Origin: Planococcus versutus
Lineage (GTDB): Bacteria > Bacillota > Bacilli > Bacillales_A > Planococcaceae
Assembly: GCF_001186155.3 (NCBI RefSeq)
Contig: NZ_CP016540.2
Location: 1,528,001 to 1,592,000 of the forward strand
DNA: 64,000 nucleotides
Reading direction: 5' to 3'
Numbering within the stretch: the stretch's first letter is position 1; each line of letters begins with the position of its first letter. Positions 1 through 64,000 of this stretch are shown here, piece by piece. The notes below the pieces were generated by a model. That model searched no databases and was not told the origin of the DNA. It saw only the letters and a list, made by a program, of their open reading frames with translations. Position numbers and translations under genes: made by a program.

Positions 1-971
1 GCAATTTGAAGAGCATAGCCAACAGTAACATTTGTTAATGCAATTGTTGAAGTGCGTGGAACAGCGCCAGGCATATTCGCAACGGCATAATGAACCACAT
101 CGTGTTTTACATAAGTTGGGTTATCATGCGTTGTAATTTTGTCGCTTGTTTCAAAAATACCACCTTGGTCAATTGCGATGTCTACAATGACAGATCCAGG
201 ATTCATTGCTTTGACCATATCTTCTTTTACTAATTTAGGGGCTTTAGATCCTGGGATTAAAACAGCACCAATTACTAAATCAGAATCTTTCACAGATTCG
301 GCAATATTCAACGGATTGGAGATCAACGTTGTTACATCAGTTCCAAAAATATCATCTAGTTGACGAAGGCGTTCTGGGCTTAAATCAATAATTGTTACTT
401 GTGCACCAAGACCAATTGCCATTTTTGCTGCGTTTGTTCCCGCAACACCGCCACCAATAATTGTAACTTTGCCGCGTTGTACGCCAGGTACGCCTGATAA
501 TAATACGCCTTTTCCGCCATAAATTTTTTCAAGAAATTGTGCACCTACTTGAGTGGCCATTCGTCCAGCAACTTCACTCATTGGTGTTAGCAAGGGAAGT
601 GTGCGGTTGATTGAAACGGTTTCATAAGCAAGCGCTGTCACTTTGTTATTAACAAGTGCTTGTGTTAATGCAGGTTCTGCTGCAAGGTGCAAATAAGTAA
701 ATAATAATAAGTCTTCACGGAAGTACTGATATTCTGAAGAAACAGGCTCTTTTACTTTCAAAACCATTTCAGCTGCCCAAGCTTCTGTAGCTGTCTCAAC
801 GATTTTAGCGCCAGTTGCTGTATAGTCAGCGTCTGTAAAGCTAGAACCTAGACCTGCAGTTGTTTCAATTAAAACTTCGTGACCTGCTCTTACAAAAGAA
901 TCGACACCGGCAGGCGTAATTGCTACACGATTTTCGTTATTTTTGATTTCTTTTGGAACTCCAATAATCAT
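1..971 (-). CDS. ald: Alanine dehydrogenase, C-terminus cut by window edge
   Basis: Reversibly deaminates L-alanine to pyruvate with NAD+, feeding alanine into central metabolism. The first ~323 of an expected ~370 residues are present. The N-terminus [17 protein letters not shown] is typical of the family, the pyruvate-binding lysine (about K74 in VKEP) and catalytic histidine (about H95 in YLHLA) are in place, and a GGGVAG Rossmann motif lies near residue 175. The start is fixed by an AAGGAGG site at 980-986, eight bases upstream of the ATG. It lies downstream of and on the same strand as the AdeR-type activator, matching the Bacillus ald/adeR pairing. Confidence 0.96.
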
Positions 972-1005
972 TATTATTTCCTCCTTAAAGCGAATGGTGT
1001 AGATA

Positions 1006-1078
1006 TCCACAAGTATAGCGTAAAGCCTATTAGACTGCTTTGTACTAAATGCAGAAAATTAACTAAATCCTTTGTGGA
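1006..1078. promoter_or_regulatory. Possible AdeR operator: spaced inverted repeat
   Basis: In the 120 bp between adeR and ald, TCCACAA (1006-1012) and its inverse TTGTGGA (1072-1078) lie 66 bp apart, six helical turns. Inverted half-sites upstream of a PucR-regulated gene suggest activator binding, but this is inferred from position and symmetry only. Confidence 0.25.
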
Positions 1079-1091
1079 AATATACAAAGAG

Positions 1092-2333
1092 TCACTTTTG
1101 AGTTAGTTTACGTACTTTCAAATCCAAGTAAATACTCAGTTTTTCATGGACATTAGTCAACTGAATTCCACCAATTTCTGATATGCGTTTGATGCGATAA
1201 TGCAAAGTATTCGTATGAACATATAATTGTTTTGCTGCCTCGTTCATATTGCTATCATGTTGAATGTAAACTTCGAGTGTTTTTAGTAAATTGGCTTTGT
1301 GTAGCTGATCATAGGATTCGAGTTTTTCAATAGCTGGATGTTCGTTTCGTTTGTCGTGCCATTCGTGTTGGAGAAGATCCAAATAACGAAATGGGCCTAA
1401 ACGATTAAAGTGAAAAACGGATTCAAGTTCTTGAGGGAAAAATTTTTTCATATCGAGTACTTTTCGAGCTTCTTTGTAACTCGCTTGTGCTTTGCTAAAA
1501 TCAGAATAACTTGTGCCAGCACTTCCTTTGACACCTAAAATCGAAAAACGATTAGCAATTTCAGAAGTGAAATATACAATAAATTCTTCGAATGCGTTAT
1601 TATTAATTTGAGAAAAGTGTGGAGAAGCAATTAAAATTAACGCGTTATCCATAACAACGAGAAAATGATTTGTGATTTTCTGGCTAGTTGTAATGAGATA
1701 AGCAATTTGTTCTTCCATTTTCCGTGATATGTCTTGCTCAAATTGAAAAACGAGAACAGTGAAACAATCTGGTATTTTCAATTTCAACTCGTGAAATTTC
1801 CCATGAATTTCATCTCGGTTTTGATAGTCTCCAGTCAATAACTGCCATAGAAAGTCTTGATAATCCTCTTCTTTTCGCTTTCGGTTTTGATAGAGTTTTG
1901 CCATCAACGGTGCCGCAGCAGAAGCTGCGTCTTTCAACATCTCTAATTGTTTATCGTTCAATTTTTTAGGTCCTTCAACAATCCAAATATATCCTAATAT
2001 TTCAGTGTTTTTCCGAATAGCAATAGCCACACGATCGCGTAGTCCAATATCTTCAATATGTGGAATACGCACTGCGTGTTCTGCTTTCATCAATTTTGGA
2101 ATAATGTCTTCTTTCCATAAACGATTGATGACGTTTTCAGGAACACGTTGTGAAACAATGGTACCGATTCGTGCAAGATCTGCATCTACTCCATGAGAAC
2201 TATAGGCATGCAAGCGATGATTAGTATCTTCAATGGTCGTAGGACAATGCAAACACTCTTGAATACTATCCACTAACTCTTTCAAATCAAAAAATGGTTT
2301 TTTAAATAGATTTTCAAGTGACAGTTCTTCCAT
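1092..2333 (-). CDS. adeR: PucR-family activator, AdeR-like
   Basis: A 413-residue transcriptional regulator of the PucR/CdaR type. It has a long N-terminal sensory part with a GAF-like middle region (about residues 100-160), then a GGDEF-related central region and a C-terminal helix-turn-helix of the HTH_30 type around residues 345-390 (NMNEAAKQLYVHTNTLHYRI). In Bacillus subtilis the equivalent protein AdeR activates ald in response to alanine. Its position directly upstream of ald on the same strand, with 120 bp between them, supports the same job here. Confidence 0.85.
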   Translation of the reverse strand: MEELSLENLFKKPFFDLKELVDSIQECLHCPTTIEDTNHRLHAYSSHGVDADLARIGTIVSQRVPENVINRLWKEDIIPKLMKAEHAVRIPHIEDIGLRDRVAIAIRKNTEILGYIWIVEGPKKLNDKQLEMLKDAASAAAPLMAKLYQNRKRKEEDYQDFLWQLLTGDYQNRDEIHGKFHELKLKIPDCFTVLVFQFEQDISRKMEEQIAYLITTSQKITNHFLVVMDNALILIASPHFSQINNNAFEEFIVYFTSEIANRFSILGVKGSAGTSYSDFSKAQASYKEARKVLDMKKFFPQELESVFHFNRLGPFRYLDLLQHEWHDKRNEHPAIEKLESYDQLHKANLLKTLEVYIQHDSNMNEAAKQLYVHTNTLHYRIKRISEIGGIQLTNVHEKLSIYLDLKVRKLTQK

Positions 2334-2543
2334 AGAGCAACTCCTTAAGCAATTCGATTTATCTTAATATGATTTAGTAGGTTTATCATTAAGTATAACG
2401 AAAGTTGGGAACTTACTCTAGAAAAGTCAACTGTGAAATTGTTTTAAAAGCGTGGTAAATATGGATTTCAGTCCAATACAGATAAACTAAGAGCTTAACA
2501 AAAATACCTGTAACAACAGTTAGTAAAAGGAGAGGATAAATTT

Positions 2544-3035
2544 ATGAATAAGCAACAAAAGATAGCATTGCCTCGTTCCGTATGGGAGCGTTTTTTTGAT
2601 AAAATATCTCTTATTCTTTTCTTAAGCGCCGTATTGTATGTAATAACAAAGTTCGGATCAACACCAGCCCAAGTCCCAGTACATTATGATGGGACCGGAA
2701 AAGTCGACAGCTGGGGAAGTAAAAGTGAACTCTTCATTTTGCCACTAGTGGGAGTCTTCTTATGGATAGGGATGACAATACTTGAAAAATATCCTCATAC
2801 CTATAATTATTTAAATTTAAAAGAAGATAACAGGGAAACGCAATACAAAAACGGACGATTAATGGTCAATGTTTTGAAAAATGAAATTGTGATCTTGTTT
2901 AGTTTTATTATCGTCCAAGATATTCGCATTGCCATCGGAACGGCTGAAGGATTAGGGATTTTCTTTGTGCCAATATATCTTGTTATTATTTTCTCTACGG
3001 TGTTGTTTTTTATAATTCGAATGCTTCGTAATTAA
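2544..3035 (+). CDS. DUF1648 membrane protein
   Basis: A 163-residue integral membrane protein. The segment around residues 42-70 (PVHYDGTGKVDSWGSKSE followed by a membrane helix) is the DUF1648 signature found in SdpI-like and YhdP-like Firmicute membrane proteins. Four hydrophobic segments are visible, at about residues 20-38, 60-78, 108-126 and 138-158. An AAGGAGAGG site lies about ten bases before the ATG. No partner gene adjoins it. SdpI-type immunity is one possibility, but the protein is shorter than SdpI and the function is unknown. Confidence 0.75.
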   Translation: MNKQQKIALPRSVWERFFDKISLILFLSAVLYVITKFGSTPAQVPVHYDGTGKVDSWGSKSELFILPLVGVFLWIGMTILEKYPHTYNYLNLKEDNRETQYKNGRLMVNVLKNEIVILFSFIIVQDIRIAIGTAEGLGIFFVPIYLVIIFSTVLFFIIRMLRN

Positions 3036-3126
3036 ACTAAACTTTGAAAGAAATTCGATTTGGTAATAGTTTGTTCACATTTGCTTTGTATACTAAATGT
3101 ATAAAAGTCGTTGGAGGATGATGAAG

Positions 3127-3240
3127 ATGAGTAGAAACTTATGTTGTGCAATCCGAAAAATCCGAACAGCTAGTGAAATCGTTGAAAGTTTAAAGAAAAA
3201 AGGAATCGATGCAGAGCTGTGTAAAAAAATAGCAATTTAA
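3127..3240 (+). CDS. Small hypothetical protein with paired cysteines, 37 aa
   Basis: A 37-codon ORF beginning MSRNLCCAIRKIRT and ending with a lysine-rich helix. Three in-frame ATGs occur (3118, 3121, 3127). The TGGAGG site at 3112-3117 best fits the third, nine bases downstream. A perfect 22-bp intrinsic terminator begins just after the stop, so the gene looks like a self-contained short transcription unit. It has a vicinal Cys-Cys (residues 6-7) and one further Cys near the end. I do not recognise the family. Confidence 0.5.
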   Translation: MSRNLCCAIRKIRTASEIVESLKKKGIDAELCKKIAI

Positions 3241-3244
3241 TACT

Positions 3245-3293
3245 AACTACTAAACCCCCGTTAGTTAAATTAACTAACGGGGGTTTAGTAGTT
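3245..3293. terminator. Strong intrinsic terminator, 22-bp perfect stem
   Basis: Arms 3245-3266 and 3272-3293 are exact reverse complements with a 5-base loop, a GC-rich core of five C/G pairs, and A/T-rich flanks. It serves the small gene ending at 3240 and probably the opposing gene ending at 3297. Confidence 0.85.
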
Positions 3294-3296
3294 TAA

Positions 3297-3494
3297 TTAA
3301 TAGCTTAATGCTTTTTCATACATCCATCTTTTTAAGTTACCGATCGAGTGAAAAGAGATGGCTTCTCCAGTTTCTCTATGTTCTGCTTTAACGATGACGT
3401 CAAATTCATTGGGAGTAAACAACCAGCCGTCCTCCACTAATGCACGCGCCATTTTTATAATCATACTCGAGCCTCTAATCGATTCTAGATTCAT
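3297..3494 (-). CDS. Hypothetical protein, 65 aa
   Basis: A 65-residue soluble protein (MNLESIRGSSMIIKMARALVE...), not recognised. The reading frame extends upstream to an ATG at 3503, but the AAAGGAG site at 3504-3510 touches that codon. The ATG at 3494 lies about ten bases from the site and is the better start. Compact alpha/beta composition, no cysteines and no membrane segment. Confidence 0.6.
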   Translation of the reverse strand: MNLESIRGSSMIIKMARALVEDGWLFTPNEFDVIVKAEHRETGEAISFHSIGNLKRWMYEKALSY

Positions 3495-3639
3495 ATTGAC
3501 CATCTCCTTTGTCAGTAGTTACATTCTATTGTATGTTATTTACCGGAATATTTGAATTATTTTCTTGTTTTATGATAGCATTCTTCATTTCAATTCTATT
3601 CCCAGTCTTTGAAAAATCCAAACAATTTGTTTTTACTAG

Positions 3640-3673
3640 TTAAAAAAGAGCTGTCACAGAATGTGACAGCTCT
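3640..3673 (-). terminator. Intrinsic terminator after TetR gene
   Basis: A 12-bp perfect stem (3647-3658 with 3662-3673, loop GAA). Read on the minus strand it is followed by a T-run, as expected nine bases beyond the TetR stop. Confidence 0.8.
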
Positions 3674-3681
3674 AAAACGAA

Positions 3682-4374
3682 TCATCGACTATTTTTGCGA
3701 GCGGAAATTTTCTTGTTTTTGCTAAGTTGTTCGACGATGACTCTAACAGCTTTGTCGATATACGGATCTTTTCCGGGATCGATTGAAGGTTTGGTAAAAC
3801 AACGATATTTCATAATTTCATAATAATCGTACATACTGTTTTCCAATAAGATGCCTTTATCGACTAAAAAAGTAGAGTTAAGAATGCTTTCTAATGCAGC
3901 TTCGTCTTGTTCAATAATGAGCAATGAATTTAATGAAGTGAAATCTCCATCACTCATGCCATTTTCGTAAAACGCATGAAGTGTAGCCATTCGCTTTTTT
4001 GTTAAGTTGAGAATTTGTTCATAGAGTTCTGGACAAGTGCATTTTAGTTGACTTAAATAAATTTCAGAAGAATACACAGCACAAAAAACCGTTTGTTCAA
4101 AAACAGCAGGTAGTCGTTGTTTATATGAATAACGAGGATTACTAATAAATTCATTGGTTCTTGTTATATATTCAATATAAATTTCTGTAAGTTCAAGAAT
4201 GATGTCTTCTTTAGATGCGAAAAAATTATACAAAGATGCTCGGCTAATGCCCATTAAATAAGCTAAGTCTTGAATAGTTAACGTAAGAAATCCTTCGATA
4301 CGAATTGTATCAATAATTTTTACAGTATAAGAGCGTCGCATAATCCGTCGTTCCCCAGGTGAGATTTTTCGCAT
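3682..4374 (-). CDS. TetR-family transcriptional repressor
   Basis: A 230-residue regulator. The N-terminal helix-turn-helix spans about residues 29-60 (LTIQDLAYLMGISRASLYNFF), the classic TetR pattern ending in a tyrosine plus FxSKEDI. The rest is a helical ligand domain. It is transcribed divergently from the SDR-aldehyde dehydrogenase pair, with 177 bp between starts, so it probably represses that pair and is released by an aldehyde, alcohol or related lipophilic compound. The ligand cannot be read from sequence. Confidence 0.85.
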   Translation of the reverse strand: MRKISPGERRIMRRSYTVKIIDTIRIEGFLTLTIQDLAYLMGISRASLYNFFASKEDIILELTEIYIEYITRTNEFISNPRYSYKQRLPAVFEQTVFCAVYSSEIYLSQLKCTCPELYEQILNLTKKRMATLHAFYENGMSDGDFTSLNSLLIIEQDEAALESILNSTFLVDKGILLENSMYDYYEIMKYRCFTKPSIDPGKDPYIDKAVRVIVEQLSKNKKISARKNSR

Positions 4375-4551
4375 TTAAAACACCTCCATCTTTGTGAAAA
4401 TTATAACACAAGAAATTGCATAGTTATGACTATTTTTTTGCATGTTTAACATAAGATATTTTGTGGGTAAACAAAGTAGATGTGATATGCACAATAGGCA
4501 ATGATTTTTTAGGGGAAAACAATCCATAAATAGAAAGGAAGTTTTTTTAAC

Positions 4552-5283
4552 ATGACAAAAACAGCAGTAGTTACTGGAGCTAGCAGTGGAATTGGTCAAG
4601 CAACAGCAAAAGAGTTAGCAGCAAAAGGTTATCATGTCGTTCTTGCAGCCAGACGCGAAAAACGTTTAATGGAATTGCAGAAAGAAATTGAAACTGCTGG
4701 AGGCACAGCAGAATATAAAGTAACCGATGTGACATCAGCAGATGAAATGGATTCATTAATCCAGGCTAGCTTGAAAAAAAATGGAACAATTGATGTACTG
4801 GTAAATAATGCAGGTCTTATGCCACTATCGTTTATGAATAAATTGAAAATAGATGAATGGGACCGTATGGTTGATGTCAACGTTAAAGGCGTTCTTTACG
4901 GAATAGCAGCTGTTCTTCCAGTTATGGAAAAGCAAAAATCTGGTCACATTTTAACTATTTCTTCAGTCGCAGGACACAGCGTAACTAAAGGAAGTGCAGT
5001 TTATAGTGGCACCAAGTTTGCAGTGCGCGCAATTTCAGAAGGATTGCGTCAAGAAATCGATCCCTCACATGAAATTCGCGTGACAATCGTGTCACCAGGT
5101 GCAGTAGAAACTGAGTTAACAACTACTATTACAGATGATGATATTTTAACAGCTTTTAAAGAAGGTCCACAAATGGAAATGCTCAAAGCGCAAGACATTG
5201 CAAACGCTATTGCATATGCCGTGGAGCAACCTGCTTATGTGGATGTTAATGAAATTCTAATACGTCCAAGACAACAACCGTAA
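4552..5283 (+). CDS. Short-chain dehydrogenase/reductase
   Basis: A 243-residue classical SDR oxidoreductase. It shows the TGASSGIG cofactor motif at residues 8-15, NNAG at 85-88, a catalytic serine near 138, and Tyr151-x3-Lys155 (YSGTK). Basic residues after the second strand (AARREKR) favour NADP(H). The start has a GAAAGGAAG site. The aldehyde dehydrogenase follows after 26 bp, so the two probably form an operon under the divergent TetR protein, perhaps oxidising an alcohol and then an aldehyde. The substrate is unknown. Confidence 0.9.
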   Translation: MTKTAVVTGASSGIGQATAKELAAKGYHVVLAARREKRLMELQKEIETAGGTAEYKVTDVTSADEMDSLIQASLKKNGTIDVLVNNAGLMPLSFMNKLKIDEWDRMVDVNVKGVLYGIAAVLPVMEKQKSGHILTISSVAGHSVTKGSAVYSGTKFAVRAISEGLRQEIDPSHEIRVTIVSPGAVETELTTTITDDDILTAFKEGPQMEMLKAQDIANAIAYAVEQPAYVDVNEILIRPRQQP

Positions 5284-5309
5284 ACAAAAACGAATGGAGA
5301 CGATATTGT

Positions 5310-6782
5310 ATGAAAACCGATTTTTCAAAAATTTATATAAATGGTGAATGGATCCAAGGATCGAGCGACAACCAAATGAAAAATACCAATCCATTTACTG
5401 GGAAAGAAATTGTCACAACACAAGCAGCAGATAAAAGCGATTTAGATGCAGCTTACAAAGCGGCCGCCGAGGCACAAGTAGCTTGGTCAAAAGAACTGCC
5501 ACAAACAAAACGTGCTGTAATCGAAAAAGCAATGGAAGTTATGTTAGAAAATAAAGAAATGATTATCGACTTACTTATTGAAGAAGCTGGCAGCACAGTT
5601 ATTAAAGCGACTGTTGAATTTGGCGCATCAATTAATATCTTAAAAGAAGCGGCAACTTTCCCTTACCGTATGGAAGGGAAAATTTTACCGTCACAACAAG
5701 CCGGCAAAGAAAATCGTGTATACCGCAATTCCTTAGGCGTCATTGGCATCATTAGTCCGTGGAACTTCCCGCTACATTTAGCCATTCGTTCGATAGCACC
5801 TGCATTAGCTACAGGTAACGCAGTCGTCATTAAACCTGCAACAGATACACCTATTACAGGAGGATTGTTATTCGCAAGTATCTTCGAAGCAGCAGGACTG
5901 CCAAAAGGCTTATTAAACGTTATTGTTGGCCGTGGATCTGAAATTGGAGACGAAATTGTTACTCATCCAACACCTCGGTTAATTTCTTTTACAGGATCAA
6001 CACCTGTCGGAAAGCACATTGGTGAACTAGCAGGTGGTGCATTGAAGAAAACAGCATTAGAACTTGGTGGAAACAACAACTTTATCGTGTTGAACGATGC
6101 CAATATCGACCAAGCAGTAGATTCTTCGTTATTTGGTAAATTTTATCACCAAGGTCAAATTTGTATGTCCATTAATCGAATTTTTGTTCATAAAGACATC
6201 TACGATGAATTCGCTGAACAATTTATTGAACGTGCTAAAAAATTGAAATTTGGAGATCCAACAGATAAAGATACACAAGTTGGACCGCTGATTAACCGCG
6301 ATCAAGTAGATCGTATCCTTACAGACGTTAAAGCAAGTGTCGAACAAGGTGCGAAAATTCGTCTTGGCGGAAAAGCCGATGGCAACGTTCTTGAACCAAC
6401 AGTATTGACAAATGTGACAAATGAAATGCCACTCGCAAAAAATGAGATTTTCGGACCTGTGGCAATTTTGATTCCTTTTGAAAGTGATGAAGAAGTAGTG
6501 AAAATGGCAAACTTTTATCCGTTTGGATTGAGTGGGGCTGTTCACTCTTCAAACATTGAGCGTGGTACGAACATTGCGCATCAAATTCATACAGGAATGA
6601 TTCATGTGAATGATCAATCGGTTAACGACGAAGCACACATGCCATTCGGTGGCGAAAAAGATTCGGGTCTTGGACGCTTTAACGGTCAATGGGTATTAGA
6701 AGAGTTTACAACGTTAAAATGGTTGTCCGTTCAACATGAACGTCGTGAATATGGACCATTCGTAAACAATACAAAAAAATAA
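5310..6782 (+). CDS. NAD(P)+-dependent aldehyde dehydrogenase
   Basis: A 490-residue aldehyde dehydrogenase superfamily enzyme, close in pattern to aromatic aldehyde dehydrogenases such as Bacillus YfmT. Catalytic Cys285 (GQICMS), general-base Glu251 (ELGG) and Asn152 (PWN) are present, along with the C-terminal MPFGGEKDSGLGR motif. The usual Lys of ELGGK is Asn here (ELGGNN). Full length for the family. It is the second gene of the SDR-ALDH unit, followed by a terminator, and probably oxidises the aldehyde made by or related to the upstream SDR. Confidence 0.92.
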   Translation: MKTDFSKIYINGEWIQGSSDNQMKNTNPFTGKEIVTTQAADKSDLDAAYKAAAEAQVAWSKELPQTKRAVIEKAMEVMLENKEMIIDLLIEEAGSTVIKATVEFGASINILKEAATFPYRMEGKILPSQQAGKENRVYRNSLGVIGIISPWNFPLHLAIRSIAPALATGNAVVIKPATDTPITGGLLFASIFEAAGLPKGLLNVIVGRGSEIGDEIVTHPTPRLISFTGSTPVGKHIGELAGGALKKTALELGGNNNFIVLNDANIDQAVDSSLFGKFYHQGQICMSINRIFVHKDIYDEFAEQFIERAKKLKFGDPTDKDTQVGPLINRDQVDRILTDVKASVEQGAKIRLGGKADGNVLEPTVLTNVTNEMPLAKNEIFGPVAILIPFESDEEVVKMANFYPFGLSGAVHSSNIERGTNIAHQIHTGMIHVNDQSVNDEAHMPFGGEKDSGLGRFNGQWVLEEFTTLKWLSVQHERREYGPFVNNTKK

Positions 6783-6796
6783 TAACGTTAAATTCG

Positions 6797-6824
6797 GCAT
6801 CCTCGCTTTGAGGGTGCTTTTTTT
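6797..6824 (+). terminator. Intrinsic terminator after aldehyde dehydrogenase
   Basis: Stem GCATCCTC (6797-6804) with GAGGGTGC (6810-6817), including one G-T pair, followed by seven Ts. Confidence 0.8.
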
Positions 6825-6914
6825 AAAAGACGAATAATTTTATACAATTGCAAATGTTCTCAACGACATGCAAAATTAAAAAAGTAGATGAATAAGAGAC
6901 AGGAGTTGTAAGCA

Positions 6915-7546
6915 ATGGCTAAATGGTTTCCTTACCTATATGTTTGCAATGAAGCCACTAGAAAAGTTGCGTTTTGAAAAAATTCGTTCAAACCTTGTTG
7001 AAAAAGCAAGCGGGCATGTATTGAAATCGGTTTTGGCACTGGCGCAAACTTTCGCTATTACACGAATGTTAAACAAGTAGATGCTATTGAACCAATCTCG
7101 AAATGAGCAAACAAGCGACGAACAGATTAATCAAGCGCGAGCTGCTATTTGTATATACCAAGCAAAAGCAGAAAGCTGCCTTTTGAAGAAAATCGGTTTG
7201 ATTCGGTTGTTGCGACGTTGGTTTTTTGTACGATTCCTAACCAGAACGGGCACTTCAAGAAATAATTAGAACAAGTAAACCAGGCGCAAGAATATTGTTA
7301 TTCGAACACGTGAAAATGGATCGAAATTTGATGGCGAAAACGCAACAAGCACTAACTCCAATGTGGAAAAAAGTATGTGATGGTTGTCATTTGGATCGTG
7401 ATACACTCATGTTAGTAGAACAATCAGGATTAGAAGTGCAAAACATAACATCATACTACGGAGGGCTTTTTTTAACAATTGAATGTCAAAACCCACTTGT
7501 TTTCAGCGGCTTACAAATAATTGGTTTATGCATAGAAAAAGAGTAA
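6915..7546 (+). pseudogene. Class I SAM methyltransferase, frameshifted
   Basis: Joined across frames, the product reads as a ~210-residue UbiE/YdaC-like methyltransferase. It has a MAKWFPY start with an AGGAG site at 6901, LEIGFGTGANF as the SAM-binding loop, VDAIEP after strand 2, and a C-terminal ILLFEHV...FLTIECQNP part. The frame breaks at least four times, at about 6940, 7025, 7104 and in 7190-7295, each explained by loss of one or two bases. No intact start-to-stop reading frame remains. All key motifs survive, so the damage is recent or is sequence error. Confidence 0.75.
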
Positions 7547-7582
7547 ACTATTAAAAATGAACTATTTTTTAGGAGTGAAAGA

Positions 7583-7735
7583 ATGAATGGTATAATGGTA
7601 TTTTTTATTGTCATCATTACAATAGGACTTTTATTAGTGGCTTATGGCATTAAAAATAAAGCATTAGCAGCACTTCTTTTCGGTGGTGGGGCATTACTAG
7701 CACCTTTACTTTACCTTACAGAATTGAGGTTTTGA
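7583..7735 (+). CDS. Small membrane protein, 50 aa, first of a coupled pair
   Basis: A 50-residue hydrophobic protein starting MNGIMVFFIVIITIGLL, with two short membrane helices (about 3-20 and 27-44). An AGGAG site sits seven bases before the ATG. Its TGA overlaps the ATG of the next small ORF (sequence TTTGATG), an arrangement typical of translational coupling. I do not recognise it. Toxin-like, holin-like or cell-envelope stress peptides are possible, and nothing in the sequence decides among them. Confidence 0.5.
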   Translation: MNGIMVFFIVIITIGLLLVAYGIKNKALAALLFGGGALLAPLLYLTELRF

Positions 7736-7812
7736 TGCCGATGATACCCGCAGTGGTTATGTTAATTCTTTATTTCGTAGAGAAAAAATCAATACTACCT
7801 AAAAATAAATAA
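7735..7812 (+). CDS. Small coupled peptide, 25 aa
   Basis: Starts inside the stop of the previous ORF and encodes a 25-residue peptide with one hydrophobic stretch and a basic tail (MPMIPAVVMLILYFVEKK...). It has no separate ribosome site, so expression would rely on re-initiation. A terminator follows about 60 bases later. It could be a by-product of the upstream gene. Confidence 0.35.
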   Translation: MPMIPAVVMLILYFVEKKSILPKNK

Positions 7813-7871
7813 TTTATTGTACCTTTAGAAGAAAATACGTTGATCCATTAAAAAAGGTTTTATCGCTGTTT

Positions 7872-7900
7872 CACTTCTGAATTTCTAGAAGTGGTTTTTT
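7872..7900 (+). terminator. Intrinsic terminator
   Basis: Stem CACTTCT (7872-7878) with AGAAGTG (7887-7893), followed by a run of seven or more Ts. It ends the small membrane-protein unit. Confidence 0.75.
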
Positions 7901-8128
7901 TATGAGAAATAGTTTGTAAACACATAAAAGACACAAATCGCAATCCATCATGTAAAAAGTGAACTAATTACCGGTTACTTACGTAGTATAGGTAAGAGAA
8001 ATAAATGGAAAGCTGTTTATTATTTCTTGAAATAAGATTTTAAGAAACAGAATAAAAAGAAAAGTTTTTCCTGTAGCGGGAAGTATAGTAAGCTAGTAAT
8101 ATGAAATACGTGAAAAAGGAGATACAGA

Positions 8129-8691
8129 ATGGAGAATAGTACCGATACAAGCTTATATTTGCGAGTTAGTAAACAGACAAAGACGCACTCGAACAATTAT
8201 ACGACCGCTACGAAAAAATCCTTTTTTCTTTTTTATATAAGATGGTTGAAGATCGTGGGTTAGCAGAAGAAGCCTTGCAAGAAGTCTTCATCAAAATCTG
8301 GCGTGGCAAAGGGATTTATGACGAAAGTAAGGGAAATTTACTTCTTGGTTATTCCGAATGGCACAGAATACAGCAATTGACTTAATACGTAAACGAAAAA
8401 ACCAACGGTTCCAATTGAAGAAGCAGCACAAATGGTCAGTAATGATACCCAGTTGAAGAACAAATGGTTTGGCAAGAAAAGAAAACACAAATAGAAATGG
8501 CCGTACAACATTTATCGGCAGAGCAGCAAAAAATGGTTGATTTATTTTATTTTAAAGGACATACACATGAAGTCATCGCAGAAATGTGTGATATTCCACT
8601 AGGAACTGTAAAGAGTCGGATTCGACTAGCTTTAAAAAAATTAAAAACATCACTGCACGAGATGCAGGAAAGGGGGGCTTACGATGACTAA
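8129..8691 (+). pseudogene. ECF sigma factor, frameshifted
   Basis: A sigma-70 family ECF factor. Region 2 is recognisable (LYDRYEKILFSFLYKMVED, then EEALQEVFIKIWR and FRMAQNTAIDLIRKRK). Region 4 is intact from 8464 (LSAEQQKMVDLFYFKGHTHEVIAEMCDIPLGTVKSRI). Four single-base losses, near 8175, 8330, 8405 and 8450, break the frame. The length plus four is exactly 189 codons, and start and end frames differ by the matching amount. The start has an AAAAAGGAG site. It overlaps the start of the anti-sigma gene by 8 bp, the usual sigma/anti-sigma layout, resembling SigK-RskA pairs. Confidence 0.75.
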
Positions 8692-9403
8692 TATAGATTG
8701 CGAGTATTTAGTAGATTATTTGAACGGCACATTGCCTAAAGAAGAAACTGTGCAATTTGAGCAACACTTGAAAACTTGTACCGAATGCCAAGAAATAGTA
8801 GAAGCTACAAGCGAGCTCCCTTATCTTGCGGATCCAGTGGAACCACCGACAGATATGAAAGCGCGAATTTTGTCTAACGTCTTTGAAGAAGATGTAGAAA
8901 AAGACAAACAACCTGGAGCATTAAAACCTGCCATGTCTCCAATACCTATTCACAAAAATAAACGCAAAGAAAATGGTTGGAAACCACTTCTTGCAGCAGT
9001 ATTTACTGTTGTCGCTTGTGGGCAATGCTTATGCATTTTTTCAGCTGTCAGACCAAGAGAGTGAGACTGAAACGGCTATCCAGTCGATTCAATTACAGTC
9101 AAATGAGACATTTACGGGAACTGCCACAGCAGCAATGATCGAAGAAGAAGTGCTGTAAATTTGGTTGTACAAGCAGATCAATTAACCGAACTTGAAGCCA
9201 GTCAAGTTTATCAAGTTTGGCTGATCAAAGATGGTAAGCCAGTTCCAGCTGGAGCATTTTCACCTAATCCTAACGGAGAAGGCGCAAGTTATTACCAGAT
9301 TGAAGATGCAGCGAAAGATTGGGATACGATTGCTATTACATTAGAACCGAATACAGGGAATGTTTCTCCTAAAGGTGAAATCGTCTTAAGTTCCGAGATT
9401 TAA
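8684..9403 (+). pseudogene. RskA-like anti-sigma factor, frameshifted
   Basis: The N-terminal zinc-binding anti-sigma domain is present (DCEYLVDYLNGTL, then H-x3-C-x2-C as HLKTCTEC). It is followed by a linker, a broken transmembrane segment (about 8990-9040) and a C-terminal RskA domain (VYQVWLIKDGKPVPAGAF...LSSEI). The frame changes near 9015 and again near 9150. The combined product would be ~240 residues, normal for membrane anti-sigma factors that sense envelope or redox stress. Both members of the pair are broken, so the response is probably lost unless the indels are errors. Confidence 0.75.
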
Positions 9404-9432
9404 CTGATCGCTAAAGCGATCAGTTTTTTTAT
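9402..9432 (+). terminator. Intrinsic terminator after RskA gene
   Basis: Arms 9402-9412 and 9415-9425 are exact complements around the sequence ACTGATCGC, followed by a T-run. Confidence 0.8.
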
Positions 9433-9456
9433 TTTATTTACTAAGTAAATTATACT

Positions 9457-9485
9457 TTGACATTTTCCTTGAAATTTAGTACATT
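9457..9485 (+). promoter_or_regulatory. Sigma-A-type promoter for guaC
   Basis: A perfect -35 TTGACA at 9457-9462 is followed 17 bases later by TACATT at 9480-9485, leaving a ~55-base leader before guaC. No purine riboswitch pattern is seen in the leader. Confidence 0.6.
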
Positions 9486-9547
9486 ATCATATGGACGAAC
9501 AATAATGAGGTATATAGATATATCATTCGTGTATAGGAGTGTAAATA

Positions 9548-10531
9548 ATGGAAAATGTATTTGATTACGAAGATATTCAATTAGTTCCTGCAAAAGCAAT
9601 AGTGAACAGTCGCTCAGAGTGTGATGCGACAGTCGAATTTGGTGGACGTACGTTTAAATTACCAGTTGTTCCAGCCAATATGCAAACCATTGTAGACGAA
9701 AAACTTGCAGGGTATTTAGCGGAAAACAATTATTTTTATATTATGCATAGATTTGAGCCGGAAAAACGTTTGGCTTTCGCAAAAGACATGCAACAACGTG
9801 GGCTTTTCGCGTCAATAAGTGTCGGTATCAAACCAGAAGAATATGATTTTGTTCAATTATTAGCTGATGAACAGGTTATACCTGAATATATCACGATTGA
9901 TGTGGCTCATGGTCATTCGAATGCCGTGATCGATATGATTCATCATGTGAAGAAACTGATCCCGAACAGTTTTTTAATCGCGGGGAACGTTGGAACTCCA
10001 GAAGCAGTTCGTGAATTAGAGCATGCAGGAGCAGATGCTACAAAAGTTGGGATTGGACCAGGAAAAGTTTGTATTACCAAAATCAAAACTGGATTTGGCA
10101 CTGGCGGCTGGCAATTGGCGGCACTTCGATGGTGTGCAAAAGCTGCAAGCAAGCCAATTATTGCAGATGGTGGCATTCGAACGCACGGCGACATTGCCAA
10201 ATCAGTTCGTTTTGGCGCTTCAATGGTAATGATTGGTTCTCTATTTGCCGGACACGAAGAATCACCTGGTGAGACAATTGAACAAGACGGCAAACTATTA
10301 AAAGAATATTTTGGATCAGCTTCAGAGTTCCAAAAAGGGGAAAAGAAAAACGTCGAAGGCAAGAAAATGTTTGTCGAGTATAAAGGTTCGTTAAAAGATA
10401 CATTAGTTGAAATGGAACAAGATCTTCAATCAGCTATTTCATATGCAGGTGGAGATAAACTAATGGCAATCCGAAATGTGGACTATGTTATCGTAAAAAA
10501 CTCCATTTTCAATGGTGATAAAGTTTATTAA
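9548..10531 (+). CDS. guaC: GMP reductase
   Basis: Converts GMP to IMP with NADPH, returning guanine nucleotides to the adenine branch. The 327-residue length is typical of the Bacillus-type enzyme. Catalytic Cys175 lies in the loop [11 protein letters not shown], followed by the TGFGTGGWQ flap and the phosphate-binding [16 protein letters not shown]. It lacks the CBS domain insert that would mark IMP dehydrogenase. It is monocistronic, with its own promoter and terminator. Confidence 0.95.
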
Positions 10532-10535
10532 TGAC

Positions 10536-10572
10536 AAAAATCCCTCATCTAATTGATTGAGGGATTTTTTTT
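10536..10572. terminator. Bidirectional terminator
   Basis: AAAAATCCCTCA (10536-10547) pairs with TGAGGGATTTTT from 10558, with A-run and T-run flanks. It serves guaC on plus and the VTT-domain gene on minus. Confidence 0.85.
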
Positions 10573-11132
10573 GACTTTATCCATATATACAAAGCAGTGA
10601 TTAAAACGATACTAAAAAAACTACATTGAACGATTTTTGGAACAAACTGAATAATGCCATAGACAGTTGCTAGTTCCACTATTACCGCAGGAATTTTGCC
10701 GAGTGAACTGGCAATCCAAAATGATCTTGCGCGGATTAAAGTTAAAGCGGCACCAGCAGTTACAAAACCTGAAGGCACAAAAGGCAGTAAACGCAATAAT
10801 ATCACAAGACTGAATACTTGTTTAGTAGATTGTAGTTGGAATTTTGTCCAAAACCTGTGATGGAGCCATTTAGGATTTGCTTTTGAAAATCCGTATCGAT
10901 ATAAGTGAAACCCAAGCAAAGCACTAGCTATTTCACCAATCAATGTTAAAATAGCACCGCCATAAAGACCAAAAAATTGGATGTTAACTGCAGTGATTAA
11001 TACACTCGGTACAAAGCCCAGCGCGCCTACGGCTAAATTGACGGGTAAAAGTAAGAAGAATTCCAGTAAAACAGATCCATTTACGATAGCAGTACTTCCT
11101 TTCTTGTTTGTTGTTTTGCAGACAATAAACAA
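10545..11132 (-). CDS. TVP38/TMEM64 (VTT domain) membrane protein
   Basis: A ~195-residue polytopic membrane protein of the TVP38/TMEM64/DedA-like group. It has NIQFFGLYGGAILTLIGEIASALLGF as the re-entrant helix region and LLRLLPFVPSGFVTAGAAL as the conserved RxxPxxP-like segment near residues 112-130. Such proteins are linked to lipid scrambling and membrane homeostasis. The start is uncertain: the longest frame begins at a TTG at 11132 without a clear ribosome site, and no good ATG is available. It is a single gene convergent with guaC. Confidence 0.8.
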   Translation of the reverse strand: MFIVCKTTNKKGSTAIVNGSVLLEFFLLLPVNLAVGALGFVPSVLITAVNIQFFGLYGGAILTLIGEIASALLGFHLYRYGFSKANPKWLHHRFWTKFQLQSTKQVFSLVILLRLLPFVPSGFVTAGAALTLIRARSFWIASSLGKIPAVIVELATVYGIIQFVPKIVQCSFFSIVLITALYIWIKSKKIPQSIR

Positions 11133-11275
11133 TTGTGCTGTTATTTTACCATGTTGAGCTCGACTTAAGGATGCTCTATATTTAAACTAAAAAAGACTAT
11201 ATTAAGCCTATTTTGACTTGTATGATAAGTGAGACAGTCAAATACTGACAAAATTCGAAGATGAGGAGTGAAGAT

Positions 11276-12346
11276 TTGCTGAACCAAAAACGCATTCGAG
11301 ATTTTGGAATAGAAATTGGCAACTTGAAAACAGGAAAGCTCAACGCGATTACCGATGTAGCAGGTGTTTCAGTTGGTCATGTCACATTAAGCGAAGGCAA
11401 TATGCAAACAGGTGTAACTGCGATTATTCCGCATACGGGAGATTTGTTCCATGAAAAATTGATTGCTTCGAGCCATGTGATTAATGGTTTTGGAAAAACC
11501 ACAGGAACTATTCAGTTGGGAGAACTTGGAACACTTGAAACACCGATTGTTTTGACGAATACATTAAATGTTGGCACAGCAACAAATGCTGTGATTGACT
11601 ATATGTTGGAGAAAAACCCAGAGATCGGCACTACAACCGGAACCGTTAATGCCGTTATTGGAGAATGCAATGACATGTTTTTAAACGATGTGAGAGCTCG
11701 CTTTGTCAAAGAAGCAGATGTACACAAAGCACTGAACGAGACAAGTATGGAATTTGAAGAAGGAGCGGTCGGAGCAGGTCGTGGCATGCTTTGTTACTCT
11801 TTAAAAGGCGGCATTGGCTCAGCTTCTCGAGTCATCACAGCAACAAATGTAGACTACACGATTGGTGTGCTAGTGCTATCAAACTTTGGCATGCTTAGTG
11901 ATTTGATCATTGATGGCAATCCTATAGGTAAAAAATTAAAGAAAAAGATTTTACAATCGCTCGAAGAACAAGATAAAGGTTCTGTGATGATTGTTGTGGC
12001 GACAGACCTTCCAGTGTCTGAGCGCCAATTGAATCGTATATTAAAGCGCTCAGTAACAGGTCTGTCGCGTACAGGTTCGATTATTACTAATGGCAGTGGT
12101 GAAATCGTACTGGGTTTTTCAACTGCAACTAAAATTCCGCATATGAAACCAGCACAATGTTTGACTATCAAAACCATTCACGAAGAAGATATCGATCAAG
12201 CATTTAGAGCGGTAGGCGAAGCGACAGAAGAAGCTGTGTTAAATTCAATGATAACCGCTGAAGTGGTGGTAGGTCGAGATGGCAACAGCAGACCTACATT
12301 AAAAAACTTACTTGAAAAGTACGATATAATATTTAGTCCACGTTAA
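11276..12346 (+). CDS. P1-family (DmpA/S58) aminopeptidase
   Basis: A self-processing Ntn-type hydrolase of peptidase family S58 (L-aminopeptidase/D-esterase DmpA, beta-aminopeptidases). The autocleavage and nucleophile site is GSVMIVVATDLP, counting as Gly240-Ser241 from the ATG at 11261. The N-terminal ITDVAGVSVGH motif and the GAVGAGRGM segment are family hallmarks. An ATG at 11261 has no ribosome site of its own. The sequence it contains, AGGAG at 11264-11268, is well placed for the in-frame TTG at 11276, which I prefer, giving 356 residues. The substrate is unknown; small N-terminal amino acid amides or esters are likely. Confidence 0.85.
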   Translation: MLNQKRIRDFGIEIGNLKTGKLNAITDVAGVSVGHVTLSEGNMQTGVTAIIPHTGDLFHEKLIASSHVINGFGKTTGTIQLGELGTLETPIVLTNTLNVGTATNAVIDYMLEKNPEIGTTTGTVNAVIGECNDMFLNDVRARFVKEADVHKALNETSMEFEEGAVGAGRGMLCYSLKGGIGSASRVITATNVDYTIGVLVLSNFGMLSDLIIDGNPIGKKLKKKILQSLEEQDKGSVMIVVATDLPVSERQLNRILKRSVTGLSRTGSIITNGSGEIVLGFSTATKIPHMKPAQCLTIKTIHEEDIDQAFRAVGEATEEAVLNSMITAEVVVGRDGNSRPTLKNLLEKYDIIFSPR

Positions 12347-12562
12347 GCTATGGGTACTTCAGGTTAAATGCAATGAATTTATTAAAAAAATAGTTTTTTG
12401 TTTACAATTTACAGAATTGTCTGTAGTCTAATAGTGATAACATAAGTAGTTTTTTAATGAAAAAGTAAAGTTAGTAGGTGCAAAGACTTTTTCATGCTTT
12501 TGATTGGTTATGCAAAGTTTAGGATGCAGCTATGCGAACGAACAGTAAAAGGTGGTGTTCTA

Positions 12563-12829
12563 ATGAGCAGGAAATATTGCTCGTATATTTCAGCTACTCT
12601 CTGTTTCTTAACTTTATTGCCTTTGACGTTAGCGGCGATTCATTGGTTACAGGGACCGCTTGAATTTCTTTTAAGTGTTCATCCGCATTTACCGTGCCTG
12701 CTTAGTGGGTTAGGCGTAATTGCAGCGTTGTTTGGTAAAAAAGGAGATTGGAAATTCAATCTTATTTTGTTCAATACGTTGAGTTTAAGCTTGCATCTTA
12801 TTTTGATAACTAATTTGAGCATTTTTTAA
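12563..12829 (+). CDS. Small hypothetical membrane protein, 88 aa
   Basis: An 88-residue protein with three hydrophobic segments (about residues 8-27, 42-58 and 65-85), not recognised. The frame is open from 12494, but the AAAGGTGG site just before the ATG at 12563 marks the likely start. A terminator follows directly after the stop. Confidence 0.55.
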   Translation: MSRKYCSYISATLCFLTLLPLTLAAIHWLQGPLEFLLSVHPHLPCLLSGLGVIAALFGKKGDWKFNLILFNTLSLSLHLILITNLSIF

Positions 12830-12831
12830 GT

Positions 12832-12870
12832 AAAGATGAGGCATGCATAGATGTTGCTGTCTCATCTTTT
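12832..12870 (+). terminator. Intrinsic terminator
   Basis: Stem AAAGATGAG (12832-12840) with CTCATCTTT (12861-12869) and a 20-base loop, ending in Ts. Confidence 0.6.
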
Positions 12871-12932
12871 GCGATTTATACTAAAAGTGAAATTTTTTTA
12901 TGTGAGTAAAATAAAACATTAGGAGAATACTG

Positions 12933-13421
12933 ATGGTTTTTAGAGAAGCTACACCAGCGGATGCTGAACAATTAAATCAATTGATGAAACACGTAGAGGA
13001 GTCGAATATGATGATGTTCGACCCAGGTGAAAGAAAAACCACTAAAGGAATTTTAGAAAAATTGCTTGCTCAACAAACTAGAACTTCAGTGATCTTAGTA
13101 GTAGAACTGGAATGCAAGTTAGTTGGTTATTTGTTTGCGATAGGAGAAGAAATAAATCGAAAGCGTCATGCTGTGTATATTGCAATGAGTATTCATGAAA
13201 GACAGCGTGGCAAAAGAATTGGTTTAAAACTACTTAAGAAAGTAGAGTTTTGGGCGTGTGAGAAGAATATTCGCCGTATGGAACTGACAGTGATTGAATC
13301 TAATCTAGCAGCTATTTCTTTGTATGAAAAAACAGGATTCGAAATCGAAGGAATCAAACGTCATTCGTTGAAGATTAATGGAGAGTTTGTAAATGAACTA
13401 TACATGTCAAAATTAGTATAA
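12933..13421 (+). CDS. GNAT-family N-acetyltransferase
   Basis: A 162-residue acetyl-CoA-dependent acetyltransferase. The acetyl-CoA loop is RGKRIGLKLLKK (about residues 91-102, the R/Q-x2-G-x-G/A pattern). The C-terminal LTVIESNLAAISLYEKTGFEIEG is typical of RimI/YjdJ-like members. An AGGAGAA ribosome site precedes the ATG. The substrate is not deducible and the gene stands alone. Confidence 0.88.
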   Translation: MVFREATPADAEQLNQLMKHVEESNMMMFDPGERKTTKGILEKLLAQQTRTSVILVVELECKLVGYLFAIGEEINRKRHAVYIAMSIHERQRGKRIGLKLLKKVEFWACEKNIRRMELTVIESNLAAISLYEKTGFEIEGIKRHSLKINGEFVNELYMSKLV

Positions 13422-13476
13422 AAAAGATCGTTGAGCAAAGAATAGTTGAAATTGACCAAAATTCATCCTTGTTGCC

Positions 13477-13773
13477 ATGCTGTTTTTTACAGGAGTTGAT
13501 TTTTTAGCGATGGGCTTAATCGCAAATAAAGAAAGTCATCAAATAGCGCTTTATCTTTTTGTGTAAAAAGAATTACAGCCAGGGGATAAACTGACGGTGT
13601 CAATGAGGATTAGTATAAGTACAAGGTATAAAAGTCTAGAGCAGTTGATTGGCGAGGCGGCTAGTTCAATGTATGAATTTAAGCACAATGTAAGAAATCA
13701 TGTGACCGCTTATTTTGAAATAAGTGAACGGGTCTTTAGTAAATCGTATATGAGGAATATAGGGAAATGGTAA
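13477..13773 (+). pseudogene. Possible degraded ORF with internal stop
   Basis: A 99-codon frame from ATG 13477 to TAA 13771, interrupted by one TAA at 13564. It begins with a hydrophobic stretch (AMLFFTGVDFLAMGLIA) and continues as SLEQLIGEAASSMYEFKHNVRNH. No family recognised. It could be chance reading through intergenic DNA, though the frame is otherwise open on both sides of the single stop. Confidence 0.3.
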
Positions 13774-13811
13774 AACAGTCGCTGAAGTGTAGTGGCTGTT
13801 TTTGTGTGACG

Positions 13812-14089
13812 GCGCTTGTCGGATCTACACGGGCGCTTACGCTTTTGAGTGTCCAGCTTCAGCGCCCAGGTCCTCGAGTCGCTTCAGCTTTACCACAATG
13901 GCTGAAAAACGCCATTGCCGGTAAAGCTTCCAGCGCTTGTCGGACCTACACGGGCGCTTGTGCTTTTGAGTGTCCAGCTTCAGCGCCTAGGTCCTCGAGT
14001 CGCTTCAGCTTTACCACAATGGCTGAAAAACGCCATTGCCGGTAAAGCTTCCAGCGCTTGTCGGACCTACACGGGCGCTTACGCTTTTC
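13812..14089. repeat. Tandem 121-bp intergenic repeat, two full units plus part
   Basis: GCGCTTGTCGGA..ACACGGGCGCTT recurs at 13812, 13933 and 14054, giving an exact 121-bp period. Units differ at only a few bases. Each unit contains GTCCAGCTTCAGCGCC, a CCTCGAGTCGCTTC stretch, then a hairpin AGCTTTACC...AATGGC / GCCATT...GGTAAAGCT, and ends TCGGACCTACACGGGCGCTT. The ends pair to form a long cruciform, with AGCGCC against GGGCGCT. I recall this type of palindromic repeat from intergenic regions of many Bacillales. The two long open frames crossing it are artefacts. The third copy is only the right end. Confidence 0.9.
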
Positions 14090-14210
14090 TTAAACCCAAC
14101 AAAAGCTTTGAAATTGAGTTAAAATAGAAGAAGAGGTTTGGGTTTGATTAAATTGTTTTACTACATAGGAGTCATTAGATTGGATCAACATTATTATTAG
14201 GAGGCCATTC

Positions 14211-15170
14211 ATGAATAGTTTCATTGTTATGCAAGGAGAGACGTACCACGAAGAGCGAAATGCAGGACTTCTTTGGACACCGCAGATGGATAAATCGGGA
14301 ATGGTGCCACATTCTTGGAACCGTATGCAAGAAGTTAAAAAAGGAGATATCGTTTTTCATTATGTGAAAGGATTTGTAGTGGCTATTAGTCGTGTTCAAG
14401 AAGATTGTACGAAAAGTATAATACCCAAAAAGTTCAACGAACATCAAGGTGAAGAAGCGGCGTTTATCAGTTATGTTGCTTACCGAGAATTGGAATACCC
14501 ATTGCACGTAAAGAATTTCTTCCAAGAAATTGAACCGTTATTGCCAATGAAGTATTCAGCATTTCAAGAAGATGCAGGTGGCAACTCTGGTTATTTGTAT
14601 CCGTGTAATGAAGAATTAGCGATAAAGTTGTTAGAATTGATAAGTTCATTAAATATTTTCACGCTCGAAGTCGAACAATTGGAATTATCAATGGAAGTCA
14701 TCAAGAAAACCGGACATGATCCATTGCTTAGTTTAATTGCAGAAGCAGAGCTGGAAATCAAAACGAAGATGCGTCGGGGGAAAGCGCAATTTAGAGAAAG
14801 TTTATTGCCACTTTGGAATGGAGAATGTCCACTTTGCGGAATTGCGATTGGAGAAGTGCTAAGAGCAACACATGCCAAACCTTGGAAAGACAGTTCAACA
14901 TCAGAGCGATTAGATCCCTATAATGGTGTGTTGCTATGTGCCAATCATTGTGCATTGTATTTGGCTGGATATATCGCATTTACTGGGGGAGGACGTCTCC
15001 ATATCTCAAGCCAAATTCCCGAGGAAGATTACTCGATTTATCGGTTGAAAAAAAACTTAAAAATAACTGTATCACCAGAACATGCATCTTATTTAAGATG
15101 GCACAAACGAGTCGTATTTGCCGAACCGCGCAAAGTGAAACTACGAAAAAATGAAAACGGAATGATTTGA
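14211..15170 (+). CDS. EVE-like domain fused to HNH endonuclease
   Basis: A 319-residue protein. Residues ~1-110 resemble an EVE/PUA-like modified-base reader (MVPHSWNRMQEVKKGDIVFHYVKGFVVAISRV: GD-x-V-x-H followed by a strand). Residues ~195-265 are an HNH_2 nuclease: CPLCG (Cys206, Cys209), ATHAKPWK (His221), LDPYNGVLL (Asn238), NHCALY (His246). EVE-HNH fusions are proposed type IV-like restriction enzymes that cut modified DNA. Two acidic residues common after the final His (as in HDALFDxG) are Cys and Leu here, so activity is uncertain. An AGGAGGCC ribosome site precedes the ATG. It stands alone, next to the tandem repeat. Confidence 0.8.
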   Translation: MNSFIVMQGETYHEERNAGLLWTPQMDKSGMVPHSWNRMQEVKKGDIVFHYVKGFVVAISRVQEDCTKSIIPKKFNEHQGEEAAFISYVAYRELEYPLHVKNFFQEIEPLLPMKYSAFQEDAGGNSGYLYPCNEELAIKLLELISSLNIFTLEVEQLELSMEVIKKTGHDPLLSLIAEAELEIKTKMRRGKAQFRESLLPLWNGECPLCGIAIGEVLRATHAKPWKDSSTSERLDPYNGVLLCANHCALYLAGYIAFTGGGRLHISSQIPEEDYSIYRLKKNLKITVSPEHASYLRWHKRVVFAEPRKVKLRKNENGMI

Positions 15171-15219
15171 ATGCATCTTTTGTCTTGTAGGATGTGCTAC
15201 ACTAAAACAAAGTGAATAA

Positions 15220-15392
15220 TCATGCAGAAAAAAGGTGCTGATTCGTCAGCATAACAGGGAACTCGGTTACATTCCGAGGCTGTTTCCGCAACTGTAAGTG
15301 CGTATGAAATAAGAAAACACCACTGTTTAGATTGAACAGCTAAACGGGAAGGTTCTTAAAGTAAATCGATGCACAAGCCAGGAGACCTACCT
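15220..15392 (+). ncRNA. Cobalamin (B12) riboswitch
   Basis: The B12 aptamer is recognisable from CAGGGAACTCGG...CCGAGGCTGTTTCCGCAACTGTAAG, then CACCACTG, GGGAAGG and finally the B12 box AAGCCAGGAGACC at 15375-15387. It lies in the 400-bp leader of the adenosyltransferase-like and BtuF-like genes. A terminator hairpin sits 100 bases downstream, so control is probably by transcription attenuation: cobalamin binding would favour termination and shut the operon down. Confidence 0.93.
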
Positions 15393-15484
15393 TTTTTTGA
15401 ACGTATTTTTACTCTTCGGAAGATAAGGGAATCATACGGCACGTCTCTATTTTTGACTGCTCGAGTATGTCTTTAAATAGTTAT

Positions 15485-15514
15485 GCCGCCGTCCTCTTTT
15501 GAGGGCGGCTTTTT
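15485..15514 (+). terminator. Riboswitch-controlled terminator
   Basis: GCCGCC-GT-CCTC pairs with GAGG-GCGGC across a TTTT loop and is followed by TTTTT. It stands between the B12 aptamer and the first gene, consistent with an attenuator expression platform. Confidence 0.75.
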
Positions 15515-15571
15515 GCTGTTTGGAGAGCGTTCAATGCAGTGATTTTCACCAACTAAAAGTGAGGTGAGAAG

Positions 15572-16117
15572 ATGAAAAAAGATATGCGGTTTCTTTGTTA
15601 TCCATTTATGCGTGAATCTGCAGCAACTGTAGATTTTGAAATTCGAACCGACTCGTTAACTACACGGATTGGGGAAGCTTTGTCATTAACAAAGGATATT
15701 GAAGTGATTCAACGAGACTTGCAGATACTACAACCCATGGCGTATCATTTGAACGGCTCTGTTCGCGGGAAAGTGGCTATACAGGATGAAGATTTGCAAA
15801 TGTTAAGTAATATGTATGATTATTATGTAAACTTCACAAGAGACAAAATTGGCAATTTTGTTTTGCCACAAGGAACGCATGCTGCTTGTGTTTTGCACGT
15901 CTGTCGCAGTGAAGCGAAAAAATCCGTTCGTGCTCTACATAAAGTAAGCGTAGAACGAGACGTGCCTGAAATTCTTTTCAATTATGCGCATCTGCTAGCC
16001 AATGTTTTGTTTACAATGGCTGTGTATGTTAATCAACATCATGGCGTGGAAGAAATTCCATTTGTCAGCAAGTCTTATCCAACGAGACCAAAAAAGAAAG
16101 AAGTGACCAAAAGCTAA
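15572..16117 (+). CDS. PduO-type corrinoid adenosyltransferase-like protein
   Basis: A 181-residue protein matching the C-terminal two-thirds of PduO-type ATP:cob(I)alamin adenosyltransferases: FVLPQGTHAACVLHVCRSEAKKSVRAL (family FVLPGG...AxLHxAR) and YAHLLANVLFTMAVYVNQ (family NRLSDLLFVLARYxN). The N-terminal nucleotide motif TKTGDxG is absent, so it is a divergent member that may have altered nucleotide use. It sits behind a B12 riboswitch and overlaps the BtuF-like gene by one base (TAATG), so it acts in cobalamin uptake or activation. Confidence 0.75.
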   Translation: MKKDMRFLCYPFMRESAATVDFEIRTDSLTTRIGEALSLTKDIEVIQRDLQILQPMAYHLNGSVRGKVAIQDEDLQMLSNMYDYYVNFTRDKIGNFVLPQGTHAACVLHVCRSEAKKSVRALHKVSVERDVPEILFNYAHLLANVLFTMAVYVNQHHGVEEIPFVSKSYPTRPKKKEVTKS

Positions 16118-17055
16118 TGAAAATATCTTTATTTAAGTTCGCATCCATCGGTGTAATGGCATTAACTCTTAGTGCGTGTCAGTCTGACACAACAGAAAAA
16201 TCAGAAACCGAAACTAAACCAAAAGAACAAACAAGTTATACAGTTACTGACGACTTAGACAATGCATTAACATTTGAAACAGTTCCTGCTACTGTGGTTT
16301 CTTTAATTCCAAGCAACACGGAAATATTGTATGAAATTGGAGCTGGTGATAAATTAATTGGCGCAACTGATTATGACACATATCCAGCTGAAGCTGCAGA
16401 AGTTGAACGAGTTTCTGACTCAGTTGTTTTTAATGCAGAGCGTATTATCGAATTAGATCCAGATGTCGTGATTGGTTATTCGACAGGTGCACCAACAGGT
16501 TATGAAGAATTAGAAGCTGCGGGTATTCAAGTGTTTGTTATTGAATCTGCCGAATCTTTTGAAGATGTTTATGGAGATATTGAACAAATTTCAACGGTTA
16601 TGGGGCTTGAAGATAAAGGTGAAGAAGTAAACGACTCAATCAAAGAACAAATTGAAAAAGTACAAGAAAAAGTTGAATCGATCGATGCAACAAAACAACT
16701 ATATTTTGAAATTAGTCCTTCTCCGGAACTTTATACGGCAGGAGAAAAAACTTTCCAACAAGAAATATTAAATCATGCAAATGTTGAAAACATTTTTGGT
16801 GATCTTGAAGGATGGCCGAAAATTTCTGAAGAAGAAGTAATTAAGCGCAATCCCAAAATCATTACAACAACGGTTTCGTATACAGACGATCCAATAGAAG
16901 AGATTAAAGCGCGTCAAGGGTGGAGCGACATCGAAGCTATTCAAAATGACCAAGTCTTTTTCTTAGATGCAGACATCACTTCACGTCCTGGACCAAGAAT
17001 TGGAGAAGCTGTTGAGTTAGTTGCTGAAACTGTTTATCCTGAAGCATTTAAATAA
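16117..17055 (+). CDS. btuF: BtuF-like cobalamin-binding lipoprotein
   Basis: A 312-residue ABC-importer binding protein of the helical-backbone (BtuF/FhuD) class. It has a lipoprotein signal with lipobox LSAC, lipid-bearing Cys21, and the two-lobed TroA-like fold marked by VVSLIPSNTEILYEIGAGDKLIGATDYDTYP and LDPDVVIGY. Translationally coupled to the upstream gene and under the B12 riboswitch, so cobalamin is the likely ligand. The permease and ATPase normally encoded alongside are not in this window; a terminator follows. It must share a transporter encoded elsewhere. Confidence 0.85.
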   Translation: MKISLFKFASIGVMALTLSACQSDTTEKSETETKPKEQTSYTVTDDLDNALTFETVPATVVSLIPSNTEILYEIGAGDKLIGATDYDTYPAEAAEVERVSDSVVFNAERIIELDPDVVIGYSTGAPTGYEELEAAGIQVFVIESAESFEDVYGDIEQISTVMGLEDKGEEVNDSIKEQIEKVQEKVESIDATKQLYFEISPSPELYTAGEKTFQQEILNHANVENIFGDLEGWPKISEEEVIKRNPKIITTTVSYTDDPIEEIKARQGWSDIEAIQNDQVFFLDADITSRPGPRIGEAVELVAETVYPEAFK

Positions 17056-17089
17056 AAACGATAAAAGCGGCTGTTTCATAAGGCTATAA

Positions 17090-17134
17090 AAAAACAAACG
17101 GAGAAAAAGAGTTTCTTTTTCTCCGTTTGTTTTT
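17090..17134. terminator. Bidirectional terminator
   Basis: About 20-bp stem (17090-17109 with 17115-17134) centred on AAACGGAGAAAAAG, with A- and T-rich ends. It separates the convergent btuF and NAT genes. Confidence 0.85.
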
Positions 17135-17176
17135 TAAAACTTCAAGAAGACTGATGAGAGTGAAGACAACAACTCC

Positions 17177-17932
17177 TCAATAGAGCGATTCTGGGTTAAT
17201 CCCAAAATCAGTCTTTAGCACAAGTTGTTTCTCTTCAAAAGTTAAATCCGATTTTTGTTTTTCACCATTGTCAGAACGTGTTAATTGAGTGCCAGATAAC
17301 GTGATTCGTCCATCTTGAGTTGCACGTGTAACCAAGTCAGCGTGTGTGAAAGAAGAATTTTTGGAGACTTGATTGAATACACACCCTTCATGAAAGTCTA
17401 CGAGTTGTTTTGCAACAGTTGAAAATCGGTACAAAGTCTTTTCATCATCTCGAGTTTGACGAATCAAGTCATAACAATCATCTTCGCGTGATTCAACACG
17501 ATATAAACCACTGTGATCTTTATGAGGTCGACCGTTTAGTGAAATTGGATGGAGTGTCGAGTCCCCAAACCCCACATCTACTAAGTAAGATTGATCAAGT
17601 TCTACAATGATAGCAGCATGCGTATCAGATTTTGCCCATGTCCCATTCGGTCTACGAACTGTAGCAGCTATCAATTTTGCGTCATAGCCCAACTCGCTCA
17701 AAAGCCAGTGAAATAAGCCATTCAACTCGTAGCAATAGCCTCCACGTTGTCTGCCAACAACTTTTTCGTATATGCTTTCAAGATTTAAGTAAATAGGTAT
17801 TCGACGGATCACATCTAGGTTTTCAAACGGAATATGTTGCATGTGCATAAATTGTAATTCATCAAGTTGCTCGAAAGTAATTTCTTTTTTTGCTCTAGCG
17901 TGAAAACGAGCCAAGTATTTTTCTTTATTCAT
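17177..17932 (-). CDS. Arylamine N-acetyltransferase
   Basis: A 251-residue NAT-family enzyme transferring acetyl from acetyl-CoA to arylamines, hydrazines or related acceptors. The catalytic triad is visible: Cys67 in RGGYCYELN, His105 in KSDTHAAI and Asp119 in VDVGFGD. Length is slightly below the usual ~270. GGAGACG precedes the ATG. Its start codon lies inside the palindrome TATTCATGAATA, a second copy of which lies 69 bp away before the divergent LacI gene, so the pair may be co-regulated. Confidence 0.92.
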   Translation of the reverse strand: MNKEKYLARFHARAKKEITFEQLDELQFMHMQHIPFENLDVIRRIPIYLNLESIYEKVVGRQRGGYCYELNGLFHWLLSELGYDAKLIAATVRRPNGTWAKSDTHAAIIVELDQSYLVDVGFGDSTLHPISLNGRPHKDHSGLYRVESREDDCYDLIRQTRDDEKTLYRFSTVAKQLVDFHEGCVFNQVSKNSSFTHADLVTRATQDGRITLSGTQLTRSDNGEKQKSDLTFEEKQLVLKTDFGINPESLY

Positions 17933-18006
17933 GAATAACGTCTCCTTTTATTTGAATAAATTTTATATTTAATATGAAAAATTATTCATTTATCTATTCA
18001 TGAATA
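17926..18006. promoter_or_regulatory. Two copies of palindrome TATTCATGAATA
   Basis: Perfect 12-bp palindromes at 17926-17937, overlapping the NAT start codon, and at 17995-18006, upstream of the LacI gene. They are 69 bp apart in the divergent intergenic region. They are candidate operators for the adjacent LacI regulator, although they lack the central CG of classical LacI operators. Confidence 0.4.
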
Positions 18007-18099
18007 ATTATGATACAATGAATAAAATAATGGTTAGTGCAGACTACTGACTTAATGAATAACTCTATTTATGACAGCAAGAAAGCAGGGTGGAGCAAA

Positions 18100-19098
18100 A
18101 TGGTATCAACAACAGATGTGGCAAAATATGCAGGCGTTTCGCAAACTACTGTTTCACGTGTTTTAAACAAACCGGACCAAGTAAAGCGAACAACTTACGA
18201 TCAAGTAATGCGTGCGGTACGTGAACTGAATTATGATGCAGTTGAAATCGAGAAAAAAGTTGCTCCTTTAGTCAAATTAACAACTATTGCCTTGATTGTT
18301 GATTCATTGGGTGATTCAGTTTATTTGAATGCAATGCCGTCAATCATTACCACAACGCAACAACAAGGTTATCAAGTAACCATCCATTTCACTACAAAAA
18401 AAGATGAACTTGACATGTATGAATTGATCTTGTCTAACAATCCTGCTGGGATTATTGTAATTTCTACTTTGCTTCAACAAGTATCTCACGAGAAATTAAT
18501 GCAATCAACAGTTCCATTTGTCTTATTAAATTCATCAAGCATAACGAGTCGTCATTCGATAAGTTTGAATAATATCGAAGCAGGCTATTTAGCCACAAAA
18601 TATTTAATTGACGCAAGACACGAAGAAATTTTTTGGGTAGGCGGGACTTTAAGCAGTCCATCTACAAAAGACGGATTACTTGGTTTTGTTCAAGCGTTTC
18701 AAGAAGCTCAGTTTAAAGTTGGCAAAAAGCACTTAATAGTTACTGACCTAGATAAATTTTCTTTATTTGATGTGTGGAAAGACTTGCAGGGATTACCAAA
18801 TAAAGCAACAGCTATTGTAGCTGCTACAGATGAAATTGCTATTCAATTGATGGACTTTTACCAAAGAGCAGGTTACAACATTCCACAAGACATTAGCATC
18901 ATGGGGATTGGCAATTCAGCGATTAGTGAACATTCATCGCTTGGATTAACGTCTGTGGGAACATCGACTAGTTTAGCGAATATAGGTCAAGAAACCGTAA
19001 AGCGTTTGCTTGATATCGTCAACAATAACCAAAACGAAGCTTTTCACGTAACTAAAGAAGTTCACGTCTACGAAAGAGCGACAACAGCAATTTTGTGA
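18100..19098 (+). CDS. LacI-family transcriptional regulator
   Basis: A 332-residue regulator: N-terminal helix-turn-helix TTDVAKYAGVSQTTVSRVLN (residues 3-22), hinge, and periplasmic-binding-like sugar domain ending STSLANIGQETVKRLL. The frame is open from 18037, but GGGTGGAG six bases before the ATG at 18100 gives the proper start. No sugar genes adjoin. The nearest divergent gene is the NAT enzyme, so the target may be that gene, itself, or distant genes. Effector unknown. Confidence 0.9.
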   Translation: MVSTTDVAKYAGVSQTTVSRVLNKPDQVKRTTYDQVMRAVRELNYDAVEIEKKVAPLVKLTTIALIVDSLGDSVYLNAMPSIITTTQQQGYQVTIHFTTKKDELDMYELILSNNPAGIIVISTLLQQVSHEKLMQSTVPFVLLNSSSITSRHSISLNNIEAGYLATKYLIDARHEEIFWVGGTLSSPSTKDGLLGFVQAFQEAQFKVGKKHLIVTDLDKFSLFDVWKDLQGLPNKATAIVAATDEIAIQLMDFYQRAGYNIPQDISIMGIGNSAISEHSSLGLTSVGTSTSLANIGQETVKRLLDIVNNNQNEAFHVTKEVHVYERATTAIL

Positions 19099-19127
19099 GG
19101 CCGTCTTGCAATTAGCGCAAACGGTAT

Positions 19128-19164
19128 CAAAGAGCCTTACCGAGTTTATCGGTAAGGCTCTTTG
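19128..19164. terminator. Bidirectional terminator
   Basis: Perfect 16-bp stem (19128-19143 with 19149-19164), loop GTTTA, between the convergent LacI and YqcI/YcgG genes. Confidence 0.8.
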
Positions 19165-19184
19165 CGTTTAGAAGTCAAGTAACT

Positions 19185-19919
19185 TTATTTTAGTTCTTTA
19201 TGTGTGAATGGACATTTTCCTTTAATCGGTTCGCTATCGTCACCAATGAAAAATTGTTTCCACTCGTTGTGTTCAGGATCTCCAAAATGGCTAATGTCTG
19301 GATGTGTCGGTAAATGATCCCATGCTTCTACACGTTGACGCACTTTTTCACGCGACATGACGCCGCCTTTTTCCGTGCCTTTTAATCCTTCAAAAATGCG
19401 ACGAGGTTGGAATCCCAGAACCATTGAATTTCCGAGGTCACGTGTTTTACGTTGCTTATATGCAGGGGTATTACCGAAGACAAAGATTGGTTCGCCTTTG
19501 AACGTGAAGTCCCATAAATAATGATCAGGATCACGTGGTGCGTCTTTTGGCCAGTCCATTTCATCTTCATCATGCAAGTATTGAAGAATGTCCCAAAACT
19601 GCTTACGGTATGCTTCTAGTGTGCCTTCTTGTTTAAACGGTTCAACAAAGATAAACAATCCGTGACGTTTGTGTTTAGGATCGTTGAATAAGCTTAAGAA
19701 TGATTCAACCGCAAGCGGTAAATTACGCCAATCGTCTTGTGTAATGTAGGCATAACGCAATTCACCTTTGTTCTCCCCATTCATGCCGAAATAACATGGA
19801 AACGTCTTGTCGGTCACCGTATCATGAAAAGTTTTGTATTCAGTTAAAAGCCATTCAGGCAAATCTGTCCGTGTTGAAAAATCTTTTTTTGTGAGCAGAG
19901 CAGTATTAGTTGTAATCAT
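19185..19919 (-). CDS. YqcI/YcgG family protein
   Basis: A 244-residue protein of the YqcI/YcgG family, found in Bacillus and actinobacteria. Typical motifs: FPCYFGMNGENKGELRYAY near residue 40, the DPDHYLWDFTF block, and FGNTPAYKQRKTRDLGNSMVLGFQPR. Function unknown, with proposals of a heme or redox role because of the conserved Cys and CPF near the C-terminus. GGAGGAAC at 19924-19933 defines the ATG at 19919 rather than the earlier in-frame ATG that overlaps it. Confidence 0.85.
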   Translation of the reverse strand: MITTNTALLTKKDFSTRTDLPEWLLTEYKTFHDTVTDKTFPCYFGMNGENKGELRYAYITQDDWRNLPLAVESFLSLFNDPKHKRHGLFIFVEPFKQEGTLEAYRKQFWDILQYLHDEDEMDWPKDAPRDPDHYLWDFTFKGEPIFVFGNTPAYKQRKTRDLGNSMVLGFQPRRIFEGLKGTEKGGVMSREKVRQRVEAWDHLPTHPDISHFGDPEHNEWKQFFIGDDSEPIKGKCPFTHKELK

Positions 19920-19995
19920 TAAAAGTTCCTCCATCTTCCAATTGAAATAAATTCTTGTATTTATTCTTGTTCCCTAAGGGACGAAGAACAAAACA

Positions 19996-20022
19996 AAAAC
20001 GACTGAAAAGTTTCAGTCGTTT
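19996..20022 (-). terminator. Intrinsic terminator after DUF2207 gene
   Basis: ACGACTGAAA pairs with TTTCAGTCGT around 20000-20020, with an A-run on the plus side giving a T-run on minus. Confidence 0.75.
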
Positions 20023-20030
20023 GTAAGTAT

Positions 20031-21707
20031 TTAAAAAGCACCGGATCCGCCACCACCACCACCCACGCCGCCACCAGATATAGAGCCTGATGCACTAGCT
20101 GAAGCGCTTGTGCTGGTATTGGCTGCGATAAATAGCCCGGTAAGTAGTACGGGGTTATAAAAGATGCCAAAGTTTGCGAAAGCCGTGTCGCTATATGCTT
20201 GTGTAAAGCGTTTTGTTTTTTCATTTGTCGATTTTTCGTCCGTACCAAGAACATAAGCGTAAGCCCTCATTTTTTCATCTGAAGTGAGCGCACGCCATTT
20301 GGAGTTATCAAGATTTTCCATTGCTAAACGTAAGTGTTTCCATTCCTCTCGAATGACATGACCTTCATAAACAAGTGGGGAATAAAAACAAAAAGCAACA
20401 AACAAGATACTAAGAACCAGTGCAGTTGCCATTAATAATAAGAGATTCATGACTCCGAAAAATACTGCTGAACCCATTAAAGCTAGTCCGATAAATCCGA
20501 CTGTCCAGCGAAGTAAGAGAGGCTTACCATACAAATTATGTTGTTTCACTTCTGCTGCAACTTCTTGTTGCCATTGTGTAATTGAATCATTGTAAGCAGC
20601 ATGATTGAGTTCGTTGTCTGTATAGTTTTTTAGATCTTGTGTTTTAAAAAACTCATCATCGCCAACTTTATCAAAAAGCAATTCAATTAAAACAGACTCA
20701 TGATCAAATTCTGTCTTGCGATTGATCAAGCGGAATTGATCTTCTGAAAGTTGTTCAACATTCTTTTTGCGAACCAATTCCATTAAAGCCGCTGCCGTTA
20801 CAGCAGGCGTTAAAATGGAAGACTGAGTGAAATACAAAGTTGCTGGAATGCTCATTTTTTGTTGAGGTACCAAAAACTCATCTGTTTTTGGTTTTGCTTG
20901 TTGTTTTGTTTTACGTGTCCGGTTCCAAGCCCATGCGGTCATGGCGAGTAGTAAGGCAGCTACAGCAGGTAACAGACTGGTGCCAATTGATCGACCGGTG
21001 TTTTGCCTTGTTGCAAACACCAAAGCTTCGTCTTCTAACCGTTCTTTTTCATCAGCTATCTCCATTTTGATCGAGCCATTTTGTTCAGACAGTGTAGGGA
21101 ACAACTCTGCATCAAAAACAACTCGGACGTCTCCGTTAGCACCTGAAGGAACTTTGCCCATCGTAAAACGAACCTCACCTTTTTCTTTTAATTGACCTGT
21201 CTCATACGCTTCACCATAACCAACAAATTCTACTTGTTGAGTTGGAGCAGGGGGCAAGACCGTTATGACCATTTGTTCGTAGTCACTGTCATTGCGGTCA
21301 TCGAAAAACGGCCAATAAAATTCAGCGCCATCTTCAAATTTTTCAACAGCGTTTTGAATCTCGTAACGCAATTGGATGGTTACAGTTTCGTCATCGCCTG
21401 AGCGGAATATTTTATACACATTGCCTTCACGTTCGACTTTTAACTTTTTGCCATTTTCTTCACCTGTGAATTTCTGAATTGCTGTACCATCTTTTGGTAT
21501 GATTTCGCGACTGATTCCATTAAAGTCATCTTCAAACACATAAGTATGATTTTCTGTGACATCTACCGTTCCATCAGCATTAACTTGTGCCTCAATCAGT
21601 ACTTCAGAAATGGCATACTCAACAGCCAGTGCTTGTAGGGGAAACAAAGTAAATAGAAATAGCGTGATCAACACTGCAAGTCTTTTTTTCTTATACATCG
21701 TCTTCAC
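20031..21707 (-). CDS. DUF2207 membrane protein
   Basis: A 558-residue membrane protein. It has an N-terminal signal peptide (residues 1-28), an extracytoplasmic DUF2207 beta domain (about 29-220, with VDVTENHTYVFEDDFNGISREI), a first membrane helix near 248-264, a cytoplasmic segment (285-400), two further helices near 407-450, and a C-terminal Gly/Ser-rich tail ending GGGGGGSGAF, characteristic of the family. It belongs to a widespread but uncharacterised surface-protein group. It is monocistronic. Confidence 0.88.
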   Translation of the reverse strand: MKTMYKKKRLAVLITLFLFTLFPLQALAVEYAISEVLIEAQVNADGTVDVTENHTYVFEDDFNGISREIIPKDGTAIQKFTGEENGKKLKVEREGNVYKIFRSGDDETVTIQLRYEIQNAVEKFEDGAEFYWPFFDDRNDSDYEQMVITVLPPAPTQQVEFVGYGEAYETGQLKEKGEVRFTMGKVPSGANGDVRVVFDAELFPTLSEQNGSIKMEIADEKERLEDEALVFATRQNTGRSIGTSLLPAVAALLLAMTAWAWNRTRKTKQQAKPKTDEFLVPQQKMSIPATLYFTQSSILTPAVTAAALMELVRKKNVEQLSEDQFRLINRKTEFDHESVLIELLFDKVGDDEFFKTQDLKNYTDNELNHAAYNDSITQWQQEVAAEVKQHNLYGKPLLLRWTVGFIGLALMGSAVFFGVMNLLLLMATALVLSILFVAFCFYSPLVYEGHVIREEWKHLRLAMENLDNSKWRALTSDEKMRAYAYVLGTDEKSTNEKTKRFTQAYSDTAFANFGIFYNPVLLTGLFIAANTSTSASASASGSISGGGVGGGGGGSGAF

Positions 21708-22056
21708 CTCTCTTTATTTACGAGCTAGTCTGTAAAAAAATTCAGAAAGATTAAATAAACGTAATTTAGTTTACTTTTACTATTAATTGTCTCTAACGAA
21801 CGAGTGTCAACAAATTCTACAGTTAAAATTGATTGATATTCACCGTGAAAAGAAAAATGGAAAGGATTTTGAATGGAAGAGCATAGTATGAATTGCAGAA
21901 ATCTCTCTTTCAAAAAAGTGAATTTTCACTTATTGTTGTAAGTATAACAAGAATTAGCACAATACAGCAAAAAACTAGAAAGTTAGCTGTTTTTGAATAA
22001 ATGCACAGCGGATAAATACATCCGATGTGCAAGTTTATTGCGTATTTATTTCACTT
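21708..22056. other. Intergenic region, 349 bp
   Basis: Upstream DNA of the DUF2207 gene. An imperfect hairpin at 22002-22031 (TGCACAGCGGAT with ATCCGATGTGCA, one mismatch) is the probable terminator of the potassium channel gene on minus. I see no credible gene here. Confidence 0.5.
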
Positions 22057-23049
22057 TTACAAACTTGGCCATGATCGACCATCTGCTTTAAGACCACCAA
22101 GCAATTTTCTTCGACGAGTTTCTAGTGTTGCAAAGCTATTGGTGTATTCTTTTTCTGACCTTAAGGGAATTCCTACGTCGTGAAGAAAATGAAAGTTTGG
22201 CAGAGCTGGTTCAATTTCTGATGGTTGATAAATAGATTGTTCAAGTGCTTTTAAATACAAATCGACACTTGATCGCATTTCTTGTAAAAGCATTTGATTT
22301 GGATGGTGCAGCGTTGGAATTGCAAATTTAATAATACTCAACGTTTCGTCTAACACTGTTACAGCTGTTGGAACAGCTGTGTCAGTGCTGACAGAGTGGT
22401 AATAATGTAGAACAGGATAAGCGACGTGTTGAGCGGCAAGCGAGCTCAATTGGTCCGAAAAACTAGCAAGTAGCAAATCGAAATCGTGAAAATCTTCTCC
22501 ATTCCATGCACTTTTTGTCAGTTCTTCCGCCGACTGACCTAATCCTAATACACTGGCTGCAAACGATCGCTTCATGGTGACTGCTCCCAAAATGGAAAGT
22601 ATATAAGTTACACCAAATGTGATCAACAGCATACCCGTACCCGTTGCAAAAACTGAAACCATTTGTGCATTGCCTTCTGCTGGACTAAAATCACCATTGC
22701 CAAGTGTGAAAATTAAATAACCAGCAAAATAAATGCGGTCAAACCAAGAAATGGGATCTGTTCCTTGTGACGGAGAAATGCCTTGTTCTAATCCAGTAAA
22801 GACAAAAGTCCATCCAGCCCACAATGATAAAATCCACATTAATAAAGTCGCACTTAAAACAATCGGACCGGCTAAACTTAACAAGGTAGATTGTCCTCCA
22901 CTTAACATTTTCATCACTTTCCAAATAAGCGAAGATAAGCGATTGGTAATTGGTCCTGCGCCACCGTCGACCCATAAAGTGGTCCAAATAAAATCAATAA
23001 TGCATAGTACAACCAAAATAATACCAATAAGTAAGTAAACTGTATTCAA
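22057..23049 (-). CDS. Potassium channel-like protein
   Basis: A 330-residue ion channel protein. The N-terminal half has four hydrophobic segments, with a selectivity-filter-like TLGNGDFSP at about residues 116-124 (TxGxGD, with Asn in place of Tyr or Phe). It matches a two-helix pore preceded by extra helices. The C-terminal ~170 residues are cytoplasmic and helical, without a recognisable RCK domain. The gene is divergent from the Imm-5-like gene, with a 54-bp gap. Confidence 0.8.
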   Translation of the reverse strand: MNTVYLLIGIILVVLCIIDFIWTTLWVDGGAGPITNRLSSLIWKVMKMLSGGQSTLLSLAGPIVLSATLLMWILSLWAGWTFVFTGLEQGISPSQGTDPISWFDRIYFAGYLIFTLGNGDFSPAEGNAQMVSVFATGTGMLLITFGVTYILSILGAVTMKRSFAASVLGLGQSAEELTKSAWNGEDFHDFDLLLASFSDQLSSLAAQHVAYPVLHYYHSVSTDTAVPTAVTVLDETLSIIKFAIPTLHHPNQMLLQEMRSSVDLYLKALEQSIYQPSEIEPALPNFHFLHDVGIPLRSEKEYTNSFATLETRRRKLLGGLKADGRSWPSL

Positions 23050-23103
23050 CCAATCATTCCTTTCGTGAAAAACATTCTATTATGCAGAAAAGAGGAGAGT
23101 ATT

Positions 23104-23565
23104 ATGGAAAGTAAGCTTAAACTTAACATCGTCGACAGGGCTGAAGTACGCAGAGAAATTGACGAACTTACAAATCAAACCAGTCAAGTTGACTTGTCCA
23201 AATGGGCTATTAGCATTGCCCAACATGCATACTTAGCTTTGACAAACGACTTCCCCTATAAAGCAAAACTTGAAAGTGAAATAAATGTAAATAAACAGTG
23301 GCAACAAGGTCGAGCAACCGTTCATCAAGTGAGACAAGCCGGATTCAGCGTTCATAAAATCGCGAGAGAATGTGAAGATGAAACGACAAAAGCAGTGATA
23401 AGAGCTATTGGACAAGCAATTAGTACAGGGCACATGAAGGCTCACGCATTGATTGCTTCGGACTATGCCATCAAAGCAGTCGGGCTCTATTCGAACGACA
23501 ATCTTCATCTAATTACTGAAGAAAGAACATGGCAATTAGCGGAATTGAAAAAAATCCACAATTAA
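23104..23565 (+). CDS. Putative immunity protein, Imm-5-like
   Basis: A 153-residue all-helical protein (WAISIAQHAYLALTND near residue 32; ATVHQVRQAGFSVHKIARE; AIGQAISTGHMKAHALIASDYAIKAV). This pattern fits the group annotated as putative or Imm-5-like immunity proteins, which resemble antitoxins of polymorphic toxins. GAGGAG eight bases upstream fixes the ATG at 23104. No toxin gene is adjacent, so it would be an orphan immunity gene or serve another purpose. The assignment rests on overall pattern and not on catalytic residues. Confidence 0.6.
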   Translation: MESKLKLNIVDRAEVRREIDELTNQTSQVDLSKWAISIAQHAYLALTNDFPYKAKLESEINVNKQWQQGRATVHQVRQAGFSVHKIARECEDETTKAVIRAIGQAISTGHMKAHALIASDYAIKAVGLYSNDNLHLITEERTWQLAELKKIHN

Positions 23566-23602
23566 GGCATGGACATTTTAGTTCAAAAAAGGAGTAGAGC
23601 AA

Positions 23603-24628
23603 ATGAAAAAAACTTTGTATTGAGCCGCTTGGTTATCACGCTATTTCTTATGATACAGGGGTGTGTCAAAAAAGACGACTTTTTAAAAAGAGAAAACCAA
23701 ATGACTAAACTGCAAGGAACGTGGAATGGAACAATTCAAGTGGCTACTTAATCATTGCCTATTGATGTCACATTTGACGACCCACAAGTTTATTTTGAAA
23801 TGATGATTCAAAACCAAAAACTTACATTTGATAGAGCGCTTGACCAAGAAAGTATTTTAGGAACGTTCACACAATAAAGGCAATCTTTTAGGTTTGATTT
23901 AAAAAAGTCCAGAAGTTCGGAAACAGAGGAAATTGGGACGAAAATAGAAATTCCAGTAGCAGAAGAAACATGACAGCACTCGTCGTGATACCTGAAGGAG
24001 AAGGATCGTTTCCGGCAATGTTAATTTGGTCAGGTTCTGGACCAACGGATAAACATGGCAATTCGCCATTGATGACAGGAAATAATAATAGCTTTCAAAT
24101 GGTAGCGCAAGCGTTAGCAATACAAGGAATTGCATCTATTCGTTACGATAAGCAAGAAGTCGGAGAAAACACAGCGCTAGTCAGTAAAGAAGAAGACTTG
24201 CGATTTGATGATTATGTTCGTGATGCGGTGGCTTGGATAGATTATGCTAGTACGGACGACAGCTTTAGCTCGATTGGCGCCATTGGACATAGTGAAGACT
24301 CTTTAATCGGGATGATTGCAGCAAAACAACAAGCATCGTCTTTTGTATCACTTGCAGGAGCGGGAAGTGCAGTTGATATGTGTTGAGCGAGCAATTAATC
24401 GCTCAATTACGAGAAAATCTACTTGCTGAATCAACTGACATCATCGAACAATTAAAAAGCGGAAAAACCGTGGATCGTGTGAGTCCAGAACTCACTCGTA
24501 TTTTCCGGCCATCGGTGCAACCTTCTTTGATTTCTTGGGTAGCTTACGACCCTCAAGAAGAACTAGCAAAGTTAAATGTGCCACTCGCAGATGGATTGAT
24601 CGAGAAAATCACCACATTCATAAAATAA
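23603..24628 (+). pseudogene. Alpha/beta hydrolase lipoprotein, heavily decayed
   Basis: Remains of a secreted serine hydrolase. They show an N-terminal lipoprotein signal in a shifted frame (LVITLFLMIQGC), an accessory domain (KLQGTWNGTIQV...VYFEMMIQNQKLTFD), and the hydrolase core (AMLIWSGSGPTDKHGNSP as oxyanion region; GHSED where functional relatives have GHSEG). Lesions include a frameshift near 23620, TAA stops at 23749 and 23875, frameshifts near 23960 and 24375, and an internal deletion near 24585 that removes the Asp region. Stops plus deletion make this a real pseudogene. AGGAG at 23590 marks the old start. Confidence 0.8.
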
Positions 24629-24789
24629 GATTCAAACCTGGGTTCTGTCACTTCATGCGACGAGAAGACTTTCAGTAAAAAAATAAAAAACTCTTTATTT
24701 ATCTTAAATTTTTGCTAAAATAAGAAGGCGAGTGGATTAGAAGCTTTCATAGACAAAGTCGGCCACTTTGCAAAAGGGAGGAAGAGTCA

Positions 24790-24999
24790 ATTTCAAATAA
24801 TTGGTTATGGTTGCCGGTATTGATTCTTGCGATGAATTGTATTCGCTATGTAGAAAAAATAATACATAGCAGTTTGGCTTTCCATCAAGTCGTTTTATTT
24901 TCATTGTATATCGTCGGCATCCTGTATGTGCTGTGGGCTATTTATAGAGGACAACGTATACCAAATAAACCAACAGGCAAACGATATTTTAAAACCTGA
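24790..24999 (+). CDS. Small membrane protein with likely ATT start, 69 aa
   Basis: A hydrophobic ~69-residue protein (SNNWLWLPVLILAMNC...VLFSLYIVGILYVLWAIYRGQRI) with two membrane segments and a basic tail. A strong GGGAGG site at 24776-24781 lies eight bases before an in-frame ATT at 24790. No ATG or GTG is suitably placed; the next candidates are TTG at 24811 and ATG at 24832, both too far away. Either ATT is used or ATG mutated to ATT. Family not recognised. Confidence 0.5.
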   Translation: MSNNWLWLPVLILAMNCIRYVEKIIHSSLAFHQVVLFSLYIVGILYVLWAIYRGQRIPNKPTGKRYFKT

Positions 25000-25005
25000 T
25001 GCCTA

Positions 25006-25056
25006 ACTAAAAACCGCTTGCCCTAAGTAATGGGGCAAGCGGTTTTTAGTTTTTTT
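25006..25056. terminator. Bidirectional terminator
   Basis: Perfect 18-bp stem (25006-25023 with 25033-25050), followed by a T-run. It lies between convergent small genes. Confidence 0.88.
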
Positions 25057-25058
25057 GA

Positions 25059-25478
25059 TCAAATGGGATAATGTTCGTCTTGTAATAAGTTGTTCAGTGC
25101 TTGTCTTTCTAAATTAATTTCGCTACGTGTTCGAAAACCTTGTTGGCGAATCAATAAGAGAGGGAGGCTCCAACCTTTTAACTTTTGTTGAAGCAGAAAT
25201 ACACTCAAAATACCACTGACAATTGCCCATTTTTTATGGGTAAGTGATAAAAGAAAAGTTGCTGCTGTAGCGGAAGCTAAACTAACCACCAATACTTTTT
25301 CAGCATGCGTTTCACTGTCGAGTTCAGCAATCCGTTGAATGATTTCTTCAGGACTTTTTCGTTTAAATTGATGAATGCGTGCTTCAGTTTGACGTTCAAT
25401 TTCCTGATTGATGTATTCAGGTGTCTTTTGAGTTATGGTTGTTTGAGTTTGTGGCAAAGTGTCAATTTCTATAGACAT
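25059..25478 (-). CDS. DUF2892/YgaP-like membrane protein
   Basis: A 139-residue protein: a polar N-terminal ~65 residues rich in Gln/Glu, then two membrane helices (about 63-80 and 84-97), and a tail LPLLLIRQQGFRTRSEINLERQALNNL. That tail matches a family pattern usually written GWCPPLPxLRRLGxRTRxEIxxERYALK, seen in proteins often annotated DUF2892. The conserved Cys-Pro-Pro of that pattern is Ser-Leu-Pro here. Function unknown. Confidence 0.6.
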   Translation of the reverse strand: MSIEIDTLPQTQTTITQKTPEYINQEIERQTEARIHQFKRKSPEEIIQRIAELDSETHAEKVLVVSLASATAATFLLSLTHKKWAIVSGILSVFLLQQKLKGWSLPLLLIRQQGFRTRSEINLERQALNNLLQDEHYPI

Positions 25479-25714
25479 GTTTAATTCCCCTGCTTTCGGT
25501 CTTTTCTTTTGTATTCCGCATTAACAGACAGTTAAACATCAGATCAGTAAAAAGCGTCTACAAACTCTATTAGGAACTTTCCGCTTAGGCGAGCAACCAC
25601 CCACGAATCCGTTGTGGCTATTGTGAAACTCCGTAGCAGAAAGAAGAAAAGAGCATAAACATGATCGGCATCTTATGTTGTGTGCTTAGAAATAGTTGCT
25701 GTTCGCTTAGTTTA

Positions 25715-26566
25715 CTAGATGTCAAATTTCTTCCACACTACCGGTAACACTTCTATCAATTCGTGAGCTAGCAACGTATGTGCAGAGCGTGTGGTGATCC
25801 ATTCATCGGCACACGCTCCGTGAATATGAACTGCGTTTAAAACCGCGTGTTTCCAGTCCTCGTGGCAACACAGCATGCCGAGCATCATCCCAGTGAGCGT
25901 GTCACCTGAACCGCCTTTGGCAAGTGCGCTATTTCCTGTAGGATTGATCCACGTGTCGCCGTCTGGAAAAGCAACTACAGTCGAAGGTCCTTTTAGTACG
26001 ATGGCGACTTGTAACTTTTGTGCCCATAAAGATGCATAATGACTGCGGTTGGTTTCTAAAAGATTGATATCGACCCCTGTAATTCGAGCAAATTCAGCGG
26101 GATGTGGCGTTAAAATAACAGGCGATTGTCGAGTCGGGTAACTTCTTTTGCTTAATGCACCGGCATCTAAAATAATGGGAATCTGGCTTTCAAGTAAAAC
26201 CATTACAGCAGATTCTGTTGCACTATCTGGATGTGTTCCAGGTCCAATAGCTGCTGCTCGGTATGGATCTATTGAACTTTTACGCTGTGCGATTTGTTGT
26301 AAGCCGTTTTGTAAGTACGTCGCTTCAGGTAAACCCGAGACAATCATCGCGATTGCTTCGGGTTCAGTGGCAATTACTAGTTTACCTAAACCGCTCCGCA
26401 TGGCACCGAGTCCTGCGAGAAGTGCAGCGCCTGGCATTTCTTGTGTGCCAGCAATTAATAACGCTGTACCAAAACTGCCTTTATGGCTGTTAGAGTCTCT
26501 TCTGGGTAGTGTTGATTGCACATGAGCAGTTGTCCACAACTGAGGTGTGGAGGGAATTAAAGTCAT
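25715..26566 (-). CDS. nnrD: ADP-dependent NAD(P)H-hydrate dehydratase
   Basis: Repairs damaged (hydrated) NADH and NADPH using ADP. A 283-residue ribokinase-like enzyme of the YxkO/NnrD family. It has KGSFGTALLIAGTQEMPGAALLAGLGAMRSGLGKL at the N-terminus, the conserved TPHPAEFARITG, and the catalytic GGSGDTLTGMM loop near the C-terminus. It stands alone without the NnrE epimerase domain. GGGAGGAAT upstream supports the ATG at 26566; the frame extends further but lacks a site. Confidence 0.92.
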   Translation of the reverse strand: MTLIPSTPQLWTTAHVQSTLPRRDSNSHKGSFGTALLIAGTQEMPGAALLAGLGAMRSGLGKLVIATEPEAIAMIVSGLPEATYLQNGLQQIAQRKSSIDPYRAAAIGPGTHPDSATESAVMVLLESQIPIILDAGALSKRSYPTRQSPVILTPHPAEFARITGVDINLLETNRSHYASLWAQKLQVAIVLKGPSTVVAFPDGDTWINPTGNSALAKGGSGDTLTGMMLGMLCCHEDWKHAVLNAVHIHGACADEWITTRSAHTLLAHELIEVLPVVWKKFDI

Positions 26567-26750
26567 GTTTATTCCTCCCTTAGTTAGCTTCTTTATAAAG
26601 TTTAACTTATGCATAGCTTACTAATTGCTAAATCATTTATATGGAAATGCTTTATATAAGTAGTAAGCTTCACTTTTATTGTGAAACCGGTAGAATGTTC
26701 TTATCATCGCTTTTACTTACACTCAATTCTAGTCAAAAGGGGATAGAGAA

Positions 26751-27689
26751 ATGAAAAAAACACAACCGGTTCAGTTAACAGAACGTATCCACATTATTGA
26801 TGGCTTTGATCTTGGGTTATCAGAACGCACAGGTACGTATGTCATTAATGAAGAGCAATTAACATTAGTGGATACAGGACCAAGTCCTTCAGTTTCTTAT
26901 GTTAAAAAAGGATTAGCTCTTTTAGGATTTGCGTTAGAAGATATTAAATACATAATTGTTACACATGTTCATCTAGATCATTCAGGAGGAGCAGGATTGT
27001 TGCTACAAGATTGCCCTAATGCCAAAGTTGTTGTACATCCTAAAGGTGCCCGGCATTTGAGTGATCCGAGTCGGTTAATTGCGGGTGCGAAAATGGTCTA
27101 CGGAAAGCAATTTGCTCAATTGTTTGATCCGATTGTAGCAATTCCAGAAGACCGTTTAGTGGTATTAACGGAAGGAGATCAATTGACCATTGGCGCTAAT
27201 TGTACACTCGACTTTTGGGATACACCGGGACATGCTAAGCATCACTTTAGTATTTATGATCCTGTAAGCAATGGCGTATTTGCAGGTGATACGGTTGGCA
27301 TTCGCTACGAGCAATTGGCAAAAGACGGCATTGATTTGTATTTGCCTTCTACATCGCCCAATCAATTTGACCCACAAGCGATGCAACAAGCAATTGAACG
27401 TATGCTAAATGCAAAACTAAACGCTATTTATTATGGGCATTTCAGTAAAACAGATCAACCAGAGCGCGCCTTGCACCAAGTAGAACAATGGCTCAACGTA
27501 TTCTTAGAAGAAGGCAAGTCCGCTAGTAAAGAAAATTGGACGGTAGAACAATTGGCTAGTCAGTTGTTCTACCGTGTTCAAGCACATTTGCAGACAATAA
27601 ATGTACCCGACGATCACCTGGTGTATGCGTATGTGCGTTTAGACATGCAAGTCAGCGCTATGGGAATTTTAGATGCTTTATCCAAATAG
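26751..27689 (+). CDS. MBL-fold metallohydrolase
   Basis: A 312-residue metallo-beta-lactamase fold hydrolase. The metal ligands THVHLDHSGG (His72, His74, Asp76, His77), the later TPGHAKHHFS histidine and AGD at about 179 make a complete dinuclear site. The C-terminal ~100 residues are a helical extension typical of this group. GGGGATAGAG precedes the ATG. Substrate unknown; thioester, lactone and ribonuclease families all share this motif. Single gene. Confidence 0.88.
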   Translation: MKKTQPVQLTERIHIIDGFDLGLSERTGTYVINEEQLTLVDTGPSPSVSYVKKGLALLGFALEDIKYIIVTHVHLDHSGGAGLLLQDCPNAKVVVHPKGARHLSDPSRLIAGAKMVYGKQFAQLFDPIVAIPEDRLVVLTEGDQLTIGANCTLDFWDTPGHAKHHFSIYDPVSNGVFAGDTVGIRYEQLAKDGIDLYLPSTSPNQFDPQAMQQAIERMLNAKLNAIYYGHFSKTDQPERALHQVEQWLNVFLEEGKSASKENWTVEQLASQLFYRVQAHLQTINVPDDHLVYAYVRLDMQVSAMGILDALSK

Positions 27690-27743
27690 TAAAAGTACAT
27701 GATCGAATGCAGTAAATAAAATGAATAGAATTGAATAATTTGA

Positions 27744-27784
27744 TGAATAATGAATAATGAATAATGAATAATGAATAATGAATA
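27744..27784. repeat. 7-bp tandem repeat (TGAATAA), about six copies
   Basis: TGAATAA recurs from 27744 with an exact 7-base period for nearly six units, in the gap after the MBL hydrolase. Imperfect flanking copies extend to about 27720. The copy number is likely variable between strains. Confidence 0.9.
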
Positions 27785-27818
27785 TTTGGAAGACATTCTT
27801 TGCTAGAAAAAATTTCAT

Positions 27819-27911
27819 CACTGTTTATCACATCGCCTGTTAAGGGTAAAGACAATGTATATGGATTTTATAACTCCGTTTACCCGCTATTTTTTAATGT
27901 GAAAAACAGTG
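27819..27911. promoter_or_regulatory. Spaced inverted repeat before the SDR gene
   Basis: CACTGTTTATCACAT (27819-27833) and ATGTGAAAAACAGTG (27897-27911) are inverse copies, 14 of 15 matching, 78 bp apart and upstream of the SDR start at 27946. This suggests two half-sites for a looping regulator. Function inferred only. Confidence 0.3.
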
Positions 27912-27945
27912 TAACGGAAAATGAGCGAGAGGTGGCGTATTTACT

Positions 27946-28665
27946 ATGCAATCATTAACTGAAAAAACTGCTTTTATTACCGGTGCTGGAAAAGGCATTG
28001 GACGCGCAACAGCAATGGCTTTAGCCAATGAAGGCGTTAACGTAGGCTTAATTGCTCGTACAGAAAATGATTTAAAAAAATTAGCAACAGAAATCAAATC
28101 GCTTCGTGGACGCGCAGCTTATGCGGTGGCAGACGTTTCAGATTTGGTTCAAGTAGAAGCGGCTGTTGCCAAATTAACAAATGAATTAGGAACGGCCGAC
28201 ATTTTGATCAATAATGCCGGCATCGGCACATATGGACCATTTTTAGAAATTGACCCAGATGAATGGAAACGCGTAATTGACGTGAATTTAATGGGGATGT
28301 ATTATGTCACCAGAACGGTTTTGCCACAAATGATTGAAAAAAAAGGTGGAGACATCATCAACATCTCATCTAGTTCAGGTCTGCGCGGAACTGAAGGGTC
28401 TAGTGCATACAGCGCTTCCAAATTTGGAGTGCTCGGCATGACAGAATCGCTATCTCAAGAAGTGCGCAAGCACAATATTCGAGTGTTTGCTTTAACACCA
28501 AGTCGTGTAGTAACCGATCTAACCTATAAAGAAGGCGAAACTGCAGCAGACAAAAAAAAGTTCATGCAACCAGAAGATTTAGCAGAATACATGGTGTCAC
28601 AACTAAAGCTGCATCCGCGAATTTTCATTCCGACATCAAGTCAATGGGCAACAAACCCATTTTAA
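27946..28665 (+). CDS. SDR family 3-ketoacyl reductase-like (YoxD-like)
   Basis: A 239-residue short-chain reductase, closest in length and pattern to Bacillus YoxD and FabG-type enzymes: [10 protein letters not shown] cofactor motif at residues 12-21, [13 protein letters not shown] with the catalytic Ser, and YSASK. The C-terminus [19 protein letters not shown] is typical of YoxD-like members. GAGAGGTGG precedes the ATG. It is not next to fatty-acid genes, so true FabG activity is unproven. Confidence 0.88.
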
Positions 28666-28667
28666 TA

Positions 28668-28706
28668 TAAAAAACGAGCGAGGAATATTTCCTCGCTCGT
28701 TTTTTA
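28668..28706. terminator. Bidirectional terminator
   Basis: AAAACGAGCGAGGA (28671-28684) pairs exactly with TCCTCGCTCGTTTT (28690-28703). It lies between the convergent SDR and ptsI genes. Confidence 0.9.
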
Positions 28707-30422
28707 TTGATTTGACAGTTTTTTTACATAGTCTTCTACTTGTTGAGAAGTACCTAATGCTAAAATACGGTCTGTATGCTCAGCCATTTCAGCTTTTGAT
28801 AATTTACTGATTTGTGAACGAGCTTTTAGAATAGATGAAGCGCTCATTGAGAACTCATCTAAACCAAGGCCGAGAAGAATTGGAATGGCAATTTCGTCTC
28901 CTGCCATTTCGCCACACATGCCCGTCCATTTTCCTTCGCGGTGAGATGCGTCGATTACCATTTTCACTAAACGCAAAATCGCTGGGTTGAATGGTTGGTA
29001 CAAATACGACACACTTTCGTTCATGCGATCTGCAGCCATGGTGTATTGAATCAAGTCATTGGTGCCAATCGAGAAGAAATCAACTTCTTTTGCGAACGTA
29101 TCAGCCATGACCGCAGTTGATGGAATTTCGACCATGATGCCGACTTCAATCGATTCGTTCACAGCTACGCCTTCACTTTCAAGCTTTGCTTTTTCTTCGA
29201 GTAACAATGCTTTTGCTTCGCGGAACTCATCGAGTGTTGCAATCATCGGGAACATGATTTTCAAATTGCCGTGAACACTTGCGCGAAGAAGGGCACGTAA
29301 TTGCGTTCTGAACATATCTGGCATCTCTAAGCAAAGACGAATTGCACGCAAGCCGAGAAACGGATTTAGTTCTTTCGGCAAGTCCAAGTAAGACAATTCT
29401 TTATCGCCACCAATATCAAGTGTGCGTACTACAGTTGGTTTGCCTTTCATGCCTTTTAACACAGCGGCATAAGCTTCTGTTTGTTCATCTTCTGTAGGGA
29501 ATGAATCGCGTCCCATATACAAAAATTCTGTACGGTACAAACCAATCGCTTCGCCGCCATTTTCAAGTACACCGGCAATGTCTTTAGGTGTCCCAATATT
29601 TGCGCCTAGTTCAACTGCTTGGCCATCTGCTGTAACCGTTGCTTCGTTTTTTAATACTGCCCATTCGGCTTTTTGCTGATCCCATGCTGCTTGTTTTTGT
29701 TTGTATTGTTCAATGACAGACTCTTCAGGATCCACTAAAATTGTACCGTCTAATCCGTCAACAATAACCATCATGCCATTTTGAATGTCGTCCATCGCTG
29801 TTTTAGCCCCGACCACAGCTGGAATTTCTAAAGTACGCGCTAAAATTGCAGAGTGGGAAGTGCGCCCTCCAATATCCGTAATAAAGCCTTTGACAAACTG
29901 TGCATTTAATTGAACGGTATCCGAAGGCGTTAAGTCTTCAGCAATGATGATCACTTTATCAGAAATCATGCTTGGGCTTTGAACCGTAACACCCAACAAG
30001 TGTGCTAGCACGCGTTTTCTCACATCGCGAATGTCTGCTGCACGTTCTTTCATGTAGTCGTTGTCCATTGCTTCAAACATCGCAATAAACATGTCCGTCG
30101 CTTCTTGTAGCGCAAACTCAGCATTGACGTTTTCTGTTTTGATTTTTTCTGTAATCGGTCCTATGAGTTCTGGATCACTTAATACGAGTAGGTGAGCTCC
30201 AAAAATGGCAGCTTCTTTTTCACTAATTTGTTCGGCGGTTTTTTTCTGGATTGCTTTAAGATCAGCGGTGGATGTAGTTAATGCATGTGTTAATCGCGAA
30301 AGTTCGACGTCAACATCCGAAATTGTGCGCTTGTCCACATTCAATACCGGATTTTCTAAACGAAACGCTTTCGCGATGGCAATGCCACTTGATGCTGCTA
30401 TTCCCGACATCGTTGTTGTCAT
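28704..30422 (-). CDS. ptsI: PTS enzyme I
   Basis: Phosphoenolpyruvate-protein phosphotransferase, which starts the PTS phosphate chain by passing phosphate from PEP to HPr. The 572-residue length is standard. Phospho-acceptor His190 lies in [12 protein letters not shown]. The PEP-binding barrel shows [25 protein letters not shown] and the GMCGEMAGD signature. It overlaps ptsH by four bases (ATGA), so the two are translationally coupled. Cytoplasmic, serving all sugar PTS permeases including FruA encoded divergently nearby. Confidence 0.97.
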
Positions 30423-30688
30423 TCGTTTGAAATTCCTTGTGATTTCATCACGTCTGCTGCTTGGTCCAACGCTTCGTTTTCATCTTCACCGTCTGCTGCA
30501 ATGGTAACAACCGAACCGCTTGGTATACCAAGAGACATAACACCCAAAATAGACTTTAAGTTTACTTTTTTGCCTTTGTGTTCGATGGTGACCTCTGATT
30601 TAAATTTCGATACCGCTCCTACTAATGCCGATGCGGGACGTGCGTGCATACCTGCTTCATCTGTAATTGTAAATTGTTTTTCGATCAT
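30419..30688 (-). CDS. ptsH: HPr phosphocarrier protein
   Basis: An 89-residue HPr. His15 (GMHARPAS) carries phosphate from enzyme I to sugar-specific IIA domains. Ser46 ([12 protein letters not shown]) is the site for HPr kinase, so P-Ser-HPr can act as CcpA co-repressor. AAAGGAGG precedes the ATG. First gene of the ptsHI operon, divergent from fruRKA. Confidence 0.97.
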
Positions 30689-30812
30689 GATTGTTTTCCT
30701 CCTTTATAGGTATCGTCATTTGCTTACAGTTGGAATCAATGGTGACTGATTTTGACTGTTTAATAAATTTAAATGACTTTTTTTGATTACTTATGAACGA
30801 TTATGATTGATT

Positions 30813-30827
30813 TTGGAAGCGATTTCA
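30813..30827 (+). promoter_or_regulatory. CcpA cre site upstream of fruRKA
   Basis: TTGGAAGCGATTTCA matches the cre consensus WTGNAANCGNWNNCW at every defined position. It lies 52 bp before fruR in the ptsH-fruR divergent region and would place fructose uptake, and possibly ptsHI, under carbon catabolite control. Confidence 0.7.
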
Positions 30828-30878
30828 AGTATTATCTCTTTAACAGACGAATGACTTTAGTGAAAGGAAGGTGGAAAT

Positions 30879-31631
30879 GTGCTAACAAACGAACGGCATC
30901 AATACATTTTACAGCTACTTGAAGAAAAACAAACCGTCAAAATTCAAGAACTGGTGGAATTCACTGGCGCATCAGAATCTACCATTCGAAGAGATTTAAC
31001 TGACCTTGAACAAGTTGATAAATTAACACGTGTTTTCGGTGGTGCTACATTAACAGGAAAGAATTTACTGGAACCGAGCATTTCTGATAAATCCACACAG
31101 TTACTTAAAGAAAAAATAAGCATCGCTCGATTCGCTGGCTCTTTTGTTCAACAAGGCGATAGTGTGTATCTCGATGCGGGTACCACGACTTTTCAAGTGA
31201 TTCCTTTTTTAAAAGATAAAAAAGTGGTCGTTGTTACCAATGGCTTGACGCTAGTTGATGCTTTAAATGAGCAAGGTATTACGACTTACTTGATCGGTGG
31301 ATTAATGAAGTCACGAACTGGCGCTTTTGTGGGATCCCAAACCATTCAAGCTTTAAAAAATTATCGCTTTGATGTTTGTTTTTTGGGCGTTAATGGCTTT
31401 CATGCAGATTATGGTTACACAACACCTGACCCAGAAGAAGCAGCGGTCAAACAACTGGCGAGTTCACTAGCGCGAAAAACCTATGTGCTTGCTGATCACT
31501 CGAAACACAATAAAATTAGCTTTGCCAAAATAATGGATTTAGAACGCGCCACTTTAATTGTAGATGAAATCTCAGAAGAAGCCAATGCCATACTTGAAAA
31601 AAAGACACTTATAAAGGTTGTGAAACCATGA
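30879..31631 (+). CDS. fruR: DeoR-family repressor of the fructose operon
   Basis: A 250-residue DeoR regulator. Winged helix at residues 5-50 (TVKIQELVEFTGASESTIRRDL) and a C-terminal sugar-phosphate isomerase-like sensor (YLDAGTTT...ADHSKHNKISFAK). It starts with GTG behind AAGGAAGGTGG. First gene of fruRKA, so it probably represses the operon until fructose-1-phosphate accumulates. It overlaps fruK by four bases. Confidence 0.92.
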   Translation: MLTNERHQYILQLLEEKQTVKIQELVEFTGASESTIRRDLTDLEQVDKLTRVFGGATLTGKNLLEPSISDKSTQLLKEKISIARFAGSFVQQGDSVYLDAGTTTFQVIPFLKDKKVVVVTNGLTLVDALNEQGITTYLIGGLMKSRTGAFVGSQTIQALKNYRFDVCFLGVNGFHADYGYTTPDPEEAAVKQLASSLARKTYVLADHSKHNKISFAKIMDLERATLIVDEISEEANAILEKKTLIKVVKP

Positions 31632-32557
31632 TTTATACTTGTACTATTTCTCCTTCCATCGATTACACAGTGTATGTACCCGAATTTGAAAGTGGGAAAC
31701 TAAACCGATCGGAAGAAGTTCATTATTATCCGGGTGGGAAAGGCATTAATGTTTCGCGTGTTTTAAAGCGTTTAGGCATCACAAGCCAAGCGCTCGGTTA
31801 TGCTGGAGGCTTTACAGGACAGTATATAAAAGACTTCTTAAAAAATGAAGAAATCAAAACAGACTTTATTGAAACATCTACCATTACGCGCATCAACGTC
31901 AAAGTTAAATCTACACAAGAAACCGAGTTAAACGGTCCTGGACCTGAGTTATCAACTTCGCAACTTTTGGCGTTAACCGATAAAGTGCAAGCCATGAAAA
32001 AAGGTGACTGGTTTGTGTTATGTGGTAGCTTACCGGAATCTATTGCATTTGAATTTTTCTTAGAACTTGCGACTCAGTGTGAGAAAAAAGGTGTTCGATT
32101 TGTATTAGATACATCAGGTCCTGCATTAAAACAGCTATTAAAAGCTTCAGTCTTTTTGGTGAAACCCAATCAATATGAATTAGGTGAGTTGTTCGGAGTG
32201 GAGATCTCTAGTGTATCTGATGCTTTCTACTATGCTCGTCGCTTAGTAGAGGAAGGCACAGAGAACGTGATTGTATCTATGGGAGGCGACGGTGCGTTAC
32301 TTGTCACAAAAGACTTCGCGTTGATCGCCAAAGCGCCGGCAGGAACCGTAGTGAATACAGTGGGTTCGGGTGATTCACTGGTTGCTGGATTTATCGGTTG
32401 TTATTCACTCACTGAAGATTCATATCAAGCGTTCCGGACAGGTGTTGCAAGTGGCAGTGCAACGGCTTTTCGATCAGACTTATGCCAAGTAGAAGATGTA
32501 GAAAAATTGCTGGGACAAGTTGAGATTTACCCATTCGAAGAAAAGGAAGTGACATGA
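31628..32557 (+). CDS. fruK: 1-phosphofructokinase
   Basis: Phosphorylates fructose-1-phosphate to fructose-1,6-bisphosphate with ATP. A 309-residue PfkB/ribokinase-family enzyme. Signatures are YPGGKGINVSRVLKRLG near the N-terminus and NTVGSGDSLVAGF with the catalytic Asp near residue 250. It is coupled by ATGA overlaps to fruR upstream and fruA downstream. Confidence 0.95.
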   Translation: MIYTCTISPSIDYTVYVPEFESGKLNRSEEVHYYPGGKGINVSRVLKRLGITSQALGYAGGFTGQYIKDFLKNEEIKTDFIETSTITRINVKVKSTQETELNGPGPELSTSQLLALTDKVQAMKKGDWFVLCGSLPESIAFEFFLELATQCEKKGVRFVLDTSGPALKQLLKASVFLVKPNQYELGELFGVEISSVSDAFYYARRLVEEGTENVIVSMGGDGALLVTKDFALIAKAPAGTVVNTVGSGDSLVAGFIGCYSLTEDSYQAFRTGVASGSATAFRSDLCQVEDVEKLLGQVEIYPFEEKEVT

Positions 32558-34464
32558 TGAAAATTACGCAATTGCTAACAGAAGCAACCATTGTCTTGAA
32601 TCTTTCGGCTACGTCCAAGCTACAAGTACTAGAAGAGCTTGCAAATCAGTTGGACCGTGCAGGCAAATTAACAGACAAACGCGCATTTACAGAAGCCATC
32701 ATGGAACGCGAAAGTCAAAGTACAACAGGAATTGGTGATGGCATTGCTATTCCTCATGCCAAATCTGTAGCTGTCAAGCTACCTGCCATTGCGTTTGGTC
32801 GTTCGCTCGACGGTGTGGATTTCGAATCACTTGACGGCCAACCAGCCAATTTGTTTTTTATGATCGCAGCAACTGAAGGTGCGAATGATGATCATTTAGA
32901 AGCTTTGTCACGTTTAGCGACGTTTTTAATGGATGATCAGTTTCGAACGCATATATTAGCAGCACATTCCAAACAGCAAGTGTTGCAAATTGTTGCGGAC
33001 AAAGAAGCTTCTGTCGAAGAACCGGAAGCTACGGTTAAAAACACACCGACATCCACTGCACAAAAGAAAATTCTTGCAGTAACCGCTTGCCCAACAGGCA
33101 TTGCGCATACTTACATGGCGGCTGAAAAACTAAAAGAACGAGCTAAAGAACTAGGCATTTCGTTAAAAGTAGAAACCAATGGCTCAAGTGGTGTGAAAAA
33201 TCGCTTGACTGCAGAAGATATTGCTGGAGCGGATGCCATCATTGTCGCAGCAGACACAAAAGTAGAAATGAGTCGTTTTGACGGCAAGCCGGTCATTCAA
33301 ACAGCCGTTGGTAAAGCGATTTATGAAACGGACAGTTTGTTAAACCGAGCAGTAACGAAAGACGCGCCGACTTATAGACACATACAGTCTAAAGACGAAG
33401 CGGATGCGAGTGAAACTAAAGGTGGATTTTACAAGCATTTAATGAACGGCGTATCCAATATGTTGCCGTTTGTTGTCGGTGGCGGTATTCTTATTGCCAT
33501 TTCTTTTTTCTGGGGCATTAATGCTGGAAACCCGGATAGTCCAGAATACAATGAATTTGCAGCGATGTTAAATACCATTGGTGGTGGTAAAGCTTTCTTC
33601 TTAATGGTTCCTGTACTGGCTGGGTTTATCGCTATGAGTATTGCTGACCGTCCAGGATTTGCACCCGGTATGATTGGCGGATTGATTGCGATTACCGTCA
33701 CTGGTGTGGAAGAAGCGAGCGGTGGATCTGGGTTTCTTGGCGGATTGATCGCGGGATTCTTGGCAGGTTATGTGACTGTACTAGTTAAGAAGGCTTTTTC
33801 TAGATTGCCTGATGCACTAGAAGGATTGAAACCAGTGCTGTTTTATCCGGTTTTTGCGATTGCTATTACCGGTATTATTATGATGCTTGTCAATCCGCAA
33901 TTAACGAAGGTCTATACAGCTATTTCTACGTTCCTTGAAAGTTTAGGTGGCACAAACTTAATTCTTGTTGGCTTATTACTAGGTGGGATGATGGCTATTG
34001 ATATGGGCGGGCCAATCAATAAAGCGGCCTATACATTTGGTATAGCCATGTTAGATGCACAAAACTTTAATTTCATGGCAACTGTTATGGCGGCTGGTAT
34101 GGTCCCGCCATTAGGTCTTGCTATTGCGACGAGCCTATTTAAAAACAAATTCACAAAGCCAGAACGCGAAGCGGGCAAAACTGCATATGTGCTAGGCGCT
34201 TGCTTTATCACAGAAGGTGTCATTCCATTTGCAGCAGCTGACCCAGCGCGTGTGATTCCTGCAACTGTAGCAGGAGCCTCTGTTACGGGGGCACTCGTTA
34301 TGTTGTTTGACATTGGACTGCGCGCACCGCACGGCGGAATCTTTGTCATCGGTCTTGTAGATGGTGGGGTTACAAGCACTATGCTCTACGTTTTAGCTAT
34401 ACTAGCAGGAGCATTTGTAACTGCGTTTGTAGCAGGAGCATTGAAAAAAAGAATCGTTGCTTAA
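32554..34464 (+). CDS. fruA: PTS fructose-specific IIABC permease
   Basis: A 636-residue fused transporter that imports fructose and phosphorylates it at C1. The IIA domain (1-150) has His68 (GIAIPHAKS), the IIB domain (about 172-270) has Cys179 (VTACPTGIAHTYMAA), and the IIC membrane domain (about 300-636) contains the GGPINKAAYTFG loop. A Pro/Thr linker joins IIA to IIB. All three phosphate-relay parts are intact. Last gene of fruRKA, followed by a terminator. Confidence 0.96.
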   Translation: MMKITQLLTEATIVLNLSATSKLQVLEELANQLDRAGKLTDKRAFTEAIMERESQSTTGIGDGIAIPHAKSVAVKLPAIAFGRSLDGVDFESLDGQPANLFFMIAATEGANDDHLEALSRLATFLMDDQFRTHILAAHSKQQVLQIVADKEASVEEPEATVKNTPTSTAQKKILAVTACPTGIAHTYMAAEKLKERAKELGISLKVETNGSSGVKNRLTAEDIAGADAIIVAADTKVEMSRFDGKPVIQTAVGKAIYETDSLLNRAVTKDAPTYRHIQSKDEADASETKGGFYKHLMNGVSNMLPFVVGGGILIAISFFWGINAGNPDSPEYNEFAAMLNTIGGGKAFFLMVPVLAGFIAMSIADRPGFAPGMIGGLIAITVTGVEEASGGSGFLGGLIAGFLAGYVTVLVKKAFSRLPDALEGLKPVLFYPVFAIAITGIIMMLVNPQLTKVYTAISTFLESLGGTNLILVGLLLGGMMAIDMGGPINKAAYTFGIAMLDAQNFNFMATVMAAGMVPPLGLAIATSLFKNKFTKPEREAGKTAYVLGACFITEGVIPFAAADPARVIPATVAGASVTGALVMLFDIGLRAPHGGIFVIGLVDGGVTSTMLYVLAILAGAFVTAFVAGALKKRIVA

Positions 34465-34465
34465 T

Positions 34466-34502
34466 AAAAACCGCTCTAGGACATACCTGGAGCGGTTTTT
34501 AT
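34466..34502 (+). terminator. Intrinsic terminator after fruA
   Basis: AAAAACCGCTCTAGG (34466-34480) with CCTGGAGCGGTTTTT (34486-34500), one G-T pair. Confidence 0.88.
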
Positions 34503-34816
34503 GTTTTCAATGTGAATAGCATCCAAAACGACGCAAGTGACTGTAAAATTAAAAATTCATAAGCGTTATCCGTGTAGAACCAACTAACAAAACAACTGGA
34601 TTACTTTGGAAAGCAGGTTTTTTTATGTAGATAAAAAAAGTAAGGGGTTTTAAGTAATACATGTAACTTTCTACATAAGGTTTATCAACTCATAATTCAC
34701 GTACAGTTTTTACAAACTAAAAAAGACCTAGGAAGGTTTTAGTTTCTCGACAATTTCTCCACATGTATTCGTTATACTCAGAAAAAATAATATCGCTAAA
34801 GCAAGGGGGAAAGAAG
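34503..34816. other. Intergenic region, 314 bp
   Basis: AT-rich DNA without a credible ORF. A weak hairpin (AAACTAAAA...TTTTAGTTT, about 34715-34744) lies before the zinc-ribbon gene. Nothing else supportable. Confidence 0.4.
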
Positions 34817-35149
34817 ATGGAAGTGCAAGTCATTTGTGAAGAATGTCAAGCTATCGGGAAATTTCGATCTTCTGGACTAAATGGAGAAGTTGGAATTCAC
34901 TCGATTTCATCCGGTTTCCAAGTAGGTGTAAGCTGGAAAAGCGAAGTAATCGAACATATACAAGATGATTTAATACAAAAGCTAGGAAAAGTCACTACCG
35001 ATCTCGAAAGAAAAGAATTGCTTGAAGAAGAACTAGCGGCTAATGCATACGCCGAAACTATCGATTTTGAATTGAGCTTTACTTGCAGAGGGTGCGGAAA
35101 TCGCATTACGTTAAATGACTTTCATTTGATTGATTTGTTGGGCTTTTAA
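34817..35149 (+). CDS. Hypothetical protein with split zinc-ribbon cysteines, 110 aa
   Basis: A 110-residue protein with CEEC near residue 8 and CRGC near residue 92, two CxxC pairs that could form one zinc site when folded together. The middle part is acidic and helical (VTTDLERKELLEEELAANAYAE). The ATG at 34817 follows AAGGGGGAAAG; the frame opens 18 codons earlier but lacks a site. Family not recognised. Confidence 0.6.
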   Translation: MEVQVICEECQAIGKFRSSGLNGEVGIHSISSGFQVGVSWKSEVIEHIQDDLIQKLGKVTTDLERKELLEEELAANAYAETIDFELSFTCRGCGNRITLNDFHLIDLLGF

Positions 35150-35213
35150 TAGGCATTATTTTTTAGTTATGCTAAACTAGTCGAATCAGTAGCATGACTA
35201 AAGAGGTGAAAAA

Positions 35214-35810
35214 ATGACCACGATTTGTCTAGTCCGACATGGAGAAACCAATTGGAATGCACAAGGAAAGATTCAAGGGAAAACAGATATTCCATTAAAT
35301 GCAGAAGGTATCAAACAAGCTAAGCGCTGTGGTCAGTATTTAACGAATGCTAAGTGGGATGTTATTATTACGAGTCCTTTGAAACGTGCTCGCAAAACGG
35401 CCGATATCATCAATGAAACTTTACGCGTACCACTTGTTGAAATGAGCGAGTTTGAAGAAAAACATTTTGGAGATGCAGAAGGCATGACATACGAAGAACG
35501 AGCGCAAACTTTTCCTGAGCGTTATTATCCAAACCAAGAAAATGATACTTTATTTGTAAAACGTCTAGCTAAAGGACTTGAAACAATTCAACGACATTAT
35601 CCGAATAAACGCATACTTGTTGTGTCTCATGGTGGTGTGATCAATGCGTTATTAAGAGCTTTATCAAATGGTGAGATTGGTTCAGGAAAAACAAGACTGT
35701 TGAATACGTGCATGAGTCACCTTACGTTTGATCAAGGAAAATGGGTTATTCAAAATTACAACCAAGTGAACCATCTTGAAAAAGTGATAAGTGGATCTCC
35801 TTGTCGATAG
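35214..35810 (+). CDS. Histidine phosphatase family protein
   Basis: A 198-residue phosphoglycerate-mutase-like phosphatase. The catalytic LVRHGETNWN (His9) and the second His in VVSHGGVI are present, with TSPLKRARKTA for phosphate binding. Similar to Bacillus PhoE/YhfR-type broad phosphatases; the substrate is not readable. AGAGGTG precedes the ATG. Confidence 0.9.
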   Translation: MTTICLVRHGETNWNAQGKIQGKTDIPLNAEGIKQAKRCGQYLTNAKWDVIITSPLKRARKTADIINETLRVPLVEMSEFEEKHFGDAEGMTYEERAQTFPERYYPNQENDTLFVKRLAKGLETIQRHYPNKRILVVSHGGVINALLRALSNGEIGSGKTRLLNTCMSHLTFDQGKWVIQNYNQVNHLEKVISGSPCR

Positions 35811-35850
35811 AAAAAGCAACTAGACTTGTTCAGTCTAGTTGCTTTTATTT
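35811..35850. terminator. Bidirectional terminator
   Basis: AAAAGCAACTAGACT (35812-35826) pairs with AGTCTAGTTGCTTTT (35832-35846). It lies between convergent genes. Confidence 0.88.
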
Positions 35851-36042
35851 GTCTTTCGGTGCGGGTTTGTCTTTGTCCAAACGGTACAAGTAAATAGCCA
35901 ATGCGGCCATGAATAACGCAGAATTAAACCAAAAAACAAGATCTCCAAGAACGCCATCAAATAGCAATGCATTAACGGCAGTAATAAGCTGCATGGCTAC
36001 AATAAGTAACACAAGAATTGTCGCTGTTTTTATTCTAATCAC
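35845..36042 (-). CDS. Small membrane protein, 65 aa
   Basis: A 65-residue protein with two hydrophobic helices (about 8-28 and 34-53) and a charged Lys/Asp tail. It starts with GTG at 36042 behind AAAGGAACGGA. It resembles the many short two-helix proteins of Bacillales; function unknown. Confidence 0.6.
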   Translation of the reverse strand: MIRIKTATILVLLIVAMQLITAVNALLFDGVLGDLVFWFNSALFMAALAIYLYRLDKDKPAPKDK

Positions 36043-36170
36043 TCCGTTCCTTTATCTATTATAAAGGGCATATTCATTAATACAAGGCATAAAAAAGCAA
36101 TAGAACGTGAATATTCATAAAATAAATGAGATACTAATTAGAAGACAGCTAATTTCGAGGAGGCTTTTCT

Positions 36171-36632
36171 GTGATCAAGTGGAAAGAAGAAATGACGATT
36201 GAAGCTAATATCGAACAAGTTTGGAGTTTGTTTAAAGATGAACAAATAAAAAAACTCATGCCGAAAATTGAAGAGCACATTTTGTTGGAAAACAAAAATG
36301 ACTCTGTTGGTGCAAAACACGCACAAAGCTACCACGAAGGAAACCAGTTGCAAACGTATATCGTAGAAACAGTTGGTTATGAAGATTCACCAACTAAAAA
36401 ACGCAAGCAAACGCAATTTGAAATGGGTCAAAGTTTTGATGTGTTTTATTCGTTTACATTGTTAAAAGAAGAAGAATATCGCACGAAATTTATATACGAA
36501 GGCTCAAACAAAGGCAAAGGACTGATGGGGAAAGCTATGTTGTTGTCAGGTAGTAAAAAAACGCGTCACCAAACTATAATAACATTTATGGAACGTGTAA
36601 AAGACGAAGCATTAAAACTACAGGAGGACTGA
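36171..36632 (+). CDS. SRPBCC (START-like) family protein
   Basis: A 153-residue hydrophobic-ligand-binding fold: WKEEMTIEANIEQVWSLFKDEQIKKLMPKIEEH is the typical N-terminal strand plus helices, and a long C-terminal helix closes the pocket. GTG start behind GAGGAGG. The following gene is a paralogue beginning two bases after this stop, so this is a tandem duplication in one operon. Ligand unknown. Confidence 0.78.
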   Translation: MIKWKEEMTIEANIEQVWSLFKDEQIKKLMPKIEEHILLENKNDSVGAKHAQSYHEGNQLQTYIVETVGYEDSPTKKRKQTQFEMGQSFDVFYSFTLLKEEEYRTKFIYEGSNKGKGLMGKAMLLSGSKKTRHQTIITFMERVKDEALKLQED

Positions 36633-36634
36633 CG

Positions 36635-37084
36635 ATGATTGAGTGGAATGAACAATGTGTTATTAAAGCCCCGATAGATCGCGTATGGGTGCTGTTTTCA
36701 GACCAACATTTACCAACAATTATGCCGCAATTAGAAAAGCACGAGCTGGTCGAGGGATCTCCTAACAAAATCGGGGCAAAATACGCACAACAAAATCGGA
36801 TTAAAGGGCGTTTAGTAAGCTATATCATGGAACTTACTGTTTTTAGCGATCTACCTGAACACAAACAGAAAGATTTGTATTTTGTTCCTGCTGGACTGTT
36901 TTACATAACACTCAGTTTTGATTTAAAAAAACTAGATGATCACCAAACTCTATTCATTTATCGTGGTTCAAACCGGGGTGCTAATGTTGTCGGGCGAACT
37001 TTGCTAAAGTTGGATTCACAAAATAGCAGCAAGCAAGAAGTATTAGCATTTATGCAACGAGTGAAAAAAATTGCAGAGTCATAA
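36635..37084 (+). CDS. SRPBCC family protein, paralogue
   Basis: A 149-residue protein sharing the layout of the upstream gene (WNEQCVIKAPIDRVWVLFSDQHLPTIMPQLEKHEL; YRGSNRG versus YEGSNKG). The CAGGAGG site lies inside the end of the first gene. The sequences have diverged widely, so the duplication is not recent. Probably two related binding proteins or a heterodimer. Confidence 0.78.
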   Translation: MIEWNEQCVIKAPIDRVWVLFSDQHLPTIMPQLEKHELVEGSPNKIGAKYAQQNRIKGRLVSYIMELTVFSDLPEHKQKDLYFVPAGLFYITLSFDLKKLDDHQTLFIYRGSNRGANVVGRTLLKLDSQNSSKQEVLAFMQRVKKIAES

Positions 37085-37467
37085 GATTTTGCAACAGAGG
37101 CTTTACTGTGGGTGAGTGAAAAGTGAGAGCGAATAGATTGCTGATTATGTGCACAGTGGCTAGATAAAGCGCATCGAAGAGTTTATCATTTGCCGATGCC
37201 GACTAAAGAGCGGATAAAAGAACAATCAGTAAACAGCTGAAAGAGAATAGCCAACTGTTATCGTGTTTTGGGTTATACATGTAACAAACTACTTAAGGAA
37301 ATTTAATGATAAATAAAAACCGTTAACAACAAAAAAAATACGTAATACACAGGTTGTATAGCGACTATTTATAAACATCTGTATCATACAATACAAGGCG
37401 CCACAATGATTCGAAATCAGCAAAAGGGGATGGGTATAATTAATGTTTATAAAAAAGAACAAATTGT
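37085..37467. other. Intergenic region, possible gene remnants
   Basis: No intact ORF. Short coding-like stretches occur (for example VYHLPMPTKERIKEQS near 37180-37220) between stops, suggesting a decayed gene. An inverted repeat TTGTAT...ATACAA occurs near 37353-37393. Nothing identifiable. Confidence 0.3.
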
Positions 37468-37993
37468 GTGTATAGAAGGAACGCTAGAAAGAACGGACAG
37501 CAAAGTAAAAGAATTCGTCACTTAAGTCCGAGAGCTACAACTTTAGGAGTTGTGAGAAAAGATCAATTGATTTTATTAGAACAACAATTTGTGAGACATT
37601 CAGCAGGAAATGGTCCTTTTTACCGACCGATTGGCGGAAGCATTGAACTGGGAGAGACGTCTGGTAATGCTTTGAAACGAGAATTACAAGAAGAAAGTAG
37701 CGCTGATATTGATATCGCGCGTTACTAAGGCGTATTAGAGAATATTTACACCATGAACCAACAAACTTATCATGAAATTTCACTGGTTCATGAAGTAGCC
37801 CTTTAGAGACCAAGGTTTGTACGCAGAAGAAAAAATCGACGTGATAGAACAAGGGAAAAAGACCCAAGCAAAATGGGTATCTATAGAAGAGCTTCTGCTT
37901 GAAAAAACCGTTCTTTATCCATTAGGGCTACTTGATCTACTATTGAATTCGCGACAAGCTATAGAATCCAATCCAAAGTATAATCAACAATAG
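37468..37993 (+). pseudogene. NUDIX hydrolase, broken
   Basis: A NUDIX-family pyrophosphohydrolase remnant. The Nudix box is intact (GGSIELGETSGNALKRELQEES). The frame is broken by TAA at 37726 where relatives would continue Y-x-GVLEN, and by a lost base near 37801-37805. After that the frame resumes FRDQGLYAEEKIDVIEQGK and ends LDLLLNSRQAIESN. The original N-terminus is unclear. Confidence 0.7.
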
Positions 37994-38076
37994 ACAATCA
38001 ACAAGAACATCCAACGTTGTTGTATACTAAAAACAATCTTCTCGCTTGATCAAGTAGCGACGAAAGGAGACTTTCT

Positions 38077-40083
38077 TTGACAAACTATCTCATTATGATT
38101 TTGGAATTACTTTTAATCGCAGTATTTATTTTTTACGTAAGTGGTCGATTGATGGGATCAAAAGTTAATTTTACGAAGAGACTTCTCTCCGTATTGCTAG
38201 GAGTTAGTTTAACCACTTTTGTTTATTGGTATTCGTATTTACGCCATACTGATTTTCTAAGCGAAGGCATGGGCTTTGCAGTTGCTGATGCGAGTGCCAT
38301 CATTTGGATTGGCAGCATGTTGCTCATTTCGATGTTGTTTTATTTGTTTTTCGAGTTATTTGATCCAATTGAACTAGGAGACCGAGGCGAACGCATCACA
38401 GGGCAAAAGTTTATCGTTCAACGTATGAAACATCGCTGGATGCGTCAAAAACGATTAAGCAAAGTAGTAGAAATTGCTGTACGAAATGGCTTTTCACGTA
38501 CCATACGCTATGCACGTCATAGAGAAAGTAATCGAGATTTTGCCATTGCGTTCCGTGACACATTAGAACAAAGTGGTGGGATTTTCATTAAGTTTGGTCA
38601 AGTTCTATCTACACGTACAGAGTTGTTTTCACCAGTATTCATCGAAGAACTGGAAACTCTGCAACAAGACGTTAAACCCTTAACTACTGATCAAGTGACG
38701 ATGATTTTGAAAAAATCTTTGTCCGCAGGAGTAGAAGACGTCTTTTCTGAATTTACCATGGAACCGCTTGCTGCCGGATCTATTGGCCAAGTGCACCGTG
38801 CCGTATTGAAAAAAACGCAAGAAGATGTGGTTGTAAAGCTTTTACGCCCTGAAGTTAAAGGTGTTATGTTGAATGATTTGGATATTCTCGTTGAATTTGC
38901 GGAATGGGTAACTAGTAAATCTGCGTGGGCAGAGAACATTGGGTTCCGTGAACTTGCTGTCGGTTTTGCAAACGGATTGCGCGAAGAAATCAATTTTGAA
39001 ATTGAAATGCGCAATACCATTCAAGTCGCAAACGCCTTGAAAAAAAGCGATTATTCGGTAAAAATTCCGCATATCTACCAGGAATACAGCACCGATAATT
39101 TGATTGTGATGCAGTTTTTCAAAGGCAAAAGCATTTCGCGCGGACAAGCAGTATTTGATCAATTTAATATTAGTCAAAAAGAATTTGGCCGCACAGTTTT
39201 GTTCTCTTTTTTCGAACAAATGTTATTTTCAGGTATTTTTCATGCCGATCCACATCCAGGTAACATCTTTATAGACGAACAAGATGGCAAACCGATTCTT
39301 TTAGACTTTGGCGCGGTTGGTAGACTCGCTGCCGTCCAGCAAGACGGTTTAAACTTGTTTATCATTGGTGTGCAACAAAATGATGCAGAAATCGTTTGTG
39401 ACGCGATTAACTCGCTTGTGGAAGACAATACGCACATTGATCGCCAAAAACTCGAACAAGCCGTGGGACAATTGCTGTTGAAGATTGTGTACGTAGATAA
39501 AATACAAACCGAAGAACTGATTCTTGCCATGTTTGATATTGTTCGTGAATTTGGCTTAGCGTTTTATCCTTCTGTGGGTATGGCGCTACGCTCATTAATT
39601 AGTTTAGATAGTACATTGCATACCATTGATTCAAAATTTGATATGTTCACAGAAGCGAAAGTTTTTGCAAAAAAATACAAAACATCCGTTTTGAAAAAAC
39701 CATTCAAAGAACCACGTGAGACTAAACAAAAAATCGAAGAAGAGCTTGCTTTGCTAATTCCAGAACTGATGAAGTTGCCAAAACGTGCAGATCAACTGAT
39801 TCAACGCATTGAAGGCGGCAAGATGATTTTGCACCATGACGTGTTTTCCGATAAACACAACGCCAATTTTATCTTGCAGTTATTTTCGCGGTTCGTGTTA
39901 TTGTTCTCGGGAATCACGTTTGGCATTATTTCGGCCGCTCTACTGGCCATTGCGCAGTTTATCAATACGGCTTATGCTGTTTACTTAAACACAGCAGCGT
40001 ATACTGGACTGTTCTTATGCGTTATTTTGCTTGTCCGACTATCAATTCAAGCAATACGTGATATGAAACGCAGTACGACATAA
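38077..40083 (+). CDS. AarF/ABC1/UbiB atypical kinase family protein
   Basis: A 668-residue membrane-associated atypical kinase. N-terminal membrane helices lie near residues 3-20, 35-53 and 70-92. The family's KxGQ motif is at 172-175 (KFGQ), the Ala-rich nucleotide loop at 231-240 (LAAGSIGQVH), HADPHPGNIF near 389-398 and the metal-binding DFG at 410-412. Two C-terminal helices are near 615-660. The N-terminal membrane part makes it longer than typical UbiB (~550). Start TTG behind GAAAGGAGA. Relatives support quinone or isoprenoid lipid homeostasis. Confidence 0.9.
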   Translation: MTNYLIMILELLLIAVFIFYVSGRLMGSKVNFTKRLLSVLLGVSLTTFVYWYSYLRHTDFLSEGMGFAVADASAIIWIGSMLLISMLFYLFFELFDPIELGDRGERITGQKFIVQRMKHRWMRQKRLSKVVEIAVRNGFSRTIRYARHRESNRDFAIAFRDTLEQSGGIFIKFGQVLSTRTELFSPVFIEELETLQQDVKPLTTDQVTMILKKSLSAGVEDVFSEFTMEPLAAGSIGQVHRAVLKKTQEDVVVKLLRPEVKGVMLNDLDILVEFAEWVTSKSAWAENIGFRELAVGFANGLREEINFEIEMRNTIQVANALKKSDYSVKIPHIYQEYSTDNLIVMQFFKGKSISRGQAVFDQFNISQKEFGRTVLFSFFEQMLFSGIFHADPHPGNIFIDEQDGKPILLDFGAVGRLAAVQQDGLNLFIIGVQQNDAEIVCDAINSLVEDNTHIDRQKLEQAVGQLLLKIVYVDKIQTEELILAMFDIVREFGLAFYPSVGMALRSLISLDSTLHTIDSKFDMFTEAKVFAKKYKTSVLKKPFKEPRETKQKIEEELALLIPELMKLPKRADQLIQRIEGGKMILHHDVFSDKHNANFILQLFSRFVLLFSGITFGIISAALLAIAQFINTAYAVYLNTAAYTGLFLCVILLVRLSIQAIRDMKRSTT

Positions 40084-40100
40084 AACAAGAGGAGAATGCT

Positions 40101-40142
40101 AAAAAGACAACCAATTAAAGCACTAATTGGTTGTCTTTTTTC
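40101..40142 (+). terminator. Intrinsic terminator after aarF-like gene
   Basis: Perfect 17-bp stem AAAAAGACAACCAATTA (40101-40117) with its complement (40124-40140), T-run at the end. Confidence 0.9.
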
Positions 40143-41098
<956 letters not shown>

Positions 41099-41944
41099 GT
41101 GTTTCTATTGTCCATACTCACAGATCTTTGCTCCCCGCCGTTTTTATCTCACAGCATTGAATCGTTTTTGATACCAGTCGGCGAGTCACACCAAACTCCG
41201 CTCCACCAGCACCCAGCAACTATAGAATTGGTGCTAATGTTAGAAGGTGCCGTCCAGTGCGACATCAACGATGAAAGGCATACAGCCTCTAGTGCTACAG
41301 TATTGGTCATTCCATCCGAATCTTGGCATGAGCAAGTGTATGCTGCGTCTCAACAACAATGCGGCTACCAGTTGACTGTTTGCTTGAATTCGGACCTGCT
41401 CCCTTCTTTTATAGCAAAGTGGCCACCCGTTATACCGATTCGTGACATAAAAAGACTTAAAAGCTTGTTTGTTCACTTACAACACGAGAAAGAGTGGCCA
41501 CAGACAGATTCACATCAAATTAAACAGCAACTACTCGGGCTCTTGTTTACGTTCATCAACCGCTCCACAATTACACAAAACACAAGAAATGAGCTCTCTC
41601 TTGAAGATCTCATTGGAAAAATTAAAAATCATATAGAAGAAAACCATTCCAAATCGTTATCACTTGAACAGTTGGCCAATCAGTTTCAACTAACTAAATA
41701 CGAATTGGCACGGCTTTTCAAGCAGGTAACCGGAATAAGTCCGCTCCAGTACATCATCTGGTGTCGCATCATGACCGCTAAACGATTGCTGCAGACAACC
41801 CAGCTTTCTATTGCGCTTGTTGCAAAAAAAGTTGGTTATAAAAGCGCAACACAGTTTCAAGCAGCGTTTAAAAAAACAACCGGTGTCACACCACGTTCTT
41901 ATCGTATTCACTCTATATCGAGTAGTAACATTAAAAAAAGTTGA
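41099..41944 (+). CDS. AraC-family transcriptional regulator
   Basis: A 281-residue regulator: N-terminal cupin-like sensor (HQHPATIELVLMLEGAVQCDIN...VLVIPSESWHE) and C-terminal double helix-turn-helix (SLEQLANQFQLTKYELARLFKQVTGISPLQYI; ALVAKKVGYKSATQFQAAFKKTTGVTPRSYR). Start uncertain: GTG 41099 lacks a clear ribosome site. It precedes the MFS exporter on the same strand at 308 bp and may control it. Confidence 0.88.
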   Translation: MFLLSILTDLCSPPFLSHSIESFLIPVGESHQTPLHQHPATIELVLMLEGAVQCDINDERHTASSATVLVIPSESWHEQVYAASQQQCGYQLTVCLNSDLLPSFIAKWPPVIPIRDIKRLKSLFVHLQHEKEWPQTDSHQIKQQLLGLLFTFINRSTITQNTRNELSLEDLIGKIKNHIEENHSKSLSLEQLANQFQLTKYELARLFKQVTGISPLQYIIWCRIMTAKRLLQTTQLSIALVAKKVGYKSATQFQAAFKKTTGVTPRSYRIHSISSSNIKKS

Positions 41945-42251
41945 GTATTCGCAAACAAGCTGGATGATTCCGTAAACAAACACACAATCTCTGCAAACAA
42001 AGCTATTGTTTTAGCTGATCTATATTAAGAATGAACGTGTCCATTGTAGACTGCGACTTTTTCAAACAGTCGCTCTATTTTTAGCGTTTGAAACCAGCTA
42101 TACCGATTAACTCATTAGAGACTTGATCTTCGCAACGTTGTTAGTTGAAAAACAGCCGGCCGAACGGTAGTGTGTGAGAGAAAGTAACTGTTACATTCGT
42201 CTGTAATGTGGTTAGTAATCTTACAAAACTATTCAAAAATGAGGGCTGACG
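41945..42251. other. Intergenic leader before MFS exporter, 307 bp
   Basis: Contains an inverted repeat TTTCAAAC (42060-42067) / GTTTGAAA (42086-42093) and a smaller hairpin GCGACT...AGTCGC at about 42052-42073. These overlap, so alternative folding is possible. No ORF. The exporter ribosome site GAGGG lies at its end. Confidence 0.35.
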
Positions 42252-43742
42252 ATGGAATACAAGCAACAAGAAACAAAATATGAGTACGCAGCTGATAACC
42301 CAAACATTAACGTGTTTCCCATCATGCTGTCGTTAATTATCGGGGCTTTTTTTGCCATATTAAACGAAACTTTACTAAACATCGCGCTCGTGACATTGAC
42401 TGAAGAATTTTCAATTACTTTGCCAACAGTCCAATGGATGGTTACTGGCTTTTTACTGGTAATGGCTGTGATCATTCCGGTATCTGCCTTATTGCTGCAA
42501 TGGTTTACCACGCGTCAATTGTTTTTAGCCACGATGTCCATTTTTACCATGGGGACCATTGTCAGTGCCAGTGCACCGACGTTTTCCATTCTACTTGTCG
42601 GGCGATTAATTCAAGCGGTGGGCACAGGGTTATTAATCCCCGTTGTCTTTAACGTGGTGTTACTCATTTACCCTCCGCACAAACGTGGCAAGGTAATGGG
42701 AATCGTTGGTCTTGTTATTATGTTTGCACCTTCTATCGGACCTACATTGTCAGGTGTAATTGTCGAATACTTTGGATGGCGTTACCTTTTTATTGTGGTC
42801 ATTCCATTTGCGTTGTTTTCCATCGCGTTTGCTTATAAGTATTTAGTAAACGTCTCAGAAGTAACAAAACCCAAAATTGACGTGTTGTCGCTAGTGTTTT
42901 CAACTATTGGGTTTGGGTCACTGGTTTACGGCTTTAGTTCTGTCGGATCAAGCGATAACGGATTTTTAAGTATGCCTGTTTTACTAACGATCAGTACGGG
43001 CTTGTTAGGAATTGCATTGTTTACTCTCCGGCAATTTAAACTAAAAGACCCTGTCATGGACTTACGTGTGTTTAAATACCCCATGTTTACACACGGCGTG
43101 TTGTTATTTTTAATCATTATTATGGTCATGTTTGCTTCTGAAATCATTTTGCCGATTTACATGCAAGGCCCGTTAGCATTAACGGCCGCTACGGCGGGAC
43201 TTATTTTATTGCCAGGAGCTTTATTGAACGGATTAATGTCGCCAATAATGGGTGCGGTTTTCGATAAATACGGACCCAAAGTATTAATGATTCCCGCGAC
43301 ACTTGTATTAAGTGCAACGATGTTTGTGTTGAGCCGTTTGACAATTGACACCTCTCTATGGATTATTGTGGTTAGCTATATCGTATTAATGTTGGCCATT
43401 TCAGCTATTATGATGCCTGCTGAAACAAACGGATTAAACCAATTGCCAAAACGACTTTATCCGCATGGCACAGCCGTCATGACGACGTTGCAACCGGTAG
43501 CAGGTGCCATTGGTGTATCGTTGTTCTTGAGCATACTCAATGCGAGACAACTAAAGATTTTGCAACAATCTGCGACTCCCACAGATGCAGCCACCATCAA
43601 TGCCGCCATGGTTGCAGGAGTTGAACTCGTGTACTTTATCGCTTTTGTGCTATCCATTGGCGCGGTGTTTTTGTCCTTTATGGCGTACCGTGCGGTTCCC
43701 AAAGAATTAGATGAGCCCCCAATAAAAGAAAAGGAATGCTAG
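42252..43742 (+). CDS. MFS multidrug exporter, DHA2 (EmrB/QacA) type
   Basis: A 496-residue proton-driven exporter with about 14 membrane helices. Motifs: LNETLLNIAL in helix 1, WMVTGFLLVMAVIIPVSALL in helix 2, GRLIQAVGTGLLIPV (helix 4, motif B) and GPTLSGVIVEYFGWRYLFIVVIP (motif C). Pattern similar to LmrB and Lde/MdrL of Firmicutes. It follows an AraC regulator and precedes a second, convergent MFS exporter gene. Confidence 0.92.
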   Translation: MEYKQQETKYEYAADNPNINVFPIMLSLIIGAFFAILNETLLNIALVTLTEEFSITLPTVQWMVTGFLLVMAVIIPVSALLLQWFTTRQLFLATMSIFTMGTIVSASAPTFSILLVGRLIQAVGTGLLIPVVFNVVLLIYPPHKRGKVMGIVGLVIMFAPSIGPTLSGVIVEYFGWRYLFIVVIPFALFSIAFAYKYLVNVSEVTKPKIDVLSLVFSTIGFGSLVYGFSSVGSSDNGFLSMPVLLTISTGLLGIALFTLRQFKLKDPVMDLRVFKYPMFTHGVLLFLIIIMVMFASEIILPIYMQGPLALTAATAGLILLPGALLNGLMSPIMGAVFDKYGPKVLMIPATLVLSATMFVLSRLTIDTSLWIIVVSYIVLMLAISAIMMPAETNGLNQLPKRLYPHGTAVMTTLQPVAGAIGVSLFLSILNARQLKILQQSATPTDAATINAAMVAGVELVYFIAFVLSIGAVFLSFMAYRAVPKELDEPPIKEKEC

Positions 43743-43854
43743 CAATCATCTTGTTCTACTGGTTTTATGTCTTTAGTAGATCCGGATAATCTTAAGTTGA
43801 AGTAGTAAACGTAAAAGTTTCGTTTGCATGCGCCAACAACCCATAAGTTAAACA

Positions 43855-43893
43855 AAAAACAAGAGCGGGAAAAATTCTCCGCTCTTGTTTTTA
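43855..43893. terminator. Bidirectional terminator
   Basis: AAAAACAAGAGCGG (from 43855) pairs with CCGCTCTTGTTTTT (43879-43892), between the two convergent MFS genes. Confidence 0.88.
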
Positions 43894-43905
43894 TATTAAA
43901 ACACG

Positions 43906-45147
43906 TTACGATACCGAATCTGAATGGTTCTTTTGTTTATCCTTAGCCACAAGTTGGCGATGCCCGGTTAAGCCGAAAAATGCGAACATGCCAATGACTG
44001 ACGTACCAAATAAAATCGTGCCCATCGGTATGGCTGAAATTTCATTAATGCCAACTAGTGGTGAAACGGCTGAACCAATCACCAGTGGCAACATCCCCAC
44101 TACCGCACTAGCGCTTCCAGCTCGGTGTCCTTGTCCTTTCATCGCAAGTGTAAACGAACTCGTAAAAATCATGCCAATCGCAATCATGTAAATAAAAATT
44201 GAAATCACAAGTGATGCGAGCGGTCCTTCAATAATCGTCATGAGCAATAACACAAATGTGGCACTCACTGCAACGACTACCGCTCCTTGTAACAATCGGT
44301 GCTCTGACACAATGTCACCAAACTTGCCAATGATAACACTACCGAGAATCATCGCGATGCCATTAATGCCAAACAACACACTAAAGGTTTGCGGAGAAAC
44401 ACCATAAATGTCTTGATACACAAAAGGCGTTCCAGCAACATATGCAAAACTGCCACCATGAATGAGCCCAACGACTAAGGCATAGCCAATAAACGGACGT
44501 TCTTTAAACAAACTGCCCATCGTGCGAATCGAATGACCAATGGAACTGGGTACGCGTTGTTCAGGTGATAAGGTTTCCGGTAGACGTAGTGTAACAACTA
44601 CTACCATGACAACACCCAGCAAACCAAGAAAATAAAAAATTGTTTCCCAACCGGCAAATGGCAAAGTCAAAATCGCGCCACCTGCAATAGGAGCAGCCAT
44701 AGGAGCAACTGCATTAATGACCATTAACAATGCAAAAAATTTAGTCATTTCACGGCCTGTGAACACATCACTGACTACCGCTTTTGATAAAACCACTCCA
44801 CCAGATGCGGTAAACCCTTGTACAAAACGAGCGGCAATCAGCAACTCAATGTTCGGTGCCAAAGCACACAATATAGACGCCAACGCAAATAAAATCACTG
44901 AGACAATGAGCGGTTTGCGTCTGCCTATAGCGTCACTAAAAGGACCCACAACAATTTGCCCAGCAGCGAGTCCTATTAAACACGCAGTCAAACTAAGCTG
45001 AACAAATGACACATGCGCATCGAGCTCGTTGGCGATGGCTGGAAACGCCGGCAAATACATATCGATATTCAACGGGGCTAGTATGCCAAGCATGCTCAAG
45101 ATCAATGCCAGACCAATTCGCTTTCTTCCTTTTGGGTTTTGCAACAT
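43906..45147 (-). CDS. Bcr/CflA-type MFS drug exporter
   Basis: A 413-residue, 12-helix DHA1 exporter of the Bcr/CflA group (chloramphenicol, bicyclomycin, sulfonamide efflux). Typical opening LGILAPLNIDMYLPAFPAIA, motif A-like GPFSDAIGRRKPLI and RFVQGFTASGGVVLSKAVVSDVF. AAAGGTG precedes the ATG. The substrate is not determinable from sequence. Confidence 0.92.
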   Translation of the reverse strand: MLQNPKGRKRIGLALILSMLGILAPLNIDMYLPAFPAIANELDAHVSFVQLSLTACLIGLAAGQIVVGPFSDAIGRRKPLIVSVILFALASILCALAPNIELLIAARFVQGFTASGGVVLSKAVVSDVFTGREMTKFFALLMVINAVAPMAAPIAGGAILTLPFAGWETIFYFLGLLGVVMVVVVTLRLPETLSPEQRVPSSIGHSIRTMGSLFKERPFIGYALVVGLIHGGSFAYVAGTPFVYQDIYGVSPQTFSVLFGINGIAMILGSVIIGKFGDIVSEHRLLQGAVVVAVSATFVLLLMTIIEGPLASLVISIFIYMIAIGMIFTSSFTLAMKGQGHRAGSASAVVGMLPLVIGSAVSPLVGINEISAIPMGTILFGTSVIGMFAFFGLTGHRQLVAKDKQKNHSDSVS

Positions 45148-45508
45148 ATCTTGAAAGCACCTTTCAGTTCTATATAAATTCTTTATTAACTATACAATAT
45201 TCTGGTGAAAGGTGTAGGACTTTTCTAAAGTTATCCAAAAGCTTCTCTCTTTTCAATTGCAACACCTACCAAGTTTAAACATGCCAACAACTATTTTTAC
45301 CAGTGGTTTTTTACTGTTTTTTTGTTGATTGCTGTGTTTGATTTAATAAATTGTTCCTTAAGTAGATTACTACATTTATAATATAATACACTCTATTCTT
45401 CTTTTTAAACTTGTTGCATAGCCCATGCATTGCCTTGAATGAAAAAACCGTGTGTGGTCTTTTTAGAACTGCTCTATAAGCTTTCTTTCTTTAAAATATA
45501 ACGTTTCA
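45148..45508. other. Intergenic region, 361 bp
   Basis: AT-rich upstream DNA of the Bcr-type gene. No supportable ORF, RNA or repeat. Confidence 0.4.
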
Positions 45509-45670
45509 ATGGTATATTGGCTCACTGTTATTCCCATTATGTTTTTAGTCGTTTTACTTATGAACGTAGTTATTGGTTATTACTTCCTAAAAGTTCGTGA
45601 TAAAAGTTATTGGGTTGCTTCTACTGTCATGAGTTTTGTGGGCACCATCATCTTTGTCTCTATTTTATAG
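45509..45670 (+). CDS. Small membrane protein, 53 aa
   Basis: A 53-residue hydrophobic ORF (MVYWLTVIPIMFLVVLLM...GYYFLKVRDKSYWVASTVMSFVGTIIFVSIL) with two helices around a basic hairpin loop, positioned just before a terminator. No clear ribosome site, which lowers confidence. Not recognised. Confidence 0.4.
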   Translation: MVYWLTVIPIMFLVVLLMNVVIGYYFLKVRDKSYWVASTVMSFVGTIIFVSIL

Positions 45671-45680
45671 CAAGTCTACA

Positions 45681-45713
45681 AAAAAAACGTCCAGCAACTG
45701 CCGGACGTTTTTT
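45681..45713. terminator. Bidirectional terminator
   Basis: AAAAAACGTCC (45682-45692) pairs with GGACGTTTTTT (45703-45713). It ends the acyl-CoA ligase gene on minus. Confidence 0.85.
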
Positions 45714-45721
45714 AAATCAGT

Positions 45722-47308
45722 TTATTTTTTTGAACCGTTCCAATACATTTCGCGCAGCCTGAATTTTTGCAGCTTGCCAGTAGCGGTCTTTGGTAGATCT
45801 TCTACAAACTCAATTGATTTTGGCGCTTTGAAATGTGCCATATTGTTACGTGTGTAAGTAATGATGTCTTGTTCTGTAACTTCCGCACCTTCACGCAAGA
45901 CAATAATGGCTTTTGGTACTTCTCCCCATTTCTCATCTGGTACTGCGATCACTGCGACTTCCATCACAGCAGGATGTTTGTAAAGGACGCCTTCTATTTC
46001 AGTAGAAGAAATGTTTTCGCCGCCGGAAATGATTATGTCTTTGATTCGATCTTGGATTTCAATATAACCATCTGGGTATGTTACAGCCAAATCCCCTGTA
46101 TAAAACCAGCCATCTTTAATCGCTTCTGCTGTTTTCTCTGGATCTTTATAATAGCCACTCATAACCACATTCCCTCGCGTAATAATTTCACCTAATTCCT
46201 TGCCATTCCATTCGACTTCTTTGTTGGTTTCTTGATTGACAACTTTGGTTTCTCCATTAAATGCTAATTCAATGCCTTGTCGTGCTTTAATGGTCGCTTG
46301 TTCTTCTAGGGTTTTGTCGTTAAACTCTTTTTTCCATTCATTATACAAAATAAATGGGGACGTTTCAGTTAATCCGTATGCATGCATCATATTCAAGCCA
46401 AGCAATTCTTGTGCTTTACCAATCAACGCTGCAGCAGGAGGTGAACCCGCTGTTGCCATCCGCGGATGGGTGGTCATCTTAATGGTTTTTGCTTTCGGTT
46501 CATTGACAAGCATGTTGACGACAGTCGGTGCACCGCATAACACAGAAATTTGGTGCGTTTCAAATAAATCCAAAATCAGCTGCGGATCGACTTTTCGCAA
46601 GCAGACATGCGTGCCACCAGCTGCAGTTATGGCCCATACACCGCCCCACCCGTTCGCATGGAACATTGGCAAAGTATGCAAATAAACATCATCGTGTTCT
46701 ACTTTTAAATGATACAAAAAGTTCGCGGCATTCAAGTAATTACTGCGATGCGTCAGCATGACACCTTTAGGATTAGACGTGGTTCCGCTAGTGTAGTTTA
46801 AAGTCAGCATTTGGTTTTCATCAATGCGCACTTCCGGTAATACAAACTCACTCTCTGTTTGAATGAATGCTTCGTAACTAACACCGTTAATTTTTGAATC
46901 ATGACCATCAACGTGAACGACAATAAACTTATCAATCGGCAGTTTGTCTTGAATGTCTTCAATTAATTTACCGAACTCTGCATCCACAATTAAGGTTTTT
47001 GCATCACTATGATTGAGGATGTATTCCAAATCCTTGTCAGTTAAACGGTAATTAAGAGGCACCATGACTGCGCCAATCTGACAAATACCATAAAAGCATT
47101 CCAACATGTAATGCGTGTTTGGAAGCATGACTGCAACATGGTCGCCTTGTAGGACTCCTGCTTTATGCAACGCATATGCCAGTTGATCAGTTCGTTTGCC
47201 AAATTCTTTGTATGTAAAGGTTTTTTCTTCATCAATAACCGCAATTTTATCTGGGTAATACTTAACAGCTCTTCGTTTCCAATCAAGTGGCGTTAACGGT
47301 GCAATCAT
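45722..47308 (-). CDS. Fatty-acid/acyl-CoA ligase (AMP-forming)
   Basis: A 528-residue ANL-superfamily enzyme activating a carboxylic acid to acyl-CoA via acyl-AMP. Motifs: YTSGTTSNPKGVMLTH (P-loop), MFHANGWG, HAYGLTETSP (A5), GWFYTGDLAVTYPDGYIEIQDRIKD (A7-A8) and the catalytic Lys in PKTATGKLQK near the C-terminus. Similar to the medium/long-chain fatty acyl-CoA synthetase group. The leader contains a terminator-like hairpin 43 bases upstream of the start, suggesting attenuation. Confidence 0.92.
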   Translation of the reverse strand: MIAPLTPLDWKRRAVKYYPDKIAVIDEEKTFTYKEFGKRTDQLAYALHKAGVLQGDHVAVMLPNTHYMLECFYGICQIGAVMVPLNYRLTDKDLEYILNHSDAKTLIVDAEFGKLIEDIQDKLPIDKFIVVHVDGHDSKINGVSYEAFIQTESEFVLPEVRIDENQMLTLNYTSGTTSNPKGVMLTHRSNYLNAANFLYHLKVEHDDVYLHTLPMFHANGWGGVWAITAAGGTHVCLRKVDPQLILDLFETHQISVLCGAPTVVNMLVNEPKAKTIKMTTHPRMATAGSPPAAALIGKAQELLGLNMMHAYGLTETSPFILYNEWKKEFNDKTLEEQATIKARQGIELAFNGETKVVNQETNKEVEWNGKELGEIITRGNVVMSGYYKDPEKTAEAIKDGWFYTGDLAVTYPDGYIEIQDRIKDIIISGGENISSTEIEGVLYKHPAVMEVAVIAVPDEKWGEVPKAIIVLREGAEVTEQDIITYTRNNMAHFKAPKSIEFVEDLPKTATGKLQKFRLREMYWNGSKK

Positions 47309-47345
47309 TTTTGGTAGTCCCCTTTCAATCTCGTCGTTGGTTAAT

Positions 47346-47374
47346 AAAGAAAAGCGAAGACAGCTCTTCGCTTT
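47346..47374 (-). terminator. Terminator-like hairpin in the acyl-CoA ligase leader
   Basis: AAAGCGAAGA (47351-47360) and TCTTCGCTTT (47365-47374) form a perfect 10-bp stem. In the minus-strand transcript it is followed by U-rich sequence and lies 43 bases before the start codon. It could be an attenuator or the end of a short upstream RNA. Confidence 0.6.
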
Positions 47375-47600
47375 GTATTTGCTCCATTTCCTTTTCTGAC
47401 TGTGCTCACTCTATTTCTTGTAATTGGAATGGATAGAGGCGAAGTCACCACGCGTTAACTATTTCCTAACTCTTCGAAAAACTTAAAAGCATAAAGAGCG
47501 CTTTGCTTTAAATAAAGCTAACTAAACTGCTGTATCGCAAGTATAAAGAGTGTTTGGAACTGTGTCAATATAGTTTCCAGAATAGACAAATAACTCAAAA
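47375..47600. other. Leader/intergenic region
   Basis: Between the leader hairpin and the ArsR terminator. Contains plus-strand GGCGAAGTCACC at 47438-47449, whose minus copy CTTCGC could compete for GCGAAG of the hairpin. No ORF. Confidence 0.35.
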
Positions 47601-47648
47601 ACCGTAGAAAAGTGCCGCCGGATTTTTAATACAGCGGCACTTTTCGGT
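47601..47648 (-). terminator. Terminator after ArsR-type regulator
   Basis: AAAAGTGCCGC (47608-47618) with GCGGCACTTTT (47634-47644), extended by ACCG/CGGT. It lies about 110 bp beyond the regulator stop. Confidence 0.75.
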
Positions 47649-47756
47649 ATACCCAAACACTATCAGTTTTCCGTCGCAATAAACGCACGAAAATGCATTC
47701 TTATAAACTAGCAAATTTTTGTTAAACACTGTTTCGTGTTGTACTGTCTTATAAGT

Positions 47757-48104
47757 TTAACAGCAATCTACAGGTACTTCTTTAGCACGCAAATTTTTAA
47801 GGTGTGGATCGGATTCAGCGATACAGCTTAAAATATCCGTTACTAATACAGCGTGAACCGACTCTTTATTCATGGAGTAAAATCGCCACTGTCCTCTTCT
47901 TTTTTCCTTTACAAGCCCCGCTTGCTTTAGCTTACGTAAATGCTGACTAATGGCTGGTTGGCTCATATCAAACATCTCAACAAATTGGCAAACACATAAC
48001 TCATTAGTCTCCACCAACTTCATCATCATTAAGCGAGTGGGATCACTGACGGCTTTTAAACAAGTCGTCACGTCAGCTGCAGATTGTTTCAATACGGTCC
48101 CCAT
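47757..48104 (-). CDS. ArsR/SmtB-family metalloregulator
   Basis: A 115-residue winged-helix repressor. DNA-binding helices MSQPAISQHLRKLKQAGLV, with the alpha-3 metal or metalloid site ELCVCQF (the CVC motif of ArsR/CadC-type sensors) and a C-terminal VDCC that may add ligands. No arsenic resistance gene adjoins it. The nearest candidates are the ABC/redox cluster upstream and the copper region further right. GGAGTGG precedes the ATG. Confidence 0.9.
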   Translation of the reverse strand: MGTVLKQSAADVTTCLKAVSDPTRLMMMKLVETNELCVCQFVEMFDMSQPAISQHLRKLKQAGLVKEKRRGQWRFYSMNKESVHAVLVTDILSCIAESDPHLKNLRAKEVPVDCC

Positions 48105-48279
48105 TAAACATCCACTCCTTTACCATAAGTGTAAAACAGGTTTATTAGATTAGTCAAAACGCATACAGTGCCACTAAGCCACTCTATGCACTAGTTGCAT
48201 TGTTTACTGACCGTATACGAATATCGAATGAATAAAAATTGAGTAATTATTCCGTTTAATCAAAAATGAAATGAATAAG

Positions 48280-49359
48280 TTATTTATTTTGAATAACCCA
48301 CAAATCTTTCACATCGATCCCAAAACTTATTTCTTGTCCAACAGTGATATGTGATGCTTGTTGGCTATTCAAATTACATTCCAAATAATACTCAGCTGTT
48401 TGTATATTCACTACATAAAAACCATGACTAAATCGTATTTCATTAACTGTTCCACGTAAACAAATTCCGTCTGGTGAAATAACCGATTCCTTCGTTACGA
48501 GTTGGAATGTTTCAGGACGCAGAATTAACTGGCTCTGTCCAGGAGGAGTTGTCGTGTCGATTGAAAAGTTAAACTGCTTTTCAGAACAAATAAATTGTCC
48601 GTTTTCGACAATTCCATTTACGCTATTTTTCAAGCCAAGAAACAAAGCCACTTTTGTTGTTTCGGGGCGCTCGTATAATTCTTTTGCTTTGCCCACTTGC
48701 AATATTTCTCCATCGCTCATTACAGCAATTCGATCAGATAGATAAAAAGCTTCTTCTCGGTCGTGTGTTACAAATAATACTGTAACTTGAAACTCTTGTT
48801 GTATTCGACTTAACAATTCGCGCATTTCTTCGCGTAGGCTCGGATCTAAAGCACTAAAAGGTTCATCCATTAACAACACACTAGGCTGAGTTACAAGAGC
48901 TCGTGCTAATGCTACACGTTGTTGTTGCCCCCCACTTAACACATCTGGAAAACGCGTTCCGTATCCATTAAGTCCAACACGTTCCAACATATCATGGGCT
49001 TTAGCCAAACGGATTTTTTTACTGACTTTTTGCATTTTCAATCCAAATGCAACATTGTCTTCAACGTTCATATGCGGAAATAATAAGGATTGTTGAAACA
49101 CCATCGCAAATTGACGGGTTTCTGCAGGAACTGTCGTTAAATTGCGTTCCCCCATCCAAATTTCTCCATTATCCGGAGCGAGCAAACCGGCAACTAATTT
49201 AAGTAACGTGGTTTTTCCACAACCAGATGGACCGAGAAGAGAAAAGAACTCACCTTCATGAATAGTCAATTTGACAGCTTGTAAAGAAAAGGCTGTATTT
49301 TCATGTTGTTTTGTATAAGGATATTGTTTTTCAATTTGAAGGATTTGCAAATCACTCAT
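48280..49359 (-). CDS. ABC transporter ATPase, YnjD-like with TOBE extension
   Basis: A 359-residue ATPase of the importer class (spermidine/iron/thiamine-like). Walker A GPSGCGKTTL at about 43-52, signature LSGGQQQR near 142, Walker B LLMDEPFSALD and the H-loop VTHDREEA. The last ~110 residues form a TOBE-like regulatory domain, so it is longer than E. coli YnjD (~217). It overlaps the permease gene by ATGA. Last gene of the minus-strand operon that begins with the disulfide oxidoreductase. Confidence 0.9.
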   Translation of the reverse strand: MSDLQILQIEKQYPYTKQHENTAFSLQAVKLTIHEGEFFSLLGPSGCGKTTLLKLVAGLLAPDNGEIWMGERNLTTVPAETRQFAMVFQQSLLFPHMNVEDNVAFGLKMQKVSKKIRLAKAHDMLERVGLNGYGTRFPDVLSGGQQQRVALARALVTQPSVLLMDEPFSALDPSLREEMRELLSRIQQEFQVTVLFVTHDREEAFYLSDRIAVMSDGEILQVGKAKELYERPETTKVALFLGLKNSVNGIVENGQFICSEKQFNFSIDTTTPPGQSQLILRPETFQLVTKESVISPDGICLRGTVNEIRFSHGFYVVNIQTAEYYLECNLNSQQASHITVGQEISFGIDVKDLWVIQNK

Positions 49360-50186
49360 ACTATCACTCCTTTAGCCTTTTTCTGTCGTATTTGTTTACG
49401 GTGATAATAAAGTTTCAGTAAAACATCTAAGCCTACTAAAGACGTAATTGCCATCACAGCAAATAATAATGAATAAGCAGAAGCTACCGCGGGATCGCCA
49501 CCACTTATGAATGGAAATAGCAAAATTGGCAACGTAACGACTTGACCCGAACCAATAATAAACGTGATTAAGTATTGACTCAATGAAATTAAAACGCTTA
49601 AACTAGCCCCTGCTACAATTCCAGGCATCAAATGTGGAAGAACTACTGAGTAAAAACGTGGAATGGCTCCAGCACCAAGCATACGTGCTTGATCTTCCCA
49701 ATCGACTGATAAGGTTTGGTAACTAATCATGACAGCACGTATCACATACGGCAAAGTAGGTGATACATGTGCTAGCACAACTCCTAAAATAGTCTCTGTT
49801 AATCCGAGTCGCAAAAATGTCAAATGGATGCCCATCACAGCAACAAAAGGCGGAATCACAATTGGTGCAAACAAAATCGCTTCCATTAACCATTTGCCAC
49901 GAAAACTAAAACGAACAAGCGCGTGAGCAGCCGGAATGGCTAGTAAAATGTTAATACTAGTAACAAGCAATGCAATTAAAATACTGATTCCTATCGCTTT
50001 CCACGTTCCAGAACTACCGGTTAACACATAGTTCCATGCACGCAAACTAAAAGCTTCAGGTATTATCTGTGGCCACTGCCACCCGAATGAAAAACTAGAT
50101 AAAAGCAAAGGAATAAAAGGCACTGCAAACATCAAGAATACCAATAACAACAACATGCCTTTAACAAAAGAGAGACTTTTCCGCAT
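49356..50186 (-). CDS. ABC transporter permease, second half (YnjC-like)
   Basis: A ~276-residue permease with six membrane helices and the EAA loop (YQTLSVDWEDQARMLGAGAIPRFYSVVLPHLMPG). The start is ATG at 50186, overlapping the stop of the other permease as TGATG, with GGGGTGG upstream. The longer GTG start at 50195 is less likely. With the partner gene it corresponds to the two halves of E. coli YnjC, which is one fused protein. Confidence 0.88.
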   Translation of the reverse strand: MRKSLSFVKGMLLLLVFLMFAVPFIPLLLSSFSFGWQWPQIIPEAFSLRAWNYVLTGSSGTWKAIGISILIALLVTSINILLAIPAAHALVRFSFRGKWLMEAILFAPIVIPPFVAVMGIHLTFLRLGLTETILGVVLAHVSPTLPYVIRAVMISYQTLSVDWEDQARMLGAGAIPRFYSVVLPHLMPGIVAGASLSVLISLSQYLITFIIGSGQVVTLPILLFPFISGGDPAVASAYSLLFAVMAITSLVGLDVLLKLYYHRKQIRQKKAKGVIV

Positions 50187-51070
50187 CAGTTCCACCCCTT
50201 TAATACATTCCAGCGTTTACTAAAAGCATAAACCACTAGACCCAATAACACCATTAAAGCTGCAAGAATAATATTGACTGCAAGTGCTTCAGGACGATCT
50301 GCTACTGTGCCACTTGTATACAATTGATAAGAGTATACTGGCAATGTGCTTGGGTACGTAACACCGAGTAAAAAAGGAACTTCAAAAGCGGAAAATGTAA
50401 AGACAAATACGATGAATGTCGCAATGGTCCAAGCAGGCACTATTGCGGGTAACACAATTTCTTGGACGAAATTCCAATTATTAGCACCGTAAACACGTGC
50501 AACATCACGCCATGAGCGATGAATCCGCGACAACACGGGATAAATCATCAGTGCAATAAAAGGCGCTTCTTTCCAAGCATAAGTAAAAATAATGCCCCAG
50601 CCAAACAAATCATTCACCACAACAGGAAATTCAGCGATGGTCTCAATCCAACCTAAATTTTTGAAAACTCGTGAAACAAAGCCGCTTTGCATAAACAACA
50701 AGACGATAACATATCCGCCCACAAGATGTGGAATCGTTAACGGCAATTGAAACAATCGATTCCAAAAAACAGATACTTCCTTTTTTGTTGTTTCATTTAA
50801 CATAAATAAAGAAATGGCGATTCCTGCACCTAGAATAGCTGCAAAAAGTGATGATAAGGCTGCGATGCGTAACGTTAAAGAAAGTGATGTCCAAAATTCA
50901 GCGGAGCCTAATAAGTTGCTGTACGCTGTGAGTTTAATAGTTGTTTCCCCGAGTGCAGGGAAATAGCCGAGACTTTTTAAAAACCCATCAAAAAGTCCTC
51001 CAAAAAACAGGAGGACGATGGTGCCGATGGCTGGCAACAGCAAAAGATACGGTTTATTCTTTTGCCACAT
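50186..51070 (-). CDS. ABC transporter permease, first half (YnjC-like)
   Basis: A ~294-residue six-helix permease. EAA-type loop RSWRDVARVYGANNWNFVQEIVLPAIVPAW. The ATG at 51070 follows AAAAAGGATGG; an upstream in-frame ATG contains that ribosome site and is not used. It overlaps the binding-protein stop by 17 bp. Forms a heterodimeric channel with the next gene. Confidence 0.88.
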   Translation of the reverse strand: MWQKNKPYLLLLPAIGTIVLLFFGGLFDGFLKSLGYFPALGETTIKLTAYSNLLGSAEFWTSLSLTLRIAALSSLFAAILGAGIAISLFMLNETTKKEVSVFWNRLFQLPLTIPHLVGGYVIVLLFMQSGFVSRVFKNLGWIETIAEFPVVVNDLFGWGIIFTYAWKEAPFIALMIYPVLSRIHRSWRDVARVYGANNWNFVQEIVLPAIVPAWTIATFIVFVFTFSAFEVPFLLGVTYPSTLPVYSYQLYTSGTVADRPEALAVNIILAALMVLLGLVVYAFSKRWNVLKGWN

Positions 51071-52300
51071 GTTGTAACCATCCTTTTTCAATAATTTCGA
51101 TGTAATCTGAAGACAATTCAGGAATGCGATGCGCTTCTAATTCTTCTAGCGACAACGTTGCATCTCCTAAATCCACACCATTCATCGTTTGTTGTTGTTC
51201 AGTCGATAATTTCCCTAAATCCAAAGCCGACAAATCACCCCAGTTTTCTGGTGATAGTTTAGCCGTTTGCGCTTCAGGTGACAGCAATTCATTAATTGCA
51301 ACCATAGCTCCCGCTTTCGCGGTCGAATTAAATGGAATAGACACGAAATGTGTATTGGCTAGTGTCCCTGCATTTAAAACAAAAGTACGAGTGGATTCAG
51401 GGAATCGCCCTTTTAATACTTCGCTTGCTGCTAGAGCTGGATCGTAGCTCATTGTCATACCGATTTCACCACTCGCAAACAATTGGTCTTGTTTGGCCAA
51501 GCTTTCGGGATAAGTTTCTCCTTGGCGCCATAAGTAAGGTTCGATGCTGTTCAAGTATTGCCACATCGGCTCTAAACGCGCTTCCAAATCATCTATTTCA
51601 TTTGCTGGTTTTTGATATTGCTGGTATCCCCCAGTCGTTTCGTATAACACATGACGAACAAATGCACTTCCAGTAAAGTCAGGGAGAGCGGGATACGTAA
51701 ATTGTCCGGGATTCGCTTCTACCCACTGAGCCAGTTCTTCCATCGATTTCGGAGGATTTTTTGACTTGTTTTTATCGTGAACAAACACAAATTGGGCTTT
51801 CCCCAAGGCGCTTCTAAGCCGTCAACAGGTTCACCAAAATCATTGGCAATTTCGGGTGCATCTTGGTCAATAAAATCCACAAAATTCGGCAATTTGTTCG
51901 TAAAGCTTCCCCACAACAATTCATTGTCTTTTGCTACTTTAAAATTTTCTCCATTAATCCAAATGATGTCCATGCTTCCGCTTGTTTTTCCCGCTGCCTT
52001 TTCATCGACTAATTGGTTGACAATGTCTTGCGAATCATTCATCGGTACACGATTCAACTCAAGGTCGTGTTCTTTTTTCAAACGCGGAGCGACCCATTCA
52101 TCCAGATAACGGTTGATGTTGTCGTTGCCACCCCACATATACACATTGACTTCACTGCCTTTAGCCGATTCAGCAATTTTTTGCCAGTCGCTCGACAAAA
52201 GTGTTGCTGAATCGGTGGCTGCTGTATTTTCTACTTGTTGCGAACAAGCAACTAATGTGAAAACTAGTAAACTTGGTATTAGCAATAGACGTTTTTTCAT
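51054..52300 (-). pseudogene. YnjB-like binding lipoprotein, one frameshift
   Basis: ABC-importer binding protein. Lipobox LVAC (Cys19), then VNVYMWGGNDNINRYLDEWV, IIWINGENF, and a C-terminal half from GKAQFVFVHDKNK to KGWLQHVAKE. The pattern follows E. coli YnjB (SMDIIWINGENF; LEAPWGKAQ). The frame breaks once, near 51800 after LEAPWGK, where loss of one base joins two otherwise perfect halves. The restored length is ~415 residues. Probably functional in life if the deletion is a sequencing error. Ligand unknown; thiamine- or metal-binding relatives exist. Confidence 0.85.
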
Positions 52301-52335
52301 TTTTCACTTCCTAACCCCTATTGAGTAACTTACAA

Positions 52336-52994
52336 TCATTTCTCAACTGCTTGTTTTTTGTTCCATCGATTACGTAGAATAATAGGCACTATTGTAAGAA
52401 TAACAAAAACAGCAACAGCAAGAACAATAATTTTTGGGTTTCCACTAACAAAACTACTACCTAAAAAGTTATAGGCAAACGTTCCAGGGATAATACCAAT
52501 CAATGTAGCTAGTGCAAAAGACGAAAAACGTACTTTCGCAAAAGCCGCAACATAACTGATTAAGTCAAAATTAATAACAGGAATAAAGCGAAACAGTAAC
52601 ACGTAAAAAAAACCGTTTTGTTCCATTTGAGATTGAATTTTTTTTACGTTGCCAGTCCACGTTTTGCGAACAAAGCTCTTACCGAGCGTTTTTGCTACAT
52701 AAAAAGACAACATTGCGCCTAGTGTAGCTCCGATAATGGTATAAAGTGTACCAAGCCATGCGCCAAATGCTAACCCCCCGCAATCGACAAAATAGATGCC
52801 GGGAAAAAAATAAGCGGTCGGATTGTGTATATCAACATATAAACGGCTGGTGACCAATAACCAAAAGACAATATCCAGCTACGTAAATCATTGGCATCTA
52901 CTTGAAATACCGAACGACTTAACCAAACGAGAACAACAACAGATATAACAATTATTAGCCACTTAAGCAGCTGGTTTAACTTGATGTTTTTCAT
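52336..52994 (-). pseudogene. TVP38/TMEM64 (VTT) membrane protein, one frameshift
   Basis: A VTT-domain protein. The first frame runs to FFPASILSIAGG (residue ~74) and the second resumes LAFGAWLGTLYTIIGATLGA...RFIPVINFDLISYVAAFAK. They join at a run of six Gs near 52782, where a seventh G restores one 219-residue protein. It starts at 52994, overlapping the oxidoreductase stop by ATGA. Such proteins are also found fused to FAD disulfide oxidoreductases, which fits this coupling. The G-run could be a slippage site or a base-calling error. Confidence 0.85.
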
Positions 52995-54877
52995 GAATTT
53001 ATTCGGTGAGCTGAAATGTTGAAATAACGACTTCTCATTTCGTCATAACGTTGTCGGTTGACGCCCCAATCGGAGTACCCTACACGAGAAGCTGAACGGA
53101 ACTCAATTCGTTGCGCCGCATCGTTAAAGTAAAATTCAATATCGTCTTTAAACCGAAAGCCTTTAGTTGTGAAAACTGCATGAACGTAGTTTTCATCATT
53201 TTGATTGATCTCAACGCCTTCGTATCCTTTTAGCATGCCAATCAAATTCTTTTTGGCTTGTTGTTTCGAGCCATTATATGGCCATGCCGGGACTCGCTTG
53301 TCGGTGTCTTTTGTTTGGGAAGATACAGCATTAGGTGTTGATGGTACTTCTTTCAAACATCCATTTTCAATCCCTAGTTTCGGTTTGAGGTTGTTTTGAA
53401 TCGCTATGTTCGCAATGCCAACACTGGCTACTGCCGCTGCACCATAAATAGCAATTTTTTCTTTTGGAAGTTCTCCGGCTCTTGCTTGATTAAATACTTT
53501 TACGACGGGCTGGTTGAGTAAATTGTCTACGTATACTTTCTTTCCGATTTTCACCAATACTTCACTGTAGGTTGGATAAGGGTGAATGACACCTGACAAT
53601 TTGCCCATATTAATTTTCAGTGATTTGATGGTTTGAATTTGACTAATGATTTCACCAGCACGGTCTCCCAAAATACTCGCACCTAAAATATAGCCTTTTT
53701 TGTCTAAAACAATTTTCACTTTGCCGATGCTGTCTTTTTTTGTATTCGCACGGTCGATATCAGCATAGTCCTGCTCATAGACACGTATCGAATCACCATA
53801 TTTTTTACGTGCTTGTTCTTCGGACATTCCCGATCTGCCAAGTTCTGGATCTGTGTATGTAACCCACGTTACCTGTTCGTAATCCATTTTTTTGTTAATG
53901 GGCAAAATCGCGTTTTGTGCAGCAGTAATGCCTTGTGCATTTGCCATATGAGACAATTGATATGGTCCGACGACATCGCCAATTGCATAGATTCCTTTTG
54001 CAGTTGTTTCCATATGATCATCGACTTGGATACTTTTTGAAGTGTATTCGACGCCTGCTGTTTCCAAGCCATACCCTTTAACATTTGCTTGACGTCCTAG
54101 TGCAACTAAAAGACCTTCACTAGTAACCGTCATTTCAGTGTTGTCTTTTTCTACAATCAAATCAATAGTATGACCTTTTTGTTCTGCTCGTACAGCCGTA
54201 GCACCTGTGTGAATAGTAACTCCTTCATCGATTAGACGTTGTTGAATCATTACCACCAACTCTTTTTCATCATTCGATAAAATACGTTCAGCTTTTTCAA
54301 CAAGCGTCACTTTTACGCCGATACGGTTTAAAGCTTGACTCAGCTCAACACCAATTGGGCCACCGCCAAGAATCGTCATGGTTTTCGGGAAAGAATTTTG
54401 CGTAAAAATGGTTTCATTGGTTAAGTAAGATACTTGGTCTAGTCCTTCAATTGGTGGAACCATTGGCGAAGAGCCGGTTGAGAGAATAATTTTTTTGGCT
54501 TCAATTTTTTCGCCATCTACTTCTAGTGTATGAGGACCCACAAATTTTGCGTAACTATTCATAAAATCAATACCAGCGTTTTGCAGGACTTCAGGCGATT
54601 CACCTGCATATACTTTTTGAATAACTGCTTGAATATCGTTTAACACAACCGACGTGTCTATTTGCAAGTCAGGTGTGTATTTTTTTGCGTGATGCACTTC
54701 TTTGGCAATATTGATCAGCGATTTACTTGGAATACAACCAGACCACGTACACTCGCCTCCGGGTAAGTTTTTATCAATGAGGACGACTTTTTTTGAAAAT
54801 CCTGCTGCTGTAAAAGCAGCAGTGAGTCCAGCTGCTCCAGCTCCTAAAACTACGATATCATATTTTTTTACCATCAT
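52991..54877 (-). CDS. MerA-like FAD disulfide oxidoreductase fused to TM helix and DUF1499
   Basis: A 628-residue protein. Residues ~5-460 are a class I pyridine nucleotide-disulfide oxidoreductase: FAD motif VLGAGAAGLTA, redox pair C-x4-C (GGECTWSGCIPSK, near 45/50), NAD motif ILGGGPIGVELSQAL, and dimerisation end VIHPYPTYSE. There is no HMA domain and no C-terminal Cys-Cys, so it is not a true mercuric reductase. One membrane helix follows near residues 480-500, then DUF1499 (~510-620: CLKEVPSTPNAVSSQ...FRSASRVGYSDWGVNRQRYDEMRSRY). ATG 54877 has an AAAGGAA site. First gene of the operon with the TVP38 protein and ABC importer. Confidence 0.9.
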   Translation of the reverse strand: MMVKKYDIVVLGAGAAGLTAAFTAAGFSKKVVLIDKNLPGGECTWSGCIPSKSLINIAKEVHHAKKYTPDLQIDTSVVLNDIQAVIQKVYAGESPEVLQNAGIDFMNSYAKFVGPHTLEVDGEKIEAKKIILSTGSSPMVPPIEGLDQVSYLTNETIFTQNSFPKTMTILGGGPIGVELSQALNRIGVKVTLVEKAERILSNDEKELVVMIQQRLIDEGVTIHTGATAVRAEQKGHTIDLIVEKDNTEMTVTSEGLLVALGRQANVKGYGLETAGVEYTSKSIQVDDHMETTAKGIYAIGDVVGPYQLSHMANAQGITAAQNAILPINKKMDYEQVTWVTYTDPELGRSGMSEEQARKKYGDSIRVYEQDYADIDRANTKKDSIGKVKIVLDKKGYILGASILGDRAGEIISQIQTIKSLKINMGKLSGVIHPYPTYSEVLVKIGKKVYVDNLLNQPVVKVFNQARAGELPKEKIAIYGAAAVASVGIANIAIQNNLKPKLGIENGCLKEVPSTPNAVSSQTKDTDKRVPAWPYNGSKQQAKKNLIGMLKGYEGVEINQNDENYVHAVFTTKGFRFKDDIEFYFNDAAQRIEFRSASRVGYSDWGVNRQRYDEMRSRYFNISAHRINS

Positions 54878-55038
54878 TACCAATTCCTTTCGTTTGTTGA
54901 ATTATTATTATCTTATCAATAAAGGTGTTATTTTTTCGACTAATCACTCTTAAATACACTGCACCGAGTGAAATTACGGGTTTGATGTGCCATGCTATTA
55001 TATACTAAGTATAGTCTGAAAACGAAAAGGTGAACCCG

Positions 55039-55620
55039 ATGCTTGATACACATGCTAGAAAATACATACAACCTATCGTTGAGAAGTCAGCGGATGCATT
55101 GCTCAAAACGGGTTTTACCGCTAATGGGGTTACAAAAATCGCATTTGCAATCGGCATCACTTCAGGGGTTTTCATTTACTTAAATGAGCCGATGTGGGCA
55201 GTGTTTGCACTATGGTTTTCTGGATATTTAGATGTAGTCGACGGCACGATGGCACGCAAAACAAAGCCTTCTTCTTGGGGAACTTTGCTAGATATCAGTT
55301 TCGACCGTCTTGTCGAGATTAGCGTTGTGTTGGGTTTGGCTTTCCGCTATCCGGACTCAATGTGGGCATTGTTGTTACTCAGTGTTTCCATTATCATTGC
55401 CATGACAATTTTTTTAACAGTTGGCGCTTTGGCAGAAAAACAAGGAGTCAAGTCTTTTTACTACCAAGCAGGATTAGCTGAAAGAACGGAAGGATTTATA
55501 TTGTTTACCCTAATGATTATTTTTTCAACATACTTAACAGTGATTACTTTAATTTTTTTCGCGATTCAGCTATTTACTATCGCGCAGCGTATGACCGAAG
55601 CTAAACGAATACTACAATAG
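55039..55620 (+). CDS. CDP-alcohol phosphatidyltransferase, YnjF-like
   Basis: A ~193-residue membrane enzyme with the full CDP-alcohol motif D-x2-DG-x2-AR-x7-G-x3-D-x3-D (DVVDGTMARKTKPSSWGTLLDISFDR). It transfers a phosphatidyl or related CDP-linked group to an alcohol, making a lipid head group. The pattern matches E. coli YnjF, including the start MLDxHxRxYIxP and SFYYxxGLxExTE. ATG 55039 with AAAAGGTG is preferred over GTG 55030. First gene of the right-hand arm, divergent from the oxidoreductase by 161 bp. Confidence 0.88.
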   Translation: MLDTHARKYIQPIVEKSADALLKTGFTANGVTKIAFAIGITSGVFIYLNEPMWAVFALWFSGYLDVVDGTMARKTKPSSWGTLLDISFDRLVEISVVLGLAFRYPDSMWALLLLSVSIIIAMTIFLTVGALAEKQGVKSFYYQAGLAERTEGFILFTLMIIFSTYLTVITLIFFAIQLFTIAQRMTEAKRILQ

Positions 55621-55636
55621 AAAGGAGTCGTGTGAA

Positions 55637-56728
55637 ATGAAAACACTGATATTAGTTGGTGGTGGTCACGCCCACTTACATTGCCTTGCAGAACTAACAA
55701 CTACACACACAACAAATTGGCAAGTTGTACTCATCTCGCCTTCTCCTTTTCAATATTATTCAGGAATGTTTTCAGGGTATACAGAAGGTGCTTACACACT
55801 CGATGATATTCGAATCGATTTACCAAAACTATGTGAAAAAATCGGCGTTACGTTTGCAGAAGACAGTATACAAATGATAGATGCAGATGCTAAAAAAATA
55901 ACGGGTGTAACTGGTGTCGTCTACCCTTACGATCTTGTGTCTTTTGATATTGGCTCGCGTACAGACATGCCAGAAACAGTTCAAAAATACGCGTCCTCCA
56001 TCAAGCCAAACTTTCGATTTCCAGAGGAATTGGTTCGTTCTCGCGATTCTGCTCATCCCGTCATAGTTGGTGGTGGTGCATCTGGCGTGGAGTTGGCATT
56101 TTCGATATTGTCTTGGAGAAAAAAACACAATCTCCCTGCAAATGTAGCGTTATTTAGTTCGACGCCACTTTTAAGTACTCTTGGTGATCTAGCGTCGAAA
56201 AAAATTGAAGCCATTGCCAGACAAAAAGCATTACCTTTTACATCAAACGTTTCGGTCGATACAATCGATAATGTTACTGTTACAACGAGTCATAAGAAGA
56301 CTTACCCACAATCAGCCGTATTGTGGCTAACGGGGCCTAAAAGTGCAGCGCTGTTCGAACGTTCAGGTTTGTCAACAGATACTGATGGGTTTTTGTTGGT
56401 CAATGAAAAACTACAAAGCCTCCAACACGCTGCTATTTTTGGTGCTGGAGATTGTATCACCATTGATCAATACCCTGCGCTTGCTAAAAATGGAGTATAC
56501 GCTGTTCGACAAGGTCCTATCCTTTGGGAAAATTTAAAAAAGAGCTTAAGTAAAGGTGAATTGGTCAGATTTACACCGCAAAAAAGATTTGTTTCAATTC
56601 TTTCGACAGGTGATGGCGAAGCATTTCTCTCTTATGGTAACCATCTTTTCCACGGCAAGTGGCCCTGGAAAATAAAACAATACATTGATAAAAAGTTTAT
56701 GAAGCGGTTTAAAACTATATATGAATAA
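55637..56728 (+). CDS. FAD-dependent oxidoreductase, SelD-N-terminal-fusion type
   Basis: A 363-residue NDH-2/SQR-like flavoprotein. FAD motif LVGGGHAHLHCL at the N-terminus, PFQYYSGMFSGYTEG, second nucleotide motif VIVGGGASGVELAF and the final FAD-binding FGAGDCITIDQYPALAKNGVYAVRQGP. This matches the group found fused to the N-terminus of SelD (selenide, water dikinase) in cyanobacteria and others (TIGR03169-type). No SelD domain is attached here. AAAGGAG precedes the ATG, 16 bp after the phosphatidyltransferase. Donor and acceptor unknown; sulfide, selenide and quinone are candidates. Confidence 0.88.
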   Translation: MKTLILVGGGHAHLHCLAELTTTHTTNWQVVLISPSPFQYYSGMFSGYTEGAYTLDDIRIDLPKLCEKIGVTFAEDSIQMIDADAKKITGVTGVVYPYDLVSFDIGSRTDMPETVQKYASSIKPNFRFPEELVRSRDSAHPVIVGGGASGVELAFSILSWRKKHNLPANVALFSSTPLLSTLGDLASKKIEAIARQKALPFTSNVSVDTIDNVTVTTSHKKTYPQSAVLWLTGPKSAALFERSGLSTDTDGFLLVNEKLQSLQHAAIFGAGDCITIDQYPALAKNGVYAVRQGPILWENLKKSLSKGELVRFTPQKRFVSILSTGDGEAFLSYGNHLFHGKWPWKIKQYIDKKFMKRFKTIYE

Positions 56729-56768
56729 AATAGTCCTCGTTGAGCAATGCTCAACGAGGACTATTTTT
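56726..56768. terminator. Bidirectional terminator
   Basis: Perfect 19-bp stem (56726-56744 with 56748-56766), between the convergent flavoprotein gene and copB. Confidence 0.92.
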
Positions 56769-56792
56769 CAAAAAACTAAAGATCAACGTATA

Positions 56793-58799
56793 TTAAGCTT
56801 TTAACAGTTTCGCATTAATAGCCACAATGATCGTACTTAAACTCATGAGAACCGCACCGATGGCGGGACTGACGATAATACCCCAAGGAGCTAACACACC
56901 TGCAGCTAACGGAATAGCAAAGATATTGTATCCAGATGCCCACCATAAATTTTGTATCATTTTCCGGTATGTTTTTTTGGATAAATCGATCAACGTAACG
57001 ACATCATGAGGATTGCTTTTGACCAATATGACATCTGCTGTTTCCATCGCAACATCCGTACCCGCTCCAATGGCAATTCCAAGGTTTGCCGTTGCGAGAG
57101 CGGGTGCGTCATTGACACCATCTCCCGTCATCGCTACTTTCCATCCTTTATCTTTAATTTTTTTAATTTGATTGGCTTTATCGTCTGGCAAAACTTCCGC
57201 GTATACTTCGTCGATGCCAACTTGTTTTGCTACCCAATCTGCCACTTTCTTATTGTCACCTGTGAGCATAATAGGATGAATGCCTTGCTCTTTTAAAACT
57301 GCAATAGCTTCTTTCGCAGTTTCACGAACAATGTCAGCAAGCGCCACCATACCAATCAATTGATCTTCCATTAACACAAATACAACCGTTTTTCCTTCTT
57401 CTGAGAGCTCGTTAAAATGGTCTGTATCATAACTAAGATTTTGATCATTGACATAACCTGGACTGACTACATTAATTTTCACACTTTCAACTTGGCCTTG
57501 AATTCCTTTTCCAGCAATCGATTCAAAATTTGTCACTTGTTTTAGTTTAAGTCCTCGCTCTTTTGCAGAATTCACAACACCTGTTGCAATAGGGTGCTCT
57601 GAATTTTGTTCAATAGCCGCCGCAAACTGCAGCACTTCGTCTTTTGTATACTCACCACTTGGTACGATGTTAGTCACACCAAATTCTCCTTTTGTTAATG
57701 TCCCTGTCTTATCAAAAACAATCGCATTTAAATTTCGTGCATATTCGAAACCGACACGATTGCGAATTAACAATCCGTTTTTAGCTGCAATCGAAGTTGA
57801 AACGGCTACAACAAGCGGTGCAGCTAGTCCTAACGCATGCGGGCAAGTAATAACCATAACTGTTACCATACGCTCTACTGCAGTGTCTACAGAGTAACCA
57901 AGTAACATCCAAACGGTAAACGTAACTAGACCTGCGACTATAGCTACGTAAAATAGCCATTTCGCTGCACGATTGGTTAAATCTTGTGTTCTTGATTTTG
58001 ATTCTTGTGCTTCTTTTACCATTTTAACTACTTGAGATAAATAAGATGCATCTCCTGTTTTCTCTACTTCTACTACTAAAGAACCTTCTTTATTCACCGA
58101 ACCACCAATTACTTGATCGCCTTCGTCTTTATCGATCGGCAGCGATTCACCCGTTAACATGGATTCGTCAATCGTTGATTTCCCTTCAATAATTAGTCCA
58201 TCTACAGGGATTTTTTCACCCGGCTTCACGAGCAACCGATCTTGGTTTTGAATTTCAGCTAATGGCACATCTTGAACTTCGTTATTTTCATCTAGTTTAT
58301 GTGCTTCGCTTGGCATGAGTTGAATCAACTCTTCTAGAGCATTAGAAGCGCCCATGATAGAACGCATTTCAATCCAGTGCCCAAGCAACATAATAACAAC
58401 TAGCGTGGCAAGCTCCCAATACAATTGATTGCCATTCCATCCAAACACCACCATGGTGCTATAACCGTAAGCAATCGTAATTGCTAAGGCAATCAACATC
58501 ATCATGCCGGGATTTTTTTCTTTTAACTCGCGAATCCCACCCGTTAAGAAAGGCCAGCCTCCGTAAAAGAAAACAACGGTTGATAACACAAATAAGACAT
58601 ACAGATCATTGTCAAAACGCCAGTCTACACCTAAAAACATTTGAATCATAGGAGATAATGCCAATATCGGAAGCATTAAAATTAAGGATACAAAAAAGCG
58701 CTTTTTAAAGTCTTCTACCATATTATCGTGTCCGCCATGTCCTTGATGATCGTGCTTTGAATGTTTTTCATGATCATGGTGCATTTCATCTGAACTCAT
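56793..58799 (-). CDS. copB: Copper-exporting P-type ATPase, CopB type
   Basis: A 668-residue heavy-metal P-type ATPase. His-rich N-terminus (residues 6-24) in place of CxxC HMA domains, membrane metal site CPH at 319-321 (ITCPHALG), phosphorylation Asp363 in [13 protein letters not shown] near 216, and HP at the SEHPIA motif. The CPH motif and His-rich tail define the P1B-3 CopB group, which exports Cu(I)/Cu(II) or Ag(I). AAAGGAGAGG precedes the ATG, with a 19-residue leader ORF just upstream. Confidence 0.95.
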
Positions 58800-58815
58800 A
58801 TAATCCTCTCCTTTG

Positions 58816-58875
58816 TTAGCTTACAAATCCAGCATGGGGATTAGAGAAATTGAAGCTAAAGTAAGTGTCTTTCAT
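58816..58875 (-). CDS. 19-aa leader ORF upstream of copB
   Basis: A 20-codon ORF reading [19 protein letters not shown], with its own AAGGAG site at 58885-58890. Its stop lies 16 bases before copB. Placement and strong ribosome site indicate a translated leader that may affect copB expression. Not recognised as a known peptide. Confidence 0.45.
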
Positions 58876-58898
58876 AACTTTTTTCTCCTTACTTTTAA

Positions 58899-58917
58899 TT
58901 TGTTACATTAAATTTAA
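58899..58917 (-). promoter_or_regulatory. Shared motif TTTGTTACATTAAATTTAA upstream of copB
   Basis: 19 bp found again, 18 of 19 matching, at 60419-60437 upstream of the small membrane gene at 60331. It includes the near-palindrome ATTAAATTTAAT. Candidate operator or promoter shared within the copper region. Confidence 0.4.
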
Positions 58918-59187
58918 TCTAATCAAAGAAGTGTAGAGTAAGTTTAACTGAAAAGTTTTGATTTTTTGTGCAGATTTGCGTCTTTGCTTAACTAGCTAAC
59001 TTTATTTTGCTTTCTTTCAAAGTAAAGTTAAACTTTTCACCACAATCAACTAAGAAACATGAAAAAATCATACTTTCAGCCATGATGAGGTCTGGTGAGT
59101 GTTTATATTCTAATATAGCGGAGATGTTTTGAGGAAAAAAGATTCGAACAGAAGAGTCACTGTGAGTTATGTGCCGATATTTCATTT
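58918..59187. other. Intergenic region with weak ORF
   Basis: A 65-codon minus ORF at 58988-59185 (MKYRHITHSDSSVRIFF...) lacks a ribosome site and recognisable features; I do not call it a gene. Confidence 0.3.
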
Positions 59188-59188
59188 A

Positions 59189-59411
59189 ACTGTACCTGCT
59201 ACTTGTAAGTGTTTTTAGCATTCGTTTACTTGTTAATCGAGCTGACGTTCCTACTAGCTTATTGCTTGCAGTATTATTTACAGTAGAATTATTGATTTTG
59301 AGTGTATTCTACTCGCTCTTTTCATGGCGAAACGGTACATATATTTTACTAACGATTACAACAACTATTCTTTACAATCTTTTTGAACAGAAAGGGACGC
59401 GTTTATACTAA
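59189..59411 (+). pseudogene. Membrane protein fragment
   Basis: An open frame without a start codon, reading LLVSVFSIRLLVNRADVPTSLLLAVLFTVELLILSVFYSLFSWRNGTYILLTITTTILYNLFEQKG and ending at 59411 where the thioredoxin frame begins. It looks like the C-terminal part of a membrane protein formerly co-transcribed with the thioredoxin. The 5' part is missing. Family not recognised. Confidence 0.45.
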
Positions 59412-59885
59412 AAAAATTACTATTCGGTATTTTACTTTTAGCAGGTATTGCTATCATGGCGATTAATTTCTTTTCAGAAGATGAAACCGCATCTGACTCT
59501 ACAGTACTTACTGCTTCTACAAATGGCTAAAATCAGGCTTTTTCTCAAGGCGCAGTATCTCCTGACTTTACCTCAATCGATCAAAATGATAAAACAGTTC
59601 GGCTATCTGACTACCGTAGCAAAAAAGTTATTCTGAATTTTTGGGCAACGCGGTGTTTACCTTGTCGAGCTGAAATGCCACATATGCAGCAATTCAATCT
59701 TTTATTGATGAATTTGGATTAACTTTCGCGATACCAATAGACAAAACTGGAAGCGTTGCTCAAGCCTATCACGTTCGTACGGTACCACGACATTCATTTT
59801 AAATACCAAAGGCGAAGTCACTCAGAAAATCGATGGACCTATGGATAAACAAATTGTGAAAGACCAAACAGACGTTATCGATTAA
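59407..59885 (+). pseudogene. TlpA/ResA-like thiol-disulfide oxidoreductase, broken
   Basis: A membrane-anchored thioredoxin remnant: signal anchor LKKLLFGILLLAGIAIMAINFF, a redox site CLPC in FWATRCLPCRAEMPHM, then FIDEFGLTFAIPIDKTGSVAQAYHVRTVP and FILNTKGEV. Lesions: start ATG apparently changed to ATA, TAA at 59528, a deletion of ~30 codons near 59690 and a lost base near 59788. Real pseudogene. Such thioredoxins reduce extracytoplasmic disulfides, for example in copper or cytochrome maturation. Confidence 0.75.
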
Positions 59886-59904
59886 TAACGTCTGTTTGGT
59901 CTTT
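59859..59904 (+). terminator. Intrinsic terminator, 20-bp perfect stem
   Basis: Arms 59859-59878 and 59885-59904 are exact complements, loop CGATTA. It overlaps the end of the thioredoxin remnant. Confidence 0.88.
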
Positions 59905-60022
59905 GGTGAAAATAAAGCGCCTTTGATAGATATAGTTGAATACTGTCCAGTTCGAAGGCGTTTTAGTCTGGTGAAATAATGTTTTGCTAAAATAGTGGCC
60001 TTTTTACTTTGCGCATACGGAA

Positions 60023-60331
60023 TTATTTTTTGGTATCTTCTTTTCTAACTTGTCCATTTAACGTTTCTTCAACTAAAAAGTATTTTGATTTCCATTCTTT
60101 GTCTACATTTTTATAAAAGAACCCTAAGCCGGTGATGAATAAAGTTGCACTTATAATCAAAGGAACGATTCCAATTTCTATTAATGCTGAGCCATATAAA
60201 CCAAATTGTCGGGAATAGCCAATCGAAGATAACTCCAGCGCATATATCGATGCAGCAACTAAAGTAAATCCGAACAAAGTAATACCCGATAAAACACCAA
60301 CCCCGCCAATAATGCTATTTTTCACATTCAT
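60023..60331 (-). CDS. Small membrane protein, 102 aa
   Basis: A 102-residue protein with two hydrophobic regions (about residues 8-30 and 50-73) and a charged C-terminal tail. ATG with GAGGATGG upstream. Unknown family. A 19-bp motif shared with the copB upstream region lies 88 bp before its start, so it may belong to the copper response. Confidence 0.65.
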   Translation of the reverse strand: MNVKNSIIGGVGVLSGITLFGFTLVAASIYALELSSIGYSRQFGLYGSALIEIGIVPLIISATLFITGLGFFYKNVDKEWKSKYFLVEETLNGQVRKEDTKK

Positions 60332-60418
60332 CCCATCCTCTAGTTTTATGCCTATAAATCATAAGATTATTCCTTATCAACTTTTTTTGAAATACGTTAT
60401 AAATCTTATTATTTTTTA

Positions 60419-60437
60419 TTTGTTACCTTAAATTTAA
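60419..60437 (-). promoter_or_regulatory. Second copy of the copB upstream motif
   Basis: TTTGTTACCTTAAATTTAA, one mismatch from the copy at 58899-58917, upstream of the small membrane gene. Confidence 0.4.
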
Positions 60438-60496
60438 ATACATTTAGACTATAAAATCGCTTACACAGTCCTATTCGCAAAATTCACAATGTTAAA

Positions 60497-60867
60497 TCAG
60501 TAAAGAATCATGTTATCGATCGGAATCGATTGTTCTTCTACAAATACATCAATCGTCTCACTATTTTTATCTACGTTTAACTTGAATATATAGGATTCTA
60601 CTCCATTATTATTTTTAGAATTTTTTTAAGTTTTACATTTAATTTATTGCCTTGCTTTTCAACAGTTACTGTCACGGTATCAGCTGACTGGTATACAATG
60701 TAGTATATTTTTTCTTTTTGTGTTGCGAGTTGGAGCGTGTCTGACGGATCTAACTGTTCTTATAGTGCTTTCGGTACTTCATCGACTTGTTCAATACTAG
60801 GAGATTTAGAACTTAAGCTACATGCGGATAATAAAAAACACATCAACAGTACGCATATTTTTTTCAA
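60497..60867 (-). pseudogene. Small lipoprotein gene, broken
   Basis: A lipoprotein remnant with TTG start and AGGAATG site: signal CVLLMCFLLSAC (lipobox LSAC), then SIEQVDEVPKAL, stop, EQLDPSDTLQLATQKEKIYYIVYQSADTVTVTVEKQ, then a lost base near 60625 and SYIFKLNVDKNSETIDVF. One nonsense codon and one frameshift. Family not recognised; resembles the many short Bacillales surface lipoproteins. Confidence 0.6.
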
Positions 60868-61010
60868 CTTCTCATTCCTTTCTGATTTTCGTATTCTTTA
60901 AGAAGAACGTTTTTTTGTGGAATCATTACTAGTATTTTCATTATCTCTTATATTTTCTAAAAAGTCTGTATTTTCATGTATAGATTATTATTCGTTAATT
61001 AATAAAATTA

Positions 61011-61045
61011 AAAAACCATCCTCTATTTTCTAGAGGATGGTTTTT
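61011..61045 (-). terminator. Intrinsic terminator
   Basis: AAAAACCATCCTCTA (61011-61025) with its exact complement (61031-61045); serves the 86-residue gene on minus. Confidence 0.88.
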
Positions 61046-61051
61046 CTCATC

Positions 61052-61312
61052 TTATTTTTTTAAGTCATCTGCGTTTTTAGCTTTCTGCTGCAACTCGTTA
61101 TAATATTGAACGCTTGTTAAAGCACCTTCGTCGACCATTTCAGAATCATCCATGTCTATTGGTTTACCTAGTTCTTTCACATATTCGGTATCTAAATTCT
61201 TCATAGCTCGATTTAAGTGGCCTTTTATTTTTTTTCTATTTTTACTTTTTGAAAGATACACTGTACTTGCAACGACACCAGCCGCTCCAACTACTTTCGT
61301 GAATTTACCCAT
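61052..61312 (-). CDS. Small hypothetical protein, 86 aa
   Basis: An 86-residue protein with a short N-terminal hydrophobic helix (VVGAAGVVASTVYL, residues 7-20), a basic stretch (SKNRKKIKGHLNR) and an acidic helical remainder. It resembles YtxH-type general-stress proteins in layout, though no firm match is seen. AAGGAAGC precedes the ATG. Confidence 0.6.
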   Translation of the reverse strand: MGKFTKVVGAAGVVASTVYLSKSKNRKKIKGHLNRAMKNLDTEYVKELGKPIDMDDSEMVDEGALTSVQYYNELQQKAKNADDLKK

Positions 61313-61502
61313 TACACTCAGCTTCCTTTCATAAAGTTTATCGTCATTCTATGGTATTCCCTAATAAGTGGTCTTAAAACGTTTAAGTACATTCTAATCT
61401 CGCCTCTCATTCATTAAAATGCATTAGTGAATTAGTGAATATGTTTATTCGCAAAAAAGCGTTGCCACATTAATTGATAAAAGGACAACACTTTTTATAT
61501 AC

Positions 61503-62012
61503 TTATGTTAATGCAAGCTCCGTCAGACAAGTTGAATCGCCTTCAAAAGTTGAAAATTCATACTCTGTTTTCTTCCCTTCGTATTCTACTTTTATTACGT
61601 ATGTCTCATTTCGCGGCAGCCAAAAATCCATAAACCCATTTTCAAGTGTAGGAACAACATCATCCACATGCACATTGCCTTCAGCATCGGTAATTGTTAC
61701 ATTCATTTCTTTTTCCGTTAGTTCACCTTGACACCCGGTTAAGCTATGCACTTCACATGGATGTGTGTATGTTTCATACGGAGCTACCGAAACAAAAAAA
61801 TCTTCTTCAGGCAAAGCATAGGAAGTTTTTTCACCTTTATCTTCAATGATTAGTTTTTTGTCATCAATAGATGCTGAGTCTACAAGTTGACTTGCACTTA
61901 GTTCCGTTACACGTTCTTTTACCTCTTTTTCACTAGACTCTTCGCTCGTTGTTGAACAGCCTGACAAAATTGCCAATAAGCCAATTGCCATCACAAAAGA
62001 TTTTAACTTCAT
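61503..62012 (-). CDS. cueP: CueP-family copper-binding lipoprotein
   Basis: A 169-residue lipoprotein (lipobox LSGC, Cys19) with the CueP signature: APYETYTHPCEVHSLTGCQGEL (Cys86, Cys94), a beta domain with NGFMDFWLPRNETYVIKVEYEGKK, and DSTCLTELAL (Cys162). These three cysteines match the copper-binding set of Salmonella CueP, which holds periplasmic copper. Here it would act on the outer face of the membrane, near CopB which exports copper. GGGGGAATT precedes the ATG. Confidence 0.88.
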   Translation of the reverse strand: MKLKSFVMAIGLLAILSGCSTTSEESSEKEVKERVTELSASQLVDSASIDDKKLIIEDKGEKTSYALPEEDFFVSVAPYETYTHPCEVHSLTGCQGELTEKEMNVTITDAEGNVHVDDVVPTLENGFMDFWLPRNETYVIKVEYEGKKTEYEFSTFEGDSTCLTELALT

Positions 62013-62133
62013 AATAATTCCCCCTCACTCTTTTTACTATACCAAGTTTAAAGCATCAGTAGTCTCGATTTTGTCTCAACTTTGTGAAGCTAGAAACCGC
62101 CGTTTCACATTTACAAACAAAATTCCGGATGGT

Positions 62134-63012
62134 TCAATAGATATTGTCTTGTTGCATAATTTTTTTTAAAAGAGCTAAGTTTTCATCGAAAAACTGAGCA
62201 TTTTTTGCTAGGCCTCGACGTCTGCACCAGCCGATACTATTAAAAGCATCAATAAATTGATAAAAAGGAAGCACTACCTCCAAATCTAGTAGTGGTCTTA
62301 CACTATTGTAGCCTCTTTCGTACGCTTGGTACAATAGCGGGTTGAAGCTTAAAAAATCTCGATTCAATTTTGTGAAATCGATTTCTATTGAACCAAAACG
62401 AACACTTTCAAAGTCAATAACCCCTGTCACCTTTTCTTTATCCACTATAATATTTGCAGGTCGAAAATCCATATGCACAAAACTGGGTCCGTCAACAGCA
62501 GGTAATCCACTTTTCATATCATGAAACTTGTTTATGCTTCGCATATACAAATCCGCATCAATCATTTCTTTTACGTCTTTAGCAAAACTAAAGAATTGCG
62601 TTTCAATAAAAATCATCCAATTAGGAAATTCATTTTTTATACTTGTTAGTTCATAATCAGAATCAAGTTGAATACTATGCAAGTTCGCATGCAAAACGCC
62701 AACTTGAAAAGCAACTGCTGGAGATGCATCTCGAGTTAATGGCTTTCCTTTTAGTTCAGACAGCAAAAAAGCTCCTGGACACCTATCATCTCCAGGCCAG
62801 AAGTCAAGCATATGCGGAATGGAAACGCTTCCTTCTAGTATGACATAGGCCTCTAATTCTCGTTGATACTTTTGCTTTGTGTATGGGATTTTCACATAAA
62901 CATTTTCATCTTCACTCAATCTACATTTATACACAACTGAACTAAAAGAATCTTCAACTCCATTGATTGAAAGTGGTTGCAGATTAAACTTTTCAAGCAC
63001 ACGATAGATCAC
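62134..63012 (-). CDS. Aminoglycoside phosphotransferase (APH) family kinase
   Basis: A 292-residue kinase-fold protein: FVHMDFRPANIIV (H-x-D-x4-N catalytic loop) and GVIDFESVRFG (metal-binding Asp), with an N-terminal lobe VYVKIPYTKQKYQRELEAY. The family includes antibiotic, choline and homoserine kinases; substrate unknown. It begins with ATG; GGAGTTG is upstream. Confidence 0.88.
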   Translation of the reverse strand: MIYRVLEKFNLQPLSINGVEDSFSSVVYKCRLSEDENVYVKIPYTKQKYQRELEAYVILEGSVSIPHMLDFWPGDDRCPGAFLLSELKGKPLTRDASPAVAFQVGVLHANLHSIQLDSDYELTSIKNEFPNWMIFIETQFFSFAKDVKEMIDADLYMRSINKFHDMKSGLPAVDGPSFVHMDFRPANIIVDKEKVTGVIDFESVRFGSIEIDFTKLNRDFLSFNPLLYQAYERGYNSVRPLLDLEVVLPFYQFIDAFNSIGWCRRRGLAKNAQFFDENLALLKKIMQQDNIY

Positions 63013-63330
63013 TCAATCAACTCCTTACGTCCATTTTACTGTTTTGTGGATTTTTAACACAATTAAATTTATATAACCTTGTAAACGCCGTAAAGGTATG
63101 CCGGACAATTGTTGCTCCAAAGGTTCCGTGTGTTAATTTTTCTACTAAATGAGCAGAACTTGATATTTTTCATAGAAAGTAATAAAAATTTTTTGAATAC
63201 AGTTTATAAAAATCTTCCAACTAAAAAATGTTTTGTTTACTGCGTTGGATTATAGGTTGCTTATAAATACTTAGTAGAAATAAATGAGGAAAAGGAGAAA
63301 ATATTCCTTTTCCTTATTTATTTCTTTGAT
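63013..63330. other. Intergenic region, 318 bp
   Basis: Upstream of the APH-type kinase. Holds a hairpin at 63278-63322 (AAATAAATGAGGAAAAGGA with its near-exact complement), the likely terminator of the 70-residue gene on minus. No ORF. Confidence 0.5.
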
Positions 63331-63543
63331 TCAATTGATAGTAAAGCTATAAGCATTTGTTAATTGATTATGGATCACAATTTCGTATTCATGACCGTAC
63401 TTCTCAGCTTGTTCTATTAATAAATCAATTTCAGCAGCATTAAAATAACTTTGGGAAGCCATCAATAACAAAATCACCAAAGGAATTAGAAGAAATGTAG
63501 GCACCGTCCATTTCCATTTCGATGATGCAATTTTAAAATGCAT
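63331..63543 (-). CDS. Small membrane-anchored protein, 70 aa
   Basis: A 70-residue protein with one N-terminal membrane helix (VPTFLLIPLVILLLMAS, residues 14-30) and a polar outside tail (AAEIDLLIEQAEKYGHEYEIVIHNQ). AAAGGGTG precedes the ATG. It lies 46 bp downstream of the edge gene on the same strand, so probably one operon. Unknown. Confidence 0.6.
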   Translation of the reverse strand: MHFKIASSKWKWTVPTFLLIPLVILLLMASQSYFNAAEIDLLIEQAEKYGHEYEIVIHNQLTNAYSFTIN

Positions 63544-63589
63544 TTGTCTTCACCCTTTCATAAAGCGTAGTTTTTCCATTCTATTGATT

Positions 63590-64000
63590 TTAAGGTACTA
63601 ATTGTTTTAAATAATTTTCTGGTACATTCAGAGTAGTCTTTAAATGTCTCCTGTAATATTTTCCATCGACTGTTTCAATCTCTAACAAAAGTTCATCATT
63701 CGATGCTAAATTGTAAGGTGGACTGAATTGGATGTCTATAGTTTCTCCTTGTTCTAATTGGATTGGGAATTTCGGCTCTTTATCATTTTGTAAGTAACCT
63801 AATGTTGCGACTGAGTCATAATGACCAATTGTTGTTATTGACATCGGCTCTGGTGCGATAAATGTGTAGTTTAAAACATCTTCTTTTATGACTCCTTGTG
63901 CTGCTTCATTTTCTTTCAATACAATAAGAATTGTTTCAATTGGTGCATAGTCTTTGTATGAAATCGCAACAAGAAGCGTATGGCCCATTTGATCAAAATG
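63590..64000 (-). CDS. Hypothetical protein, cut by the right edge
   Basis: A beta-rich protein whose frame is open to the window edge (HFDQMGHTLLVAISYKDYAPIETIL...). An in-frame ATG at 63988 has no visible ribosome site, so the true start may lie outside. The region FPIQLEQGETIDIQFSPPYNLASNDELLLEI suggests an immunoglobulin-like extracytoplasmic domain. Family not recognised. Confidence 0.5.
   Translation of the reverse strand, partial: HFDQMGHTLLVAISYKDYAPIETILIVLKENEAAQGVIKEDVLNYTFIAPEPMSITTIGHYDSVATLGYLQNDKEPKFPIQLEQGETIDIQFSPPYNLASNDELLLEIETVDGKYYRRHLKTTLNVPENYLKQLVP

Follow-up and report, generated by a model that had tools for sequence, protein, structure and literature searches.

A YnjBCD-type importer paired with a YnjF-type phosphatidyltransferase in Planococcus versutus: a possible lipid module shared with Proteobacteria

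Background

The transport genes ynjBCD and the lipid gene ynjF of E. coli K-12 are uncharacterised. A locus of Planococcus versutus carries counterparts of all of them, which raises the question of whether importer and lipid enzyme serve one pathway and, if so, what that pathway would make. We analysed the locus within a window of 64,000 nucleotides of the P. versutus genome, to which all coordinates refer. A literature search of open-licence PMC papers returned, among the matches listed, no paper joining YnjBCD to YnjF.

Gene content of the locus

Besides YnjB and YnjD, the locus encodes YnjC in two halves, a VTT/DedA protein, two flavoproteins and a CDP-alcohol phosphatidyltransferase of the YnjF type, placed where the preliminary description had put them. 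They are distributed as follows:

48280..49359, minus strand: YnjD-type ABC ATPase, 359 aa (PF00005, 125.8 bits; 37% identity to E. coli YnjD across 209 aa), ATGA overlap with YnjC2
49356..50186, minus strand: YnjC2 permease, corresponding to the C-terminal half of E. coli YnjC (PF00528, 45.3 bits; blastp to YnjC 360-483, E = 9e-5); start at ATG 50186, longest ORF reaching 50195
50186..51070, minus strand: YnjC1 permease, corresponding to the N-terminal half of E. coli YnjC (PF00528, 46.6 bits; blastp to YnjC 85-235, E = 8e-8); start at ATG 51070, longest ORF reaching 51091
51054..51806, minus strand: YnjB substrate-binding protein, C-terminal piece (NF008633, 310.7 bits, profile 153-395), in a frame different from that of the N-terminal piece
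51719..52300, minus strand: YnjB, N-terminal piece (NF008633, 195 bits, profile 19-161), with a lipobox-like VACS picked by eye
52336..52994, minus strand: VTT/DedA gene, YdjX/YdjZ-like (PF09335, 95.4 bits; YdjZ, 68 bits; YdjX, 66 bits), frameshifted
52991..54874, minus strand: MerA/lipoamide-dehydrogenase-like flavoprotein with C-terminal DUF1499 (PF07992, 210 bits; PF02852, 86 bits; DUF1499, 108 bits); start at ATG 54874, longest ORF reaching 54883
54875..55038, no strand: divergent promoter region, with a -10-like TATACT in 17 of 21 aligned regions
55039..55620, plus strand: YnjF-type CDP-alcohol phosphatidyltransferase, 193 aa (PF01066, 40.5 bits; best match E. coli YnjF), catalytic motif intact
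55637..56728, plus strand: NDH-2/FSP1-like oxidoreductase related to TIGR03169, hereafter SelDN (275.5 bits, cut-off 310)

YnjF probably starts at ATG 55039 rather than at GTG 55030, because every one of 21 aligned upstream regions has this ATG, with AAGGTGA ahead of it in 18. The ATGA couplings described earlier hold for the MerA-like/VTT and YnjC2/YnjD pairs, whereas the YnjC1/YnjC2 overlap reads TGATG in the sequence.

The C-terminal piece of YnjB alone exceeds the cut-off of the YnjB subfamily (203 bits); the N-terminal piece alone falls below it. YnjB is retained in 13 of 17 congeners, with NF008633 scores of 505-531 bits and the same gene block in 13/13. The predicted model of YnjB (pLDDT 93.4) has the fold of a type II ABC substrate-binding protein.

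Comparison with the E. coli locus

The window locus had been described as a counterpart of E. coli ydjXYZ-ynjABCDEF, and the comparison bears this out: YnjB, YnjC, YnjD, YnjF and a VTT protein are found together in both, the two window permeases aligning with the two halves of the single E. coli YnjC. In both, YnjF and the importer genes lie on opposite strands, YnjF being divergent in the window and convergent in E. coli. The window lacks YdjY, YnjA and YnjE and has instead the MerA-like/DUF1499 and NDH-2-like flavoproteins, both absent from the E. coli locus. Seventeen loci from the window's genus had none of YdjY, YnjA and YnjE within 7.5 kb of YnjB. Among 18 Bacilli genera, YdjY was found in 6, and YnjA and YnjE, sought with one-sequence profiles, in none. 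The other partners are not universal near YnjB in these genera either: VTT is present in 13/18, MerA in 9/18 and SelDN in 5/18. LPG_synthase_TM, present in 2/18, speaks for a lipid pathway.

A further difference from E. coli lies in the reading frames. The YnjB- and VTT-like genes had been recognised correctly as to family, but the frameshifts in both had been overlooked. Compared with a congener (G149), ynjB is split into the two overlapping frames listed above, and the VTT gene changes frame within 52755-52809, a stretch containing a run of C. They are the only frame-changed ORFs among the 45 ORFs of the congener that could be matched in the window. Since frameshifts affect two genes of the module, it is probably inactive in this strain.

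Association of YnjB with YnjF across genomes

The pairing of YnjB with YnjF is near-obligate across two phyla. Among 398 genomes of the window's class, 65 have YnjB; YnjF is present in 65/65 and lies within 8 kb in 64. Counted by genus, YnjF accompanies YnjB in 18/18 Bacilli genera (p = 4.6e-21). In the gammaproteobacterial sample (n = 274) YnjF is present in 9/9 YnjB genomes (p = 8e-12). From 80 named proteobacterial YnjB loci we followed up those without a nearby YnjF (all 15 with full flanks and 3 of the 15 with short flanks), and YnjF was encoded elsewhere in all 18 genomes. The genes are also fused, YnjF to YnjB in two cases (P0203 and P0204) and YnjD to YnjF in Enterovibrio coralii. Two Rhizobium loci (L128 and L132) hold MerA, YnjF, VTT, YnjBCD and SelDN in a different order, with YnjC as one gene. 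Nearby partners are not constant: none of those sought was found in 13 of 61 full-flank proteobacterial loci, of which 3 also lack YnjC and YnjD. In keeping with the pairing, five loci of paralogous binding proteins scoring below the cut-off had no YnjF, VTT, MerA or SelDN above threshold.

The preliminary description, which took the association in distant phyla as a sign of one pathway, thus withstood both profile searches and a neighbourhood survey, because the YnjB and YnjF matches survive, the genes co-occur above chance, and the association recurs in different orders in distant phyla.

YnjF is not strictly tied to the importer. In the gammaproteobacterial sample 11 of the 20 strong YnjF matches lie in genomes without YnjB, so the importer is not indispensable. 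Three of these 11 genomes have a VTT-MerA-YnjF cluster and one a MerA-YnjF pair; VTT and YnjF also occur without YnjB in another genome (G289), and in Hydrogenophaga flava YnjF-MerA/VTT-SelDN stands apart from YnjBCD. Such arrangements would fit a functional core of VTT, MerA and YnjF, in which a lipid with a redox partner is made from internal substrates, YnjBCD being an add-on for salvage. We consider this unlikely: neither VTT nor MerA adjoins YnjF in the remaining 7 of the 11, and in the window's class just 2 of 67 YnjF cases lack YnjB, one of them broken, whereas VTT and MerA are often absent nearby.

The YnjF phosphatidyltransferase

The window phosphatidyltransferase and E. coli YnjF are reciprocal matches over 193 aa (75-84 bits), against at most 28 bits with E. 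coli PgsA and two paralogues of the same genome. It has the PF01066 motif D-x2-DG-x2-AR-x(n)-G-x3-D-x3-D, which recurs in 97 other YnjF sequences with one exception, where G replaces the first D. K141, E151 and E154 are conserved in 97/97 sequences and R187 in 96, with one gap.

The closest solved relatives by sequence are phosphatidylinositol-phosphate synthases (6h5a, 6h53). YnjF shares its catalytic motif with these and with archaetidylinositol-phosphate synthase (NF040950), but the window protein scores 72 and 89 bits, well under the respective cut-offs of 170 (NF045883) and 180. In the synthases, Arg155 and Arg195 have phosphate-binding roles according to the available text of PMC6506517 and PMC4634129. 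Mapping by eye from the alignment with a solved relative, we found the Arg195 equivalent retained in 96 YnjF sequences (one gap), and the Arg155 equivalent replaced by Gly, Cys or Thr in 97/97. The Arg94 equivalent is absent from 51/51 proteobacterial sequences. YnjF was accordingly not assigned as a phosphatidylinositol-phosphate synthase. In 46 Bacilli positions 93 and 152 are both R, whereas 51 Proteobacteria have F or M at the first and G or A at the second; the acceptor of YnjF may therefore differ between phyla, to judge from these residues.

The VTT protein and the two flavoproteins

The VTT protein was tried as the undecaprenyl phosphate translocase UptA (NF052604), and its C-terminal piece alone gave 23.3 bits against a cut-off of 250. 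C-terminal vicinal cysteines are a feature of mercuric reductase MerA. The MerA-like flavoprotein has no CC pair, ends in DUF1499 and scores 349 bits against the 454 of TIGR02053; its redox CxxxxC is conserved in 44/44 aligned relatives. The available text of PMC10127716 discusses DedA proteins of COG0398 as possible phospholipid scramblases, links them with aerobic metabolism, and gives pyridine-nucleotide-disulfide oxidoreductase domains as their commonest fusion partners. In the window the same two domains are separate genes, while Photobacterium and some betaproteobacterial loci of the module have them fused; that text names the fusion and neither YnjF nor YnjBCD.

The nearest solved chains to SelDN by sequence are NDH-2, FSP1 and SQR. 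TIGR03169 describes the N-terminal domain of SelD fusions: a Rhizobium copy (L128) exceeds its cut-off with 356.7 bits, whereas the window copy lies below it, stands alone and shows no dependence on SelD, and it was not assigned as the SelD-associated flavoprotein. A selenium link through this flavoprotein had been suggested. Such a chalcogen pathway, with SelDN and its partners acting on selenium or sulfur, draws on the kinship of SelDN with the domain fused to SelD, on the presence of YnjB in 38/38 SelDN genomes, and on the SelD (with in-frame TGA) and SelU of the window's genome. The E. coli locus adds the sulfurtransferase YnjE, a genetic interaction map groups ynjABCDEFI with Suf genes (PMC3930520, in its available part), and PMC10127716 has in its reference list a paper whose title links DedA with selenite. 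However, SelD above cut-off is absent from 29/38 SelDN genomes and is no commoner with SelDN (9/38) than without it (7/27; Fisher p = 1.0). Moreover, YnjE, sought with a one-sequence profile of limited reach, is near YnjB in 14/61 proteobacterial loci and in no Bacilli genus, and no conserved redox Cys pair was found in 29 SelDN sequences. The suggestion does not survive these counts, and we regard a chalcogen pathway as very improbable.

The substrate of the importer

Database annotation, quoted in the available text of PMC9184624, makes YnjBCD a thiamine (or sulfate/thiosulfate) importer, YnjF being then an unrelated neighbour. The Foldseek matches of the YnjB model include the thiamine-binding protein 2qry, and in two genomes (L182 and L187) a SelDN gene lies downstream of an ECF-type transporter and a TPP riboswitch. 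A TPP riboswitch, a frequent though not defining trait of thiamine importers, was nevertheless found within 10 kb of YnjB in 0/19 genomes, and neither in the window nor in 17 scanned YnjB loci. An unrelated neighbour could not account for the co-occurrence in 65/65 genomes, for 18/18 when the genes are unlinked, or for the fusions, and this explanation appears highly unlikely. The best structural matches of YnjB bind dissimilar ligands, which counts against our own proposal below.

A proposed lipid module

The importer and the lipid enzyme nearly always occur together in Gram-positives, which points to one unrecognised lipid pathway. We tentatively propose, at somewhat less than even chances, that the locus represents, in Bacilli, a module of YnjBCD and YnjF that crosses phyla and makes a phospholipid from an imported alcohol. 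We infer the reaction with its donor and direction, which alcohol is used, and what the VTT protein and flavoproteins do, as follows. Outside the cell the YnjB lipoprotein would bind a small polar alcohol, which YnjCD would bring in. YnjF, its active site presumably facing the cytosol by analogy with solved relatives, would join it to CDP-diacylglycerol to give a minor phospholipid, which the VTT/DedA protein would shift between leaflets. The MerA-like disulfide-reductase-type flavoprotein, VTT-fused in some Proteobacteria, and the NDH-2-like flavoprotein, where present, may carry out redox reactions that act on the substrate, on the lipid or on a membrane carrier.

Regulation in E. coli does not sit easily with this scheme, since FNR, an oxygen-response regulator acting anaerobically, activates the operon directly (PMC3688515), whereas COG0398 is tied to aerobic metabolism. 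FNR activation also speaks against a role in membrane remodelling under envelope stress, in which the YnjF lipid would alter the membrane and the transporter would handle cationic amphiphiles rather than feed YnjF. Available parts of the literature lend this some support: BaeR overexpression raises ynjA 1.6 fold and ynjB 1.4 fold (PMC2731931), ynjC P213S adds to fitness of E. coli under colistin by an unknown mechanism, and ynjC deletion is cited as making E. coli take up less of one of two cationic dyes (both PMC9184624). The colistin effect would fit the lipid module too. Substrate feeding would better explain why binding protein and transferase are so strictly paired, and we think an envelope-stress role improbable, about as much so as a core without the importer.

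A more specific version of the lipid proposal is doubtful, if slightly less so: a new phospholipid pathway reaching from Planococcus to Rhizobium, Vibrio and E. coli, in which the alcohol imported by YnjBCD would be non-phosphorylated, YnjF would make a species absent from known lipidomes, a DedA-type protein would translocate it, and the membrane-bound disulfide-reductase-type flavoprotein would keep this redox-active lipid reduced.

The near-obligate pairing and the fusions lead to a prediction for these E. coli genes and their relatives: the YnjB ligand, or its product, would be the head group of a YnjF-dependent lipid. The module also supplies a context for flavoprotein-fused DedA proteins.

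Organization of the locus

The locus spans window positions 48,280-56,728; the host genome measures 3.33 Mb. On the minus strand are the genes of a MerA-like flavoprotein with a DUF1499 domain, a VTT protein, YnjB, YnjC1, YnjC2 and YnjD; divergently, on the plus strand, lie those of YnjF and an NDH-2-like flavoprotein. The preliminary description had proposed a Gram-positive counterpart of the E. coli ydjXYZ-ynjABCDEF locus, and its inventory was confirmed: YnjB, the two YnjC halves, YnjD, VTT, YnjF and two flavoproteins are all present. Features of the locus and its flanks located in the window are:

47757-48104, ArsR-type regulator, flank of the locus
51054-52300, minus strand, ynjB
52336-52994, minus strand, VTT gene
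56793-58799, copper-type P-type ATPase, flank of the locus

The adjacency of the ArsR-type gene to the locus is not constant among congeners. Elsewhere in the window, a cobalamin riboswitch was found at 15215-15408 (109 bits). In E. coli K-12, ydjX, ydjY, ydjZ, ynjA, ynjB, ynjC, ynjD and ynjE are on one strand and ynjF on the other; ynjF is convergent with the importer genes in K-12, whereas it is divergent from them in the window. The window YnjF and E. coli YnjF match each other reciprocally over 193 aa, at 75 and 84 bits; in the same comparison E. coli PgsA reaches at most 28 bits, as do two CDP-alcohol paralogues encoded by the host genome. A palindrome of the window's divergent promoter was rejected as an operator motif: across 21 aligned regions only a -10-like TATACT is kept (17 of 21).

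In the window, two different frames share the ynjB coding sequence, and the VTT gene shifts frame within a segment that includes a run of C. These two are the only ones with a frame change among 45 ORFs of congener G149 matched in the window. General assembly noise was rejected as a cause, the other 43 comparable ORFs being free of frame changes; misread bases in two short homopolymer tracts may underlie both, the chance that two such errors would both fall in the eight-gene locus being 0.028. YnjB is present in 13 of 17 congeners; gene content (eight genes) and arrangement are identical in all 13, and one of these loci (L028) has a stop within ynjB and a broken flavoprotein gene. Given this conserved block and the damage in the window and in L028, the genus normally carries the module, which is nonetheless dispensable and decaying in some strains.

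Association of YnjB and YnjF

The association was first considered in the window's class (the class labels Bacilli and Gammaproteobacteria were deduced from named congeners and loci). Of 398 genomes, 65 have YnjB above its cut-off and 67 carry a member of the YnjF subfamily. All 65 YnjB genomes carry YnjF, within 8 kb in 64; in the remaining one (G376) the two genes are on separate contigs. YnjF occurs without YnjB in two genomes: G289, where it adjoins VTT, and G069, where it is broken. The tests take genomes as independent, which inflates them; at genus level the figures for this class are 18/18, p = 4.6e-21. Neighbourhoods were taken from 40 of the 65 YnjB genomes besides the window, covering all 18 genera. 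In the 49 neighbourhoods from the 18 genera the partners near YnjB were, by genus, YnjF (17), VTT (13), MerA-like (9), YdjY (6), the SelDN-type flavoprotein (5) and LPG_synthase_TM (2). Five paralogous binding-protein loci used as controls (YnjB matches under the cut-off, L097-L101) have no YnjF, VTT, MerA or SelDN over threshold. In one genus (g50; L078, L079, L093) a single protein of 551-553 aa unites the two YnjC halves, like the E. coli YnjC.

For Proteobacteria, at least 556 YnjB loci were found and the 80 best kept; counts cover the 61 of these with full flanks, 19 with short flanks being excluded. Within these 61, YnjF is near YnjB in 46, VTT in 28, MerA-like in 11 and SelDN in 3; 13 have none of the sought partners nearby. 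Loci lacking a nearby YnjF were traced into their genomes (all 15 full-flank; 3 of the 15 short-flank, 12 being left out), and all 18 encode YnjF elsewhere, with matches of E 1e-53 to 1e-77 against about 1e-12 for the next paralogues. In one (L119) the distant YnjF adjoins a second YnjBCD copy; in two Aliivibrio (L173, L177) it adjoins YnjC and YnjD, with YnjB apart. At the Aliivibrio loci L211 and L215, YnjC, YnjD, YnjF and VTT are together, apart from YnjB. Two Rhizobium loci (L128, L132) contain the same families as Planococcus (MerA, YnjF, VTT, YnjBCD, SelDN) in another order and with YnjC as one gene; a Photobacterium locus contains YnjA, a MerA-VTT fusion, YnjBCD and YnjF.

In a gammaproteobacterial sample of 274 genomes, YnjB is present in nine, all with YnjF (p = 8e-12, a significance inflated by taking genomes as independent). 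Strong YnjF matches (>140 bits) occur in 20 genomes, 11 of them without YnjB. In these 11, VTT, MerA and YnjF lie in a row in three and MerA and YnjF in one; the other seven have neither VTT nor MerA beside YnjF. The VTT-MerA-YnjF or MerA-YnjF clusters without YnjB are:

L219, 3494-6778
L220, 5499-8217
L223, 5808-8547
L224, 3929-5925

Gene fusions were also observed. Two metagenomic proteins, P0203 (587 aa) and P0204 (591 aa), consist of a complete YnjF joined to YnjB at the YnjB signal peptide; they are alike and may represent one event between them. In Enterovibrio coralii (L165) YnjD and YnjF are fused in frame, and the related L154 keeps both separate. A YnjF-YnjB fusion in G026 (L034) was set aside as evidence: an unfused protein (P0121) is 98% identical, so that the fusion may stem from a recent deletion or from faulty assembly. 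The claim that these parts are associated in distant phyla is borne out, with YnjF in 65/65 and 9/9 YnjB genomes in addition to the fusions, and a functional association is strongly supported.

Flavoproteins

The CxxxxC of the MerA-like protein is kept in 44 of 44 sequences, and its score is under the MerA cut-off. The NDH-2-like protein resembles NDH-2, FSP1 and SQR; no conserved Cys pair was found across 29 sequences. With the four best candidates per genome scored, the TIGR03169-like flavoprotein exceeds 200 bits in 38 genomes of the window's class (next hits at most 143), all 38 of which also have YnjB; it lies within 10 kb of YnjB in 16 and elsewhere in 22. The SelDN-type flavoprotein had suggested a selenium link, a reading rejected here as the SelD survey was negative. 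The host genome itself encodes a SelD with one in-frame TGA, probably selenocysteine (G000:C1:817266-818195), and SelU (C1:3188579-3189466).

Ligand of YnjB and acceptor of YnjF

Thiamine was rejected as the imported substrate: scanning the window and 17 YnjB loci with Rfam, and searching 19 genomes for TPP riboswitches, revealed none near YnjB. In two genomes (L182, 8595-12738; L187, 5236-9385) a TPP riboswitch and an ECF transporter of the CbiQ/ABC_cobalt type precede the SelDN-type gene; in a third genome of that genus (L186) this arrangement is absent. Structure prediction assigns YnjB with confidence to the type II binding proteins (pLDDT 93.4). Foldseek ranked STM0429 of Salmonella first; VIA-align placed sugar binders on top, about 2 Z units above the glycerophosphocholine-binding UgpB. 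No solved chain matched YnjB by sequence at E 1e-5. Ligand assignment from structure was rejected: many binding proteins fit the model with nearly tied scores, so no ligand can be named from it. In family f16, L080 (4958-8305) has aldehyde dehydrogenase, metallo-beta-lactamase-fold and short-chain dehydrogenase genes (Pfam) directly before ynjB, and L083 (5028-8346) the same three, assigned by similar lengths and starts; these genes are a possible hint of alcohol chemistry.

YnjF retains the CDP-alcohol phosphotransferase motif. Among proteins of solved structure, those closest to it in sequence are phosphatidylinositol-phosphate synthases, in which Arg155 and Arg195 are described as holding the phosphate of inositol phosphate (PMC6506517, PMC4634129). 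In columns mapped by eye from the alignment (fused, very long and low-scoring ORFs excluded), all 97 YnjF sequences have Gly, Cys or Thr in place of Arg155, and 96 retain Arg195, the remaining one having a gap there. Because the acceptor site differs in this way, inositol phosphate was rejected and, judging from sequence, is an unlikely acceptor; we infer a non-phosphorylated alcohol. At positions 93 and 152 the residues show a consistent difference between the phyla, whose acceptors may therefore differ.

Relation to previous work

Among the papers listed from an open-licence PMC library for YnjF, or for combinations of these families, none joins YnjBCD to YnjF. In E. coli, FNR is listed as directly activating ydjXYZ-ynjABCD (Table 1, category 1) and ynjE (PMC3688515), a genetic interaction map reports clustering of ynjABCDEFI with Suf genes (PMC3930520), and ynjA and ynjB are described as weakly induced by BaeR overexpression (PMC2731931). 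Under colistin, ynjC P213S is reported to benefit E. coli, and the substrate is described as not having been the subject of direct study (PMC9184624). An "uncharacterized" YnjBCD is reported as enriched in Marinobacter clade III (PMC9207381). COG0398 DedAs are presented as putative phospholipid flippases or scramblases, and the domains most often fused to them are pyridine-nucleotide-disulfide oxidoreductases (PMC10127716). With the present results, the old question of the function of the E. coli ynj locus becomes directly testable.
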